Of a DNA stretch of 58,728 nt, positions 1 to 58,728 are shown piece by piece (the first letter of the stretch is position 1; each line of letters starts with the position of its first letter). The notes under the pieces were generated by a model. That model ran no database searches and was not told the origin of the DNA. It saw only the letters and a list, made by a program, of their open reading frames with translations. The stretch comes from Terriglobia bacterium (GTDB lineage: Bacteria; Acidobacteriota; Terriglobia; Acidiferrales; UBA7541). The position numbers and the translations under genes are program-made. Where the stretch lies: contig JAIQEV010000034.1 in assembly GCA_020073585.1 (NCBI GenBank), forward strand, positions 1 to 58,728, read 5' to 3'.

Positions 1-2
1 GG

Positions 3-602
3 CGCAAGACGTTGCTGAAGAGCTACCGGGTGAAGCGGGCGATCGCGTTTCATCCGCACGCGCCGCGGCTGGTGAGCATGCGGCTGCTGCGCGACCTGTA
101 TCTGATGGATCTGGTGCAGATGGCGCTGCTGCCGGGAGTTCCGGCGGAACTGAAGAGGCAGGCGGAGGAGCAGTTGCTGGGGCGGTTGCCGCAGATTGCG
201 CTGGGGCAAAGGGTGACGCTGGCGCGGCGCGGTCCGGGACGCGTGGCGGGGGCGCTGCTGGCGGAGGGACATGCGCAGGTGCTGGCGGTAGTGCTGGACA
301 ATCCGTATCTGAACGAAGGGCAGGTGCTGAAGGTGCTGGCGCGAGAGAAGCTGCCGGAGGCGGTGGTGCTGGCGGTGGCGCAGCATCGCAAGTGGTCGAT
401 CTCCTACAACGTGCGGATCGCGCTGGTGCGGAATGCGGCCGCGCCGCTGGGCGTGGTGCTCAGTTTTTTGCCGCACCTGACGCTGAGCGACCTGCGGGAA
501 CTGGCGGCGCCGGGGCAACTGGCGGAAAGTCTGCGCAAGTATCTGCAGGCGGAGGTGGCGCGGCGGATGCACGCGGGAGGCGGGGAGAAGGCGGAGGAGT
601 AG
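3..602 (+). CDS. Hypothetical helical protein, 5'-truncated by window edge
   Basis: The reading frame is open to the left edge, so the gene probably begins outside the window; the first in-frame start-like codon is TTG at 12. About 200 residues are visible. They are rich in Leu, Ala, Arg and Glu with regularly spaced hydrophobic positions, including a stretch around VLKVLAREKLPEAVV and a later LPHLTLSDLRELA, which suggests stacked alpha-helical (HEAT-like) repeats. No catalytic motif, signal peptide or membrane segment is visible. It ends about 80 bases before a PilZ gene on the same strand. I do not recognise the family; a DUF2336/HEAT-type protein is one possibility. The coding call is strong, the function is unknown. 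Confidence 0.6.
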   Translation, partial: RKTLLKSYRVKRAIAFHPHAPRLVSMRLLRDLYLMDLVQMALLPGVPAELKRQAEEQLLGRLPQIALGQRVTLARRGPGRVAGALLAEGHAQVLAVVLDNPYLNEGQVLKVLAREKLPEAVVLAVAQHRKWSISYNVRIALVRNAAAPLGVVLSFLPHLTLSDLRELAAPGQLAESLRKYLQAEVARRMHAGGGEKAEE

Positions 603-679
603 CGGCGTAGCGGGGTGGCGGGAACAAATCCGGGCGGCGCGGCGTCCTGTAAAGTAGACTGCGCAAGCCGGCGAGGGGC

Positions 680-1033
680 GTGGCGCGTCTTATGGGCAAC
701 GGGGAACAGGCGGAGAGGAATCTGGAGCGGCGAAGGATGCCGCGGTTTGCATGCAACGTGGAACTGGAGATGGAATGGGGCTCGGCGCGGCTGCGCGGGC
801 GGATTTGCGACGCCAGCGCGAACGGCATGTTCATCGAAGCGGCGGACCCGTTATGGGTGGGCGCGGGATTCCGTGCGCGGCTGGCGCTGGCGGAGCCGGT
901 GCAGGTGGATTGCTTCGTGCGGCGGATCGAGCCGGGGCGGGGCATGGGAGTGAGCGTGGCTCTGGCGGAAGAAGGGGCGCGCCGGCACTATCAGAAGTTC
1001 GTGCAGTCGCTGGCGCGGAGCGAGCCGGGCTAG
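680..1033 (+). CDS. PilZ-domain protein (putative c-di-GMP receptor)
   Basis: Single-domain protein of 117 residues. The N-terminal basic RRRMPRF block followed by CDASANGMFI matches the PilZ signature RxxxR ... D/NxSxxG, which in this family binds cyclic di-GMP. No other domain is present, so it would act by contacting a partner, typically in motility, pili or exopolysaccharide control. The longest frame starts at GTG 680; ATG 692 is an alternative, with GAGG at 672-675 upstream of both. It lies four bases ahead of the zinc-ribbon membrane protein, so the two are probably co-transcribed. A second PilZ protein is encoded at 41163-41522. Domain call is good; the regulated process is unknown. 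Confidence 0.7.
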   Translation: MARLMGNGEQAERNLERRRMPRFACNVELEMEWGSARLRGRICDASANGMFIEAADPLWVGAGFRARLALAEPVQVDCFVRRIEPGRGMGVSVALAEEGARRHYQKFVQSLARSEPG

Positions 1034-1037
1034 GGCG

Positions 1038-1628
1038 ATGAAGCGCTGTCTGGAGTGCGGGGCCGAGCGGGGCGCGGAGCAGTGCCCGGGCTGCGGGTTG
1101 ACCGCCGCGGCCGCGGAGGTGCTGCTGCTGCGGCGGCTGCTGCGGCGGACGCTGGTGTTTCTCGGCGGGTCGCTGCTGTTTCCCTACATCAGCCAGATTT
1201 ATCCGCCGCTGGATGTGGACGCGATGCTGGTGTTCTACGGGGTGGTGTTTTTTCTGGCGATCGTCCTGGCGGTGGTCATCGAGCGGCGGACGCGCAGCCA
1301 CGGCGAGGTGGAAGTGCTCAAGCGCATCTATTTCGGGATCATTCCGCTGCCGTGGGTGCTGGCGGCGACGCTGTTCGTCAACGGACGGCTGGACACGGGC
1401 AAGCCGGAGTTTCATCCGGCGATGGTGGTGGGGAAGTTCGAGATGAAGGGCATCGTGCGGGGCAGCCGGCGGCTGGTGGTGCCGTCGTGGCGCGGGGGGC
1501 ACCGCGTCGAGAGGCTGGCGGCGGACGCCGATGATTTCGACCGCTTTCGCGATGGCGACGCGATCGTGGTCGGGGTGATGCCGGGGGCGCTGGGGATACC
1601 GTGGCTGTATGGGGTCTATAGGAGGTAA
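1038..1628 (+). CDS. Zinc-ribbon membrane protein, unknown function
   Basis: This 196-residue protein begins with a zinc-ribbon knuckle (CLECGAERGAEQCPGC, two CxxC pairs within the first 19 residues). Three hydrophobic segments follow, roughly residues 37-56, 60-80 and 96-116, then a soluble C-terminal half of about 80 residues ending in DAIVVGVMPGALGIPW. The topology suggests a cytoplasmic zinc-binding head, a membrane hairpin region and a small terminal domain. It starts 4 bases after the PilZ stop, so the two likely form an operon. I do not recognise the C-terminal domain and assign no function. Confidence 0.65.
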   Translation: MKRCLECGAERGAEQCPGCGLTAAAAEVLLLRRLLRRTLVFLGGSLLFPYISQIYPPLDVDAMLVFYGVVFFLAIVLAVVIERRTRSHGEVEVLKRIYFGIIPLPWVLAATLFVNGRLDTGKPEFHPAMVVGKFEMKGIVRGSRRLVVPSWRGGHRVERLAADADDFDRFRDGDAIVVGVMPGALGIPWLYGVYRR

Positions 1629-1630
1629 TG

Positions 1631-1662
1631 AAGTAAAGAAGTAAATAAGTAAGGAAGTAAAG
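1631..1662. repeat. 8-bp AG-rich tandem repeat
   Basis: Just after the stop codon at 1628 the unit GAAGTAAA occurs at 1631-1638, 1639-1646 and 1655-1662, with a diverged unit TAAGTAAG between them, then runs into a purine-rich tail to about 1675. It is a low-complexity microsatellite between convergent genes and is strikingly AT-rich for this genome. Confidence 0.7.
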
Positions 1663-1700
1663 AAGAAGAAAGAGAGCAGGCAGGAAGGCCGTTGCGGCTG

Positions 1701-2195
1701 TCAGTAGACGGGGCGGCCGTCGGCGCGTTGCGGGAGCTGGATTTCGACGGCGTGACCCTTTTTGCCGAAGCGGAAGCGCACGCGGTGCAGGGGGCCGACG
1801 TCGCGTTCACTCCACTCTGTAATCTCCACGGGCTTTTCGGGCAGCTCCGCCAGCGGCCATTCCAGCGATGCGTCCTTAGCATGTGTGACCGCAAAGCGGT
1901 CAACGGGGGCGAACTTCTGCGGGTCCAGGTCGAAGACCTGCTGCTCGCGGAGGTCCACGAGCAGGTAACGCTTCCAGAGGCGGATGAGGATCCAGCCGCG
2001 GCGGCCATCGGCGTGATAGGCGTTCCAGGATTTGGGCGGCTCATTGTCGAATTTCAGGATGGCAAACTCGACGGGCTTCCAGAGGACCTTCTTTTCCGGG
2101 GCCTGCGCGCGCAGCGGGGCGGCCGGAAAGAACAGCGCCGCGGCAAGCAGCAAGCCGACGAGGCGGAGCGCGAGGGAAGCGGCGCGGGAAGTCAT
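1701..2195 (-). CDS. Secreted hypothetical protein
   Basis: The start at ATG 2195 is chosen because the protein then begins with a classic signal peptide: basic MTSRAA, a hydrophobic LALRLVGLLLAAALFF core and an Ala-rich cleavage region before QAPEKK. The mature part, about 135 residues, is soluble with many Trp, Arg and Lys residues (WKPVEFAILKFDNEPP, GWILIRLWKRYLLVDLREQ). It has no motif I recognise. A copy of the dispersed palindromic repeat lies inside the frame (1883-1904) and encodes the peptide VDRFAVTHA, so this segment is probably a neutral insertion rather than part of the ancestral fold. The gene is convergent with the zinc-ribbon gene to its left and divergent from the BrkB-type gene to its right. 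Confidence 0.6.
   Translation of the reverse strand: MTSRAASLALRLVGLLLAAALFFPAAPLRAQAPEKKVLWKPVEFAILKFDNEPPKSWNAYHADGRRGWILIRLWKRYLLVDLREQQVFDLDPQKFAPVDRFAVTHAKDASLEWPLAELPEKPVEITEWSERDVGPLHRVRFRFGKKGHAVEIQLPQRADGRPVY
1883..1904 (-). repeat. Dispersed palindromic repeat, copy 1 (intragenic)
   Basis: Read on the minus strand it is GTTGACCGC-TTT-GCGGTCACAC, with 7-bp inverted arms (TGACCGC/GCGGTCA) around a 3-nt centre. It lies inside the secreted hypothetical gene and is translated in frame as VDRFAVTHA. The same element recurs at 10474, 26448, 26475, 45973, 53839, 53865 and 53891. Confidence 0.85.
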
Positions 2196-2362
2196 GCGCG
2201 GCACGGTCTGGGCGCGGGGAGTGCGCTGCGAATTGCGGGCATTACCGGATGGGCCACGGAGTGGAACCTCGGTCGCACGGAAGAACCGCAAACAGTTTAC
2301 GCTTGAGCGGCGTTGCGGGCAAACGCGGGCGAAGCGCAGTGAAGCGCGGCCGCCCGGGCGGG

Positions 2363-2368
2363 TATACT
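2363..2368 (+). promoter_or_regulatory. -10 box placing the BrkB start codon at +1
   Basis: TATACT lies exactly seven bases before ATG 2376. A sigma-70 start would fall on or next to the A of the start codon, so the transcript may be leaderless. A weak -35 (gTGAag, 2339-2344) sits 18 bases upstream. No Shine-Dalgarno motif is visible, which fits a leaderless message. Confidence 0.4.
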
Positions 2369-2375
2369 AGCTGGG

Positions 2376-3218
2376 ATGCTGTCCTCGTCCGGATTGATTG
2401 CGCGGGTGTTTCGCACCCTCCGCCGGGTCTTTCCCCGCTGCGGGATGATCTCGCAGGCCATCGCGTTCAACCTGTTCCTGGCCTTTTTCCCGACGCTGCT
2501 GATCGCCATCGCCTTTGCCACGAGTCCCGCGGGCGGGCGCGCCAATCTGCCCGAGCTGATCGCGGACTTCACGGATGTTCTTCCGCCGGGCAGCCAGCAG
2601 TTCGTCGAGGAATACCTGATCAAGCGCGGGCCGCACGCCTGGAAATGGGCGCTGGTGGGCTGGACGGGAACGCTGCTGGCGGGCTCGCAGGTGATGAAGC
2701 TGGTCATGGAAGGCATTCACGTGATCTATGGAGACCGCGAGCGGATCGGCTACTGGCACCGGCAACTGCGGGGGTTGGTGCTGCTGGTGGTGACGCTGGC
2801 GCCGATGCTGGCGGCGTCGATCCTGGGGGTGCTGGGGCGGCCGTTGCGGCACTGGCTGGCGGAGGAGTTCGGAAAGCGCAGCCTGCTGCACAATAGCTGG
2901 ACGGTGCTTTTCCAGGCCGCCGCGATCGTGCTGAGCATGATTGCGCTGACCACCATTTACCGGGTGGCGCGGCCGGCGGAGCATGGGCTGCGCGGGGTGC
3001 TGCCGGGAGCGGTGCTGGCCACGCTGTTGTGGTGGTGCGCGGACGTGCTGCTGGGCAGCTACGTGCGCAGGATGCAGTATGGGCAGGTCTACGGGGGATT
3101 GGCCGCGGTCATCGGGCTGATGGTGTGGATGCAGCTCTCCGCGGTGGTGATATTCCTGGGCGCGGCGTGGAATGCGGAGACGGATTCGCGGCGGCGCCGG
3201 GCGGAAGTCCACGATTGA
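2376..3218 (+). CDS. YihY/BrkB family inner-membrane protein
   Basis: A 280-residue polytopic membrane protein of the YihY/BrkB (formerly 'ribonuclease BN-like') family. Around six hydrophobic segments are visible: near residues 25-45 (AIAFNLFLAFFPTLLIAIAF), 88-105, 128-150, 178-197, 210-228 and 245-268. Characteristic features are the N-terminal AIAFNLFLAFFPTLL, the YRVARP element after helix four, and the terminal QLSAVVIFLGAAWNA. Members are widespread inner-membrane proteins without an agreed biochemical role; the old tRNA-processing annotation is considered wrong. Start is ATG 2376. The following small gene begins 22 bases after the stop, so the pair may be co-transcribed. Confidence 0.8.
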   Translation: MLSSSGLIARVFRTLRRVFPRCGMISQAIAFNLFLAFFPTLLIAIAFATSPAGGRANLPELIADFTDVLPPGSQQFVEEYLIKRGPHAWKWALVGWTGTLLAGSQVMKLVMEGIHVIYGDRERIGYWHRQLRGLVLLVVTLAPMLAASILGVLGRPLRHWLAEEFGKRSLLHNSWTVLFQAAAIVLSMIALTTIYRVARPAEHGLRGVLPGAVLATLLWWCADVLLGSYVRRMQYGQVYGGLAAVIGLMVWMQLSAVVIFLGAAWNAETDSRRRRAEVHD

Positions 3219-3240
3219 AGCGCCCGTGGCGGAGGCGGCC

Positions 3241-3531
3241 ATGGCGGAAAAATCCAGTACAGAAAAAATGGTGCAGGTGGAATGCTACGCGGGCTTTCGC
3301 GGCGACGAGCGGCCCGTGCGCTTCGTGCTGGACGGACATGCCTACGAAGTCACAGCGGTAGAGGATAAGTGGTATTCGCCGGGCGCGGCCTATTTCCGGG
3401 TGATCGCTTCGGACGGGAACCGCTATATCCTGCGGCACGACGAAGTCCAGGACGTGTGGAGCCTCACCGGCTTCCGGGCCACGGCGCAGCCGGCTGGACC
3501 CCCGCCGGGCAGCGAGGAGCCCGGGCAATAA
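3241..3531 (+). CDS. Small conserved-looking hypothetical protein
   Basis: A 96-residue soluble protein. ATG 3241 is chosen over an upstream in-frame start because GGAGG at 3231-3235 is correctly spaced, and because the upstream extension overlaps the BrkB gene. The central part (VQVECYAGFRGDERPVRF, HAYEVTAVEDKWYSPG, YFRVIASDGNRYILRHDE) reads like a compact beta-rich fold, and the tail is Pro/Gly-rich. No cysteine pair or catalytic motif is visible. I recall similar short proteins in acidobacterial genomes but cannot name a family. Function unknown. Confidence 0.6.
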   Translation: MAEKSSTEKMVQVECYAGFRGDERPVRFVLDGHAYEVTAVEDKWYSPGAAYFRVIASDGNRYILRHDEVQDVWSLTGFRATAQPAGPPPGSEEPGQ

Positions 3532-3686
3532 CCGGTGGGACAGCCTGCGAGTCATACGCTGGTTTCAAGAAAAGCCATATCGCTTCGGTAACATTATTAC
3601 CCACACTCCCTAATGCCTAAGAGGTCCTGCAGCGCGATTCTTTGTGTAAATGATTGATATTTCAGTAGTTGTCTTTAGCAAGGGAG

Positions 3687-3702
3687 TGGCAATCGAAATG
3701 CA
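3687..3702 (+). promoter_or_regulatory. Sigma-54 (-24/-12) promoter of the pilin operon
   Basis: TGGCAATCGAAATGCA matches the sigma-54 consensus TGGCAC-N5-TTGCA with the invariant GG and GC exactly 12 bases apart. It lies about 70 bases upstream of the first prepilin start codon in a 240-base intergenic region that otherwise holds nothing recognisable. Pilin genes in many bacteria use sigma-54, which supports the call, but no enhancer-binding protein gene lies nearby. Confidence 0.5.
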
Positions 3703-3772
3703 TTTTATCTCTGCAATGCGAGCGGGCTACTAGGTCGAGGCCCAAGTACGATAGTTCGAAAAAGGAGTGCTC

Positions 3773-4366
3773 ATGTCGAGGGACGGGTGTGTGCGCACGA
3801 CACAGAAGATGGCGCGGGACGCTCAGAGGGGATTCAGTCTGATCGAAGTGTTGGTGGCGACCATCGTATTGATGGTCGGGGTGGTGAGCTTGGCGCAGGT
3901 GGTGCCGGCGGCCGTGGATCTCAACCAGCGCAGCCTGGCCACCAGCCAGTCTCTGGTGGTAGCGGAGCGCGAACTGGAGCAGATGGTGCGGCAACCGCTG
4001 AGCATCCAGACCAGCACCATCGCGACCGATTACAATTTTATCGATCTGGACGGGCAGAGCGTATTCGTGGGAGCCCTGCCGCTTGCCGCCACGGCCCTGC
4101 CCGGCGCGGCGGCGCCCGCCGCGGTGCAGCACGGTTGCCCGCTGGTCAACAACCAAATCGATTTTACGCAGGCGTGCGCCGTACCCGGCTATGTGAAGAC
4201 GGTGGTATTGGCCGGACGGAGGTTTGAAGTCCGCTGGAACGTCATCACGGTCTACGGAAACAACCTGGGCACGGTACAGCCGGTGAACAAGCGCATCGCG
4301 GTTGCGGCCAATACCTCCGTGCGGTCCTTCACGCCGCAAACGCTAACCGCCCAGGTAGCGAACTGA
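3773..4366 (+). CDS. Type IV pilus minor prepilin, PilV-like
   Basis: The N-terminus carries a prepilin peptidase site: RG/FSLIEVLVATIVLMVG, with the conserved Gly before cleavage and Glu at mature position 5. The hydrophobic helix that follows would pack in the pilus core. The rest (197 residues in total) is a variable globular head with two cysteines (CPLVNNQIDF..., ACAVPGY) that could form a disulfide. ATG 3773 is preferred to GTG 3767 because GGAG at 3764-3767 is well spaced. It opens an operon of three pseudopilin-type genes in the usual PilV-PilW-PilX order. These minor pilins generally prime pilus assembly. Confidence 0.8.
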   Translation: MSRDGCVRTTQKMARDAQRGFSLIEVLVATIVLMVGVVSLAQVVPAAVDLNQRSLATSQSLVVAERELEQMVRQPLSIQTSTIATDYNFIDLDGQSVFVGALPLAATALPGAAAPAAVQHGCPLVNNQIDFTQACAVPGYVKTVVLAGRRFEVRWNVITVYGNNLGTVQPVNKRIAVAANTSVRSFTPQTLTAQVAN

Positions 4367-4375
4367 GTGAAAACG

Positions 4376-5116
4376 ATGAACATCAATCACAACAGCCACG
4401 AGCAGGGCACGACGCTGATCGAACTCATAGTGGCCATGGGCATCCTGAGCATCATTCTGGCGGCCATGTTTTCGCTGGTGAACGTATCGCAGTTCCGGGT
4501 CACCGCGGAGCAAAATTTCGTGCCTGTCATTCAGGAGGCGCGCAACGGCGTGGACATCATGATCCGCGACATACATCGCGCCGGGTATCCTTCCCCGTCG
4601 TTGTACATGGCGACGCCCAGCGATCCCAGCATGGCGCCGGCCGCGCTGCAGAGCCGCTTCGCGGTGGGATTCGTGGGCCTTCCGGCACAGGCGTGCCAGA
4701 TCGCGTTTACCTGCACGACGCCGGGGGGCTTCGACCTGGTGCTGGAAACGAATCCGGATGCCAACAGCGCGGCTTATAAGGAGCAGGTGCAGTGGGTGGA
4801 ATACCGGCTGGTGCGTCCGGCGGGGAGCGCCACGGGGACGCTGATGCGCAGCATGGTGCCCAAGGCGCCGGGCAGCGATCCCCTGGCCAGCGCGCAGCTC
4901 GAACCGATGATCGAAAACGTGCTGAACGACCCGACCAATCCGGCGGATGCGATTTTCAGCTATTCCTGCGGCGCCGCCGCCTGCGTCACGCCGAAGGACA
5001 TCCAACAGGTGCAGATCAACATCCGCGTGCGTTCCTACAACATTGACATGCAAACCCGGCAGTATCGCCAAGCCACGATCACTGCGCTCGCGCAGAAGAT
5101 GAATCCAGCTTACTGA
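4376..5116 (+). CDS. Type IV pilus minor prepilin, PilW-like
   Basis: Second gene of the pilin operon. Its leader QG/TTLIELIVAMGILSIILAAMFSL is a prepilin cleavage site with Glu5, followed by the pilin helix. GTG 4367, immediately after the previous stop, could also start the protein; ATG 4376 is preferred because it gives the usual short leader. The 240-residue mature protein has a large globular domain with cysteine pairs (QACQIAFTC, YSCGAAACV). The region after the helix, VIQEARNGVDIMIRDIHRAGYP, is typical of PilW-like proteins, which carry a conserved ...IRRAGY-type turn. Near-zero spacing to both neighbours implies translation from one message. Confidence 0.8.
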   Translation: MNINHNSHEQGTTLIELIVAMGILSIILAAMFSLVNVSQFRVTAEQNFVPVIQEARNGVDIMIRDIHRAGYPSPSLYMATPSDPSMAPAALQSRFAVGFVGLPAQACQIAFTCTTPGGFDLVLETNPDANSAAYKEQVQWVEYRLVRPAGSATGTLMRSMVPKAPGSDPLASAQLEPMIENVLNDPTNPADAIFSYSCGAAACVTPKDIQQVQINIRVRSYNIDMQTRQYRQATITALAQKMNPAY

Positions 5117-5126
5117 GGACACCACC

Positions 5127-6782
5127 ATGAAGAGAGAGCACACGGAAGGCCGTATCTCCGAGCGCGGAATCGCACTGTTGACCGTGATCCTGGGACTGCT
5201 GATGATGTCCGCGCTGACGACCGCGATCATCCTGCTGGCCGGGCGGGAAAGCTATCTGATGGGCAAGCAGCGCTTCGCCTCCAACGCGATGTATGCCGCG
5301 GGGGCGGGACTGGAAGAGGCGCGCGGGCGCCTGCTCTTCTACCACCCCAACGCGCTGGCCGGCGCGCCGTACCGGGTGGGCCAGGTTCTGTACATCACCA
5401 ATCCCGGGCCGGGAGAAACCGTCAATCCGGCGAATCTGGCGAGCTCCAATCCCTATGCGGACACGGAATATCAGAAGGAATTCGGCGCGCCGGTCACCAG
5501 CGCGCTCAGCGTGACAACCCTGCCGGGGGCATCGCCCAGCGCGACCGGAACCGGGCAGATCCCGTTCAAATGGGTGCGCGTCACGGTGAAGACCGAACTG
5601 GCCGCCAACGCCGACATTGACGGCAACGGCAGCTACGACAACACCATCCCGGTCTATTACGACGGGGTGCACCAGAACCTGAATTATTCCGGGGATCAAG
5701 TGTACCGGCTGACAGGGCTGGCGGTGCTGCCCAACGGGACGCGGCAGATGGTGCAGGCCGATGTCTCGGGCAGACTCAACGGGTTCGACTACGCGCTGGC
5801 CGTGGCGGGCGATTGTGAGATTGAACCGGCGGGGTCTACCGCCCAGATAACCGGAAAGACGCAATGCAACGGCCCGCTGGAATTGCAGGGCAATCTGGCC
5901 ATCAACGGAAGTTTGCAGAGCGCCAGCTCGATCTCGGGGCCGGGCAGCATCGCGCTGACCGGAACGAACAGCCAGGTGCTTGCCAATAGCGGGGTTACGG
6001 CCCCGGTGATCTCGACCACCGGCACGCCGCCGGTGGTGAAATCGGCCGTGGGAACGGTCACGCCGTTTGCCTCCCCGGCGACGCCGACTCCCGCACCGTT
6101 GCCGCCGAGCACTTTGCCGAACCCGAGTGCAGCGAGCCTCACCGCAGCGGTGACCCAGACCAATCCTCCGGGCAAGTGCGTGGGGGGCAACGTGGTGTTC
6201 GATCTGGGCTCGACGGTGCCACCGACGGTCTTCGAGTTTACGGGCGTGCCGTACACGACGGCCTGCGGCACGGTGCTCGATCCCGCGAACTTCCCGGCCA
6301 CCACGCAGTTCCTGGGCACGGGGACAATCTGGTTCAGCGCCTCGCCCGGAGGGGACATCAAGTTCAACAACAACTTCGGCACGCCAACGACGCCCATTGA
6401 CCTGAACATCATCGCGCGCCCCAAGGACGGATCGATGGGCAGCTCGGAAATGGAATTCGCGGGAGGCGTGAACAATATCCGGGGCATGGTCTACGTGCAA
6501 GGCGAAGTCGAAACCGAGCCGGCGAAGACCACAACGGCAACTGGAAGCAAGACGAGTACGGCCTGCCCGGTGATTCCCAATCAGCAGTTCAACCTCTCCG
6601 GGTCCTTGATTGCCTATGGTCCGAATGCTTCGTTTGAGATCAGCGACTGCAGCAATAAGGTGGGACTGACCTACAACCCGATGCAGTTGTACCGGGTCAA
6701 TCCGCCGCCGGGCTTCAACGGCATGCTGGTCTATGGCGTCGGCAACACCGCGATACTGAACTGGCGGGACATCATCAACTAG
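5127..6782 (+). CDS. PilX-like pilus assembly protein with large exported domain
   Basis: The N-terminus ERG/IALLTVILGLLMMSALTT resembles PilX/GspK-type pseudopilins, which lack Glu5, and the MYAAGAGLEEAR segment just after the helix is typical of the family. At 551 residues it is much longer than ordinary PilX (about 200). The extra part holds a Ser/Thr/Gly-rich beta-solenoid-like region (about 240-300), a Pro/Thr/Ala-rich linker (about 305-340) and a C-terminal domain with several cysteines. This pattern fits a tip or adhesin-like minor pilin. GAGGACACC precedes ATG 5127. It is the last gene of the operon and is followed by a strong hairpin. Confidence 0.75.
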   Translation: MKREHTEGRISERGIALLTVILGLLMMSALTTAIILLAGRESYLMGKQRFASNAMYAAGAGLEEARGRLLFYHPNALAGAPYRVGQVLYITNPGPGETVNPANLASSNPYADTEYQKEFGAPVTSALSVTTLPGASPSATGTGQIPFKWVRVTVKTELAANADIDGNGSYDNTIPVYYDGVHQNLNYSGDQVYRLTGLAVLPNGTRQMVQADVSGRLNGFDYALAVAGDCEIEPAGSTAQITGKTQCNGPLELQGNLAINGSLQSASSISGPGSIALTGTNSQVLANSGVTAPVISTTGTPPVVKSAVGTVTPFASPATPTPAPLPPSTLPNPSAASLTAAVTQTNPPGKCVGGNVVFDLGSTVPPTVFEFTGVPYTTACGTVLDPANFPATTQFLGTGTIWFSASPGGDIKFNNNFGTPTTPIDLNIIARPKDGSMGSSEMEFAGGVNNIRGMVYVQGEVETEPAKTTTATGSKTSTACPVIPNQQFNLSGSLIAYGPNASFEISDCSNKVGLTYNPMQLYRVNPPPGFNGMLVYGVGNTAILNWRDIIN

Positions 6783-6831
6783 AGCGAACGGTACGGGCGT
6801 TCGCGAGGCGCCCCGCAACCGCTGTTACGGC

Positions 6832-6875
6832 AAGCCGCATCCGCCCGGGCCACGCGCACCAGGCGGATGCGGCTT
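6832..6875 (+). terminator. Hairpin terminator after the pilin operon
   Basis: A perfect 14-bp stem (AAGCCGCATCCGCC at 6832-6845 with its complement at 6862-6875) encloses a 16-nt loop and is followed by a short TTGTGTG tail. It lies 50 bases past the PilX-like stop. Confidence 0.7.
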
Positions 6876-7041
6876 TGTGTGTGCGCTCCGTGCGGCGGAA
6901 ACTGCGCGGTTCCACCGCCGAGGAGATCGCTGGAAAGCGAGGGGCCCGGCAGAGTGCAGTGAAGTGTGAACGAGTGGCTGAAAATTTCCGAAGGAGCGGT
7001 ACCGCAATTGGTTCTTTTCTACCCAGCGACAAGAGTGCTCT

Positions 7042-7071
7042 TTGCCAGGCCTTGGGATGGTTTGGTCTAGT
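7042..7071 (+). promoter_or_regulatory. Possible sigma-70 promoter in gene-free region
   Basis: TTGCCA at 7042-7047 and TCTAGT at 7066-7071 are separated by 18 bases. No ORF of any quality follows before the terminator at 7356, so this would drive a non-coding transcript. The match is moderate (5/6 and 4/6). Confidence 0.3.
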
Positions 7072-7077
7072 GCAGAG

Positions 7078-7408
7078 AAATAAAAGGGTTTAGGGGCAGC
7101 ATGGGTTGGCATGCCAAATGCTTCTCTTCCAGGTAATTAAGTATGGTTCTCGGGACTGGGGAGAAATCCTAAGGTGTCTGAGAACCAAGAGAGCAAATCA
7201 GTGTGCGCACACGTTTGCTCGTCAGAGGGATGAAAGAAGAGGAGTGCGGGATTGGCCTGCGCTGCTTTCGTCCGGAACTGGCGAGAGATGAATTTGCGAG
7301 GTAACGGGTTCCCCTACATAAGAAGAGAAGAAAGAAACCATCTCCACCCCTGAAAAGCCGCTCTTTCCGGATTCACCCCTGGAATCCGGAGAGAGCGGCT
7401 GATTTTAT
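7078..7408 (+). ncRNA. Candidate structured non-coding RNA, about 330 nt
   Basis: The stretch from 6876 to 7355 holds no credible protein gene. It is less GC-rich than its surroundings and is full of inverted repeats: TTGGCATGCCAA near 7110, GGTTCTC/GAGAACC (7145-7151 with 7180-7186), and a nested hairpin GAGCAAA...TTTGCTC (7191-7197 with 7214-7220) enclosing GTGTGCGCACAC. It ends in a strong intrinsic terminator on the plus strand that has no gene to terminate. It matches none of the RNAs I know (not tmRNA, SRP RNA or RNase P). The boundaries come from the putative promoter and terminator and are tentative. Confidence 0.3.
7356..7408 (+). terminator. Strong intrinsic terminator
   Basis: A 19-bp stem with a single G-T wobble (7356-7374 against 7382-7400, sequence beginning AGCCGCTCTTTCCGG) has a 7-nt loop and is followed by GATTTTATT. 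It is a canonical rho-independent terminator on the plus strand, although no plus-strand ORF lies within 570 bases upstream. Confidence 0.8.
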
Positions 7409-7472
7409 TGTGGAAGGCGGATGCGCGGGAGGAACGGCGCTGCAAAGAGCGGTTAGCGGTGGGAGTTGACAG

Positions 7473-7494
7473 CGGGCACGGCGTGCCGTGCCCG
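7473..7494. repeat. GC-rich perfect hairpin, REP-like
   Basis: CGGGCACGG and its exact complement CCGTGCCCG flank a CGTG loop. It sits between two terminators in non-coding DNA and looks like a short extragenic palindrome; no second copy was seen in this window. Confidence 0.45.
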
Positions 7495-7500
7495 TACGAG

Positions 7501-7541
7501 AAAATAAAACGGGGCGGCTGCCAGCCGCCCCGTTTTATTTT
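7501..7541. terminator. Bidirectional terminator downstream of hppA
   Basis: A near-perfect 41-nt palindrome: AAAATAAAACGGGGCGGCTG and its exact complement are separated by one C. Both strands therefore read as a GC-rich stem followed by a T-rich tail (GTTTTATTTT). It lies 31 bases past the hppA stop and would also block read-through from the left. Confidence 0.85.
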
Positions 7542-7572
7542 GACTTTCGACTGTTGACTTTCGACCGGGCTT

Positions 7573-10041
<2,469 letters not shown>

Positions 10042-10473
10042 GCGAACTCTATCCTCCATAAAAGTCGAACTTCAGCGACGAACTCGTGTCAGGACACTTC
10101 TTGGCGGCACCGAATTTCTACCGGACGCTTGTTCCAGAAGCGGCGCGGAGCAGTTTGCCAGAGATAAAAGCAGGCCTCCACAGCAAATACGTAAGAGGAG
10201 TGCTGAGCTTGCGCGCGCAGCGCCTCCGGATTCCGGCGGCACGACGGGCGGGGAGCTACCCGGTCCCCACGAGCCCACAAGCAAAGTGAACTTTTATAAC
10301 ATTTTATGCAGGGTTGGTCAAACCAGAGACGGGGCTGGCGACCGGGCGCGGGCGCCCGCCGGGGCGCAAGGGAGGGAGCCGCCGGAGGCAGCAAAAACGG
10401 CAGAGGCAGGAAAGCCCCGAGCGATGGTACCATTTCTTTTTTGTGCGGAGCGTTATCCAGGCATCTTAATCAA

Positions 10474-10495
10474 GCGTGACCGCATAGCGGTCAAC
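10474..10495 (-). repeat. Dispersed palindromic repeat, copy 2 (bio leader)
   Basis: Read on the minus strand: GTTGACCGC-TAT-GCGGTCACGC. It ends 8 bases before the bioB Shine-Dalgarno (GAGGG, 10503-10507) and 15 bases before the start codon. The other 400 bases between hppA and bioB contain an AT-rich patch near 10287-10305 (possible -10 TATAAC) but no recognisable BirA operator. Confidence 0.8.
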
Positions 10496-10510
10496 TTGGA
10501 ACGAGGGATC

Positions 10511-11500
10511 ATGCAGACAGGCACCGGGGCAGGCGCGCCAGGGCTTTTGCGCCACGATTGGAAGCAGGAAGAGGTAGCCGCGATCTACCGGCTGCCGCTG
10601 CCGGAGCTGGTTTTCCGGGCGCAGAGCGCGCACCGGGAGCATCACGCGGCGGAGCGCGTGGAGACCTGCCAGCTCATCTCCATCAAGACGGGAGGCTGCC
10701 CGGAAGACTGCGCGTATTGTCCGCAGAGCGCGCACTACGACGCGGAGGTGGACGGACACGGGCTGATGGACCCGCAAGAAGTGATCGCGGCGGCGAAAGA
10801 GGCGGCGGGGCGCGGGGTGACGCGCTTCTGCATGGGCGGAGCGTGGCGGGAAGCGCCGCAGGGGAAAGAGTTCGAGACGGTGCTGGAGATGGTGCGCGGC
10901 GTGGCGGCGGCGGGGCTGGAAGTGTGCTGCACGCTGGGCATGCTGCGGGAAGAGCAGGCGCAGCGGCTGAAGGAAGCGGGGCTGACGGCTTACAATCACA
11001 ACCTGGACACCTCGCCGGAGTTCTACGGCAACATCATTACCACGCGGGTGTATGAGGACCGGTTGCGCACGCTGGCGGCGGTGCGCAAGGCGGGAATCAC
11101 GGTGTGCTGCGGGGGCATTCTGGGCATGGGCGAGCGGGAGCAGGACCGCATCGGGCTGCTGCAGCAGCTGGCCACGCTGCAGCCGCATCCGGAAAGCGTG
11201 CCGGTGAACATGCTGGTGCGCGTGGAGGGCACGCCGCTGGCCGACGCGCCGGCGCTGGACCCGCTGGAGATGGTGCGGGCGATCGCCACGGCGCGCATCC
11301 TGATGCCGGCGTCGCGGGTGCGCCTGGCCGCGGGACGCAAGCAGCTTTCGCCGGAGGCCGTGGCGCTGTGCTTTTTGGCGGGAGCCAACTCGATCTTCGT
11401 AGGAGAACGGCTGCTGACCACGCCGAATCCCGGCCCGGACGAGGATTACCAGATGCTGGAATCGCTGGGGATGAAGCCGCTCGAACCGCATGCCCACTAA
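10511..11500 (+). CDS. bioB: Biotin synthase
   Basis: Radical-SAM enzyme that inserts sulfur into dethiobiotin, the last step of biotin synthesis. The radical-SAM motif [13 protein letters not shown] gives Cys63, Cys67 and Cys70 for the [4Fe-4S] cluster. The conserved cysteines of the second cluster are visible in EVCCTLGML and [11 protein letters not shown], and the Arg ligand is in [10 protein letters not shown]. The NHNLDTSPE and VPVNMLV motifs also match BioB. Its length of 329 residues is normal. ATG 10511 has GAGGG at 10503. The gene overlaps bioF by 11 bases and opens the operon bioB-bioF-bioD-bioA. A palindromic repeat copy lies in the leader. No bioC or bioH is nearby, so pimeloyl precursor genes must be elsewhere. 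Confidence 0.96.
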
Positions 11501-12668
11501 GAGCCACGTCCGTCTGCGGGAGGAGCTGGAGCGCGAGCTGCGCGCGCTGGAAGCGCGCCGGCAGCGGCGCACGCTGGCCACGCCGGCCGGCGTCAATCTC
11601 TGCTCGAACGATTATCTCGGGCTGGCGGAGCGTGCGGAGCTGCATGCCGCGGTGGTGCAGGCGGTCGAGGATGCGCTGCGCGTCGGGGGCACCGGCTCGC
11701 GGCTGCTCTCCGGGCACAGCGCGGTTTGGGAGGAGATCGAGGAGGAGTTTGCGCGCTTTGCGGGAACGGAGGCGGCGCTCTATTTCGGGAGCGGGTATGC
11801 GGCGAATCTCGGGCTGCTCGGGGCGCTGCTCGGCAAGGGGGATATCGCGTTCTCGGACGCTTTGAACCACGCCAGCCTGATCGACGGGCTGCGGCTCTCC
11901 GGGGCGCGCAAGGTGATCTACCGGCATCGCGATATGGAGGCGCTGGAGAGCGCGCTGCGCGAGCACGCCGGGGAGACCGGGCGCAAGGTGATCGTCACGG
12001 AAAGCGTTTTCGGGATGGACGGCGACTGCGCGCCGATCGCGGAGATGCTGGAGCTGGCGGAGCGCTACGGCGCGGGGCTGATCGTGGACGAGGCCCACGC
12101 CACGGCGGTGCACGGACCCGCGGGGCGCGGGCTGGTGGCGGCGGCGGGAGCGGAGCAGCATGTATGGGCGGTCGTGCACATGTGCGGGAAGGCGCTGGCG
12201 AGCGCGGGGGCGTTTGTTTGCGGGAGCGAGCTGCTGAAGCAGACGCTGGTGAATCGCGCGCGCACGATGATCTTCAGCACGGCCATGCCGCCGTACCTGG
12301 CGGGGCAGATCCGGGCGGCGCTGCGCCTGGCGCTGGGTATGGACGCGGAGCGCGCGGCGCTGCTGGAGCGCGCAAGGAGCTTTGCGGGGGAACTGCGCGC
12401 GGCGGGGTGGAATACGGCGGGCAGCGCTTCGCAGATCGTTCCGGTGCTGATCGGCGGGAACGGCGAGGCCATCGCCGCGGCGGAGCATCTGCAGGCGGCG
12501 GGCTTCGCGGTGCGCCCGATTCGCCCGCCCACGGTGCCGGAAGGCACGGCGCGGCTGCGGCTTTCGCTGACCGCGGCGATTTCCGCGGAAACGCTGCAGC
12601 GGCTCGGCGCAGCGCTGCAGGAGTGGCGCGAGCAGCGCCCGCGGGGCGCCGCCATGGTCCACGCATGA
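11490..12668 (+). CDS. bioF: 8-amino-7-oxononanoate synthase
   Basis: PLP-dependent condensation of pimeloyl-ACP (or -CoA) with L-alanine to give 8-amino-7-oxononanoate, the first committed step of ring assembly. Family motifs are clear: [11 protein letters not shown] near the N-terminus, [11 protein letters not shown], the cofactor-binding [12 protein letters not shown] and the lysine-bearing [11 protein letters not shown]. Its length of 392 residues is typical. Translation starts at ATG 11490 inside bioB and its stop overlaps bioD (ATGA), which indicates translational coupling. No lesions are seen. Confidence 0.95.
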
Positions 12669-13300
12669 ACAAGCAGTTCTTCATCACCGGCACGGACACG
12701 GGAGTGGGCAAGACGGTGCTCTCGGCGGTGCTGTGCGCAGGGCTGGACGCCTGGTATTGGAAGCCGGTGCAGACGGGCACGGCGGAGGGCACCGACCGGG
12801 CGACGGTGATGCGCCTGGCGGGCATCGGCGCGGAGCACACGCTGGAGGAGACGTATTCGTTTGTTCCGCCGGTGTCGCCGCATCTGGCGGCGCACTGGGC
12901 GGGGGTGAGGATTGAGCTGGAGCGCTTCCGTGTTCCGGCGGAGGTTGGCGGGCAGCGGCTGATCGTCGAGGGCGCGGGCGGAGTGCTGGTGCCGCTCAAC
13001 GAGCGGCAGTTCATGCTGGACCTGATCCTGCGGCTGCACATGCCGGTGATCCTCGCGGCGCGCAGCGGGCTGGGCACGATCAACCACACGTTGCTGTCGC
13101 TGGCCGCGCTGCACTCGGCGGAAGTTCCGGTGCACGGCGTGGTGCTGATCGGCGAGCCCAACAAGGACAATCGCGCGGCCATCGAGCGCTACGGGCACAC
13201 GCGGGTGCTCGGGGAGATTCCCATGCTGGCGCAACTGCAGCGCAGCGCGCTGCTGCAGGTGTTTCTGAACCATTTTGAGCGCGACGCCTTCCCCCGATGA
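12665..13300 (+). CDS. bioD: Dethiobiotin synthetase
   Basis: ATP-dependent carboxylation of 7,8-diaminononanoate to form the ureido ring of dethiobiotin. The N-terminal P-loop FITGTDTGVGKT (Lys16) is diagnostic, followed by YWKPVQTG and the VEGAGGVLVPL motif that binds substrate and Mg. Its length of 211 residues is usual. It overlaps both neighbours by four bases (ATGA at each junction), placing it firmly inside the biotin operon between bioF and bioA. Confidence 0.95.
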   Translation: MNKQFFITGTDTGVGKTVLSAVLCAGLDAWYWKPVQTGTAEGTDRATVMRLAGIGAEHTLEETYSFVPPVSPHLAAHWAGVRIELERFRVPAEVGGQRLIVEGAGGVLVPLNERQFMLDLILRLHMPVILAARSGLGTINHTLLSLAALHSAEVPVHGVVLIGEPNKDNRAAIERYGHTRVLGEIPMLAQLQRSALLQVFLNHFERDAFPR

Positions 13301-14604
13301 AGCCCGCACCTCCAGCTCTGCGCATTTGGCATCCTTTCACGCAGGCGGCGCTGGATGCGCCGCCGCTGCGCGTGGTGCGCGGGGAAGGCGCGCACCTGAT
13401 CCTGGACGATGGCGGCCGCGTGGTGGACGCCATCTCCTCGTGGTGGGTGAACATCCACGGGCACGGGAATCCGCGCATCGCCGCGGCCATCGCGGCACAG
13501 GCGCGGAAGCTCGAGCAGGTGATCCTCGCGGGATTCACGCACGACGCCGCGGAAGAGCTGGCGCAGCGGCTGCGCAAGTGGCTGCCGGCGGAGCTGACGC
13601 ACATGTTTTTCTCGGACGACGGCTCGACGGCGGTGGAGGTGGCGCTGAAGCTGGCCGTGCAGTACTGGAGCAACCTGGGGCGGGCGGAGCGCAGCGAGAT
13701 CGTGGCGCTGGAGCACGGCTATCACGGGGACACCGCGGGGGCCATGTCGGTGAGCGACGATTCACCGTTCACCGCGGCGTTTCGCGGGATGCGCTTCCCC
13801 GCGCACCGCGTGCATTCCGCGTATTGCCACCGCTGCCCGGTGGGATTGAAGAGAGAGTCGTGCGGCATCGAGTGCGCCGCGAGTCTCGAGAAGCTGCTGG
13901 GAGAGCGCGGGGAACGGATCGCGGCGGTAATCGTCGAACCGCTGCTGCAGGGCGCGGGCGGGATGATCGTGCATCCCGTGGAATTCCTGCAGAAGGTGCG
14001 CGAACTGTGCACGCGGCACGGCGTGCTGCTCATCGCCGATGAGGTGCTCACCGGGTTCGGGCGCACGGGGAAGATGTTCGCGTGCGAGCATGCCGGGATC
14101 GCGCCCGACCTGATGTGCCTGTCCAAGGGGCTGACCGCGGGGTTTCTGCCCATGGCGCTGACGCTGACGACCGAGCGGGTGGAAGCGGCGTTCCGCAGCG
14201 AAGACCGGCTGCGCACGTTTTTCCACGGGCATTCGTTCACCGGGAACGCGCTGGGCTGCGCCGCGGCCTGCGCCAGCCTGCAGATCTTCGAGGACGAGCC
14301 GGTCTTCGAGCGCATCGCGGGCATCGCGGGGATTCACGCGGAACGGCTGGCGCGGCTGAAAGAGCATGCCGCGGTGGGAGAAGTGCGGCAGATCGGCACG
14401 GTGGCGGCCGTGGAGCTGCGCGCGGATGACGCCGGGTATCTTTCCAGCCTGCGCCCGCGGCTGTACCGCTTTTTCCGCGAGCGCGGGGTGCTCCTGCGCC
14501 CGCTGGGCAACGTGATTTACGTGCTGCCGCCGTACGTGATCGAGCCGGACGAGCTGCACCGCGTCCACGACGTGGTCGCCGAGGCGATCCAGACGCTGCT
14601 GTAA
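13297..14604 (+). CDS. bioA: Adenosylmethionine-8-amino-7-oxononanoate aminotransferase
   Basis: PLP enzyme that transfers an amino group from S-adenosylmethionine to 8-amino-7-oxononanoate. Identifying features are the N-terminal WHPFTQ, SSWWVNIHGHG, the FSDDGSTAVEVALK segment, IADEVLTGFGRTG (cofactor aspartate) and LSKGLTAGFLPMA with the PLP lysine. The C-terminal GNVIYVLPPYVI is typical. Its length is 435 residues. It is the last gene of the overlapping bio cluster. The next gene follows after 60 bases with its own Shine-Dalgarno and may or may not share the transcript. Confidence 0.95.
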   Translation: MKPAPPALRIWHPFTQAALDAPPLRVVRGEGAHLILDDGGRVVDAISSWWVNIHGHGNPRIAAAIAAQARKLEQVILAGFTHDAAEELAQRLRKWLPAELTHMFFSDDGSTAVEVALKLAVQYWSNLGRAERSEIVALEHGYHGDTAGAMSVSDDSPFTAAFRGMRFPAHRVHSAYCHRCPVGLKRESCGIECAASLEKLLGERGERIAAVIVEPLLQGAGGMIVHPVEFLQKVRELCTRHGVLLIADEVLTGFGRTGKMFACEHAGIAPDLMCLSKGLTAGFLPMALTLTTERVEAAFRSEDRLRTFFHGHSFTGNALGCAAACASLQIFEDEPVFERIAGIAGIHAERLARLKEHAAVGEVRQIGTVAAVELRADDAGYLSSLRPRLYRFFRERGVLLRPLGNVIYVLPPYVIEPDELHRVHDVVAEAIQTLL

Positions 14605-14664
14605 GGAGCGGGCGCGCGTTGGCGCTCCCTGTTAAACTGAGAGGAAGCAAGGGAGGATGCGGGC

Positions 14665-15297
14665 TTGGCATCGACGCTGATTTTGGTGCGCAAAAAAATC
14701 GCGGCATTTGCCGGGGGGCTGGGCGCCACCGGGCTCTTCACGATCTCCTTTCTCGATTCCTCGGTGCTCAGTTTTCCGATCCTCAACGACCTGCTGCTCA
14801 TCGATTTGTCCATCAAGCATCCGGCGCGCATGCCGTTCTATGCGCTCTCGGCAACGGTGGGGTCGGTCGCGGGCTGCGTGGTGCTCTATTTTCTGGCGCG
14901 CAAGGGCGGGGAAGCGCTCTTCCATCAGAAAGCCGGGGGGCGCGCCAGCGTCATCCGCTACTGGGTCGAACGGAACGGATTTTTCGGAGTGCTGATTGCC
15001 GCGCTGCTGCCGCCGCCGACGCCGTTCAAGGTCTTCGTCTTCGCTGCCGGCGTTTTCGAAGTGCCGCTCGCGCGCTTCATCAGCGCGATTCTGCTGGCGC
15101 GGCTGTTCCGCTATTTCGGGATCGGCTATCTCTCCATCCGCTATGGCCCGGACGCTTTGCCCTACCTTGCGCACCACAAGCTGCATGTGACGGTGCTGGT
15201 GATCGGGCTGGTGACGGTGAGCTACATGCTTTCGCAGATTCTGCTGAGGAAGCGCCATCCCGAAACACTCGCGGCGGCAAAATCCGACCAAGTTTAA
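14665..15297 (+). CDS. VTT (DedA/YqaA-like) membrane protein
   Basis: A 210-residue integral membrane protein of the SNARE-associated/VTT superfamily. The re-entrant-loop motifs are visible as FTISFLDSSVLSFPILNDLLL, GSVAGCVVLYFLARKGG and FGVLIAALLPPPTPFKVFVFAAG, followed by a long final helix. Bacterial members are implicated in lipid scrambling and envelope homeostasis. The start is TTG 14665: GGAGG at 14652-14656 lies 8 bases upstream, whereas the nearby ATG at 14657 is in another frame. It is unrelated to biotin synthesis by sequence and probably only a neighbour of that operon. Confidence 0.78.
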   Translation: MASTLILVRKKIAAFAGGLGATGLFTISFLDSSVLSFPILNDLLLIDLSIKHPARMPFYALSATVGSVAGCVVLYFLARKGGEALFHQKAGGRASVIRYWVERNGFFGVLIAALLPPPTPFKVFVFAAGVFEVPLARFISAILLARLFRYFGIGYLSIRYGPDALPYLAHHKLHVTVLVIGLVTVSYMLSQILLRKRHPETLAAAKSDQV

Positions 15298-15316
15298 GGG
15301 ATAGATGGAAGGGGCG

Positions 15317-16324
15317 TCACTGGGCGAGGTCGCGTTCCCAGATGATGGCCTGGCGGCGTACCTGTGCGTCCGGGGTGAGGTCGATGGCGGCGGCGAGCGA
15401 GCGGGCGCTCTCGCCCGCCGCGGCGCCGGCCAGGTCGCGCAGCGTGACGCGGTAGCCTTCCGGCGTCTTTTCCACGGTGGCTTTGGGGAAGCGCGCCACG
15501 GCCAGGAAGCGCCGCGCGGCGTCCGTGCCGCGGGCGGCGTCCAGCGCGGCGGAAGGCTCGGGCTTGAAGATGGTCTGCCCCGCTTCGGGGTTGAACGAAG
15601 CTCCGGGCCCGGCGGGAACCGCAAGCAGGTGCAGGGCGCTTTCCGTTTCCACGATGCCGCGCCAGGCGAAGGGCGAAGCGGCCTCGGGAAAGGCCGCGGC
15701 GCGATGCGCCATCTGGCCGCGGTAGGTGCGCGAATCGAGGGCCGCGACCGCGCTGGCGTGAAGAGAAACGCGTGCGCCGGTGTACGCGAGCATCGCCAGC
15801 AGCGCCAGCAGCGCGCCCCAGCGCCCGCGCGGACCTTTCTCTTTTGCGCCGATCTCCTCGGTGACCAGGCGCAGCAACAACGGAAAGAGCACGCCGGCCA
15901 CGAGGATGGCCAGAATCCAGGGGTCAATTCCGCCCAGCCAGTCCAGCGCATAGCGCTGGGTGCGCAACGGCCAGAACAGCGCCACGCCTCCGGCTTGCGC
16001 AAGATCCAGGGCGAGGTGCAGGGCTGCGGCCAGAAAAGCCGCGGCGAAGGCGACAAGAAACCGCGTGGGCTGGTTTTCTTTTTTTGGAAAGAGGGCGGAG
16101 AGCAGCGCGGCGGCGAGGAGCGCGAGAAGGACGGTTCCGAGGAGCGAGTGCGTGGCCGTGTGGTGCGCGGCGAAATAGGCGGAGGGACCGAAGAAAGCGC
16201 TGAGTTCGTCGAGATCGGCGGCGGTGCCCGCGGCGACGGCGGCGACGACCGTGAGGCGCGAGGCGCGCGGAAAAAAGGCCCGCGTGGCGGCGAACGATGC
16301 GAGGCCATGGGTGATCGGATCCAT
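15317..16324 (-). CDS. DUF457/YdjM-like membrane-bound putative metal hydrolase
   Basis: The N-terminus MDPITHGLASFAATRAFF with TAADLDELSAFFG and HHTATHSLLG matches the membrane-bound metal-dependent hydrolase-like family (DUF457, YdjM/LexA-regulated type). The His and Asp residues in these motifs would bind a metal. Four to five hydrophobic helices occupy the first 190 residues. The C-terminal 140 residues form a soluble domain, probably extracytoplasmic (MAHRAAAFPEAASPFAWRGIVE). In total it has 335 residues. It lies 8 bases upstream (in coordinates) of the lipid kinase gene on the same strand, so these two are likely co-transcribed, kinase first. Enzymatic activity has not been established for the family. 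Confidence 0.72.
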   Translation of the reverse strand: MDPITHGLASFAATRAFFPRASRLTVVAAVAAGTAADLDELSAFFGPSAYFAAHHTATHSLLGTVLLALLAAALLSALFPKKENQPTRFLVAFAAAFLAAALHLALDLAQAGGVALFWPLRTQRYALDWLGGIDPWILAILVAGVLFPLLLRLVTEEIGAKEKGPRGRWGALLALLAMLAYTGARVSLHASAVAALDSRTYRGQMAHRAAAFPEAASPFAWRGIVETESALHLLAVPAGPGASFNPEAGQTIFKPEPSAALDAARGTDAARRFLAVARFPKATVEKTPEGYRVTLRDLAGAAAGESARSLAAAIDLTPDAQVRRQAIIWERDLAQ

Positions 16325-16332
16325 GAGCAGGC

Positions 16333-19246
<2,914 letters not shown>

Positions 19247-19307
19247 TTCATTGGAGCTGTTGGAAGCGCTGCATTGTTCGAGCGTTTAACTATTCAAGGG
19301 CCTTTCC

Positions 19308-19335
19308 CCGACTAGGCCGCGCTTCGCGGTATAAT
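19308..19335 (+). promoter_or_regulatory. Promoter of rnpB
   Basis: A perfect -10 TATAAT (19330-19335) is preceded at 16 bases by ccGACt (19308-19313). The predicted start, about seven bases downstream, coincides with the first base of the RNase P P1 helix at 19342. Confidence 0.6.
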
Positions 19336-19341
19336 AGGAAT

Positions 19342-19827
19342 GGCGGGTGGGCCGGGCGATCGCTGGTCTGGTCATCGCAAGATGGCTGGACGGGAGGAAA
19401 GTCCGGACACCCTGGTCCAGGCCGCAAGGCTGGGGACCAGAGGGCAACGCGCCTGGTAACGCCAGGGGGCCGGGTTGGGAACGATCCGGTCACGGACAGT
19501 GCCACAGAGAAGATACCGCCGGCGGAGCGCAGCCCGGTGACAGCTCGGAGGAAAACCTCCGAGACGTCTTCGTATCGCACGCTTCGCAGGTAAGGGTGAA
19601 AAGGTGGGGTAAGAGCCCACCGCCCCGGTGGCAACACCGGGGGCACGGCAAACCCCGCGTGGTGCAAGGCCAAATAGGAGGGGAGGGCTGGCCCGGCCTG
19701 TTATCAACCCTCGGGTAGGCTGCTGGAGTCACGGCGCGAGCCGTGGCCTAGAGGAATGGTCGCCGCAGCGCGCAGGCCGCTTTTGGGACGCGCGCCGCAC
19801 AGAATCCGGCTTACAGGCTCATCCGCC
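19342..19827 (+). ncRNA. rnpB: RNase P RNA, bacterial type A
   Basis: Catalytic RNA that removes 5' leaders from pre-tRNAs. The universally conserved core is present: GAGGAAAGTCCGGAC near 19396, the GGTAACGCC region, the conserved GGTAAGGGTGAAAAGGTG segment, and AGAGGAATGGTCGCCG followed by CAGAATCCGGCTTACAG near the 3' end. The ends are set by helix P1: GGCGGGTGGGCC at 19342-19353 pairs, with G-T wobbles, with GGCTCATCCGCC at 19816-19827. The length of about 486 nt is on the long side of type A but normal for acidobacteria-like high-GC bacteria. A TATAAT box sits directly upstream. It is flanked by the disrupted ligA and an unrelated oxidoreductase. Confidence 0.95.
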
Positions 19828-19847
19828 AATAAGTTTTTCGGAAGCAC

Positions 19848-19873
19848 AGACCTGGTCTTTGGGTGCCAGGTCT
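19848..19873 (+). terminator. Possible hairpin downstream of rnpB
   Basis: AGACCTGG (19848-19855) and CCAGGTCT (19866-19873) form an 8-bp stem with a 10-nt loop. A TTTTTT run follows only 30 bases later, so termination by this hairpin is uncertain. Confidence 0.35.
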
Positions 19874-19946
19874 TTGCTGCAATGTTGTGGCAATTTTTTC
19901 TCCAGCCCATCCTCGTTGAGCACAATTCGCCCCCGGAGGGAGAGCC

Positions 19947-21068
19947 TTGCCAGGTTCCTCGACAAAAACGCGCTGGGGGAAAACTCCCTGGACGATTGAT
20001 TTTCATCCGGCGCGGCGCCCGCTGCCCGAGGAAGTGGATTTCGCGGTAGTCGGAGGAGGCTTCACGGGCCTGGCGGCCGCGGCGTGGCTGCGGCGTCTCG
20101 CGCCGCTACAAAGCGTCGCGCTATTGGAAGGCGCATCCATCGGCGCGGGCTCCAGCGGGCATACGGGCGGCGTGCCGCTGGCCGAAACCGCCGCGGGCGA
20201 TCTCCCCGGGCTGGGCGACGTGCTGGCCGGATTTTCTGGCGTGCTGCGCGAGCTTGGCGTGGAGTGCGACCTCGCATTGCCAGGGGCATGGGAGCTGGGC
20301 CGGGACGGCGGCTTGCCGAATTCGCCGGTGGCCTGGGCGGATTCCGGCATGCTGCGCGTGGCCCGGGAAATTCCCGGCGGGACGCTGGACCCGGGAAAAC
20401 TGGTGAGCGGATTGGCGCGCGCCGCGCAGGAGTCGGGCGCACTCTTGTTCGAAAACGCCCGCGTCGAAGAGATCGTGTTCGAAGAACCGTTGCGCGTGCG
20501 CGTTTCCGGCGGGCAACTGCGCGCGCAGCATGTGCTGATCGCTACCAATGCGGAGTCCCTGGAGCTGAGCGGTCTGGCGAGTCGTGCGCAGCCCACGTTT
20601 ACTCTGGCGGTGGCGACCGAGCCGCTCACGGCGGCGCAACTGGAAGCCCTGGGACTTTCGGCGCGGAAGCCTTTCTACACGATTGATCTGCCCTATCTTT
20701 GGGGGCGGCTGCTGGCCACGAATGGCGTCATTTTCGGAAGTGGGCTGGTGCACCTGGAGGATTGGCGCGAGCTGGCCGCGCTGGATATCGCAGCGGGGGA
20801 AGCGGCCGAGCTGATCGCCAGCCTCGAACGGCGCGTGCGCGGAATGCATCCGATTCTGCAGTCCGTCCAATTCACGCACCGGTGGGGAGGGCCGATCCTG
20901 ATCGCCGAGCAGTGGCGTCCGGTGTTCACGCGGCACGCACGGAGTTCGCGCGTGCTGGTGCTGGGCGCCTACAGCGGGCACGGCGTGGCGCTCTCCGTCC
21001 ATCTGGGACGCTGGGCCGCCGAAGCGATGCTGGGACGGAGAGAACTGCCGGAGTGGAATAGGGCCTGA
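19947..21068 (+). CDS. FAD-dependent oxidoreductase (DAO family)
   Basis: A 373-residue flavoprotein of the D-amino-acid oxidase/glycine oxidase superfamily. The dinucleotide-binding motif VVGGGFTGLAAAAWLRR is at residues 34-50, followed by ALLEGASIGAGSSGHTGG. A C-terminal FAD-contacting segment reads VLVLGAYSGHGVALSVHLG. Related enzymes oxidise amines or amino acids (for example gamma-glutamylputrescine oxidase), but the substrate cannot be deduced here. The start is TTG 19947, supported by the strong GGAGGGAG at 19935-19942. No metabolic partner lies nearby: rnpB is upstream and the activase gene converges from downstream. Confidence 0.8.
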   Translation: MPGSSTKTRWGKTPWTIDFHPARRPLPEEVDFAVVGGGFTGLAAAAWLRRLAPLQSVALLEGASIGAGSSGHTGGVPLAETAAGDLPGLGDVLAGFSGVLRELGVECDLALPGAWELGRDGGLPNSPVAWADSGMLRVAREIPGGTLDPGKLVSGLARAAQESGALLFENARVEEIVFEEPLRVRVSGGQLRAQHVLIATNAESLELSGLASRAQPTFTLAVATEPLTAAQLEALGLSARKPFYTIDLPYLWGRLLATNGVIFGSGLVHLEDWRELAALDIAAGEAAELIASLERRVRGMHPILQSVQFTHRWGGPILIAEQWRPVFTRHARSSRVLVLGAYSGHGVALSVHLGRWAAEAMLGRRELPEWNRA

Positions 21069-21132
21069 ATTGTAAGGGGAATTGCCAGCCGTCGCGTTGA
21101 GGGCCCCGGGCGCCGATGGGGCCGCCGTGGTT

Positions 21133-24100
21133 CTAGTCCGCCGCCGCTTGCCGCGCGTCCTGTGCGAGCTGCTCCCGCAACTGCATCTCGTACTGCGCCA
21201 GTTGGGCTGCGACGTGCTCCTCCGTCTTGCGCCGCCCGATGATTTGCTCGCGGTAGCGCCGCAGAAAGTAATCGATGGTCTGCACGCGGAGGCGGATCGA
21301 TCCGGAGGGCTTGTTCTCGTCGAGATCCTTGAAGCAGAAGTAGGGCGTCCCGGATTGTTCGATGATCCCTTCGATCACGCCGTAAATGGGCGCGTCATGG
21401 CCGCATTTGAAGCTCGAGAGTTCCAGGGCGACCAGATTGGGATGACGGGCCGTGAATTTGGCCGCCCAGATCTTGTGGTTCGTGCTGCAGGAGTAGGAGT
21501 TCTTCCAGCAGTCGGAAATGTCGAGGGCGTGGCTGATCACTCCCGCCCGAACCTCGTCCCCGAAGAAACGTTCCAGGATCTCTTCGTCGAGGGGCAAAGT
21601 GTTCTGGGAGAAGATCGGATAGCCCAGCTTTTGAAACTCTTCCAGGATTCCGTGATTCAGGCCGGGATCGTGGTGATACGGCCGGCCGAGCATCACGATG
21701 CCGATGCGGTCTTCGCGTTCGAGCTGGTCCAGCACGGCGCGCGCCCGCCCGCGGATGCTGAGTTCGCAATCGCGCAGCGCCTGATAGCCGGCCTCGACCG
21801 CCCGGGCATTTTCTTCCTCGGACAAGCCCAGGATGGGCTGCCAGGCCCGGTACATCTGAAAGGCGAACAGCTTGCGGTCGGTAAAGTTCAGGATGGGATT
21901 CAGATATTTTACGTGGAGCTCAGCGAAGAGGTCGTTCTCCTTGGTGAACGCGGCCTTCACCGTTTCGGCGGTGGCCAGCGCGGTGGGGCAGGCGTTCGCT
22001 CCGGTCAGCTTCACCAGAGGAGAATGCAGGACGTCATACATCGGCAGGAAGATCACCTGGAGGGGCTTTTTCCGGTGCGCGACGTGGAGCAGGTCATAGA
22101 CGTGCGGGATGGCGATCTTTGCGGGGAAGCAGGGATCAATCGCGCCGCGGCTGGAGCCGCTGCGATAGAGCTCGGGGCCGGTGTAATCCGAATAGACGAT
22201 ATTCTCGGGCTGCAGGCCCAGGCTTTCCAGGTAGGCATTGAAAAGCGGGGCGTAAACGTAAGCATTGAGGACCCGCGGAATGCCGACGCGCAGGTTCTTG
22301 CGGTTCTTCATGAGCGCGGCGCGCTCGAGGTCGCGCCTGGTCCAGACGCAGCGCGGAATGGGGTCCGCCAGCAGCTTCGAGTTGCGCGGGCGAAAGACTT
22401 CGTGGGCAGCGATGTCCACAAAATTGGGATTGGCGTCCTTGATCTGCTCGATGCCGGCCTTGATGGCCTTCATCTCGCTGAGGTCCTCGACCGCGCCTTT
22501 CTCGCAGGTGGCGATGATCAGGCGCTGCTCGCCCGGCAGCAGCGGGACTTTGGTCGCTTCGTGCGCGGAGGAAGGGCCGAGCTGCTCCAGCTTGATGTCG
22601 ATGAACGTGCGCAGGCAGGTGTTCTTGCAGAAATTGCAGCGGGTATCTTCGTTGCGGGTGGTCCGGTAGGAAATATTGCGGACCGCCTCGAGGCCAATAA
22701 ATGAAGTCCGCATACCGTTGCGCCACAGGCGCAGGGCCTCGAGCCCCGCGCCGATTGCGCCGGACTCGCCGCAATGCTGGTGAACGATGATCTCTGGTTC
22801 CTGGCCCGCGGCGCGGAAGCTGCTGCGGATAAAATCCACTTCCGCTTTTACGACCGCCAGATTGTTCTGGGTTCCCCCCTGCAAGATGAAGCGCGAACCG
22901 AGCGCCGCCAGATTGGGAATGCGGGCGACGTAGAGGAAGACGTTTTTGGGCAGCACGGCGGCCAGCCCGGCGAGGATTTCTTCCGCGCGCCAGCCCTGGC
23001 GCTGGTAGTTCACGATGTCCGACTGCAGGAAGACGGCGCAGCCATAGCCGAAAACGGGCATGGCCTGAGCGGTGAAAGCCAGATCCGCGAACTCTTCCAT
23101 CTTGAGTCCGAACTCTTCGGCCGTGGATTGCAGGAAGTAGCCGTTGCCCGCCGAGCATTGCGTGTTCAGCTTGAAGTCCTTGACCCGGCCATCCTTGAGA
23201 ATGATGAGTTTGATGTCCTGCCCGCCCACATCCACGATCACGTGGGGGTCGTCGTAGAATTTAAGCGCGGATTCGGTGTGCGCGACGGTCTCCACCAGCG
23301 CGACATCGGCCTTCAGCACGTCTTTGAGGATGTCCTTGGCATAGCCGGTAGTCGCGACGCCCAGAACGTCGAGTTTCGCGCCCTGCGTTTCCACCTGCGC
23401 GCGCAGGTTTTCGAACATGTCAATGGCGTCCTGGATCGGATTGCCGTTGGAAAGCTGGTAGGCCTTGCACAGCAGATCGCCGTCTTCGTTCAGCAGGACG
23501 GCCTTGGTGGATGTGGAGCCGGCGTCGATCCCGATAAAGCCGCCCACGGCCTGGCCTTTATGGAAGGATGCGGGAATAAACCGCGGGCGCCGGTATTTCG
23601 CCCGGAAGGCGTCCAGCTCGCCGCTGCTTCCGATCAACCCAAAGCTGCCGCACTTGGCTTTCTCTTCCTGGCGGCCGTACTGAATGTAGTGGATGAGTTT
23701 CTCCGGGCCATGGTAGCAACCGATGCAGTCGTCCTCGGCTTTGCCAAATTCGATGGCGCCGAGGGCCGCGAAATACTGGGCGTTGTGCGGAACTTTGATC
23801 AGATCTTCGGGTTGCGCGCCCTGGGGAAGCGCGACGTTTCGTTCCTCCCACATGCGCGGGATGTTCGCCTGCCAGGCTTCGCGCATGCCCCGGATGAAGG
23901 TATTCGGCCCGCCCAGGAGCAGGACCTGCGGCCGCAGGGTGTGGCCGCGCGTCAGGACGCTGAGGTTCTGCAGGACGATGGCGTCAAAGAGCGAAGCCAG
24001 CAACTGCTCCGGCGGTATGCCGAGCTTCTGCAGGCTGTTGATATCGGTCTCCGCGAAGACGCCGCACTTTCCGGCCACCTTATGCAGCTTGATCCCGTGA

Positions 24101-24597
24101 TATCCCTGGTCGCAGAGCTGGGCGGGGGGAATCTTGAGCTTGGCGTTGATTTTGTCGATGACCGCGCCCGTGCCGCCGGCGCATTTGTCGTTCATCGAGG
24201 GAATTTTTTTCTTGCGGCCGCTTTCGTCGTCGTCCTTGAAAACGATGATCTTGGCGTCCTGTCCTCCGAGTTCGATGACGGAGTAGACTTCGGGGTGGAA
24301 TCTCTCGACCGCCAGAGCCACCGCGGTAACTTCCTGCACAAATTTCGCGCCCACGAGATCCGCGAGGAGCCTGCCGCCCGAGCCGGTCAGGAAGACGCGG
24401 GTGTTGTGGTGGTTCACGCCGACTTCGGCTTCCATGCGGGTCAGGAACTCGAGGGTCTTTTCCGGTTGTCTAGTGGCGTGGCGCTGGTAGTCCTGCCACA
24501 GGATCTGGCCGGTGGCTGCGTCCACGACTAGGGCTTTCGCCGTCGTGGAGCCGACATCGATTCCAACCAGGTAGCGCGTCTCGTGGTGGCCGTGCAT
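21133..24597 (-). CDS. Giant 2-hydroxyacyl-CoA dehydratase activase-like protein (two ASKHA domains plus DUF2229)
   Basis: This 1154-residue protein contains two BadF/BcrA-type ATPase domains. The first starts GIDVGSTTAK (residue 12) with NDKCAGGTGAV as the cluster-binding cysteine motif. The second starts GIDAGSTSTK (about residue 354) with NTQCSAGNGYF. A cysteine-rich linker (CNFCKNTC) and a DUF2229-type domain (RVGIPRVLNAYVYAPLFNAYLE...) follow. In known homologues the dimeric ATPase carries a [4Fe-4S] cluster and performs ATP-driven low-potential electron transfer to a dehydratase or double-cubane-cluster protein. The natural partner is probably the COG3581-like protein encoded just upstream (81-base gap). 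Substrate unknown. It is the last gene of a minus-strand cluster that begins with a radical-SAM protein. Confidence 0.82.
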   Translation of the reverse strand: MHGHHETRYLVGIDVGSTTAKALVVDAATGQILWQDYQRHATRQPEKTLEFLTRMEAEVGVNHHNTRVFLTGSGGRLLADLVGAKFVQEVTAVALAVERFHPEVYSVIELGGQDAKIIVFKDDDESGRKKKIPSMNDKCAGGTGAVIDKINAKLKIPPAQLCDQGYHGIKLHKVAGKCGVFAETDINSLQKLGIPPEQLLASLFDAIVLQNLSVLTRGHTLRPQVLLLGGPNTFIRGMREAWQANIPRMWEERNVALPQGAQPEDLIKVPHNAQYFAALGAIEFGKAEDDCIGCYHGPEKLIHYIQYGRQEEKAKCGSFGLIGSSGELDAFRAKYRRPRFIPASFHKGQAVGGFIGIDAGSTSTKAVLLNEDGDLLCKAYQLSNGNPIQDAIDMFENLRAQVETQGAKLDVLGVATTGYAKDILKDVLKADVALVETVAHTESALKFYDDPHVIVDVGGQDIKLIILKDGRVKDFKLNTQCSAGNGYFLQSTAEEFGLKMEEFADLAFTAQAMPVFGYGCAVFLQSDIVNYQRQGWRAEEILAGLAAVLPKNVFLYVARIPNLAALGSRFILQGGTQNNLAVVKAEVDFIRSSFRAAGQEPEIIVHQHCGESGAIGAGLEALRLWRNGMRTSFIGLEAVRNISYRTTRNEDTRCNFCKNTCLRTFIDIKLEQLGPSSAHEATKVPLLPGEQRLIIATCEKGAVEDLSEMKAIKAGIEQIKDANPNFVDIAAHEVFRPRNSKLLADPIPRCVWTRRDLERAALMKNRKNLRVGIPRVLNAYVYAPLFNAYLESLGLQPENIVYSDYTGPELYRSGSSRGAIDPCFPAKIAIPHVYDLLHVAHRKKPLQVIFLPMYDVLHSPLVKLTGANACPTALATAETVKAAFTKENDLFAELHVKYLNPILNFTDRKLFAFQMYRAWQPILGLSEEENARAVEAGYQALRDCELSIRGRARAVLDQLEREDRIGIVMLGRPYHHDPGLNHGILEEFQKLGYPIFSQNTLPLDEEILERFFGDEVRAGVISHALDISDCWKNSYSCSTNHKIWAAKFTARHPNLVALELSSFKCGHDAPIYGVIEGIIEQSGTPYFCFKDLDENKPSGSIRLRVQTIDYFLRRYREQIIGRRKTEEHVAAQLAQYEMQLREQLAQDARQAAAD

Positions 24598-24678
24598 AAG
24601 CTGTTCCTGCTCCGAATTCCGGAAACGAAAGGGCCATGGTCCAAGCCGGAAAAATCCGCGGGGGGTCTCCTTGCGCGA

Positions 24679-26532
24679 TCAGCCGGTATCCGCGACGGCG
24701 ATTCCGTGCAGGCGCGAACGGCGCCAAGAGCGGTGGCTGGCGTCCATGCGATCGCTCACGTGCAGGATGTACTGCGCGGCGGTCCCCGCGATGGCGGGCC
24801 GGCGGGGCACGTGGTAGAAGGGCCGGCGCAACTCGGGATGCTCGGCGATATAAGCCTTGATGTCCTCCAGGCGCTTGCCCGTTGACTGCAAAGCCTTTTC
24901 GAACTCCGTCTTGGCCTTGGCCTTGGCCTCGCCCAGAGCCATCTGCACGCGGCTGTGGGCATTGAGCTCGCCTTCGCCCGAGGTCTCGATGGGCAGGAAG
25001 ATCATGTCCTGGTACTTGTTGATCACGGCCGATTGCACTCCGTCCGATTGGGAGGAAGGCATGCAGCCGAAGGGCTTCAGCGCCAGCACCATGTGGCAAA
25101 GGCGGTGGACCGTGTAGTAGACGTTCTTGCCGACCTCCAGATGCCCTTCGCCGCCGCGGGCGAACTGGTTGTAGAAAGGATGCGCGAGTTCCGCGAGTTC
25201 CGGCTGGGGAACGAGCGGGTGGGTGAGGCCGCCCAGGTGGCGGGTCACGCGATGGTAGAAGTGATACCACAGGGTCTCGCCCAGACCGAGCAACGCGAGC
25301 TTCTTGCGCAGGCCCGCTTGATTGGCGAAATGCTTCCGCAGCTCCCAGCAGCGGGGATTGCGGTGCGGCCGGTTCACCGGCCACTTGGCGCGGGCATGAG
25401 CCTTGGCCTGGTGCAGCAGGTAGGCCACCCAGGTGGCGATCGGCTCGACCAGCACCTGCGCTCCTTCCCGTTCGAGGAAGGCAAACATGTTGAAGTTGCC
25501 GTCGCCCTCCGTCGTCTGGGCCCAGAATTCTCCGGTGATCTTTACGATGGGCTTGACCCGCGTGCGGTCCACCTCGATGGAGTTCAGCTTTTCCATGCAC
25601 TCCGCAAGGGCCTCCAGGTAGATATCCCCGTAGAGGTGCTCGTGAATCTTACCCAGGGTGTTCAGCGTGTTGCGCAGCGTTTTCTTGCGCTGCAGGTATC
25701 CCCGGGACCACTGCGGAGCGCGCTGCATGATTTCGAAGGGCGGCCGCTCGCGCAGCGTTTTGCAGAGCCCGGTCATGGCTTCGGCGAAGACCCGGTCGGC
25801 TTCGCCCGGGTGCAGCTCAAACGGCCGGATCTGGTAGATCACGTCGTTCATGACGTCCCCGAGGTGCAGGGCGTTCAGCATGCCCAGGCCGAAATCCACG
25901 GTGAACTTGAGGCCGGGTTCGCCGGACGCGGCCTTCAGGCCGTCGCTGTCATGGAAGAGCAGAATGCGGAAGCCATCGAAGCCCGCATTTTTCAGGGCAA
26001 AGCGATATTCGGCTTCGTACATGCCGAAGCGGCACGGGCCGCAGGAGCCGGCGGTGAAGAACACGTAGTCGTCAAGAATCCGCTGGCGGGAGATGCCCGA
26101 GGCTTCCAGAGAGCGCAGGTGCTGCACCAGATTTCCCACCGTGAAGTAGGCCGGATTGCACTGGCCGTTATTGCCATACTCTTTCCCGGCCTGAAAGGCC
26201 GCGACGCCGGGCACGGGCAGGCGTTCGCAGCGGTAGCCAGAGCCTTGAAACACGGCGCGGATCAATTCCTCGTGCTTCCAGGTAAGGCCGCCGAAGAGAA
26301 TGGTGACGCGGCTGCGCTCCTCCGCGGTAAAAGGCCGCTCCAGCGGGCGGTGAAAATGCGCGGGAGAATCCAGTCCGGCCAGACGGCGCAGACGAAGCCT
26401 TTCGGCCGCCAGGCGCTCGTTGATCTCCTGGTCTTGCACACTGGATGGTGTGACCGCTGAGCGGTCAGCGGCATGTGTGACCGCAGAGCGGTCAACCTTC
26501 TTTACGGGCTTTACGGGTCTTGTACTTCCCAT
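24679..26532 (-). CDS. COG3581-type partner of CoA-enzyme activase
   Basis: A 617-residue protein resembling the C-terminal module that is often fused to BadF-type activases. Motifs with conserved cysteines are NNGQCNPAYFT, FTAGSCGPCRFGMYEAEYR and LKPFGCMPSSQSDG, which could hold an iron-sulfur cluster. ILFGGLTWKHEEL begins the conserved fold. ATG 26532 is chosen; a TTG at 26562 is also in frame but lacks a ribosome-binding site. The N-terminal 40 residues are odd: two copies of the dispersed palindromic repeat encode VDRSAVTHAADRSAVT directly after a Lys/Pro/Val-rich KPVKPVKK, so the real fold probably begins near QEINERLAAERL. The activase gene lies immediately downstream. Separate coding of these two modules, which some anaerobes fuse, implies a complex. 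Confidence 0.75.
   Translation of the reverse strand: MGSTRPVKPVKKVDRSAVTHAADRSAVTPSSVQDQEINERLAAERLRLRRLAGLDSPAHFHRPLERPFTAEERSRVTILFGGLTWKHEELIRAVFQGSGYRCERLPVPGVAAFQAGKEYGNNGQCNPAYFTVGNLVQHLRSLEASGISRQRILDDYVFFTAGSCGPCRFGMYEAEYRFALKNAGFDGFRILLFHDSDGLKAASGEPGLKFTVDFGLGMLNALHLGDVMNDVIYQIRPFELHPGEADRVFAEAMTGLCKTLRERPPFEIMQRAPQWSRGYLQRKKTLRNTLNTLGKIHEHLYGDIYLEALAECMEKLNSIEVDRTRVKPIVKITGEFWAQTTEGDGNFNMFAFLEREGAQVLVEPIATWVAYLLHQAKAHARAKWPVNRPHRNPRCWELRKHFANQAGLRKKLALLGLGETLWYHFYHRVTRHLGGLTHPLVPQPELAELAHPFYNQFARGGEGHLEVGKNVYYTVHRLCHMVLALKPFGCMPSSQSDGVQSAVINKYQDMIFLPIETSGEGELNAHSRVQMALGEAKAKAKTEFEKALQSTGKRLEDIKAYIAEHPELRRPFYHVPRRPAIAGTAAQYILHVSDRMDASHRSWRRSRLHGIAVADTG
26448..26496 (-). repeat. Dispersed palindromic repeat, copies 3 and 4 (intragenic tandem)
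   Basis: Two copies lie 5 bases apart: 26475-26496 (GTTGACCGC-TCT-GCGGTCACAC on the minus strand) and 26448-26469 (GCTGACCGC-TCA-GCGGTCACAC). Both fall in the 5' end of the COG3581-type gene and are translated in frame as VDRSAVTHA and ADRSAVTPS. Confidence 0.85.
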
Positions 26533-26639
26533 GGTTCTTGCCCCAGGTTGCGTTTCCGGCAAAGTTTCGAAGTTTCGAACGCGCGCCGGTAAGCTGCGTC
26601 AAATCCGGCAACCGGCAGGGTTGTTTCCGCGCGATAGGA

Positions 26640-27470
26640 TCACTCGGGCGCCGGCGCCACCGAATCGGAAAGGGCCTGTGCGTTTTGCCGTGTCTCGCTG
26701 CCGGGCCGGGCTTCGTTGACCGTGGAAAGGCGGTGGTCGATGGTGAGAATTTTCTTCCCATAGAATTTGACATCGACCGCAGTTTCGTCTTTCAGCGGAA
26801 GCCAGAATTCCCCGGCTTTCTGATACTGGCGCACGAACTCGGCGCGTTCGATCCAGAAGGAGAGCTTCTTCGCCGGATGCCCGGCGATCTTCACGATGGC
26901 GAAGTCTTGGGTGTCAATCCACACTTTACCCTCGAAGAGATACTTGTCCTTACGATTGGGGACGGCCTGGACCACGTAGCAGCGGGAAGGTCCGATTTGT
27001 TCTTCGCCGAGCAGGACCAATGTGTAGTTGGCGGGGGTGATGGAACTGTCGTGATGTTCCTTGCCCGTTGCCGCCCCAGCTTCACTCTCAATCAAACGAT
27101 TGAGGACCAAGTGGCGAACCACGCTTGATCCCTTTTCCGATGTGGTAACAAAGGTCTTTCTGCCGGGGGCCCGGTAGTCCATTTGCACAATCTTTTGCGC
27201 ATGCACCTTGCCTTTGGTATTGGTCACCGCATAGGTGCGAATGGCGGAATACTGCCGCAGCGCGGCGTTGCGCAGCTCGTTGTGCCGCACCAATTGGGCG
27301 AATATCTCGTCTCCGGTGATTCCCGGAGGCGGTGGCTGGAGCGGCGCAATGGCCTCCGGAGAGGAACTGCCGGGAGCAGATTGCGCCGCCGGCCGAGTTG
27401 CGGCCGCCAGCAGTCCTAGGACGAAAGCCGCCGCGAAAAGCCGAAGGATCCATACGGGAAGTCTTGCCAT
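26640..27470 (-). CDS. Exported LolA-like lipoprotein-sorting family protein
   Basis: A 276-residue secreted protein. ATG 27470 gives a typical signal peptide (MARLPVWILRLFAAAFVLGLLAA, cleavage near AAQSAPG); an upstream in-frame GTG/ATG option adds only a charged extension. The mature protein has a Pro-rich spacer and then a fold with YSAIRTYAVTNTKGKVHAQKIVQM, KYLFEGKVWIDTQDFAIVKIAG and VDVKFYGKKILTID. These resemble the LolA/outer-membrane lipoprotein-sorting beta-sheet family found in many acidobacteria. Its exact cargo is unknown. It lies between the radical-SAM gene and the COG3581-type gene on the same strand and is probably part of one transcript, though a functional link is not evident. 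Confidence 0.65.
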   Translation of the reverse strand: MARLPVWILRLFAAAFVLGLLAAATRPAAQSAPGSSSPEAIAPLQPPPPGITGDEIFAQLVRHNELRNAALRQYSAIRTYAVTNTKGKVHAQKIVQMDYRAPGRKTFVTTSEKGSSVVRHLVLNRLIESEAGAATGKEHHDSSITPANYTLVLLGEEQIGPSRCYVVQAVPNRKDKYLFEGKVWIDTQDFAIVKIAGHPAKKLSFWIERAEFVRQYQKAGEFWLPLKDETAVDVKFYGKKILTIDHRLSTVNEARPGSETRQNAQALSDSVAPAPE

Positions 27471-27539
27471 GGTTCGTCCTTTTCTTCTCTGGCACATTGC
27501 TGGTGCGCGCCAAAGGTCATTACGGGCTTCCGCGCATGC

Positions 27540-28925
27540 TCAGTCCTGGAAGCTGCGCGCACCGCCTTGGAGCTTGTTCCGGACCACCTGCGACCAGAGC
27601 CACTTGAGGACCCGGGCGTCGTTGTAGCAATAGGCCAGGTTATGGTTGAGCGTCGAAAAGCAATGCCGCTGGCAGGTTTTCTTCATCTCCCCCAGTTGTT
27701 CCACGTGGAACCTTGGTTCGTCGATGTGGCCCCAGTCGAAGGTCGAGGGGTACATGGGAAAGCAGGGCGCCACGGTGCCGTCCGGGCGGATGATCACGTT
27801 GTTCTGGCCGGCGCGGCAGTTCCATTCCCTGAACTGCAGCGTTCCATCCGGGCCCTCCGCAATTCCCGGCAGGGCCGCAAGAAACTCGGCCTGCTGGCCG
27901 TTGCCGGCGATGCCATCGCCGTACCAGCCGCGTGTCTTCAAATCCACGCCGGAGGACATGCGCATGAAGGCCTTCATCTCCCGGAGGCGCGGCACGGAGT
28001 TGACCATCTGATAGCCCGCCTGGTTTTTCTCGATCAGCCAGTCGATCAAGGCGTCCACTTCGCGCCAGTCTTCGGGGCGAATGTAAGTGGGATTGTCGTG
28101 CAGGTGCCTGAAGTGCGCGTCCTGCTCGAGCATGGGAGTTTCGTTGATGTGGTAGTCGGTGGCGACGCGGTGATCGTGCGCGTACTCGGTAAGCTGGCGC
28201 ACGTCCGCGATGTTGTTGCGGCAGATGTTGATGTTGAAGAAGACCATGTAGCCGTACACATACTGCTTGCGCCAGATGTGTTCGAAGTTCTTTTGCGCGG
28301 GGAGAAGCGCCTTGGGAAGACTGGGCTTCAGGTCCCAGGCGTCCAGGGCCAGGTTGAATACGGCCACGCCGGCGTCACCGAGGCGGTCAGCCACCTCGGG
28401 GCGCAGCAAGCGGCCATTCGTTCCGATATAAATCCAGAATCCTTTCTTGGCGGCGTAGTAGACGACTTTATGCGCGAACTGCGGCCGCAGAAGCGGCTCG
28501 CCGCCCATCAGGGCCAGCACGCGACACCCGTGATCGTAGAGCCAATCGATCGAGCGGCGCGCGATGTCCTCGGTCATTCCCGGGACCTTGTTGTCGAATG
28601 CCCAGCAGTACCAGCAGTCCAGATTGCACTTGTATTCCACGAACAGATACGCGGTGATCGGATGGAACTCACCCGGGGAAATGCGCGACCGGACGTAAGG
28701 AAACAGCCATCCCCGCATCTTGCGATAAATCTCTTTGCGGTCCCAGTGGCGCCGTTCGGGCGGGGTATCCGGGCCAGCCTCCTGCAGGAGTTCCTGGTGC
28801 AGCGGGAAAACCGGAGCCGGAAGGGTCAGCCCCTTCGGCGGTAGAGGAACCCTGCGAGCCGGGCCAGGGTTCATCAACTGATCGTGGATGGCGAGATCGA
28901 TGCGGAATTTGGCGGGAGTGGCCAT
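27540..28925 (-). CDS. Radical-SAM protein with SPASM-like C-terminal cluster domain
   Basis: 461 residues. The radical-SAM motif CNLDCWYC gives Cys100, Cys104 and Cys107, and LMGGEPLLRPQ is the SAM-contacting GGEP. The C-terminal part has a second set of cysteines (EWNCRAGQNNVIIRPDGTVAPCFPM, then CQRHCFSTLNHNLAYC), typical of SPASM or twitch domains that bind auxiliary [4Fe-4S] clusters. Such proteins modify peptides, enzymes or lipids; the target here is unknown and no small precursor peptide gene is seen. ATG 28925 is preceded by AAGGTGA. It is the first gene of the minus-strand cluster leading to the activase, and its upstream region is shared with the divergent Usp gene, which carries a CRP/FNR-like site. 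Confidence 0.82.
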   Translation of the reverse strand: MATPAKFRIDLAIHDQLMNPGPARRVPLPPKGLTLPAPVFPLHQELLQEAGPDTPPERRHWDRKEIYRKMRGWLFPYVRSRISPGEFHPITAYLFVEYKCNLDCWYCWAFDNKVPGMTEDIARRSIDWLYDHGCRVLALMGGEPLLRPQFAHKVVYYAAKKGFWIYIGTNGRLLRPEVADRLGDAGVAVFNLALDAWDLKPSLPKALLPAQKNFEHIWRKQYVYGYMVFFNINICRNNIADVRQLTEYAHDHRVATDYHINETPMLEQDAHFRHLHDNPTYIRPEDWREVDALIDWLIEKNQAGYQMVNSVPRLREMKAFMRMSSGVDLKTRGWYGDGIAGNGQQAEFLAALPGIAEGPDGTLQFREWNCRAGQNNVIIRPDGTVAPCFPMYPSTFDWGHIDEPRFHVEQLGEMKKTCQRHCFSTLNHNLAYCYNDARVLKWLWSQVVRNKLQGGARSFQD

Positions 28926-29088
28926 TGGGATTCACCTTCAGTTAACAGGAAGGGAGCACAGTGCCGGGATCCATCTGCCCAGCGGATATGCGCTGCAGTC
29001 TGACGCGCCACGGAAGCGGCCGAGTTCACCCCGCGTAGATTCGGCCGAGCGCGCCTCTTGCTTTGTACCGTGCTTGTGCCGCGAAAGA

Positions 29089-29104
29089 TGTGATCTGAAT
29101 CACA
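29089..29104. promoter_or_regulatory. CRP/FNR-family operator in the usp / radical-SAM divergent region
   Basis: TGTGATCTGAATCACA is a perfect TGTGA-N6-TCACA palindrome, the consensus for CRP/FNR-superfamily regulators. Its centre lies 30.5 bases upstream of the first base of the -10 box at 29127, which is the spacing of class II activation (about -41.5 from the start site). Confidence 0.65.
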
Positions 29105-29126
29105 TCGCGATGTAACTGTGAAACCA

Positions 29127-29132
29127 TATAAT
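29127..29132 (+). promoter_or_regulatory. -10 box for the usp gene
   Basis: A perfect TATAAT within an AT-rich stretch, on the downstream side of the CRP/FNR-like palindrome. There is no good -35, as expected for an activator-dependent promoter. It leaves a leader of about 105 bases before ATG 29244. Confidence 0.55.
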
Positions 29133-29243
29133 GTTTTAAATATATTGTTTTCTGTAGGGTGGCGCGGCGCGCGGAGTTGCGAAGAAACGCGTGAATTGGC
29201 CGTGCAGGCGGAGTCTGTTCGCGCCTGCCGGAGAGTGCGCAGG

Positions 29244-30146
29244 ATGAAAGTGCCGGAACCGGCTGCCAAAACGACGAAGGACAGAGGGCTGTCTTTAACC
29301 AGCGTCCTGGTGGCGACGGATTTTTCACCGGTCTCCGATCTGGCGCTGACGTACGCCGTCGCTCTGGCCCGGCATTACGGGGCACAGGTGTACCTGACGC
29401 ATGTGGTGACGGAAGGGCAGGCGGTTTCGCCGGCGGAAAGCGGGCGGGCGGCCTACGAGAAAATGCGCCGGGTGGCGGAACAGGGGATTGCGGACATTCT
29501 CAAGTCGGGGCGGATGCGCGGCGTGGCGCATGAGGTGCTGCTGGAAGAGGGGTACCTGTGGGAGGTGATCGAGCGGCTCATCCATGCGCATAAGATTTCT
29601 CTCGTGACGGTCGGCACGCACGGGGTGCGCAGCGTGCAAGGGGAATTCATGGGCTCTTCGGCGGAGATGATTTTCCGGCGCGCCGAGTGTCCGGTGCTGA
29701 CGGTGGGACCCGCCAGCGCGGGCAAAGACTCCGGAGAAGTGGAATTCAAGAAGATTCTATTTGCGACAAATTTCGGGAGGGCCGCGGAGCATGCCGCGCC
29801 GTATGCATTTTCTCTAGCCCAGGAATACCGGGCGATGCTCACGCTCCTGCATGTGATGAAACCCTCCGAGGAATACTCGGAGAAAGGTTTGGCGATGCTG
29901 CAGGAGACCACCCGGTATCGCCTGGAACAGTGCTTGCCGCCGGGAATCGAGCAGTGGTGTAAGGCGGAGTGCGTGGTGAAAAGCGGGGAATGCGCAGAAG
30001 AGATTTTGCAGGCCGCGCGGGCGATGAAAGCGGATTTGGTGGTGATGGGCGCGGGGAGGAAACACCTCGTGACCCACTTGCCGCAGAGTGCGGCCTATAC
30101 CGTGGCCGCCGGGGCGCCGTGTCCCGTGCTGACCGTGCGGGCCTAG
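29244..30146 (+). CDS. Tandem universal stress protein (two Usp domains)
   Basis: A 300-residue protein made of two Usp domains, roughly residues 17-155 and 165-300. The first has the ATP-binding signature VGTHGVRSVQGEFMGSSAE (G-x2-G-x9-G-S). The second has VVMGAGRKHLVTHLPQSAA, a degenerate version. Both end in CPVLTV, and the family start VLVATDFSPVSDLAL is clear. The start at ATG 29244 is chosen because GGAGAG lies 8 bases upstream; the longer frame to 29118 would add a non-conserved tail. Tandem Usp proteins respond to starvation, hypoxia and oxidative stress. The upstream CRP/FNR-like operator and the downstream flavin reductase-like, Hsp20 and nitroreductase genes support a stress or oxygen-limitation regulon. 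Confidence 0.88.
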   Translation: MKVPEPAAKTTKDRGLSLTSVLVATDFSPVSDLALTYAVALARHYGAQVYLTHVVTEGQAVSPAESGRAAYEKMRRVAEQGIADILKSGRMRGVAHEVLLEEGYLWEVIERLIHAHKISLVTVGTHGVRSVQGEFMGSSAEMIFRRAECPVLTVGPASAGKDSGEVEFKKILFATNFGRAAEHAAPYAFSLAQEYRAMLTLLHVMKPSEEYSEKGLAMLQETTRYRLEQCLPPGIEQWCKAECVVKSGECAEEILQAARAMKADLVVMGAGRKHLVTHLPQSAAYTVAAGAPCPVLTVRA

Positions 30147-30205
30147 CGCGGCGGTCCATTGGTGAGGATGGCAATTGTTGAAAAGCGCCGGAAAGAGGTG
30201 CTGCG

Positions 30206-30742
30206 ATGGTGAAAAAATCCTTTCCCTTGTCGCAAGTCTATCGCCTGCTCGAGCCGGGGCCGGTGGTGCTGGTCACGACGGCCCGCAAGGGGCGACCGAA
30301 CATCATGACTATGTCGTGGCACACGATGATCGAATTCGAGCCGCCGCTGGTGGGCTGCGTGATCAGCGACCGCAACCACACCTTCGGCATCCTCAAGGCG
30401 ACCAAGGAATGCGTGATCAATATCCCCACGGTGGAGCTGGCGGCCAAGGTCGTGGGCTGCGGGAACACCTCCGGGCGAAGGGTCGACAAGTTCAAGGCCT
30501 TTCGTCTTACGCCGGAGGCCGCCTCCCGGGTCCAGGCCCCGCTCATCGGCGAGTGTTATGCCAATCTCGAATGCAAGGTCGTTGACGCAAGGATGGCCGC
30601 CAAATACTGCTTCTTTATCCTCGAGGTGCTCAAAGCATGGGTCGATCCCAGAAGGAAACACCCGCGGACGATTCATCATCGCGGGAGAGGCGTCTTCATG
30701 GTGGCCGGCAAGACGATCAAGCTGCCCTCCAAAATGAAATAA
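30206..30742 (+). CDS. Flavin reductase-like domain protein (FMN-binding split barrel)
   Basis: A 178-residue protein with the split-barrel flavin-binding fold of the flavin reductase/NADH-FMN oxidoreductase-like family. Recognisable segments are PVVLVTTARKGRPNIMTMSWHTMIEFEPP (the first strand pair with the PNxMTxSWxT flavin-contacting motif), VISDRNHTF, CVINIPTVELA and FKAFRLTP. Members reduce FMN, or use bound flavin for other redox tasks, and many are uncharacterised. Start ATG 30206 follows AGAGG. It lies 60 bases after the Usp gene, probably in the same transcription unit. Confidence 0.82.
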   Translation: MVKKSFPLSQVYRLLEPGPVVLVTTARKGRPNIMTMSWHTMIEFEPPLVGCVISDRNHTFGILKATKECVINIPTVELAAKVVGCGNTSGRRVDKFKAFRLTPEAASRVQAPLIGECYANLECKVVDARMAAKYCFFILEVLKAWVDPRRKHPRTIHHRGRGVFMVAGKTIKLPSKMK

Positions 30743-30849
30743 CTTCTCTTTGAAACATTGGGAAAGGCCAACTCCGCCGGCGAAGAATGCGGATGTCCGC
30801 GAGCCGGCTGCCGAGCCGGGCTTTCGCGGGAGTTGCTGATGGCAACTCT

Positions 30850-30865
30850 TGTGATGCGCATCACT
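30850..30865. promoter_or_regulatory. CRP/FNR-family operator upstream of hsp20
   Basis: TGTGATGCGCATCACT is a near-perfect TGTGA-N6-TCACA palindrome. A -10-like AATGAT starts at 30888, again 30.5 bases from the palindrome centre, the same geometry as at the usp promoter. Confidence 0.55.
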
Positions 30866-31001
30866 GCGCTGCCGTTCGCAGTCTGCGAATGATAGTGCAG
30901 CGCTGGACGGCGAGATGTGTGAGGACCGGCAATGGGACCGGTGGACGTGAAAGTTCTAGCGCGGTCAGCGCCAACGCGATCTTCAAGAGGGAGGGACAGC
31001 C

Positions 31002-31517
31002 ATGGCGGAAAGCACTGCGGTTAAGCGCGCGGAAGAGCCCGTGAAAATGATCAAGCACGGATCTTTGTTGGATCAGATGGAAGAGATGTTTGATGTTCTT
31101 TCGCACCGGGCTTATTCGATTTTCGAAGAGAATGGCCGCATATTCGGCCGCGACCTCGAGCACTGGTTCCAAGCGGAGCGGGAATTGCTGCATCCCGTGC
31201 ACGTAAATATCGCGGAGTCGGAGGACTCCCTGCATATTCTGGCGGAAGTGCCGGGCTTCACTGAAAAGGAACTCGAAATCAGCGTCGAGCCCCGCCGGCT
31301 GACGATCACGGGCAAGCGGGAAACAAGCAAAGAAGAGAAAAAGGGCAAGACGGTATACGCGGAGCGCTGCGCCGACCAGATTCTGCGCGTTGTGGACTTG
31401 CCGGTGGAAGTGGAAACCGGCAAAGTGGCCGCGATGCTGAAGAACGGCGTGCTGGAATTGACGATGCCGAAAGCGGCAAAGACGCGGGCTATCCGCATCC
31501 ATCCCAAAGCCGCCTGA
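31002..31517 (+). CDS. Hsp20/alpha-crystallin small heat-shock protein
   Basis: An ATP-independent holdase chaperone that forms oligomers and binds unfolding proteins. The 171-residue chain has a variable N-terminal region (1-62) and an alpha-crystallin domain, from PVHVNIAESEDSLHILAEVPGFTEKELEIS to the final beta strand, including the ...KNGVLELTMPKA motif with the conserved G-V-L. An extended C-terminal tail (RAIRIHPKAA) includes an I-x-I-like element (RIHP) used for oligomerisation. ATG 31002 follows GAGGGAGG. It is preceded by its own CRP/FNR-like promoter and followed by a GC-rich hairpin at 31537, so it is probably a single-gene unit inside the stress island. Confidence 0.92.
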   Translation: MAESTAVKRAEEPVKMIKHGSLLDQMEEMFDVLSHRAYSIFEENGRIFGRDLEHWFQAERELLHPVHVNIAESEDSLHILAEVPGFTEKELEISVEPRRLTITGKRETSKEEKKGKTVYAERCADQILRVVDLPVEVETGKVAAMLKNGVLELTMPKAAKTRAIRIHPKAA

Positions 31518-31536
31518 AGTCCACAGATGCTCCAGC

Positions 31537-31561
31537 CGGACGGGCGACAGGCGCCCGTCCG
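31537..31561 (+). terminator. Hairpin after hsp20
   Basis: CGGACGGGCG (31537-31546) and CGCCCGTCCG (31552-31561) form a perfect 10-bp stem with an ACAGG loop. There is no clean T-tail (ATTCTCC follows), so it may be a pause or an RNA-end stabiliser as much as a terminator. Confidence 0.5.
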
Positions 31562-31651
31562 ATTCTCCCCGCCTGGCTCAACCGGAGACCTGCGGCGCAT
31601 TCGACGCCAGAAGCGAAATTGCGGCGAAGGTGATGTGCGGGAGAGTGCCCC

Positions 31652-32212
31652 ATGGAAGTGATGGAGGCCATCAGAGAGCGGCGTGCGGTCCGGGATTATA
31701 CCGGCGCGCGCATTGAACGGGCGACGGTCGAGCGCCTGATACAGGCGGCAATCCTCGCGCCGAGTGCGCGGAATCTGCAGCCCTGGGCATTTGCCGCGCT
31801 GCTCGACTGCGAACGCATCGGTGGCTACGCCAAGCGCGCCAAGAGCTGGCTGCTGGCGAATTTCGCGCAAACTGCGTACGACGAATCTCTCCGCAAGATG
31901 GTCGAAGATCCGAACTTCGTAATGTTTTATCACGCGCCGGCGCTGCTGCTGGTGCTGGCGAAATCTTCCGACGCGCAAGCGGCCGAAGACTGCTGCGTGG
32001 CGGCGGAAAACCTGATGCTGGCGGCTCGCGCGGAAGGGCTGGGCACCTGTTGGATCGGTCTCGCACGCCCCTGGCTGAATCTGCCGTCCACCAAGGCCGA
32101 ACTGAAACTGCCGGAAAGCTTCCAGGTGGTCGCGCCGATCGTGCTCGGCCATCCGAAAACCTGGCCGGAAGCGCATGGGCGCAATCCGGCCGAAATCTAC
32201 TGGCTTGGGTAA
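31652..32212 (+). CDS. Nitroreductase-family flavoprotein
   Basis: A 186-residue oxidoreductase of the FMN-dependent nitroreductase superfamily. The N-terminal MEAIRERRAVRDYTG with APSARNLQPWAF (FMN contacts) and the distal GLGTCWIGLARP are diagnostic. Such enzymes reduce nitro groups, quinones or enones with NAD(P)H. The physiological substrate is unknown. ATG 31652 has GGGAG about 8 bases upstream. Its place between hsp20 and secreted proteins fits a stress-response cluster, as in the DosR-type regulons where nitroreductases, Usp and Hsp20 proteins occur together (analogy, not shown here). Confidence 0.85.
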   Translation: MEVMEAIRERRAVRDYTGARIERATVERLIQAAILAPSARNLQPWAFAALLDCERIGGYAKRAKSWLLANFAQTAYDESLRKMVEDPNFVMFYHAPALLLVLAKSSDAQAAEDCCVAAENLMLAARAEGLGTCWIGLARPWLNLPSTKAELKLPESFQVVAPIVLGHPKTWPEAHGRNPAEIYWLG

Positions 32213-32327
32213 ATGGCCTCGGAGAGAAATCATGCGGCTCCCAATTTGGAATGGCGAAAACCGTGGAACAGTTAGCAGGATGCAGCACGGTGTTGCGAAC
32301 CAGGCGCACGGGCAGGAAAGACATTTT

Positions 32328-34490
32328 GTGAAAGCGAGCTTCCGGCGATATCTGCTTCCGGGAGTTTTGTCTCTGGCGTTATGCGCGATCCCCGCCGCTG
32401 CGCAGGAGAGCGATATCGGCTGGCCGCGCATGGTGCAATCCGATGGCGAGCAGATCCAAATCTATCAGCCGCAAGTGGACAAGTGGGAAGGAGGAAGGCT
32501 GGAAGGACGCGCGGCCATGGTGGTCACGCAGCGCCGCTTGCTGCAGCCCGTATACGGAGTGGTCTGGCTCTCGGCGCGGACCACGCTCGATCCGGACAAG
32601 CGACTCGTGACTTTGTATGACATCGAGGTCACGAAAGCGGCGTTTGCCTCCGCTGGGAGTCAGGAGCCGGTGTACGTGTCCAAGGTGCAGCAAGCTTTGC
32701 CGCAATGGAACATGACCATTGCGCTGGACCGCTTGCTCGCCGGCCTGGCGATCACGCAAGCCGAGGAAAAGGCCAAAGGCGATGCTCTGAACACGGCCCC
32801 TCCCAGGATCTACGTCCGGCACAATCCCGCGGTACTCATTTTGATCGATGGCCAGCCAGTGCTGCAGAAGGTTCCCGGTACGAACCTGATGCGGGTGATC
32901 AACTCCCCGGCAGTGATCGTTCTGGAGAGCGACACCGGCAGATACTTCTTGCAAGGCGAGGGTTATTGGATGACCGCTTCCAGCCTGGAGGGTCCCTGGA
33001 GCCAAGCTGCCAAGCCACCGAGTTCGCTGCTGGAGGTTTCGAAGATGGAGGAGCAGGCCGGCGGTGCAACTGCTCCCAAGGCGGCCCCTATCCCCGGCGG
33101 GCCTCCTCCGGAGGTCATCGTAAGCACGGAGCCCGCGGAGCTTATCCAGCTCCAGGGCGAAGCGCAATTTTCCCCCATCGGCAGAACGCAATTGCTGTAC
33201 GTGAAAAACACCGACGGCGATCTCTTCCTGAGCCTGCCGCAGCAGCGCTATTACGTGCTGCTGTCCGGGCGCTGGTTCAGCGCTGCAAGACTGGATGGCC
33301 CGTGGGAATTTGTGGCGGGCTCCGTGCTGCCGGCGGATTTCGCGCGCATCCCGGCCGGACATCCCAAAGGAGCGGTGCTCGCGAGCATCCCCGGCACAGC
33401 CCAGGCGCGGGATGCCGTGGTCGCGGCCCAGGTGCCGCAGACGGCCACCGTGGACCGGAGGAAAGCGACGTTCACCGCGATCTATGACGGCGACCCGCAG
33501 TTCAAGCCCATTCCGGGCACGGACATGATGTACGCCGCCAACTCCCCGAACGACATCATCATCGTCGGCGGAAAATACTATGCGGTGAGCGATGGCGTGT
33601 GGTTCGTTTCCGAAAGCGCACAAGGACCCTGGGCGGTCTGCGACTCTGTTCCGCCCAAAATCTATGCGATGCCACCGGCTTCGCCGGTCTATCACGTGAA
33701 GTATGTCTACGTTTACGATGCGACGCCGGATTTCGTGTATGTCGGCTATACGCCGGGATATTTCGGCGCGTACGTCTGGAATGACGTCGTGGTGTATGGA
33801 ACGGGGTTCTGGTATCCGTGCTGGTGCGCCGACTTCTGGTGCGGGTGGCCGTGGACCTGGGGCTTCGGATTCCATTACCTATACTGGGGCGGCGGCTTTT
33901 ACTGGCGGCCCTGGTACCCCCACCGTTGGTATTGGCACGCTTGGCCCTATCCGCGCGGCGGCTACGATGTGTGGCACCGCCGCGTGTTGTACAACCGCTC
34001 GGTCGAAAGAACGTTCGGCCGGGTCAGCCTGCGCAATGCCAGTGTGTACGACCGCTGGAGAGAGCCCGCGGTGTTCGGCCGCCGCCCTGTTCCGCTGCGG
34101 CCCTCCGGGACAGGGGGTGCGCGCCCCGGAATCACGCCAGGAAGGCCCACGCCAAGGAGAGCGGCGCCCAGCAGGCCGGACCTGTACGCCGGACGGGATG
34201 GGCAGGTTTACACCCACCGGAATGACGGCTGGTACCGGCGCGACGGACGGAATTGGGAGCGGGTCGAACCCCGGCCATCCGCACCCGGAGCCAGACGACA
34301 GGCTGCCCCGGCCCGGCCGAGCATGGGGCGCCCGAGCGGTCCGGTCGGAGATCTCCAGCGCGAGCGGCAAGCGCGCATTCAAGGAGCAAACCGTACCCAT
34401 CAGTACCGCGGCATGAGCCCGCCACGCGGGACAGGCGGGCGCGCACCAAGCGGTGGGGGAAGACCACCCGCTGGCGGAAGACCCCATTGA
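32328..34490 (+). CDS. Large secreted protein with aromatic/Trp-rich core and basic tail
   Basis: GTG 32328 is chosen because AGGAAAG precedes it and a perfect signal peptide follows (MKASFRRYLLPGVLSLALCAIPAAAQ); an ATG at 32232 with GGAGAG is an alternative that would add 32 unconserved residues. The roughly 695-residue mature protein has three parts. The first is a repeated beta-rich domain with three related units, containing VPGTNLMRVINSP, SPIGRTQLLYVKNT and IPGTDMMYAANSP. The second is an extremely Trp/Tyr/Gly-rich segment near residues 485-545 (WYPCWCADFWCGWPWTWGF). The third is a Pro/Arg/Gly-rich, strongly basic tail. It might be a surface or envelope-binding protein. I do not know a named family. 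It is upstream of a VWFA protein. Confidence 0.7.
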   Translation: MKASFRRYLLPGVLSLALCAIPAAAQESDIGWPRMVQSDGEQIQIYQPQVDKWEGGRLEGRAAMVVTQRRLLQPVYGVVWLSARTTLDPDKRLVTLYDIEVTKAAFASAGSQEPVYVSKVQQALPQWNMTIALDRLLAGLAITQAEEKAKGDALNTAPPRIYVRHNPAVLILIDGQPVLQKVPGTNLMRVINSPAVIVLESDTGRYFLQGEGYWMTASSLEGPWSQAAKPPSSLLEVSKMEEQAGGATAPKAAPIPGGPPPEVIVSTEPAELIQLQGEAQFSPIGRTQLLYVKNTDGDLFLSLPQQRYYVLLSGRWFSAARLDGPWEFVAGSVLPADFARIPAGHPKGAVLASIPGTAQARDAVVAAQVPQTATVDRRKATFTAIYDGDPQFKPIPGTDMMYAANSPNDIIIVGGKYYAVSDGVWFVSESAQGPWAVCDSVPPKIYAMPPASPVYHVKYVYVYDATPDFVYVGYTPGYFGAYVWNDVVVYGTGFWYPCWCADFWCGWPWTWGFGFHYLYWGGGFYWRPWYPHRWYWHAWPYPRGGYDVWHRRVLYNRSVERTFGRVSLRNASVYDRWREPAVFGRRPVPLRPSGTGGARPGITPGRPTPRRAAPSRPDLYAGRDGQVYTHRNDGWYRRDGRNWERVEPRPSAPGARRQAAPARPSMGRPSGPVGDLQRERQARIQGANRTHQYRGMSPPRGTGGRAPSGGGRPPAGGRPH

Positions 34491-34557
34491 GAGGCACCGA
34501 ACAAATATCCGTCGCTCGCAGCAGCGAGCGCACGAAGATTGGCGACAGGAGGATTCT

Positions 34558-35499
34558 ATGAGAGGACGGAACATTGCGTGGTTAACGGTTTTCGCGCTGC
34601 TAATCGGGATGGCCGGGGCTGCGGTGTCCTGGTCATCTCCGCAGGGCGCTTCATCATCGACGGTTCCGGTGAGCATGGTCGTTTCCGTGGAAGCGAAGCA
34701 CGGCAAGGACATTCCCGTCATCCACAGCGAGGACGTCCAGGTATTCCAAGGCCGCGAGCGCCTTCAGGTGACCGACTGGCTTCCGTTGCAAGGTGAGCAT
34801 GCCGAGCTCGAACTGTTCGTGCTGTTGGACGATGGGAGCGACCCGGGCATCGGTTCGCAGTTCGACGATTTGCGCCAATTCATGAACGCGCAACCCGCGT
34901 CCACCACGATTGCGGTGGGTTATATGCACCACGGCACGGTGGATATTGTTCAGAAATTCACCAAGGACCGCGCCCTGGCAGGGAAGGCGCTACGCCTCCC
35001 GTTTGGTGTCGCCGGCGCGTCTGCCAGTCCCTATTTGTCCATCTCGGATTTGATTAAGCGCTGGCCGGAAAGCCACGCGCGCCGCGAAATCTTCATGATT
35101 TCGAGCGGCATCGACGTGCTGCAGCCCGGCCCCAGCAATTCGTATCTGGCGGAGACGATCGACCGGGCGCAACGGGCGGGCATCCAGATCTACGCGATTT
35201 ACGCATCCAGAGCAGGTCATTTCGGCCATTCCTACTGGAGATTCAACTGGGGGCAAAACAATCTCTCCCAACTGGCCGATGAGACGGGAGGGGAAGCCTA
35301 TTTTCAGGGCTTCCAAACACCGATCTCTTTCACACCCTTCCTGGAGCAGTTTGCGGAGCGGCTCAAGCATCAGTACCGGCTCACGGTGCTCGCCAAGCCC
35401 GAGAACAAGGCGAGCTATCAACGCATTCGACTGGAAACCGAAGTGCCGAACGCCGAACTCGTGGCCGCCGAAAGGATTTTTGTTCCGGCAGCGAAATAG
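34558..35499 (+). CDS. VWFA-related secreted protein (acidobacterial type)
   Basis: A 313-residue exported protein. ATG 34558 is preceded by AGGAGG and is followed by a signal peptide (MRGRNIAWLTVFALLIGMAGAAVS). The mature part resembles the VWFA-related domain proteins common in acidobacteria. ELFVLLDDGSDPGIGSQFDDL replaces the usual D-x-S-x-S metal site (DDGSD), EIFMISSGIDVL is the second strand, and GIQIYAIYASRAGHFGHS and NNLSQLADETGGEAYF complete the fold, followed by the usual HQYRLTVLAKP tail. These proteins are thought to be extracytoplasmic and to bind partners. The gene is adjacent to the aromatic-rich secreted protein and ahead of an export operon, with a 230-base gap between. Confidence 0.82.
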   Translation: MRGRNIAWLTVFALLIGMAGAAVSWSSPQGASSSTVPVSMVVSVEAKHGKDIPVIHSEDVQVFQGRERLQVTDWLPLQGEHAELELFVLLDDGSDPGIGSQFDDLRQFMNAQPASTTIAVGYMHHGTVDIVQKFTKDRALAGKALRLPFGVAGASASPYLSISDLIKRWPESHARREIFMISSGIDVLQPGPSNSYLAETIDRAQRAGIQIYAIYASRAGHFGHSYWRFNWGQNNLSQLADETGGEAYFQGFQTPISFTPFLEQFAERLKHQYRLTVLAKPENKASYQRIRLETEVPNAELVAAERIFVPAAK

Positions 35500-35728
35500 T
35501 GCGGGGAAATGACGCTGGCTGCGTGACTGGCGCCGACCACCAAGCTCCATCCTAGGATCGTTCCCAAGGAGGAAAGAACGCTGCGCGAGTGCGCGATATC
35601 ACGCAATCCGTGCGTATGGCCTCGATGTAAAGCGAGAGAATATGCTGAAAATAATACACTTATCAATTACCGCAACTGGAACGGAGGATGCTGCAAAGAG
35701 AGTGCGCAGCTAGAGTAGGGAGGCGCCA

Positions 35729-36934
35729 GTGCCAACCGATACTCGCACCATCGAGATCCAATTGGATCAGGCTGCTCAAAAGAAAGCAGCGGGCTCGCTG
35801 CCCCTTCCTGAGCCTCCGCAGAGCACCCCGCCAAAGACCTGGGTTCGCACGGCACTGATCGTAGGAGCAATCGGGCTAGCGATGATAGGAGTGTTCCTCC
35901 GGGTGCTGCCGGGATTGCTACAAAAGCCACCGCAGAACGTGGTCGCCGCCAGCGGAAGAATCGAAGGGCGGGAAGTTACGCTTGCTCCCAAAGAGATCCA
36001 GGGACGGATCAAGACGCTGCTGGCAGACGAAGGCCAATCCGTCAAGAAGGGGCAACAGCTCGCGGAATTGGAATCGAAGCAGCTGGATGCGCGATTTGCG
36101 AGTGTTGCGGCCAGCGTGGCGAACCTGGATCAACAGATCAAACAAGCCTCGATCGATGTGACCTACACAACGAAGCACACGGCTGCCGCGGTGGCGGCGG
36201 CGGAGGCTGCGGTGAGCAGCGCGAAAGCGCACCTGGCCCGGGGAAAAGCCGTCCTGGAAAATGCCAGCGTGGAACGGGATCGCGCCCTTGGTCTGTACCG
36301 GGAACAGGTGATTCCCAAGAGTGTCCTCGACCAGGCCACCATGATCTACGAGACGAGCGTGGCCGATGTGAACGCAGCGGAGAAGGACCTCTCCCAGGCG
36401 GAAGCCAATCTGGCGGTGGCGCAGGCTTCGCAAGATACGGTCGCGCTCAAGCGGCAACAGCTCCGGGCCCTGCAGGAAAGCCGGCGTGCGGCGGAAGCGC
36501 AGCTCGAGGAGGCCCGGGCGAACCTCGCCGAGCGCAACATCTACGCGCCGGCAGACGGTACGATCCTTTCCCGGCCGGTGGAAGTCGGTGACGTCGTCAG
36601 CCCCGGTTCTCCGATTTTCGTGATGGTGGACATGAACCGGCTATACCTGAAGGTGTATATCCCCGAGCCGGAGATCCCCAAGATCAAGCTGGGAGATGAA
36701 GCGGAAATCACCGTGGACGCCTTTCCGGGCAGAACCTTTGCCGCGCGCGTCACCAAGATCTACCAGCAAGCGGAATTCACGCCCAAGAACGTGGAGACGA
36801 AAGAGGAGCGGGTGAAGCTGGTGTTCGGCGTGGAACTGACGTTTGTGAAGCCGGAAGGCCTGCTCAAGCCGGGAATGCCCGCGGATGCCGCGATCCACTG
36901 GAAGGCCGCTCAAGCCCAGCCGGGATCGCCATGA
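35729..36934 (+). CDS. HlyD/YbhG-like membrane-fusion subunit of an ABC exporter
   Basis: A 401-residue periplasmic adaptor. A cytoplasmic N-terminus (1-36) precedes one transmembrane helix (TALIVGAIGLAMIGVFL). Then come the lipoyl half-motif around GRIEGREVTLAPKEIQGRIKTLLADEGQSVKKGQQLAEL, a long Ala/Gln-rich coiled coil (about 115-265) and the second half-motif IYAPADGTILSRPVEVGDVVSPGSP, followed by beta-barrel segments. GTG 35729 with GGGAGG upstream is the start. The gene overlaps the ATPase by 4 bases (ATGA). It is the first gene of a four-gene operon in the order adaptor, fused ATPase, two permeases, matching YbhG-YbhF-YbhS-YbhR of enterobacteria, which are linked to drug and cation efflux. 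Confidence 0.87.
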   Translation: MPTDTRTIEIQLDQAAQKKAAGSLPLPEPPQSTPPKTWVRTALIVGAIGLAMIGVFLRVLPGLLQKPPQNVVAASGRIEGREVTLAPKEIQGRIKTLLADEGQSVKKGQQLAELESKQLDARFASVAASVANLDQQIKQASIDVTYTTKHTAAAVAAAEAAVSSAKAHLARGKAVLENASVERDRALGLYREQVIPKSVLDQATMIYETSVADVNAAEKDLSQAEANLAVAQASQDTVALKRQQLRALQESRRAAEAQLEEARANLAERNIYAPADGTILSRPVEVGDVVSPGSPIFVMVDMNRLYLKVYIPEPEIPKIKLGDEAEITVDAFPGRTFAARVTKIYQQAEFTPKNVETKEERVKLVFGVELTFVKPEGLLKPGMPADAAIHWKAAQAQPGSP

Positions 36935-38847
36935 GCGCCACAGCGCCACCGGTCATTGAAGTAAAGGGACTGTGGCGGTTCTACGGCCGCTGGAAAAAGG
37001 TTGAGGCGGTTCGCGACGTCTCCTTCGAGGTCGGGCGCGGAGAGATCTTTGGCTTGATCGGGCCGGATGGAGCCGGCAAGACCAGCATCATTCAGACGCT
37101 GGCCGGCGTCTTGAAAGCGCACCGCGGCTGCGTCTCGGTCGGCGGCATCGATGTCCTTGCGAATCCCGAGGCGGTGAAAGGCCCGGTGGGGTACATGCCC
37201 CAGGGGCTGGGAGTGAATCTGTACGAGAGCCTCTCGGTGCAGGAGAACATCGAGTTTTTTCGCGACCTCCGGAAATTGCCCGAGAAAACCTACCGGGAAA
37301 ATCGCGCGCACCTTCTGAACATGACCCGCCTGGGTCCGTTCGTGCAACGCCGCGCGGGCAATCTTTCGGGAGGCATGCGGCAGAAGCTGGCCCTCATCTG
37401 CGCGCTCATCCATCTGCCCGATGTGATCCTGCTCGACGAGCCGACGACCGGAGTCGACCCGATTTCGCGGCAGGAATTCTGGCAAATCATCCGCCGACTG
37501 GTGCAGGAACGCAAAGTGGCCGTGCTGCTGAGCACCTCCTACATGGATGAAGCCGAACGCTGCCACCGGATCGCGCTGCTGCACTCCGGCAGGATCATCG
37601 AACAGGGAGACCCGGAAGACCTCCGGGCCAAAGCCGCGGGGCAATTCGCGGCCATCCAGGCGGAGCCGCAGGCGTCCGCGCTCCAAATCCTGCAGGCCCG
37701 GGACGATGTGCTTTCGACCGAGGCGTTCGGGAGAGAACTGCGCATCCGCTTCGCGGGAGATTTGCAAACGATCGAAAAGGCTTTGCGTGACCGGCAAATT
37801 GCAGTTTCGAACGTCGCGCGGCGTGAACCCGATTTGGAAGATCTCTTCCTGCAGCTTCTTTCCGCCGGGAAACAGCAGAAGCCGGAATTGCGCATTCCGG
37901 CCTCCCATGTTGTCGGTTTTCCCGCCACGGTCAAGAGCGCAGCGGTAACCAAGCGGTTTGGCGATTTTGTTGCCGTGGACACGGTGGACTTGAGTGTGGA
38001 GAGAGGCGAAATTTTCGGGCTTCTGGGGCCGAACGGAGCAGGGAAGACCACGCTCATCAAGATGATGTGCGGCCTGCTGGGGCCCAGTGCGGGCGCGATT
38101 CAAGTGGCTGGCTTTGACATCCAGTCGGAAAAGCAGCAGGTCCGGGATCAAATCGGCTACATGTCGCAGCATTTCTCGCTGTACCGGGACTTGACGGTCC
38201 GGCAAAACCTGCGGCTCTACTCCGACCTCTACGGCGTTCGCAACACGAATTTCCGCGGTTTGATGCGGTCTTTGGGACTCGAGGAATTCGAGTCGCGGCT
38301 GGCTGGCGACCTACCCACGGGACTCCGGCAGAGGCTGTCGCTTCTTTGTGCGGTGCTGCATGGGCCGCCGGTTCTGTTCCTGGATGAACCGACATCCGGA
38401 GTCGATCCGGTTGCGCGCCGCACGTTCTGGGATCTGATCTATTCGCTTTCGCGGGAGTCCGGGGTCACGGTCCTGGTCTCGACGCACTATATGAATGAAG
38501 CCGACCACTGCGACCGGCTCGGCCTGATGCATCAGGGCCGCCTGATCGCCGTGGACACCCCGGCGGGTTTGAAGCAGACCTCCGAGCGGCGTTCCGGCAG
38601 GCTGCTGGCAATCCACACGCCCGGATTCCGCGAGGCGTTTGACGCCATCCGGCCTGTCTATCCGGGCGCCTTTCTGTATGGAGACAGGATTCACCTGCGG
38701 AGCTTCGACGCCCGATCCGATGAACGCCGGGTGCTCTCCCTTCTGAGCCAGGCAGGCATCACGGAGGTACAGACCAGCGAGCCGCAAATTTCCATGGATG
38801 AAACCTTCATCGACTTCATCCGCACGGCGGAGATGGTCCATGCTTAG
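36931..38847 (+). CDS. ABC transporter ATP-binding protein with two fused ATPase domains (YbhF-like)
   Basis: A 638-residue protein with two complete nucleotide-binding domains. Domain 1 has Walker A GPDGAGKTS (residues 44-52), signature NLSGGMRQKL and Walker B VILLDEPTTGVDP. Domain 2 (from about residue 325) has Walker A GPNGAGKTT, the atypical signature DLPTGLRQRL and Walker B VLFLDEPTSGVDP. The altered second signature is, as I recall, normal for YbhF/RbbA-type proteins, so the two sites may be asymmetric. It powers export by the two downstream permeases. It overlaps the adaptor gene by 4 bases and the first permease by 8 bases, so the operon is translationally coupled. Confidence 0.9.
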   Translation: MSATAPPVIEVKGLWRFYGRWKKVEAVRDVSFEVGRGEIFGLIGPDGAGKTSIIQTLAGVLKAHRGCVSVGGIDVLANPEAVKGPVGYMPQGLGVNLYESLSVQENIEFFRDLRKLPEKTYRENRAHLLNMTRLGPFVQRRAGNLSGGMRQKLALICALIHLPDVILLDEPTTGVDPISRQEFWQIIRRLVQERKVAVLLSTSYMDEAERCHRIALLHSGRIIEQGDPEDLRAKAAGQFAAIQAEPQASALQILQARDDVLSTEAFGRELRIRFAGDLQTIEKALRDRQIAVSNVARREPDLEDLFLQLLSAGKQQKPELRIPASHVVGFPATVKSAAVTKRFGDFVAVDTVDLSVERGEIFGLLGPNGAGKTTLIKMMCGLLGPSAGAIQVAGFDIQSEKQQVRDQIGYMSQHFSLYRDLTVRQNLRLYSDLYGVRNTNFRGLMRSLGLEEFESRLAGDLPTGLRQRLSLLCAVLHGPPVLFLDEPTSGVDPVARRTFWDLIYSLSRESGVTVLVSTHYMNEADHCDRLGLMHQGRLIAVDTPAGLKQTSERRSGRLLAIHTPGFREAFDAIRPVYPGAFLYGDRIHLRSFDARSDERRVLSLLSQAGITEVQTSEPQISMDETFIDFIRTAEMVHA

Positions 38848-39973
38848 CCGCCTCTTCGCCATCATCCGCAAGGAAACCCGGGAAGTGCTGCGGGACCGCA
38901 TCTACCTGAGTCTGGCGATTGCCGTCCCGCTCATCGTTACCGTGCTCCTGGGGCTGGGCTTCGTTCTGGACGTGAAGAATCTGCCGGTCGTCTTTTATGA
39001 CCAGGATCGCTCCTCGCTCAGCCGCGAATACATCTACTCCTTCACCAACTCGGAATACTTCCGCCTGGTTGGATTTGTGGCCGGCCCCGCGCAGTTCGAG
39101 CAGTTGCTGCAATCCGGAGCGGTGCGCGCGGTGGTCGTTATCCCGCCGGATTTTTCGCGCAAGCTGCATGGCGGAAAACAGGTCGCGGTGCAAATCCTCG
39201 TGGACGGATCGTTCGCGGCCCGGGCGCAAATCGTCAGCGGCTACATTGCGGCGATTGACGCGCAATTCAACGCCCAGTTGCTGTCCCGCTATCTGGCCGG
39301 GAAGGGCGTAGTGACCACGAATTTGGCGCCGGTCTCCACGGAGGGGCGCGTCTGGTACAACCCCTCGCTGGAGTCCAAGAACTCCGTCGTGCCGGGGCTA
39401 ATGGTCATCACCCTGATGTTCTATCCGGGCCTGCTGGCCGCGCTGGTTGTGGTTCGCGAGAAGGAGCGCGGCACCATCTTCAATCTGTATTGCTCGCCGG
39501 TCCGGCGCTGGGAAGTGATCGCCGGGAAGGCCGTACCGTATATCGGCGTGGCCTTTCTGGACTATTTCCTGATCTTCAGTTTGAGCATCCTGGTTTTCCA
39601 AGTGCGCTTCGTCGGCAACTTTTTTGTGCTGACCCTGGCCGCCTTGCTGTACATCACTTGCTGCATCGGAGTGGGCCTGGTGATCTCCGTGTTTTGCAAG
39701 ACGCAGGTCGCCGCCATGCTCGCCACCTTCGTGGCCATGATGACTCCCTCGCTGATGTTTTCGGGGATGATGACGCCCATCGCCAGCATGGACCGCTCCG
39801 CGCAAATGATCAGCCGGGTGATTCCGGCGTCCTATTTCATGGGCATGGCCCGGGGCGTGTACCTGAAAGGGCTGGGCTTCTTCTATTACCTGCCCGATTT
39901 TCTGACCCTGCTGCTGTTCGCCGCCGTGGTCTATGGGATAGCCGTCCTTGGTTTCCGGAAGAGGGTGGGCTGA
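38840..39973 (+). CDS. ABC-2 type permease, YbhS-like
   Basis: A 377-residue membrane subunit. One N-terminal helix (YLSLAIAVPLIVTVLLGLGFVL) is followed by a large extracytoplasmic domain (about 45-170) and then five C-terminal helices, the ABC-2/NodJ architecture. VVREKERGTIFNLYCSPVRRWEVIAGK is the coupling-helix region that contacts the ATPase. ATG 38840 lies inside the end of the ATPase gene; the longer in-frame start at 38798 would overlap it further. It is followed after one base by the second permease, which is homologous (shared coupling-region pattern ...REKExGTxxxL...SPxRxxE...). Confidence 0.88.
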   Translation: MLSRLFAIIRKETREVLRDRIYLSLAIAVPLIVTVLLGLGFVLDVKNLPVVFYDQDRSSLSREYIYSFTNSEYFRLVGFVAGPAQFEQLLQSGAVRAVVVIPPDFSRKLHGGKQVAVQILVDGSFAARAQIVSGYIAAIDAQFNAQLLSRYLAGKGVVTTNLAPVSTEGRVWYNPSLESKNSVVPGLMVITLMFYPGLLAALVVVREKERGTIFNLYCSPVRRWEVIAGKAVPYIGVAFLDYFLIFSLSILVFQVRFVGNFFVLTLAALLYITCCIGVGLVISVFCKTQVAAMLATFVAMMTPSLMFSGMMTPIASMDRSAQMISRVIPASYFMGMARGVYLKGLGFFYYLPDFLTLLLFAAVVYGIAVLGFRKRVG

Positions 39974-39974
39974 G

Positions 39975-41108
39975 ATGCTGCGGCGGATCCTGGGAATGAT
40001 CCGGAAGGAATTTGCGCAGATTCTGCGGGATCGCGCGCTCGTCTTCATCCTCATCTGGGCCTTCACGGCCGCGATTTACACCGTGGGCCGCGGCCATGCC
40101 ATGGAGGTGACCAACGTTCCCACCGTTGTTTACGACCTGAGCCGGAGCCCCGCCAGCCGGGAATTCCTCAGCCACCTGCAGCCGCCGTACTTCAAGTTTG
40201 TCGCCTACCTCGACCGGGAAGAGGAGATCGCCACGTATCTGGATAGCGGCAAGGCCTCCATCGCCGTGGTCATTCCACCGGATTTCCAGCGCATGGTCAG
40301 CGGCCAGGGGCAGGCGCATGTTCAGGTCATTACGGACGGCGCGGTGGCCATGCCCGCCACCGTCGCCGTCGCGTACATCGCCGCGATCTCCAGCCGGTAC
40401 TCCATAGCGGTCTTGGAAGGCCGCGCGGCCGCGGCGGGGATCCGCCTGAGCAGCCTTCCCGGCATCGAGGAGCGCGTGCGCGTGAAATTCAATCCCAACA
40501 TGCTGAGCTCGTGGTTCAGCAGTCTCTTGGAGTTGATGAACATGCTCACCATGGTGTCGCTGCTGCTGACGGCCGCGGACCTGGTGCGCGAGAAGGAGCA
40601 CGGCACGCTCGATCAATTGCTCGTGAGCCCCGCGCGGCCCTTCGAGATCTTTCTGGCGAAAATCATCCCCACGATCCTGGTGGTCCTGGGCCTCTCGGGG
40701 TTCAGCTTCTTATTCGTATTGAAACCGGTCTTCCATGTTCCGATCCGCGGCAGCATGCTGCTCTTCTACAGCGTCGCGGCGCTCTACGTGTTCGCCATGA
40801 CCAGCATGGGAATCGCCATCGCGGTGGTCGCCCGCAACCTCTCCCAAGCCATGATGATCATGCTGCTCATTCTCCAGCCGATGATTTTTCTTTCCGGTGC
40901 GTGGAATCCCCCCGAGGCCATGAGCCCCTGGATGCGCTGGTTCAGCCTGATCTCGCCGCTGCGCTACTTCATCGATTTTGGCTATGGCGTGATCCTGAAA
41001 GGGAGCGGGCTCTCGACCGTAGCGTGGGACATCGCCGGCATCGTGATTCTGGGAAGCGCGCTCTTCGCCTTCTCCCTGTGGTGGTTCCAGCGCAGCCTTT
41101 CCCGCTAA
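39975..41108 (+). CDS. ABC-2 type permease, YbhR-like
   Basis: Last gene of the export operon, 377 residues, paralogous to the preceding permease. The N-terminal helix (ALVFILIWAFTAAIYTVG), a periplasmic domain with VIPPDFQRMVSG, the coupling region LVREKEHGTLDQLLVSPARPFEIFLAK and five terminal helices are visible. The motif MIFLSGAWNPPEAMSPWMRWFSLISPLRYFIDFGYG near the end is typical of YbhR/YhhJ proteins. Together with its partner it would form the heterodimeric pore. ATG 39975 begins one base after the previous stop. The exported substrate cannot be told from sequence. Confidence 0.88.
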   Translation: MLRRILGMIRKEFAQILRDRALVFILIWAFTAAIYTVGRGHAMEVTNVPTVVYDLSRSPASREFLSHLQPPYFKFVAYLDREEEIATYLDSGKASIAVVIPPDFQRMVSGQGQAHVQVITDGAVAMPATVAVAYIAAISSRYSIAVLEGRAAAAGIRLSSLPGIEERVRVKFNPNMLSSWFSSLLELMNMLTMVSLLLTAADLVREKEHGTLDQLLVSPARPFEIFLAKIIPTILVVLGLSGFSFLFVLKPVFHVPIRGSMLLFYSVAALYVFAMTSMGIAIAVVARNLSQAMMIMLLILQPMIFLSGAWNPPEAMSPWMRWFSLISPLRYFIDFGYGVILKGSGLSTVAWDIAGIVILGSALFAFSLWWFQRSLSR

Positions 41109-41162
41109 GAAAGCAAATCGCCATCTGCGCCGGCGCTGGGAAACCAGCGCTCGCCCGGCGCG

Positions 41163-41522
41163 TCAAGGCCGCTGCGCAGCGCTTGCCGGAGAACTGCCGC
41201 CGATGTTCACGGTCATGAGCAAGTGGATGGCGACGCCCACCTTGCCGCTGGGCTGAGGCTCCACGCGCACCACTTCCGCTACGTATTCGCAATTCATCGG
41301 GTCGGTCGGGCCGCTGTAGGGGAAAGTCACGAATAGGCGCATGCCCTTGTAATATCTTTGCTGGTGGCTGACGAAGTACACTCCGTCGCGGGAGGCGTTG
41401 GTGCTGACGATCAGATCCTCGAAATGCTCATCTTGCGGACGCGAGGGCCGCACGCGGAGCGGCCGGGCAATCTTGGCGCGACGGTTCTTGCGCTTCTCCG
41501 TCTGTTCCATGGCCGTTCTCAT
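41163..41522 (-). CDS. PilZ-domain protein
   Basis: A 119-residue single-domain protein with the PilZ pattern: RRAKIARPLRVR near the N-terminus and VSTNASRDGVYFVS (the N-x-S-x-x-G-x-x-F motif). A hydrophobic strand LFVTFPYSG and VVRVEPQPSGKVGVAIHLL close the barrel. It probably binds cyclic di-GMP or is a structural homologue. Starts at ATG 41522 or ATG 41510 are both possible; neither has a strong Shine-Dalgarno. The gene is convergent with the ABC operon and divergent from msrB. Confidence 0.68.
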   Translation of the reverse strand: MRTAMEQTEKRKNRRAKIARPLRVRPSRPQDEHFEDLIVSTNASRDGVYFVSHQQRYYKGMRLFVTFPYSGPTDPMNCEYVAEVVRVEPQPSGKVGVAIHLLMTVNIGGSSPASAAQRP

Positions 41523-41619
41523 ACTATTCTTGTCCCATGTGGCTCTGTAGCGTCAAGGGTTTGCTCTACATCAGATAGTGCAAGGCGAGGGCCAGGCCGG
41601 GCCCAGGGAGAAATAAATC

Positions 41620-42030
41620 GTGGCGGAAAAGATGCGCAAAGATGATGCCGAGTGGAAAAAGCAACTCTCGCAGAATCAGTACTATGTGACCCGGCAAAAG
41701 GGAACCGAACCGCCCTTCTCCGGCGAATACGAGGCCACCGATTCTCCCGGTGTCTACAAATGTATCTGTTGTGGGCAGCCCCTGTTTCGTTCTGGAACAA
41801 AATTCCATTCAGGTTCAGGCTGGCCCAGTTTCTGGGCTCCGCTCAGCGCGGAGGCCGTGGAGACGGAAGTGGACGCTTCGCACGGCATGCGCCGCACGGA
41901 GGTGAAGTGCAGCCGCTGCGACGCCCACCTGGGGCACCTCTTCGAGGACGGGCCGCGGCCCACGGGCCTGCGTTACTGCGTAAATTCGCTGGCGTTGAAT
42001 CTGGAAGAAGATGAAAAATCAAAAGGTTGA
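41620..42030 (+). CDS. msrB: Peptide-methionine (R)-S-oxide reductase
   Basis: Repairs oxidised methionine residues (R-sulfoxide) in proteins, using thioredoxin. All hallmarks are present: [23 protein letters not shown], the substrate loop [13 protein letters not shown], two zinc CxxC pairs (Cys48/51 and Cys97/100) and the catalytic Cys120 in [11 protein letters not shown]. The length of 136 residues is normal. The GTG 41620 start has AGGGAG upstream; ATG 41632 is an alternative. It is divergent from the PilZ gene and ends shortly before a strong bidirectional hairpin. Confidence 0.95.
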
Positions 42031-42040
42031 AAAGCAAAAA

Positions 42041-42061
42041 AGACCCTCCAGCGGAGGGTCT
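42041..42061. terminator. Bidirectional terminator between msrB and a small minus-strand gene
   Basis: AGACCCTCC and GGAGGGTCT form a perfect 9-bp stem with an AGC loop. On the minus strand it is followed by TTTTTT, making it a strong terminator for the 42100-42360 gene; on the plus strand the tail is CTTCGG, so it is weaker for msrB. Confidence 0.75.
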
Positions 42062-42099
42062 CTTCGGATTCTTGAACTGCTCTGCTTTCCTCTGGTTTT

Positions 42100-42360
42100 T
42101 CAGGCGGCCGGGCAGGAGCAACCCGCGAGTTCCGCGACGCGGTCCCGTTCCCACACGCCGATCAACAGCACCTTGGTGCCCGCCGGGTACTTGAAGATGT
42201 AATAGACATTCATGGGCCCTTCGACCTCGAAGAAACCCGGGCGGCGCGTGTCCGCGCGCATCGGCGCTCCCATCTCCAGCAGCACCTGCAGTTCGGCGAG
42301 CTGCTCCTCGGAGTGGTTTCGCAGGTCCTCGACCCGTGGCCGTTGTTTCTGGATATTCAT
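42100..42360 (-). CDS. Small hypothetical protein, 86 aa
   Basis: ATG 42360 is chosen because the residues from there on look like a compact protein, while the upstream extension is low in quality. The sequence has a charged helical N-terminus (RVEDLRNHSEEQLAELQVLLEMGA), then FFEVEGPMNVYYIFKYPAGTKVLLIGVWERD, which reads as three beta strands, and a C-terminal AGCSCPAA. The beta part vaguely recalls ParE/RelE-like folds but without their active-site residues, and there is no adjacent antitoxin. Its terminator is the hairpin at 42041. Function unknown. Confidence 0.55.
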   Translation of the reverse strand: MNIQKQRPRVEDLRNHSEEQLAELQVLLEMGAPMRADTRRPGFFEVEGPMNVYYIFKYPAGTKVLLIGVWERDRVAELAGCSCPAA

Positions 42361-42719
42361 AACCGTATCTTTCTTCTGCCTTCTGCTTTCTTCCTGCACT
42401 CTATAAGACGCAAATAAATCGAAAATGTTTCCGTGTCCGCCCAAGTTGCTGTTGTGAATATCTGGAAAACGCCCCAAGCGCCGCTTTGCCCGCCAACAGT
42501 GTAGATGCGGAGGAGCCTCCGGGAGTTACAAGAAGTGCAGCGCTGTGCGCGATTGTACAATCCACCTGGGGGCACACGAAGACCTGGGGAATGGTGGCAG
42601 AAAGACTGGACCAGGACCTGTCCTGAAACAGTGCCTTCGTGCCGTATTACGGGAATACAAAACTCGCTACCCTCCTTTTTGGCCTGACGGCCGACGCTGG
42701 CTTTTCAGGGGATGAAACT

Positions 42720-43010
42720 GTGAACTCCCGCTCCTTTCCCGGGATTCTGGCGATACTCGGCGTATCTTCCCTAGCCGCACCCCAGACCCTGGCGCAGCAT
42801 TCTTTCCTCCCCAGCGATCTGCCGACGGATTACATCCTGTGGGGCCTGCCGGGAGCCGGTGCCGTGCAGGGCCTGAGCTGGAACGGTTGCGGGCACGCGA
42901 GGGGCATCGTGCCGGCGCCCGACGATTCCTATGGAATGCAACTGACCCTGCACCTCCACGCCGGCCCCGCCCGGACGGAGTTTTATCTTCCAGCACGTTA
43001 CTATCTGTAA
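42720..43010 (+). CDS. Possible small exported protein
   Basis: GTG 42720 has AGGGGA 7 bases upstream and starts a 96-residue protein with a plausible signal peptide (MNSRSFPGILAILGVSSLA, cleavage near TLAQ). The mature 70 residues are Gly/Pro/His-rich (LPTDYILWGLPGAGAVQG, LTLHLHAGPARTEFYLPARYYL). Third-position base use in the second half resembles coding DNA. I recognise no family, and the opposite-strand frame here is clearly a shadow. Existence of the gene is a moderate inference; function unknown. Confidence 0.42.
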   Translation: MNSRSFPGILAILGVSSLAAPQTLAQHSFLPSDLPTDYILWGLPGAGAVQGLSWNGCGHARGIVPAPDDSYGMQLTLHLHAGPARTEFYLPARYYL

Positions 43011-43081
43011 AGATACTTGCGCGTCCGCCTCTGAATTGAGATAGTTGTGGATAATCCTCTCGACGACATGGAGACGGTCCG

Positions 43082-43282
43082 GTGAAAAAAGAGCAAAAAA
43101 AGAAAGCTTCCTTCGGCAAAGACCGCCGACGCAAGCATCATCATTTCCTGGTAACCGTGTATTACGCGGACGGCGAGAAGTTCGGCCGCGTTTATACCGA
43201 CAAGGGCAAGGCCACGCGCTTTGCCGAGCGCCAGAGAAGGTCGCCGGTCGTCAAGAGCGCCCGCATCACGCAGGTTTCCTGA
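43082..43282 (+). CDS. Small basic protein, 66 aa
   Basis: The GTG 43082 start is preceded by GGAGACGG. The product is strongly basic (MKKEQKKKASFGKDRRRKHHH at the N-terminus, about 20 Lys/Arg/His in 66 residues) with an ordered core FLVTVYYADGEKFGRVYTDKG and KATRFAERQRRSP. It could bind nucleic acid, but no named domain is visible. It lies about 105 bases upstream of tRNA-Gly, which has its own promoter. Confidence 0.55.
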   Translation: MKKEQKKKASFGKDRRRKHHHFLVTVYYADGEKFGRVYTDKGKATRFAERQRRSPVVKSARITQVS

Positions 43283-43346
43283 CAACCGCTGCCGTTTAGG
43301 GCCGTCCTCACGGACTGCCCGTGTACCGATGTGTGCCGGGGGATGC

Positions 43347-43375
43347 TTGTGAGCGGCGCGGGGTCGTGTTATAAA
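43347..43375 (+). promoter_or_regulatory. Promoter of tRNA-Gly
   Basis: TTGTGA (43347-43352), a 17-base spacer and TATAAA (43370-43375) sit just upstream of the tRNA at 43389. Spacing is ideal for sigma-70. Confidence 0.65.
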
Positions 43376-43388
43376 AGAAGGGCGGTAA

Positions 43389-43462
43389 GCGGCCGTAGTA
43401 TAGTGGTAGTACGAAACCTTGCCAAGGTTTAGGTGTGGGTTCGATTCCCATCGGCCGCTCCA
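43389..43462 (+). tRNA. tRNA-Gly (anticodon GCC)
   Basis: A cloverleaf with acceptor stem GCGGCCG/CGGCCGC, D-arm around TAGTATAGTGGTAGTA, anticodon arm ACCTTGCCAAGGT with anticodon GCC, T-arm GTGGGTTCGATTCCCAT, discriminator T and an encoded CCA (43460-43462). Reads GGC/GGU glycine codons. Confidence 0.96.
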
Positions 43463-43569
43463 GTTTCTCTCCCGCGTTTTCCTCAGCCCGTCTTTCTTTC
43501 CCTGCGTTTTCCGCGTGAAATTTGCCCGGCCCTGCCGTTACAATCCTTTCCCGGCGGTCTCCGGTACTC

Positions 43570-44241
43570 ATGGAAAAAATCATCGTCGCTGTCGGCAGCC
43601 TGCGCCGCCCCAAACTCAACGCCGTCTGGGAAGCGCTGAGCATTTTCGGACCGGCGCTCGATCCCCACGTGCTCTTTGAGGTGACCGGCGTGGAAGTGCC
43701 CAGCGGCGTGGGCCACACCCCGGTCAGCCGCGAAGAGCTGATGCGCGGGGCGCGGCAGCGCGCCGAGGCCCTGGTGCCCATCGCCCGCGAGCGCGGCGAA
43801 TCCTGGCGCTATTTCGTGGGCCTCGAGGGCGGCCTCGACGTGGTGCCGGAAGAAGGGCGGCGGCGCGTCTTTCTGGAGAGCTGGGCTTACGCCAGCGATG
43901 GCGCGCGGGGCTACTTCGGCCGCTCCGGGGGGATCGAGGTGCCGGAGGCGCTGGCTGAGGAAGTGCTTGTGCACGGCGTCGAGCTGTCCGCGGCCATCGA
44001 GCGCTTCGTGCTGGCCATGAGCGCCAGCCGCTCCGCGGTGTCCGCGGATGCCGAGCGCTATGCGCGCGAAATGAACGCCGACCGCTTTGGGGCGGCGGGA
44101 ATTCGCGATGCCCAGGGCGCCTGGGGCGTGCTTTCGGCCAACCTCATCACCCGCCAGGACGCCTTTCGCGTGGCGGTGATGAGCGCCTTCGCCCCGTTCT
44201 ATAACGCGAAGATGTACCGCACGCCTCCGGCGGCGGGATAG
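43570..44241 (+). CDS. Non-canonical purine NTP phosphatase, YjjX family
   Basis: A 223-residue protein of the inosine/xanthosine triphosphatase (YjjX/DUF84) family, which hydrolyses damaged purine nucleoside triphosphates. The N-terminal [16 protein letters not shown] matches the nucleotide-binding V-G-S-x-N/R-x-x-K motif. [26 protein letters not shown] and [10 protein letters not shown] are also family features. The start is ATG 43570, since it gives the usual N-terminus; an upstream GTG at 43522 is possible. Thymidine kinase follows 70 bases downstream, so the two nucleotide-metabolism genes may be co-transcribed. Confidence 0.82.
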
Positions 44242-44311
44242 CCGGGGAATCTTTCTGCGATTTGAGAAGTGGCAAAATCCGCGCCACGCGGAGTTCGTTA
44301 AGGGAGCCAGC

Positions 44312-44941
44312 ATGGACATCGTCAAAGGCAACATGGGCTGGATCGAGGTCATCGTCGGCCCGATGTTTTCGGGCAAAAGCGAGGAGATGATTCGCCGGCT
44401 GCGCCGCGCGGAAATCGCCCGGCAGCGCGTGCAGATCTTCAAGCCGGCGATTGACGAGCGCTACGCCGCCAACGAAATCGTCTCGCACTCCGGCCTGGGC
44501 ATCCCTTCCGACGCCGTCGCCAAGGCCGCCGAAATTCTCGAAAAGGTCCAGCCGCGCACCGAAGTCGTGGGCATCGACGAAGCGCAGTTCCTCGGCGACG
44601 ACGTTGTGGACGTCTGCACCAAGCTCGCCAATCTCGGCAAGCGCGTCATCGTCGGCGGCCTGGACACCGATTACCGCGGCCGCCCCTTCGAGCCCATGCC
44701 CCGCCTCCTGGCCATCGCCGAGGAGATCACCAAGCTCCTGGCCATCTGCGTGCGCTGCGGCAACCCCGCCGTGCACACCCAGCGCCTGGTGGAATCCGAG
44801 GAGCTCATCGTGGTCGGCGCCGGCGGCATGTACGAAGCCCGCTGCCGCCGCTGCTTCGAACCCAACCTCGCCCAGCTCAGCAAGGAGCCCAGCCCGTTCC
44901 TCGCGCCGAGTGCCCGCGCCGCCGGAGGCGCCGCCAAGTGA
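44312..44941 (+). CDS. tdk: Thymidine kinase
   Basis: Salvage enzyme that phosphorylates thymidine with ATP (type II kinase). Walker [13 protein letters not shown] (Lys22), the lid/DNA-like [10 protein letters not shown] motif, [15 protein letters not shown] for substrate binding and four zinc cysteines (CVRCGNPA...CRRC) are present. The 209-residue length is normal; an Ala-rich tail of about 15 residues is extra. ATG 44312 is used. Its stop overlaps the GTG of the GHMP-kinase gene (GTGA), so these two are translationally coupled. Confidence 0.94.
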
Positions 44942-45948
44942 AGATTGCAGCCAAAGCGCCTACTCGCGTGGATCTGGCCGGCGGCACGCTGGACATCTGG
45001 CCCCTGTATCTGTTCCATCCCGGCGCGGTGACCGTCAACGCGGCCATCACCCGCTACGCCTCCTGCGTCATCGAGACGCATGCTCCCAGCGACACCAAGA
45101 TCCGCCTGGCCTCGCGCGACACCCGGCGGGAAGAGACCTTCGCCTCCTTCGCGGCGCTGGCCAAGGCCAGGAAGTACCGCCTGCCGCTCCTCGCCGAGCT
45201 GGTGAAGATCTTCCAGCCCCAGGGCGGCTTCACCCTGACCACCGACTCCGAAGCCCCCGCCGGCGCCGGCATCGGCGGCTCCAGCGCCATGGCCGTAGCC
45301 ATTTGCGCCGCGCTGGATAAGCTCACGGGAGCAGGGAAGAGCAAGGCCGATTGGATCCACATCAGCCGCGACGCCGAAGCCGTGGTCATCCGCGTGCCCA
45401 CCGGCACGCAGGACCACTATCCCCCGGCCTTCGGCGGGGCCGCGGCCATCGAGCTGCCTCCGGGCGGCGAGCGGCGCGCCGAGCTGCGCGTCAACCTCAA
45501 CGAACTGGAGCGGCGCATCGTCCTCTGCTACACCGGCAAGCCGCGGCAGTCCGGCATCAACAACTGGGAAGTCTTCCAGGCCCACATCAACGGCAAAAAG
45601 AACGTGCAGCGCAATCTCTCGCGCATCTCCGGGATCGCCCAGGAGATGCGCCGCGCCCTGGAGCGCAGCGCTTGGAGCGCTGCGGGAAGACTGATGCGCG
45701 AGGAGTGGGCCTTCCGCAGGAAGAATCTGCCCACCATCTCCACGCACACCATTGACAACATCATCGCCGGCGCGCGCGCCAAAGGCGCACTGGCCGGCAA
45801 GGTCTGCGGCGCGGGCGGCGGCGGCTGCGTGGTCCTGCTCATCGAGCCCGGCGCCCGGGAAGCCGTCGAACAGGCCGTGGTGCGCGCCGGCGGCCAGATC
45901 CTCCCCATGGGCATTGACCGTTCCGGCGTCCAGCTCACCGCCGGCTAG
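44938..45948 (+). CDS. GHMP-family sugar kinase (heptose/fucose-kinase-like)
   Basis: A 336-residue small-molecule kinase. The N-terminal [20 protein letters not shown] resembles D-glycero-D-manno-heptose 7-phosphate kinase and fucokinase. The phosphate-binding GHMP loop is [15 protein letters not shown], and the C-terminal motif is [15 protein letters not shown]. Substrate is probably a sugar 7- or 1-phosphate precursor for surface glycans, but that is inference: no other glycan or heptose genes are adjacent. GTG 44938 overlaps the tdk stop. A diverged copy of the palindromic repeat lies 25 bases past its stop. Confidence 0.85.
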
Positions 45949-45972
45949 CAGGACAGTCAGTATCCCTTGGAG

Positions 45973-45994
45973 GCGTGGCCGCGAAACGGTCAAC
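45973..45994 (-). repeat. Dispersed palindromic repeat, copy 5 (diverged)
   Basis: On the minus strand it reads GTTGACCGT-TTC-GCGGCCACGC: two arm changes relative to consensus, so the palindrome is imperfect. It is intergenic, between the GHMP kinase and a BamE-like secreted protein. Confidence 0.65.
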
Positions 45995-46051
45995 CCGCAA
46001 ATCAGCAAAGCACCTGTACGCCAGCCTCCGCGCATCTTAAAATAAGCACCT

Positions 46052-46960
46052 ATGACGTCCTGGCTGGCCATTGCGCTGACCTTCTGCCTGTTCGCGGACG
46101 CGGACGTGCCGGCGCTCGCCCGCCTGCGTTCCGGCGGCGTCCCGCTGGCCGACTTTCCCCCGGCCCCGGAGATTCCCGTCTTGCCCGCGGCTCTTTCCGC
46201 GGAGCAGGAAGCGAAGCCGCAGGTTCCGCCGCAAACCCAGACGAAAGCCGCCACCCTGCGCCCCGAATCGCGCCTCGCTCTGGTGCGCTACGTTTCCGGC
46301 GAGTTCGCGCGCGCTCTCAAGCCGCTGCCCGCCGGCAAGGACGGCTTTCTTCTCCGCGCGGGCCAGCCCTTCGATCCGCAGGTGCTGGACCGCGCCGTGG
46401 CCCGGCATGGCGCCGCCGTCAATACCGGCGATTCCGCGCAGATCACCCGGCTCGAATTCCGCCAGCACGACATCATCATTGACATCAACGGCGGCGGGCG
46501 CATCAAGAAGCGCTGGCGCGACCGCCTGCACATGGAAGTCGGCGGCGTTCCCACCGTGCGCTCCAGCACCCAGGAGGGCGCGGCCCCGGGGCGGCAGCCC
46601 GGCACGGGCAGCACCATCTTCCTCGACTTCGGCAAGCCTCTGCCGGACCTCTCGCCCGCGGAGCTGAAGCAGTTGCTCGCGCCGCTGCTCGATTTTTCCA
46701 AGCAGCACTCCGCCGCCGTGCAGTGGTACGACACGCTGCCTCCGGCGATGAAGCAGGCCATCCAGGACCGTCGCGCCGCGGTGGGCATGGACCGCGAGAT
46801 GGTGGTGGCCGCCATCGGCAAGCCGGAGCGCAAGGTGCGCGAGCGCGACGCCGAGGGCAACGAGATCGAAGACTGGATCTACGGCCAACCGCCCGCCAAG
46901 ACCATTTTCGTGCGCTTCCAGGGCGAGCGCGTCACCAGCATCAAGCAGTTCCCGCAGTAG
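46052..46960 (+). CDS. Secreted protein with BamE/SmpA-like C-terminal domain
   Basis: A 302-residue exported protein with a short signal-like N-terminus (MTSWLAIALTFCLFADADVPALA). A Pro/Gln-rich linker leads to a central domain (YVSGEFARALKPLPAGKDGF, ITRLEFRQHDIIIDING). The C-terminal 60 residues, VGMDREMVVAAIGKPERKVRERDAEG... ending EDWIYGQPPAKTIFVRFQG, match the pattern of SmpA/OmlA/BamE domains (Met-x-x-x-V-x-x-x-GxP followed by W-x-Y). The family name is a moderate inference. It may act in outer-membrane biogenesis. It is followed by the promoter of the glycolytic operon and stands alone on its strand. Confidence 0.65.
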   Translation: MTSWLAIALTFCLFADADVPALARLRSGGVPLADFPPAPEIPVLPAALSAEQEAKPQVPPQTQTKAATLRPESRLALVRYVSGEFARALKPLPAGKDGFLLRAGQPFDPQVLDRAVARHGAAVNTGDSAQITRLEFRQHDIIIDINGGGRIKKRWRDRLHMEVGGVPTVRSSTQEGAAPGRQPGTGSTIFLDFGKPLPDLSPAELKQLLAPLLDFSKQHSAAVQWYDTLPPAMKQAIQDRRAAVGMDREMVVAAIGKPERKVRERDAEGNEIEDWIYGQPPAKTIFVRFQGERVTSIKQFPQ

Positions 46961-47096
46961 GAGCCTCCCGGACCCCGCCCGGGGCCGCCCCGGGGGCCGG
47001 CTCGCCGCGCGTGGTTTTATAGCTAAAACGATTTATTCAAGGACATGTGCGGATGGCGCCGCGCCCGCCCGGCTCCCCCTCCGCGCCCCCCACGCG

Positions 47097-47125
47097 TTGA
47101 CTTTTTCTCCCGGTGCTCCTAGCAT
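47097..47125 (+). promoter_or_regulatory. Promoter of the gap-pgk-tpiA operon
   Basis: TTGACT (47097-47102), a 17-base spacer and TAGCAT (47120-47125) form a good sigma-70 promoter. The leader to ATG 47195 is about 63 bases. An inverted repeat GTTTTA/TAAAAC lies farther upstream near 47014-47029. Confidence 0.65.
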
Positions 47126-47194
47126 GTTGGCATCTGCTGTGCGGCGGGCCGGCCCTTCGCCCCTCGCTCGAACACCATCCACCACGGAGGATTC

Positions 47195-48199
47195 ATGCCC
47201 ATCAAGGTCGGCATCAATGGCTTCGGCCGCATCGGCCGCAACATCTTGCGCACGACGCTGGACGACAAGGACATTCAGGTGGTCGCCGTCAACGACGTCA
47301 CCGACGCCGCGACGCTCGCGCACCTGCTCAAGTACGACTCCATCCTCGGCAACCTGCCGCATACCGTGACCCACACCGAAGATTCCATCGCCGTCGAAGG
47401 CCGCAGCTTCAAGGTCTTCAAGGTCAAAGACCCCGCCGAGATCGACTGGGCCTCGGTCGGCGCCGAGATCGTCGTCGAATCCACCGGCCTCTTCACCAAG
47501 GGCGCCGACGCCAAAAAGCATCTGCGCGGCCCGGTGAAGAAGGTCCTCATCTCCGCTCCCGCCGACGGCCCGGACCACACCGTGGTTCTCGGCGTGAACG
47601 ACAAGACCTACGACCCGGCCAAGCACCACGTCGTTTCCAACGCCTCCTGCACCACCAACTGCCTCGCTCCCGTGGCCAAGGTCCTGCAGGAAACTTTCGG
47701 GATCGTCAGCGGCACCATGACCACCATCCATTCTTATACCAACGACCAGCGCCTGCTGGACCTGCCGCACAAGGACCTCCGCCGGGCGCGCGCCGCGGCC
47801 CTGAACATGATTCCCAGCTCGACGGGCGCGGCCAAGGCCCTGCACCTGGTCATCCCCGAGCTGAAGGGCAAGCTCGACGGCTACGCCATGCGCGTGCCCA
47901 CGCCCAACGTCAGCGTCGTGGACGTGACCGTGTTCACGGAAAGGTCCACCAGCGTCCAGAGCGTGAATGCCGCCCTGAAAGCCGCGGCCAACGGCGCGAT
48001 GAAGGGCATCCTCGGCTACACCGAAGAAGAGCTGGTCTCCGCGGACTTCAAGGGCAATTCGCACTCCTCCATCGTGGACGCCGGCTACACCAAGGTTGTG
48101 GGCGACCGCTGCGTGAAGGTCCTGGCCTGGTACGACAACGAATGGGGCTACTCCTGCCGCTGCCGCGATTTGATCAAATTCATGGCCGCAAAATTCTAA
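47195..48199 (+). CDS. gap: Glyceraldehyde-3-phosphate dehydrogenase, type I
   Basis: Glycolytic oxidation and phosphorylation of glyceraldehyde-3-phosphate with NAD+. NAD-binding [11 protein letters not shown], catalytic [12 protein letters not shown] with the active-site Cys, [12 protein letters not shown] and the C-terminal WYDNEWGYS are all intact. Length is 334 residues. GGAGG at 47186-47190 precedes ATG 47195. First gene of a glycolytic operon; it is followed by a hairpin (48206-48225) before pgk. C-ending codons dominate, as expected for an abundantly made protein. Confidence 0.97.
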
Positions 48200-48205
48200 A
48201 TGCGG

Positions 48206-48225
48206 GGGCGGGCTTGCGCCCGCCC
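48206..48225 (+). terminator. Hairpin between gap and pgk
   Basis: GGGCGGGC and GCCCGCCC form an 8-bp stem with a TTGC loop, followed by TTCCTTATT. It may act as an attenuating terminator or as a stabiliser that sets gap above pgk expression. Confidence 0.5.
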
Positions 48226-48246
48226 TTCCTTATTCTGGCAAATCCC

Positions 48247-49443
48247 ATGAACAAGCTGACCATTGACGCTCTCGACCTGCGCGGCAAGCGCGTCTTCATC
48301 CGCGTGGACTTCAACGTGCCCCTCAAGGATGGCGTGGTCACCGACGACACGCGCATCCGCGAAACGCTGCCGACCCTGCGCCTGGCCATACAGATGGGCG
48401 GGCGGCTGGTTCTGGCCTCGCACCTCGGCCGGCCCAAGGGCGGCCCCGATCCCAAGTATTCGCTGCTGCCCGCGGCCAAGAAGCTCGAAGAGCTCCTGGA
48501 CAAACCCGTGCAGTTTGCCGGCGACTGCGTGGGCGCGGACGCGGAAGCCAAGAGCCGGTCCCTGGCCGACGGCGGCATCCTGGTTCTCGAAAACGTGCGC
48601 TTCCATCCCCAGGAAGAGAAGAACGACGAAGCGTTCTCGAAGCAGCTCGCCGCGCTGTGCGACGGCCTCTTTGTTTGCGACGCTTTCGGCTCCGCGCACC
48701 GCGCCCACGCCTCGGTGGTGGGCATTACGCGCTTTGTGCAGCAGGCGGCCGCGGGCAAGCTGATGCAGAAGGAGCTCGAGTATCTGGGCAAGGCGCTGAC
48801 CAATCCCGCGCGGCCCTTCGTGGCCATTCTCGGCGGCGCCAAAGTCTCCGACAAGATCGAAGTGATCGAAAACCTGATGAAGATTGCCGACGCCATGCTC
48901 ATCGGCGGGGCCATGGCTTACACCTTCTTGAAGGCCCAGGGCCTGCCGGTGGGGAAGTCGCTCGTCGAAGAGGACAAGCTGGAACTCGCGGCGCGCCTCC
49001 TGGCGGAAGCCAAACAGCGCAATTTCCGCCTGCTGCTCCCCTCGGACCACGTCGTAGCCCCGGAGTTCAAGGCCGGCGCTCCGGCAACTATTTGCGGCGT
49101 GGCGGAGACGCCCGCCGAGCAGATGGGCCTGGACATCGGTCCGAAGAGCATAGTGGCGTACGCCGCGGAGATCGCCAAAGCCAAAACCATCGTCTGGAAC
49201 GGCCCCATGGGCGTCTTCGAAATGCCCGCATTTGCCAAGGGCACGCTGGAAGTGGCCAAGGCCGTCGCCGCGGCCACGGCCGCCGGCGCCGTCTCGATTG
49301 TCGGCGGCGGCGATTCCGTGGCCGCTGTGCACCAGTCCGGCGTTGCGGACAAAATCTCGCACATTTCCACCGGCGGCGGCGCCTCGCTGGAGTTCCTCGG
49401 CGGGCGCAAGCTCCCCGGCGTGGAGGCGCTGACCAATATATGA
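48247..49443 (+). CDS. pgk: Phosphoglycerate kinase
   Basis: Makes ATP from 1,3-bisphosphoglycerate. [11 protein letters not shown] at the N-terminus, the substrate-binding [37 protein letters not shown] and the nucleotide-binding GGGDSVAAV and [13 protein letters not shown] motifs are present. Length is 398 residues. Its stop overlaps the tpiA start (ATGA), as in many gap-pgk-tpi operons. Confidence 0.97.
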
Positions 49444-50189
49444 GACGCAGAGTGATCGCCGGTAACTGGAAGATGTACAAGACACAGGCCGAGACGCGCG
49501 CCTTCTTCGCCGCGTTCGCGCCGCTGGTGGCGCACTCCGCGCACTGCGACATCGTCGTCGCTCCGCCGTTCACGGCTCTCGCCGCGGCGGTGGACGCCGC
49601 CCGGGGCACCGCCGTGGGCATCGCCGCGCAGAACGTCTTCTGGGAGAAGGAAGGGGCCTACACCGGCGAACTATCCGCCGGGATGCTCGCCGAAGCGGGT
49701 TGCCGCTACGTGCTCATCGGCCACTCCGAGCGCCGCCAGTATTTCGGCGAGACCGAGGAAAGCGTCGCGAAGAAGACCAGGGCCGCGCTGGCCGCCGGGC
49801 TTACCCCCATCGTCTGCGTCGGGGAGCTGCTGGCCGACCGCGAGGCGGGCAAAACCGAGGAGGTCCTGGGGCGGCAGTTCCGCGGCGGACCGGGTTCGTT
49901 GACCGCGGAGGAGTTCTCCCGTATTCTGGTAGCGTACGAGCCGGTGTGGGCCATCGGTACGGGCCGCACGGCGACGCCGGAAATCGCGGCCGCGGCGCAC
50001 GGCTTTCTCCGGAAATGCGCGGCCGGGCAGTTTTCCGCGGCAGCCGCTTCCGCCCTGCGCATTCTCTACGGCGGCAGCGTCAAGCCCGACAACATCAAGG
50101 GCCTGATGGCGCAGGACGAGCTGGACGGGGCGCTGGTAGGCGGAGCGAGTCTCGACGCCAAATCGTTTGCGGCCATCGTGAATTTCTAA
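49440..50189 (+). CDS. tpiA: Triosephosphate isomerase
   Basis: Interconverts dihydroxyacetone phosphate and glyceraldehyde-3-phosphate. The start GNWKMYKT, catalytic His in [12 protein letters not shown], catalytic Glu in [11 protein letters not shown], the flexible loop just after it, and phosphate-binding [10 protein letters not shown] are all intact. Length is 249 residues. It begins four bases inside pgk and is followed by a TTTGTAGC-type hairpin and then secG. Confidence 0.97.
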
Positions 50190-50192
50190 GCT

Positions 50193-50224
50193 TTGTAGCG
50201 GCGGGCTGGCCCCGCTGCTTTTTG
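50193..50224 (+). terminator. TTGTAGC-type hairpin after tpiA
   Basis: TTTGTAGC leads into a stem AGCGGCGGG/CCCGCTGCT (one G-T pair, 5-nt loop), followed by TTTT. It probably terminates the glycolytic transcript, and its TTGTAGC head recurs at two other hairpins (50721-50749 minus and 52062-52087 plus). Confidence 0.6.
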
Positions 50225-50256
50225 GAAAACGTCTTTCTTCGATGGGAGAATCGGAA

Positions 50257-50700
50257 ATGCCGAGTGCCGTGAAGTGGGCCATTGCCGTGCTCTTAGGCCT
50301 GGCGATTATCGTGGTGGGCTGGAAGTGGGCCGGCTGGCTGCTGACCAGTTTCTTTGTGATGAATTGTCTGGTGCTGATCATCGTCGTGCTGCTGCAGAGC
50401 GGCAAGGCCGCGGACCTCGCGGGAGCCTTCGGCGGCGCCGGCAGCCAGACGGCCTTCGGACCGCGCGGCGCGGCCAACGTGCTCTCCCGCGCCACCACCT
50501 GGTGCGCCATCATGTTCATGTTCTGCGCGCTGGCTATGGTCCTGCACCAGGAGAAGGCGGCGGCCACGGGCACTTCGATCCTCGAAAAGGTCGCCAAGCC
50601 CGCCCCGGTTTCCTCGGGACAGGCCCCGCAGCCGGCGGCCCCGGTGTCCCCAGCGCCCACGACTCCGGTACAGCAGCCGCAGCCGGCTACCAAGCCGTAA
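50257..50700 (+). CDS. secG: Preprotein translocase subunit SecG
   Basis: Auxiliary subunit of the SecYEG channel that assists protein export. Two hydrophobic segments ([14 protein letters not shown] with [16 protein letters not shown], and [18 protein letters not shown]) flank the conserved cytoplasmic loop [37 protein letters not shown] Pro/Ala-rich tail follows. ATG 50257 is chosen because GGGAG (50245-50249) is correctly spaced; ATG 50242 is in frame but lacks a site. Gene order tpiA-secG-tRNA-Leu is common in bacteria. Length is 147 residues. Confidence 0.93.
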
Positions 50701-50720
50701 CGAATTTGGCCTTCCCTTGC

Positions 50721-50749
50721 TTGCGGGCGCAGTCGCCCGCGGCTACAAT
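50721..50749 (+). promoter_or_regulatory. Promoter of tRNA-Leu, overlapping a TTGTAGC hairpin repeat
   Basis: TTGCGG (50721-50726), a 17-base spacer and TACAAT (50744-50749) lie 18 bases before the tRNA. The spacer contains the perfect hairpin GCGGGCG-CAGT-CGCCCGC (50723-50740). On the minus strand the segment begins ATTGTAGC, making it a reversed copy of the TTGTAGC hairpin family. Confidence 0.6.
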
Positions 50750-50767
50750 TGCAACATTCACTCCCGT

Positions 50768-50852
50768 GCGGAAGTGGCGGAACTGGCAGACGCACCATCT
50801 TGAGGGGGTGGCGCCGCAAGGCGTGGGGGTTCGAATCCCCCCTTCCGCACCA
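50768..50852 (+). tRNA. tRNA-Leu (anticodon GAG)
   Basis: Acceptor stem GCGGAAG/CTTCCGC, anticodon stem CCATC/GGTGG with loop TTGAGGG (anticodon GAG), the long variable arm typical of leucine tRNA (GCGCCGCAAGGCGT region), T-loop GGGGGTTCGAATCCCCC and encoded CCA (50850-50852). Reads CUC/CUU codons. Confidence 0.96.
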
Positions 50853-51043
50853 AACTTTCTTTGCCGGGGAAAGCACCCCAAATTCCAGGATTTTTTTCAC
50901 GTCGTAGCGGTTCTCTTCGCCGTTCCTCTCGGTACGGGCATTCCCAGTTCTTTCTATTGACTCCTCTTTCATCCCGGGGCTAGTATCCGCCTCAATGAGC
51001 TCCTATCGGTAAAGCGCGCTTGTCTTCGCGCAGGAGTACGACG

Positions 51044-51907
51044 ATGTCCACCCGCTTCTTCTCCCTGGGAATCGCCACCTGTTGGTTTCTGCTGAGTTGT
51101 GGCAGCGGGCCGCCACCGCCTTCCGCCACACAGTATCTGGCGGACGCGCGCAACAACCTCAGCGCCTCAGATTTCAACGCCGCCCTCAAGAATCTCGAGC
51201 GTTCCGTCAAACTGGGCGGCGAGCCGGCGCTCGTCCAGCAATCGGCGGTGTTGCACACGGCGGTGGTGATTGCCCTGGCCGAGGGAAGCAAGCAGATGGC
51301 CGAGGCCTATGGCCTGGGCCGCAAGGCGCCGGCGGCGCAGGCCCAATACGGGGCCTTCAGCAAAATGCGCGCCGATTATTACAGCACCGCGCGCTCCCGC
51401 CTGATGGACGCCATGCAATCGGTGATGGACCAGCGCCGCAAGCTGGGCGACGCCGCGATCCCCCTGGAACTCAGCTTCCCGGGTTTCGCCGGCGCCGAGG
51501 ATCCTGCCCTGGCCAAGATCAAGGATGGCCGCTGGGTCGAGGACGCCGAGCGGCAGGGCGCCGAGCTCAAGACGGATCGCAGCGCCCTGGCGCGCACCCT
51601 GACCACGCTGGTGGGCGCCGGCGCGGACCCCCACAAGGGCCAGGAGCTATTCAGCAAGGGCCAGGTGAATCTCGATCCCCGCGTCTACCTGATCGAATCC
51701 AGCGCCGCCTTCCTGCGCATCGGCGTGATTTTCGACCGCCGGGGCCTCGACGAGCTCGATCGCCTGCGCACCGTCAACGAAGTGGTGCGCGACAACCTGG
51801 ACGCGGCCTTGAAGCTGCTGGCCGCCAAGCCCGACAAGGACCTGGAAGCCCGCGCCAAAAAGATGCGCGCGGACTGCGAGAAGACCCTCAAGGCGCTGAC
51901 CCCCTAG
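51044..51907 (+). CDS. Putative lipoprotein, unknown function
   Basis: A 287-residue protein. ATG 51044 has CAGGAG 7 bases upstream. The N-terminus carries a lipobox (WFLLSC, Cys19) followed by Gly/Ser/Pro, so it is probably lipid-anchored after export. The rest is almost entirely helical, Ala/Leu-rich, with repeats such as YLADARNNLSASDFNAALKNLERSVKLGG that resemble TPR helices. A long region near LLAAKPDKDLEARAKKMRADCEKTLKAL ends it. It resembles tetratricopeptide-type lipoproteins of the envelope but is unassigned. Confidence 0.68.
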   Translation: MSTRFFSLGIATCWFLLSCGSGPPPPSATQYLADARNNLSASDFNAALKNLERSVKLGGEPALVQQSAVLHTAVVIALAEGSKQMAEAYGLGRKAPAAQAQYGAFSKMRADYYSTARSRLMDAMQSVMDQRRKLGDAAIPLELSFPGFAGAEDPALAKIKDGRWVEDAERQGAELKTDRSALARTLTTLVGAGADPHKGQELFSKGQVNLDPRVYLIESSAAFLRIGVIFDRRGLDELDRLRTVNEVVRDNLDAALKLLAAKPDKDLEARAKKMRADCEKTLKALTP

Positions 51908-52061
51908 CGCCGGCGCTTGCGCTCCACCGTGCCGCGCACGCCGCGCAAGGCTCCATGCGCCGCGGAATAGCTGCTGCGGGCCCGCGCCGAGGCATAGTAC
52001 AATTCCGCCTTCGCAGCGCAGCTCCCTGCGAGTTCCTGCGCGACGCCGATAGGGTCTTGAG

Positions 52062-52087
52062 TTTGTAGCGCCGGCCTTCAGGCCGGC
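52062..52087 (+). repeat. TTGTAGC-type hairpin repeat
   Basis: TTTGTAGC followed by GCCGGCC-TTCA-GGCCGGC, a perfect 7-bp stem, then CATCTTGTTTTT. It lies between the lipoprotein and the oxidase subunit; the T-rich tail means it could also terminate the lipoprotein transcript. Confidence 0.65.
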
Positions 52088-52111
52088 ATCTTGTTTTTCC
52101 AGCGAAGGCCG

Positions 52112-52768
52112 ATGGCCGGAACGAAGATCAAACACGACATCGCACTCATCGTCGAACGCCGCGGCGGCGCCGCGCCTCCCGCCGGTGGTGGCGACGGCGG
52201 CGGCCGCGGCCCCCAGCCGGGCGCTGCTTCGCCCAGCCGCTACTACACCGGAATCTCCATCGCCCTCGCGGCCATCGTCATGTTCTTCATGGCCCTGACC
52301 AGCGCCTACGTCATCCTCAAAGGCGTCAATAGCCTCTGGCAGCAGGTGACGCTTCCGCCCATCCTGTGGGTGAACACCGTCGTCCTTTTCGTCAGCAGTC
52401 TGACCATCGAGTTGGCACGCCGCCGCCTGGCCCGCAGCGACTTTTCCGCCTTCCGCGCTCTCTGGAAGGTCACCACGGGCTTGGGCCTGCTCTTCCTGGC
52501 CGGGCAATTGCTCGCCTGGCGCCAGCTGGTCGCCGCCGGCGCCTATCTGTCCAGCAATACCGCCAGCAGTTTCTTCTACATCCTGACCGCCGCGCACGCT
52601 CTGCATCTGCTGGGCGGGATCATCGCCCTGGCCTACGTCGCGGTGCACAACTTCGACCGCGGGGAAGGCGTCTCCCGCGTCGTGGCCGCCAACGTTGCCG
52701 CCATCTACTGGCACTTCATGGACGGCCTGTGGGTCTACCTCCTGGCCCTCCTCTATTTCGTGAAGTAA
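52112..52768 (+). CDS. Heme-copper oxidase subunit III (orphan)
   Basis: A 218-residue membrane protein with five hydrophobic helices typical of the short cytochrome c oxidase subunit III. Family features are ISIALAAIVMFFMALTSAYVI, ASSFFYILTAAHALHLLGGIIALAYV and the terminal VAAIYWHFMDGLWVYLLALLYFVK. The N-terminus (residues 15-40) is an unusual Gly/Pro/Ala-rich tract with GGGDGGGRGPQPGAASP. ATG 52112 follows GAAGG. Subunits I and II and the assembly genes are not adjacent, so it must work with an oxidase encoded elsewhere. The downstream neighbour is a peroxiredoxin on the opposite strand. Confidence 0.85.
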   Translation: MAGTKIKHDIALIVERRGGAAPPAGGGDGGGRGPQPGAASPSRYYTGISIALAAIVMFFMALTSAYVILKGVNSLWQQVTLPPILWVNTVVLFVSSLTIELARRRLARSDFSAFRALWKVTTGLGLLFLAGQLLAWRQLVAAGAYLSSNTASSFFYILTAAHALHLLGGIIALAYVAVHNFDRGEGVSRVVAANVAAIYWHFMDGLWVYLLALLYFVK

Positions 52769-52838
52769 CCCGCCGCCGCAGAGGCGCACGACTTCGCCGC
52801 TGCTGCCCAGGACGAACTACGGCGCGGTGGCCGCGGGT

Positions 52839-53411
52839 TTATTTCTTCGGCAGCTTGGTGCACACCGCTATAGCGTTGTTGGGATTGACGGCGCTGGAGC
52901 CTTCCTCGATGTGCTGGATCACTCCCTGCTTATCTACGACGAAGGTGGTGCGCTGCGCCCATTCGTACTCGTCCTTTTCGACGTTGTACATCTTGAGGAT
53001 GCCGTACTGCTTGAGGACCTTGCGGTTCATGTCGCTCAGCAGGGGAAAGGTGACGCCCAGTTTTTCGGCAAAGGCGTTGTTGGCGGCGGGGCTGTCAATG
53101 CTGATGCCCAGAACGACGGTATCCGTCGCGTCCAGCTTCTGCCTATCAGCCTGATAGGCTTGCAGTTCCTTCGTTCAACCCTCGGTGAAGGCCAGGACGT
53201 AAAAGGCCAGCACCACGTTCTTCTTGCCGCGGAAGTCGCTGAGGTGCACCGGCTTCCACTTGTTGTCGAGGAGCGTGAAATCCGGCGCGGTCTCCCCGAC
53301 CTTCAACTGCGTGTGGGCAATCTCGGCTTTCTGGCCGGCGGGAAGCCGCGGGGCCAGGCTGCCAACGAGGGCCGTGGCGAGGATGGAAGCCGCCAAGCGT
53401 CTGCGATTCAT
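52839..53411 (-). CDS. Selenocysteine-containing exported peroxiredoxin (UGA at active site)
   Basis: A peroxide-reducing AhpC/TSA-type enzyme, 190 residues if TGA 53175-53177 is read as selenocysteine (residue 79). The frame is unbroken on both sides: [15 protein letters not shown] ... [29 protein letters not shown] ... [15 protein letters not shown] ... [20 protein letters not shown] ... [12 protein letters not shown]. In this family T-x-x-C precedes T/S-x-E, so the TGA sits exactly at the peroxidatic cysteine; the Thr at -3 and the distal Arg (QRTTF) are kept, while the Pro usually at -7 is Val. A Cys near the C-terminus (AIAVC) could be the resolving residue. A signal peptide ([20 protein letters not shown]) indicates periplasmic location. 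ATG 53411 follows AGGGGG. A hairpin 15 nt past the TGA is a SECIS candidate. The alternative, a nonsense mutation or sequencing error, is less parsimonious. Confidence 0.8.
53141..53159 (-). promoter_or_regulatory. Candidate bacterial SECIS element
   Basis: On the message strand GCCTATC-AGGCT-GATAGGC forms a perfect 7-bp stem with a 5-nt loop (an extra A-U pair would leave a GGC triloop). It starts 15 nt after the in-frame UGA and the apical loop begins 23 nt after it. Known bacterial SECIS elements are stem-loops with a small apical loop, with G among its first two bases, about 16-37 nt downstream. It lies within the coding sequence, as required. Confidence 0.65.
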
Positions 53412-53519
53412 GAAACCCCCTGCGCGGTGAATTTGCAAACCGCCGTGAGTATACGCCATGCCTGGCCGGGAACGGAACTGCTTGCGGCAGCCCGCGTCAC
53501 TGCCCGTCTTTGCGGGGAA

Positions 53520-53777
53520 CTAGCGCAAGCGGCCCGGGGGATCGGCGGGGGCGGGAACCGGGGTTTTGAGGGCGTTGCCGGCGGCGTGGGCGGTGAGTTT
53601 TACTGGCGCCGGCTGGGGAATTCCCGCGCCGGCGTTGAGCTCCAGGTGTTCCTTGCCGCAGCGCGGGCAGAAGCCCTTGCCGGTATCTTCATCGCGCAGG
53701 CTGGCCAGCTCGTAGCAGCCGCAGATGCAGTCGCAGTAGCCGGTTTCGGAAGCCGTCTTGATGGGCACGAGCGCCAT
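53520..53777 (-). CDS. Small Cys-rich zinc-ribbon-like protein
   Basis: 85 residues; ATG 53777 is preceded by GGAGGGAATTC. Four cysteines alternate in YCDCICGCYEL (Cys15, 17, 19, 21) and a second pair forms FCPRCGKEHLEL (Cys37, Cys40), which looks like a metal-binding or redox knuckle of an unusual type rather than a standard rubredoxin or ribbon. The C-terminal half is Pro/Ala-rich and disordered (APVKLTAHAAGNALKTPVPAPADPP). It is encoded on the same strand upstream of the selenoprotein peroxiredoxin (109 bases between stop and start), so a redox link is conceivable but unproven. The three palindromic repeats lie just upstream. Confidence 0.58.
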   Translation of the reverse strand: MALVPIKTASETGYCDCICGCYELASLRDEDTGKGFCPRCGKEHLELNAGAGIPQPAPVKLTAHAAGNALKTPVPAPADPPGRLR

Positions 53778-53838
53778 GAATTCCCTCCGCGGCGAGAGTG
53801 TACGCGCCCCGGCCGGCAGGCGCAAGAGCTGCGGGCGA

Positions 53839-53910
53839 GTTGACCGCTTCGCGGTCACACTGAGGCTGACCGCTTCGCGGTCACACTTGAGTTGACCGCT
53901 TTGCGGCCCC
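53839..53910 (+). repeat. Dispersed palindromic repeat, copies 6-8 (tandem cluster)
   Basis: Three head-to-tail copies: 53839-53860 (GTTGACCGC-TTC-GCGGTCACAC), 53865-53886 (GCTGACCGC-TTC-GCGGTCACAC) and a decayed copy at 53891-53910 (GTTGACCGC-TTT-GCGGCCCC). They are intergenic, between the Cys-rich protein and the HD-GYP regulator, in opposite orientation to the copies at 1883, 10474, 26448, 26475 and 45973. They could form alternating hairpins in RNA. Confidence 0.85.
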
Positions 53911-53924
53911 GCTCGCAGCACGGG

Positions 53925-55004
53925 TTACAGGTTGTGGATGTGCGCCAGGCGGAAGGGCGATTCCAGATTGCGGCGCAACTCGGCCCAGTCGCTCTCCGGG
54001 ATGGCATGGAAGACCTCGACGACCCGGGGATCAAACTGCGTGCCCGCGCAGCGCAGGATTTCATCGCGGGCGTGGGTCAGGGACAGGGCTTTGCGGTACG
54101 GGCGGTCGGAGATCATGGCATCCATGGCGTCGGCGATGGCGAAAATGCGCGCCCCGAGGGGAATCTCTTCGCCCTTGAGGCCCCGCGGATAGCCCGTGCC
54201 GTCGAAGAACTCCTGGTGCGCCAGGACGATTTCCGCGGCATCGCGCAGAAAGGGAATGCGTGTGAGCATGTTGTAGCCGATGTCGCAATGCGTGCGCATG
54301 ATCTGCTTCTCGGCGTCGTCCAGCGGGCCGGGTTTGCGCAGGACCACATCGGGGATGGCCATTTTGCCGATGTCGTGGAGAAACGCGGCGCGCGCCAGTA
54401 CGGGGAGAGATTCGGGCGCAAGCTTCATGGCCTTGGCGATGTAGATGGTGAAGGCGGTGACGCGCTGGCAGTGGCCTTCGGTTTCGGCGTCGCGCAGGTC
54501 GAGTGCGCTGCCCAGGGCTTCCAGGGTGTCGTCGTAGGACTGCTCGAGCTGGGTGAGAGCGCCGGAGAGCTGCGCGGTGCGCTCCTCGACGAGTTGCTCG
54601 AGGTTGCGCTGATAATTGCGGTTTTCGAAGACCAGCCGGCGGTGCTGCAGCGCGCGGCGCACCCCCAGGAAAAGCTGGTCCTTCTCGAAGGGCTTCAGGA
54701 TGTAGTCGTAGGCGCCGCGGCGGATGGCCTCCAGCGCCGTGGTGATGTCATGCATCGCGGTGACCATGATCACCGGCACGTCCGGGTCATACTCGCGCAG
54801 CCATTCGAGCAGGCGGATGCCGTCCATCTCCGGCATGATCATGTCGCTCAGGACCAGGTCGGGAGCGAATTTCGGGATCATCTCCTGGGCTACTCGCCCG
54901 TTGTAGGCCGTCGCGCACTGGAAGCCTTGGGCCTCCAGCATTGTGGAGACGACCTCGCGGATTGGCTCTTCGTCGTCCACAATCAGGATTTTTTCGGTTT
55001 CCAC
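53925..55004 (-). CDS. Response regulator with HD-GYP phosphodiesterase output
   Basis: A two-component regulator whose output degrades cyclic di-GMP. The receiver domain (1-125) begins KILIVDDEEPIREVV with phosphoacceptor Asp54 in LVLSDMIMPEMDG and Lys in DYILKPFEKDQ. A coiled-coil linker (VEERTAQLSGALTQLEQSYDDTLEAL) leads to the HD-GYP domain. It has the metal residues HDIGKMAIPD and the GYP-bearing HQEFFDGTGYPRGLKGEEIPLGARIFAIADAMDAM, in which the GYP signature is complete, so the enzyme is probably active. GTG 55004 with GGGAG upstream is chosen; a longer frame to 55103 exists. It is divergent from a multi-sensor histidine kinase (about 180-base gap), which may be its partner. Confidence 0.88.
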   Translation of the reverse strand: METEKILIVDDEEPIREVVSTMLEAQGFQCATAYNGRVAQEMIPKFAPDLVLSDMIMPEMDGIRLLEWLREYDPDVPVIMVTAMHDITTALEAIRRGAYDYILKPFEKDQLFLGVRRALQHRRLVFENRNYQRNLEQLVEERTAQLSGALTQLEQSYDDTLEALGSALDLRDAETEGHCQRVTAFTIYIAKAMKLAPESLPVLARAAFLHDIGKMAIPDVVLRKPGPLDDAEKQIMRTHCDIGYNMLTRIPFLRDAAEIVLAHQEFFDGTGYPRGLKGEEIPLGARIFAIADAMDAMISDRPYRKALSLTHARDEILRCAGTQFDPRVVEVFHAIPESDWAELRRNLESPFRLAHIHNL

Positions 55005-55184
55005 GGTTAAGGACTCCCGGCAGCCATTATATGGGACAGCACACGGTTCCATGCGTGGTCTTGCCCAGTTAGAAAATAGCGTGTTACGGTCAAGTACAGG
55101 CATTTATTCCGGCTGGTTGTGGGAAGTTGCAGGAACCACGGCGGCAGCCCGCCTGTGTAGGGTGTTTCCACCCGGAGGCCCACC

Positions 55185-58100
55185 ATCGTCTGGCACAGCC
55201 AAGACCTGCTCGGTTTCGCGTTCTTCGAGGCTACCGCCTTCCTCGTTCTCCTCGTGCTCTTTGTGCTTTTGCGGCGCAATCACCGCTCGAACTATTTCCA
55301 GACGTGGGTGGCGGGCTGGGCGTGTTTTACGGTCGCCAGCTTCGCGGAGCTGTTTTCTGTATTGCAGCCGTCCGGCCTGCCGCTGCTGCGGCTGATCCAC
55401 ACGGCCGGGGATCTGGCCGCCTTCCTGCTCTTTCTGGCCGCGGTGGCGCAATACACGGAGTGGATCGCGCGCTTTTTCTGGCAGTTGCTGCCGCTCACCG
55501 GGCTGCTCTTCGCCAGCGTGTTTTATCTAGAGGCCACGGCGCCCGCCGCATTGGGCCAGATGCGCTGGGAGATGGCGGGCCTGCGCTTGGCGGTTTTTCT
55601 CTGCGCGGGTGTCCTGTTGTGGCGGCATGCCCTCTCTTCCAGGAAAATCGGGGTCGTGCTGCTTGCGGCGGCCTTTCTGCTCGGGGGGTTGCACTCCCTG
55701 GACCGCCCCCTGTGGCCCAATCACCCCATCTTTCTCCTGCGCCTGGCGTTTGACCACCTCCTATCGGTGGCGCTGGGAACGGCAATGGCGGTTCTGGTGC
55801 TGGAAGAGGCGCGCGCCCGGACCGAAGACCTGAATGACAAGCTGCGCCGGCTCACGCTGCTGACCACCGCCAGCACGCAGACACTATCCGTGCAGGAAGT
55901 GCTGGACAAGGTTTTGAGCAATCTGGTGGAGAGCCTCGGGGTGACGCACGGGTTGATACGCATTCTGGAAGGGGAGGGAGATGCGGCCGAGCTGGTGACG
56001 CGCAGTTCGGTGGGCTTCAATCCGTCGTATGACGAGAAATACCGGCGGGTATCCATCCTGCGGCCGTGGACCCGCATGGTGCTCAACGAACGCTTTGTGC
56101 TGCAGACCCCCGGCGATTCCAAGGACGATCTGACGCGCGAGCGCATGATCCAGAGCGGTATGACGCAGATGGCCAGCGTGCCGCTGCCCGGGAAAGAGGG
56201 GCCGCTGGGGATCGTGGCCGTCGGATCGTTTCGCCCGGTGAAATTCCAGGAAGACGAAATCGCTTTCATGGCCAACGTGGCCAATCTGCTGGGCCTGACG
56301 CTGCAGAACGTGGGCCTCTTCGAGCAGGTGGCCACCATCCAGCAGCAGTGGGCCAACACCTTCGATTCCATCGATGACCCCGTTTTCGTGCACGACCGGA
56401 GTTTCCGCGTGGTGCGCTTCAATCGCCGCCTGGCCCATCATCTGGGCCGGGAAGAGGCGGCCTTGAACGGCCGCACCATGGGCGATATTTTCCAGCGGCG
56501 CAACGCCAATTTTCAAGATTGCCCCTATTGCGAAGGAGTTGCCGGAGAAGGGGATGATCCCGACCCGTGGCTACGCGGCTATTTCCTGGCCTCCAACTCC
56601 ACGTTTGCCGATCCCGAAGGGAAGCCCCTGGGCACGGTGCACATCCTGCGGGATATCAGCGCCCGCAAACGCGCGGAAGAGAAATACCGCTCGCTGATTG
56701 CCAGCGTGCAAGAAGGCGTGTTCATTTCCACCCCGCAGGGGAAATTCCTCGATTTCAACGAAGCGTTTCTGCGCATGACCGGATATGAGAGCCGGGAAGA
56801 GCTGCTGCGCGCGGAGATTCCCGCGCTGTACGTGAATATCGCGGACCGCGAGAGGCTGCGCAGGCTGCTGCAGGAGCACGGCAGCGTGGCGGATTTCGAA
56901 TTCGAAATGCTGCGCAAGGACGGGGAAGCGCGCACGGTGATCGAATCCTCCACCGCCGTGCGCGACGGCGCGGGGAATGTGACGGCGTACCAGGGTTTCC
57001 TGCTGGACATCACCGAACGCAAACGCGCCGAGCAGGAAGTGCGGCGGCGCAACCGCGAGCTGGTGGTGCTCAATTCCATCGGGCAGATTCTCAACGAATC
57101 GCTGGATCTTGGCGATTCCGCGTACCGGACTCTGCGCCACCTCCTGGAACTCTTTCATCTGGACGCTTCGTCCCTGTATCTGCTGGACGAGACGCGCACC
57201 ACGCTGCGGCGGATCGCGGCCGTGGGGCATCGCAGCGAATACGCGAGGCATGTCCCGCCGGTTCCGATTCAGGCCGAGCTGCTGGAGCACATCCGGGCCG
57301 TGCGGGCCACCTTCCTCTCGATGCAGGGGCTGCCGCTGCCGCAGCTGTTCCGCGAGATCGAGAGCAAGGAAGGGATTGTCAGCGCCTACATCCTGGTGCT
57401 GTGGTCGAAAGACCGGGTCATGGGAGGGCTTTTTGTGGGCAGCCGGACGCCGCGGGAATTTTCCCCGGCGGACATCAATTTGCTGGTGGCCCTCGGAGGC
57501 CAGTTGGCCAGCGCCGTCGAGAAGTCGCTGCTGTTCGAAGAGACCCGGCAGGCCTACGACAATCTGCGCCGCGCGCAGGAACAGCTGCTGCACAACGAGA
57601 AGATGGCCGCGGTGGGCCAGTTGATATCGGGGGTGGCGCACGAGCTGAACAATCCGCTGACGGCCATCCTCGGCTACAGCCAGCTGCTGAGTTCCAGCGG
57701 GCAGCCGGGAACGCAGACGGTGGAGTACGCCGAGAAGCTCTACAAGCAGGCGCAGCGCACACACCGCATCGTGCAGAACCTGCTGAGCTTTGCGCGCCAG
57801 CACAAGCCGGAGCGGGTTCCCGTGCAGCTGAACCAGGTGATCGAAGACACCGTGGCGCTGCGGGATTACGACCTGCGCGTGAACAACATCCGCCTGCATC
57901 TGGAGTTGGCGCCGGATCTGCCGGTCACCGCGGCCGACCCGCACCAGTTGCAGCAGGTCTTCCTGAACCTGGTGAACAACGCCGTGGACGCGATTCTGGA
58001 GCAGGGGAAAGAAGGGGACATCTGGATGCGCACGCGGAGCGAAGCCGCGGGGCTGGTCGTGGAGATCGCCGACAACGGTCCGGGTGTGCAGGATCCTTCG

Positions 58101-58728
58101 AAGGTCTTCGATCCCTTCTATACCACCAAGCCGGTGGGCAAGGGCACCGGGCTGGGTTTGAGCATCTGTTACGGGATTGTGAGCGAACACGGCGGTACCA
58201 TCCGGGTGCGCAACACCCCGCCACGCGGCGCCACCTTCACCATCGAATTGCCCTTCCTGCCGGCGGAGAAGATGGAAAAGCCGGCGGCACGCCCGGCGGC
58301 GGCCGCGAAAGAGGGCCGCATCCTGCTGATTGATGGCGATGAATCCGTGCTGGAAACGGTGAGCGAGACGCTGCGCCGGCGCGAGCATCAGGTGCAATCG
58401 GCGCAGACCGCGGAGCGCGCGCTGGAACTTCTCACCAAGAAGGAGTTCGACCTGGTCCTGGCGGACGCGGATTTTTCCGGCGAGCACGACGCCACGGGCT
58501 TCTTCCAATGGCTGGCGGCAAAACGGCCGGATCTGGCAAGGCACCTGGTGGTCATGCGCTCGGCTGCGCCGGTGGCCGGGAACGGCCACCAGCGGGAAGT
58601 GCAGGGCCTGCGCGTGCATTGCTTCGCTGGAGGCACGGGCGAGTCTCCCACTGACGTCAGTTCAGCTTTGAGCGATCTCTGGCTTTTGGCTCGGCCTGGG
58701 CCGCCGGCAGCGGCACACAAGCGCGAAC
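55185..58728 (+). CDS. Multi-sensor hybrid histidine kinase, 3'-truncated, AUC start
   Basis: One open frame runs from here to the window end (at least 1180 residues). N-terminal transmembrane helices (about residues 5-30, 45-65, 70-90, 100-120 and more, to 215) are followed by a GAF-like domain (about 235-390), two PAS domains (390-500, 500-615), a second GAF (620-785), HisKA with the phospho-acceptor GVAHELNNPLTAILGYSQ near residue 820, and HATPase with FLNLVNNAVDA, DNGPGVQDPSK and GKGTGLGLSICYGIV. A degenerate receiver (ILLIDGDESVLE) follows from about residue 1045. No ATG, GTG or TTG lies before the first helix; the only start matching the Shine-Dalgarno GGAGG (55174-55178) is ATC at 55185, a rare but permitted initiator. 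It faces the HD-GYP regulator across a shared promoter region. The downstream end lies outside the window. Confidence 0.82.
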   Translation, partial: MVWHSQDLLGFAFFEATAFLVLLVLFVLLRRNHRSNYFQTWVAGWACFTVASFAELFSVLQPSGLPLLRLIHTAGDLAAFLLFLAAVAQYTEWIARFFWQLLPLTGLLFASVFYLEATAPAALGQMRWEMAGLRLAVFLCAGVLLWRHALSSRKIGVVLLAAAFLLGGLHSLDRPLWPNHPIFLLRLAFDHLLSVALGTAMAVLVLEEARARTEDLNDKLRRLTLLTTASTQTLSVQEVLDKVLSNLVESLGVTHGLIRILEGEGDAAELVTRSSVGFNPSYDEKYRRVSILRPWTRMVLNERFVLQTPGDSKDDLTRERMIQSGMTQMASVPLPGKEGPLGIVAVGSFRPVKFQEDEIAFMANVANLLGLTLQNVGLFEQVATIQQQWANTFDSIDDPVFVHDRSFRVVRFNRRLAHHLGREEAALNGRTMGDIFQRRNANFQDCPYCEGVAGEGDDPDPWLRGYFLASNSTFADPEGKPLGTVHILRDISARKRAEEKYRSLIASVQEGVFISTPQGKFLDFNEAFLRMTGYESREELLRAEIPALYVNIADRERLRRLLQEHGSVADFEFEMLRKDGEARTVIESSTAVRDGAGNVTAYQGFLLDITERKRAEQEVRRRNRELVVLNSIGQILNESLDLGDSAYRTLRHLLELFHLDASSLYLLDETRTTLRRIAAVGHRSEYARHVPPVPIQAELLEHIRAVRATFLSMQGLPLPQLFREIESKEGIVSAYILVLWSKDRVMGGLFVGSRTPREFSPADINLLVALGGQLASAVEKSLLFEETRQAYDNLRRAQEQLLHNEKMAAVGQLISGVAHELNNPLTAILGYSQLLSSSGQPGTQTVEYAEKLYKQAQRTHRIVQNLLSFARQHKPERVPVQLNQVIEDTVALRDYDLRVNNIRLHLELAPDLPVTAADPHQLQQVFLNLVNNAVDAILEQGKEGDIWMRTRSEAAGLVVEIADNGPGVQDPSKVFDPFYTTKPVGKGTGLGLSICYGIVSEHGGTIRVRNTPPRGATFTIELPFLPAEKMEKPAARPAAAAKEGRILLIDGDESVLETVSETLRRREHQVQSAQTAERALELLTKKEFDLVLADADFSGEHDATGFFQWLAAKRPDLARHLVVMRSAAPVAGNGHQREVQGLRVHCFAGGTGESPTDVSSALSDLWLLARPGPPAAAHKRE

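Follow-up and report, generated by a model that had tools for sequence, protein, structure and literature searches.

The stretch of DNA analysed here, called the window throughout, comprises 58,728 nucleotides and is contig C104 of a Terriglobia bacterium genome of 4.03 Mb in 113 contigs (96.7% complete, 3.3% contaminated). On its minus strand a single frame runs from an ATG at 53411, immediately preceded by a Shine-Dalgarno-like GGGGG, to a TAA at 52841..52839, and its sole interruption is a TGA at 53177..53175. The features of the gene are:

52839..53411, minus strand: putative selenoprotein gene, AhpC/TSA (PrxQ/AhpE-like), 190 codons plus stop
53328..53411, minus strand: N-terminal hydrophobic stretch, probable signal peptide, peak mean hydropathy 2.12, boundary approximate
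53196..53198, minus strand: Val72, at position -7 relative to the UGA-encoded residue, where the aligned solved peroxiredoxins have Pro
53175..53177, minus strand: in-frame UGA, predicted Sec79, at the peroxidatic Cys column (UGA in 54, Cys in 7 of 61 family genes)
53141..53159, minus strand: bSECIS-like hairpin, GCCUAUCA-GGC-UGAUAGGC, 8 bp, GGC loop at 53151..53149
52950..52952, minus strand: Arg154, invariant in 31 of 31 rows
52860..52862, minus strand: Cys184, proposed resolving Cys, invariant in 31 of 31 rows, in model helix 178-186

The gene lies convergent to a cytochrome c oxidase subunit III-like gene (52091-52768, plus strand), and a response regulator with an HD domain is encoded at 53925-55103 (minus strand); one or both of these neighbours are also found near the gene in the related loci L023-L026. 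Translation table 11 yields two fragments for the gene (53175-53459 and 52839-53030), just as an earlier, sequence-only reading of this DNA had anticipated for conventional gene finders. The read-through protein matches PF00578 (AhpC-TSA) with 123.1 bits (E 8.3e-36), exceeding the Pfam gathering cut-off of 26. Among the NCBIfam profiles it reaches no cut-off; models of the ResA and TlpA type are matched more weakly, again below their cut-offs. When the protein is aligned with solved peroxiredoxins, a Sulfolobus PrxQ-like chain and mycobacterial AhpE, the TGA coincides with their peroxidatic Cys. Reading of the frame and this alignment together confirm the central claim of the sequence-only reading, an in-frame UGA at the peroxidatic cysteine.

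We compared the gene with its relatives using 61 family genes: the best 30 loci from a search of related genomes, 3 from a pattern scan of contigs and 28 from a search of the phylum. The pattern scan covered 14 loci, of which L052 and L053 were removed as duplicates of L024 and L025, their contigs being of equal length and their translations identical, and nine (L057-L065) were excluded as non-family; six of the nine were translated and none carried the family motif, while L060, L062 and L064 were excluded on 32% identity only. The phylum search spanned 297 genomes, and its best 46 rows, the window's included, each contain exactly one TGA, the position of which was confirmed in 28 rows besides the window. 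Row L068 corresponds to the window, and the motif scan missed L088. The codon at the Sec position is TGA in 54 of the 61 genes and TGC or TGT in 7, a share that describes the near family and not all peroxiredoxins, since a gene entered the set for its resemblance to the window protein or alignment A1. One member lies on a contig labelled Deltaproteobacteria (L056), and another locus, L047, carries two family genes in tandem (180-620 and 667-1224), both of which contain a single in-frame TGA; the first of them apparently starts without a signal peptide. Alignment with Cys homologues, as the sequence-only reading had proposed, places Cys and Sec in the same column, both in the 7 family rows and in the solved peroxiredoxins.

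This survey bears directly on the plainest alternative, that the UGA is a nonsense mutation or a sequencing error in an ordinary Cys peroxiredoxin. Such an event would fit a single UGA in an otherwise intact frame of a draft genome, but it would not explain why 54 of the 61 family genes, drawn from many different genomes, share the identical UGA, and because the UGA is conserved we judge this explanation to be already refuted; its probability is negligible. It is further contradicted by purifying selection after the UGA and by the Sec machinery of the genome, described below. In three pairwise comparisons dN/dS was 0.149 (L023), 0.047 (L024) and 0.053 (L025) after the UGA, and 0.027, 0.043 and 0.060, respectively, before it. 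Given these low values on either side, both parts of the gene are under purifying selection. The same result weighs against a selenium-dependent switch, in which translation would frequently terminate at the UGA and either the 78-residue product or mRNA decay would sense the selenium supply. Every UGA-Sec gene competes with termination, which lends this idea some initial appeal, but selection on the downstream codons and retention of the gene in two lineages with Cys replacing the UGA make it very improbable.

The sequence-only reading had called for a genome search for selA, selB, tRNA-Sec and selD, and had named a lack of selB and tRNA-Sec as grounds for abandoning the selenoprotein interpretation. 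All four are present in the genome. A tRNA-Sec with anticodon tca was identified by ARAGORN, which was used to decide since the tRNA-Sec model also matches tRNA-Ser, and the protein genes score above their cut-offs: selA at 555.5 bits (cut-off 267.9), selB at 359.7 bits (242.25) and selD at 349 bits (125). The selD gene itself contains an in-frame TGA in the context AAG-U-AAK; therefore the genome very probably uses Sec in this further gene. A second selD with an in-frame TGA, followed by a discontinued selB start, is found on contig C56 of the same assembly (L018, 1480-2792); it was left uncounted as evidence because its G+C is lower (0.588 in L018 versus 0.639 in the window) and C56 is possibly a foreign contig.

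Similar equipment was found in related genomes. In three close relatives, G008, G009 and G033, selD is likewise present, together with a tRNA-Sec match that scores 61-66 bits against a cut-off of 47; one of these assemblies consists of 10 contigs and is 98% complete. Among 61 genomes, our own plus 60 relatives, selA exceeds its cut-off in 55 and selB in 54. For the 23 genomes with the Sec form that came from the relatives' search the figures are 22 of 23 and 21 of 23, respectively: G025, a draft of about 800 contigs, has a selA fragment only, G006 has selB in two pieces, and in G055 selB was not found over the cut-off. Three genomes (G046, G050 and G054) have neither selA nor selB over the cut-off, and among the matches listed none of their peroxiredoxins contains a stop. 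Two side observations concern the close relatives. The selD of G033 (L102) is a Cys form, though this genome keeps tRNA-Sec, selA, selB and the Sec peroxiredoxin-like gene. The near-complete relative G009 has two tRNA-Sec-like matches (L098) 3.6 kb apart, at C2:1112064-1112158 and C2:1115713-1115807, scoring 60.9 and 66.2 bits.

We then examined the RNA downstream of the UGA, where a 7-bp hairpin at a distance of 15 nt had been proposed. The distance holds, but the stem is 8 bp long and not 7; the loop lies 23 nt after the UGA and the predicted folding energy is -11.3 kcal/mol. The available text of a 2026 review gives limits for bSECIS elements (loop 3-9 nt, stem 4-16 bp, G at loop base 1 or 2, spacing 16-37 nt, MFE ≤ -7.5; PMC13188914), and the window hairpin, with its 8-bp stem, GGC loop and spacing of 23, lies within them. 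Thus, the hairpin passes the bacterial SECIS scan suggested for it, but the scan is unspecific: of the 1300 TGAs in the window 400 were sampled and 206 passed, as did 3 of the 7 Cys forms, and 9 of the 54 Sec forms failed. Since about half of the sampled TGAs pass, we dropped the scan as evidence. A best stem of at least 8 bp was found at just 8 of the 400 TGAs. A search of 52800-53450 against Rfam gave no match up to E 1, which says little, since Rfam is not known to include a general bacterial SECIS family.

More informative were tests at the codon level. Compared with dinucleotide shuffles the folding energy is unremarkable by itself (z -1.46, with 19 of 200 shuffles as good), while compared with synonymous recodings it gives z -2.78 (p 0.005). 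The recoding test separates the two forms of the gene: Sec loci have a mean z of -1.9, with p<0.05 in 13 of 26, versus a mean of +0.17 and 0 of 7 for the Cys loci. Codon choice in the stem agrees with this. Thirty of the 48 distinct Sec sequences have both Tyr and Asp there, and in these Tyr is encoded by TAT in 30 of 30 and Asp by GAT in 29 of 30, against 31% TAT and 34% GAT elsewhere in the 26 Sec ORFs from the relatives and the pattern scan (the phylum-search ORFs having been left out of this background); the p values, 8e-16 and 5e-13, are uncorrected for kinship, and the related sequences in all of these hairpin tests are not independent. Synonymous constraint tracks the UGA.

Covariation points in the same direction. 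In the 48 Sec sequences 40 cells changed on both sides of the stem, versus 14.2 (sd 2.9) in shuffled alignments and at most 15 when the structure was slid along the alignment, and the covariation score was 0.241 versus 0.100 and at most 0.089, respectively; the structure scored was drawn up after single-sequence folds of these loci, which favours it over the slid versions. Two of five measures, the number of pairs changed on both sides and that of further pair types, did not stand out, values as high being reached in 181 and 186 of 500 shuffles. The change from U-A to C-G at pair 24-32 occurs in three places that are separate on the tree: L045, L086 and the L027-type clade. Of the five upper-stem pairs, 26-30 and 23-33 are lost from all 7 Cys genes and 22-34 from all but one, whereas 25-31 and 24-32 remain pairable in 7 and 6 of them. 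The shared stem is missing in 8 of the 48 Sec sequences, all divergent members. RNAalifold returned no consensus structure for the 48 Sec sequences, only 4 bp (-1.8) for a set of 26, and a different hairpin (-2.9) for the 7 Cys forms; because of this, support for the hairpin comes from the covariation counts and the codon tests and not from a de novo consensus. Most Sec forms retain the hairpin, which is eroded in the Cys forms.

Taken together, the Sec machinery, the UGA in 54 of 61 family genes, the Cys at the same codon in 7 and the codon and hairpin evidence bear out the proposal of a selenoprotein with Sec at the peroxidatic residue. From these comparisons, the reading of the gene as an intact selenoprotein is strongly supported, and the UGA at 53177..53175 is almost certainly read as Sec.

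The distribution of the two forms suggests how they are related. A tree of 62 rows requires two state changes: one gives a clade of six Cys genes (support 100/98) nested among Sec genes from their own genus, and the other is L051. This reads as Cys having arisen twice within a Sec family; the tree is rooted by one long outgroup, and the direction from Sec to Cys follows from the nesting, not from a firm root. For peroxiredoxins the available text of a 2006 survey reports five Cys-to-Sec events and no Sec-to-Cys event (PMC1794560), in contrast to the two Sec-to-Cys changes on our tree. The 7 genomes with the Cys form retain the Sec machinery, with selB over the cut-off in 7 of 7 and selA in 6 of 7 (a fragment in G011). 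Five Cys-form genomes of the same genus (G013, G018, G024, G030 and G032) have a second homologue with one TGA, which may explain this retention.

The protein is probably exported. A hydrophobic N-terminal stretch is present in 59 of 59 judgeable rows, as judged by hydropathy rather than by a signal-peptide predictor, which agrees with the export claimed in the sequence-only reading; of the remaining rows, L026 is truncated by the end of its contig and L051 lacks the N-terminal extension. The AlphaFold model has a mean pLDDT of 84.7, with residues 1-4 and 6-30 under 50. Its closest folds are 5epf (Z 25.1), M. tuberculosis AhpE (24.6), Bcp4 (24.4) and PrxQ (about 23), where values within 1 count as tied, and the rmsd to 5epf and AhpE is 1.5-1.6 over 149-151 residues. 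In an alignment of 31 rows the Sec/Cys column, Arg154 and Cys184 are invariant; we take the position of Arg154 to be that of the peroxiredoxin active-site Arg. Residue -3 is Thr in 54 and Ser in 7 of the 61 genes. Residue -7 is Val in 58, Ile in 2 and Ser in 1, and Pro in none, so that the Val noted earlier at this position is real but is a family-wide trait and not a peculiarity of this gene. Position +5 after Sec79 is occupied by Gln84, which rules out a PrxQ with its resolving Cys at +5. Measured against a strict peroxiredoxin (PxxxT/SxxC or U), the protein has the Thr/Ser at -3, the Sec/Cys and the Arg, and lacks the Pro at -7. Because of this missing Pro we do not apply the strict label, and class the protein as an AhpC/TSA selenoprotein whose mode of action is probably that of a peroxiredoxin.

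Absence of the Pro also means that peroxidase activity cannot be assumed. The UGA could encode Sec in a protein that is not mainly a peroxidase but an exported selenol/thiol-disulfide oxidoreductase, or a reducer of another oxidant. The lack of Pro at -7 in 61 of 61 genes, the second invariant Cys in 31 of 31 rows and the sub-cut-off matches to ResA- and TlpA-type models are all compatible with such a role. On the other hand, the best sequence and fold matches are to PrxQ, Bcp and AhpE, Thr or Ser occupies -3 in 61 of 61 genes and Arg154 is present in 31 of 31 rows, and the window protein has neither a CxxC nor a UxxC motif. On this balance a non-peroxidase role is unlikely, and, judging from its sequence and predicted fold, the protein is likely an exported AhpC/TSA Sec oxidoreductase that acts as a peroxidase.

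In the mechanism that we propose, SelB and Sec-tRNA would decode the UGA as Sec through the hairpin directly downstream, as the comparative evidence suggests. The product would be exported via its predicted N-terminal signal peptide, and is predicted to form a PrxQ/AhpE-like thioredoxin-fold domain. By analogy with the family, the Sec79 selenolate would reduce peroxide to water or alcohol and become a selenenic acid; Cys184 could then attack the selenenic acid to give a selenenylsulfide, which periplasmic thiol-disulfide proteins would reduce. We favour Cys184 as the resolving Cys by a small margin of confidence. As a whole, an intact exported Sec peroxidase with its UGA decoded via the hairpin is very likely the best explanation of the locus.

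Compared with known systems, the protein is nearest in sequence to M. tuberculosis AhpE (4x0x) and archaeal PrxQ/Bcp (2ywn, 3hjp), and it shares their fold (Z 24.6 for 4x0x and 24.4 for 3hjp). AhpE and 2ywn have Cys with Pro at -7 where the window protein has Sec with Val, and 2ywn has Cys at +5, unlike Gln84 here. PrxU (NF040737), which we take to be a Sec peroxiredoxin, is weakly similar: the window protein scores 61.8 bits, far from the cut-off of 270. Prx-SUH, which the review's available text lists as a thiol peroxidase selenoprotein with a CxxU motif (PMC13188914), differs in that motif, and against its model (NF045827) the window protein scores 36.3 bits with a cut-off of 298. Sec peroxiredoxins of the TxxU type (PF00578 / COG1225) are a published class (PMC13188914, PMC9312934). 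The gene resembles them, as described in the available text of these sources, in its AhpC/TSA domain, the Thr at -3 and Sec at the peroxidatic position; set against that description, it has Val in place of the Pro of PxxxTxxU, probable export and an invariant C-terminal Cys, and its Cys forms are nested within Sec forms, with two changes; some of these traits may be shared by other known Sec peroxiredoxins.

The suggestion of a new selenoprotein therefore stands in part: the class is already known, but in the literature that we found the family is undescribed, and no NCBIfam cut-off is reached. With its N-terminal hydrophobic stretch, its lack of Pro at -7 and its invariant C-terminal Cys, and with no NCBIfam model claiming it, the family looks new. 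The literature that our searches brought up on selenoproteins of the peroxiredoxin, AhpE or bSECIS kind or of Acidobacteriota gave no description of it, though an earlier listing in a supplementary table is possible; one acidobacterium is tabulated with three known, unnamed selenoprotein genes in the available part of one source (PMC12013277).

The analysis recovers a gene that standard ORF reading splits, and similarly built relatives occur in dozens of genomes. With them comes a further family of Sec oxidoreductases, probably exported, whose motif differs from the PxxxTxxU given in the available text of the 2026 review (PMC13188914). Sec and Cys orthologues occur in one genus with Sec machinery in both, the hairpin being mostly kept in the former and eroded in the latter. 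A speculative proposal, in which we place little confidence, is that in this phylum-wide family of exported Sec oxidoreductases Sec took over the active-site-tuning role of Pro and, together with a C-terminal resolving Cys, yielded either a new activity or an extracytoplasmic peroxidase that resists oxidation. If so, loss of the Pro at -7 would cripple a Cys enzyme but would be tolerated or even favoured in one with Sec and a C-terminal resolving Cys, and the same-genus lineages that returned to Cys, still without the Pro and with the Sec machinery kept, would offer a natural experiment on the reasons for keeping Sec.
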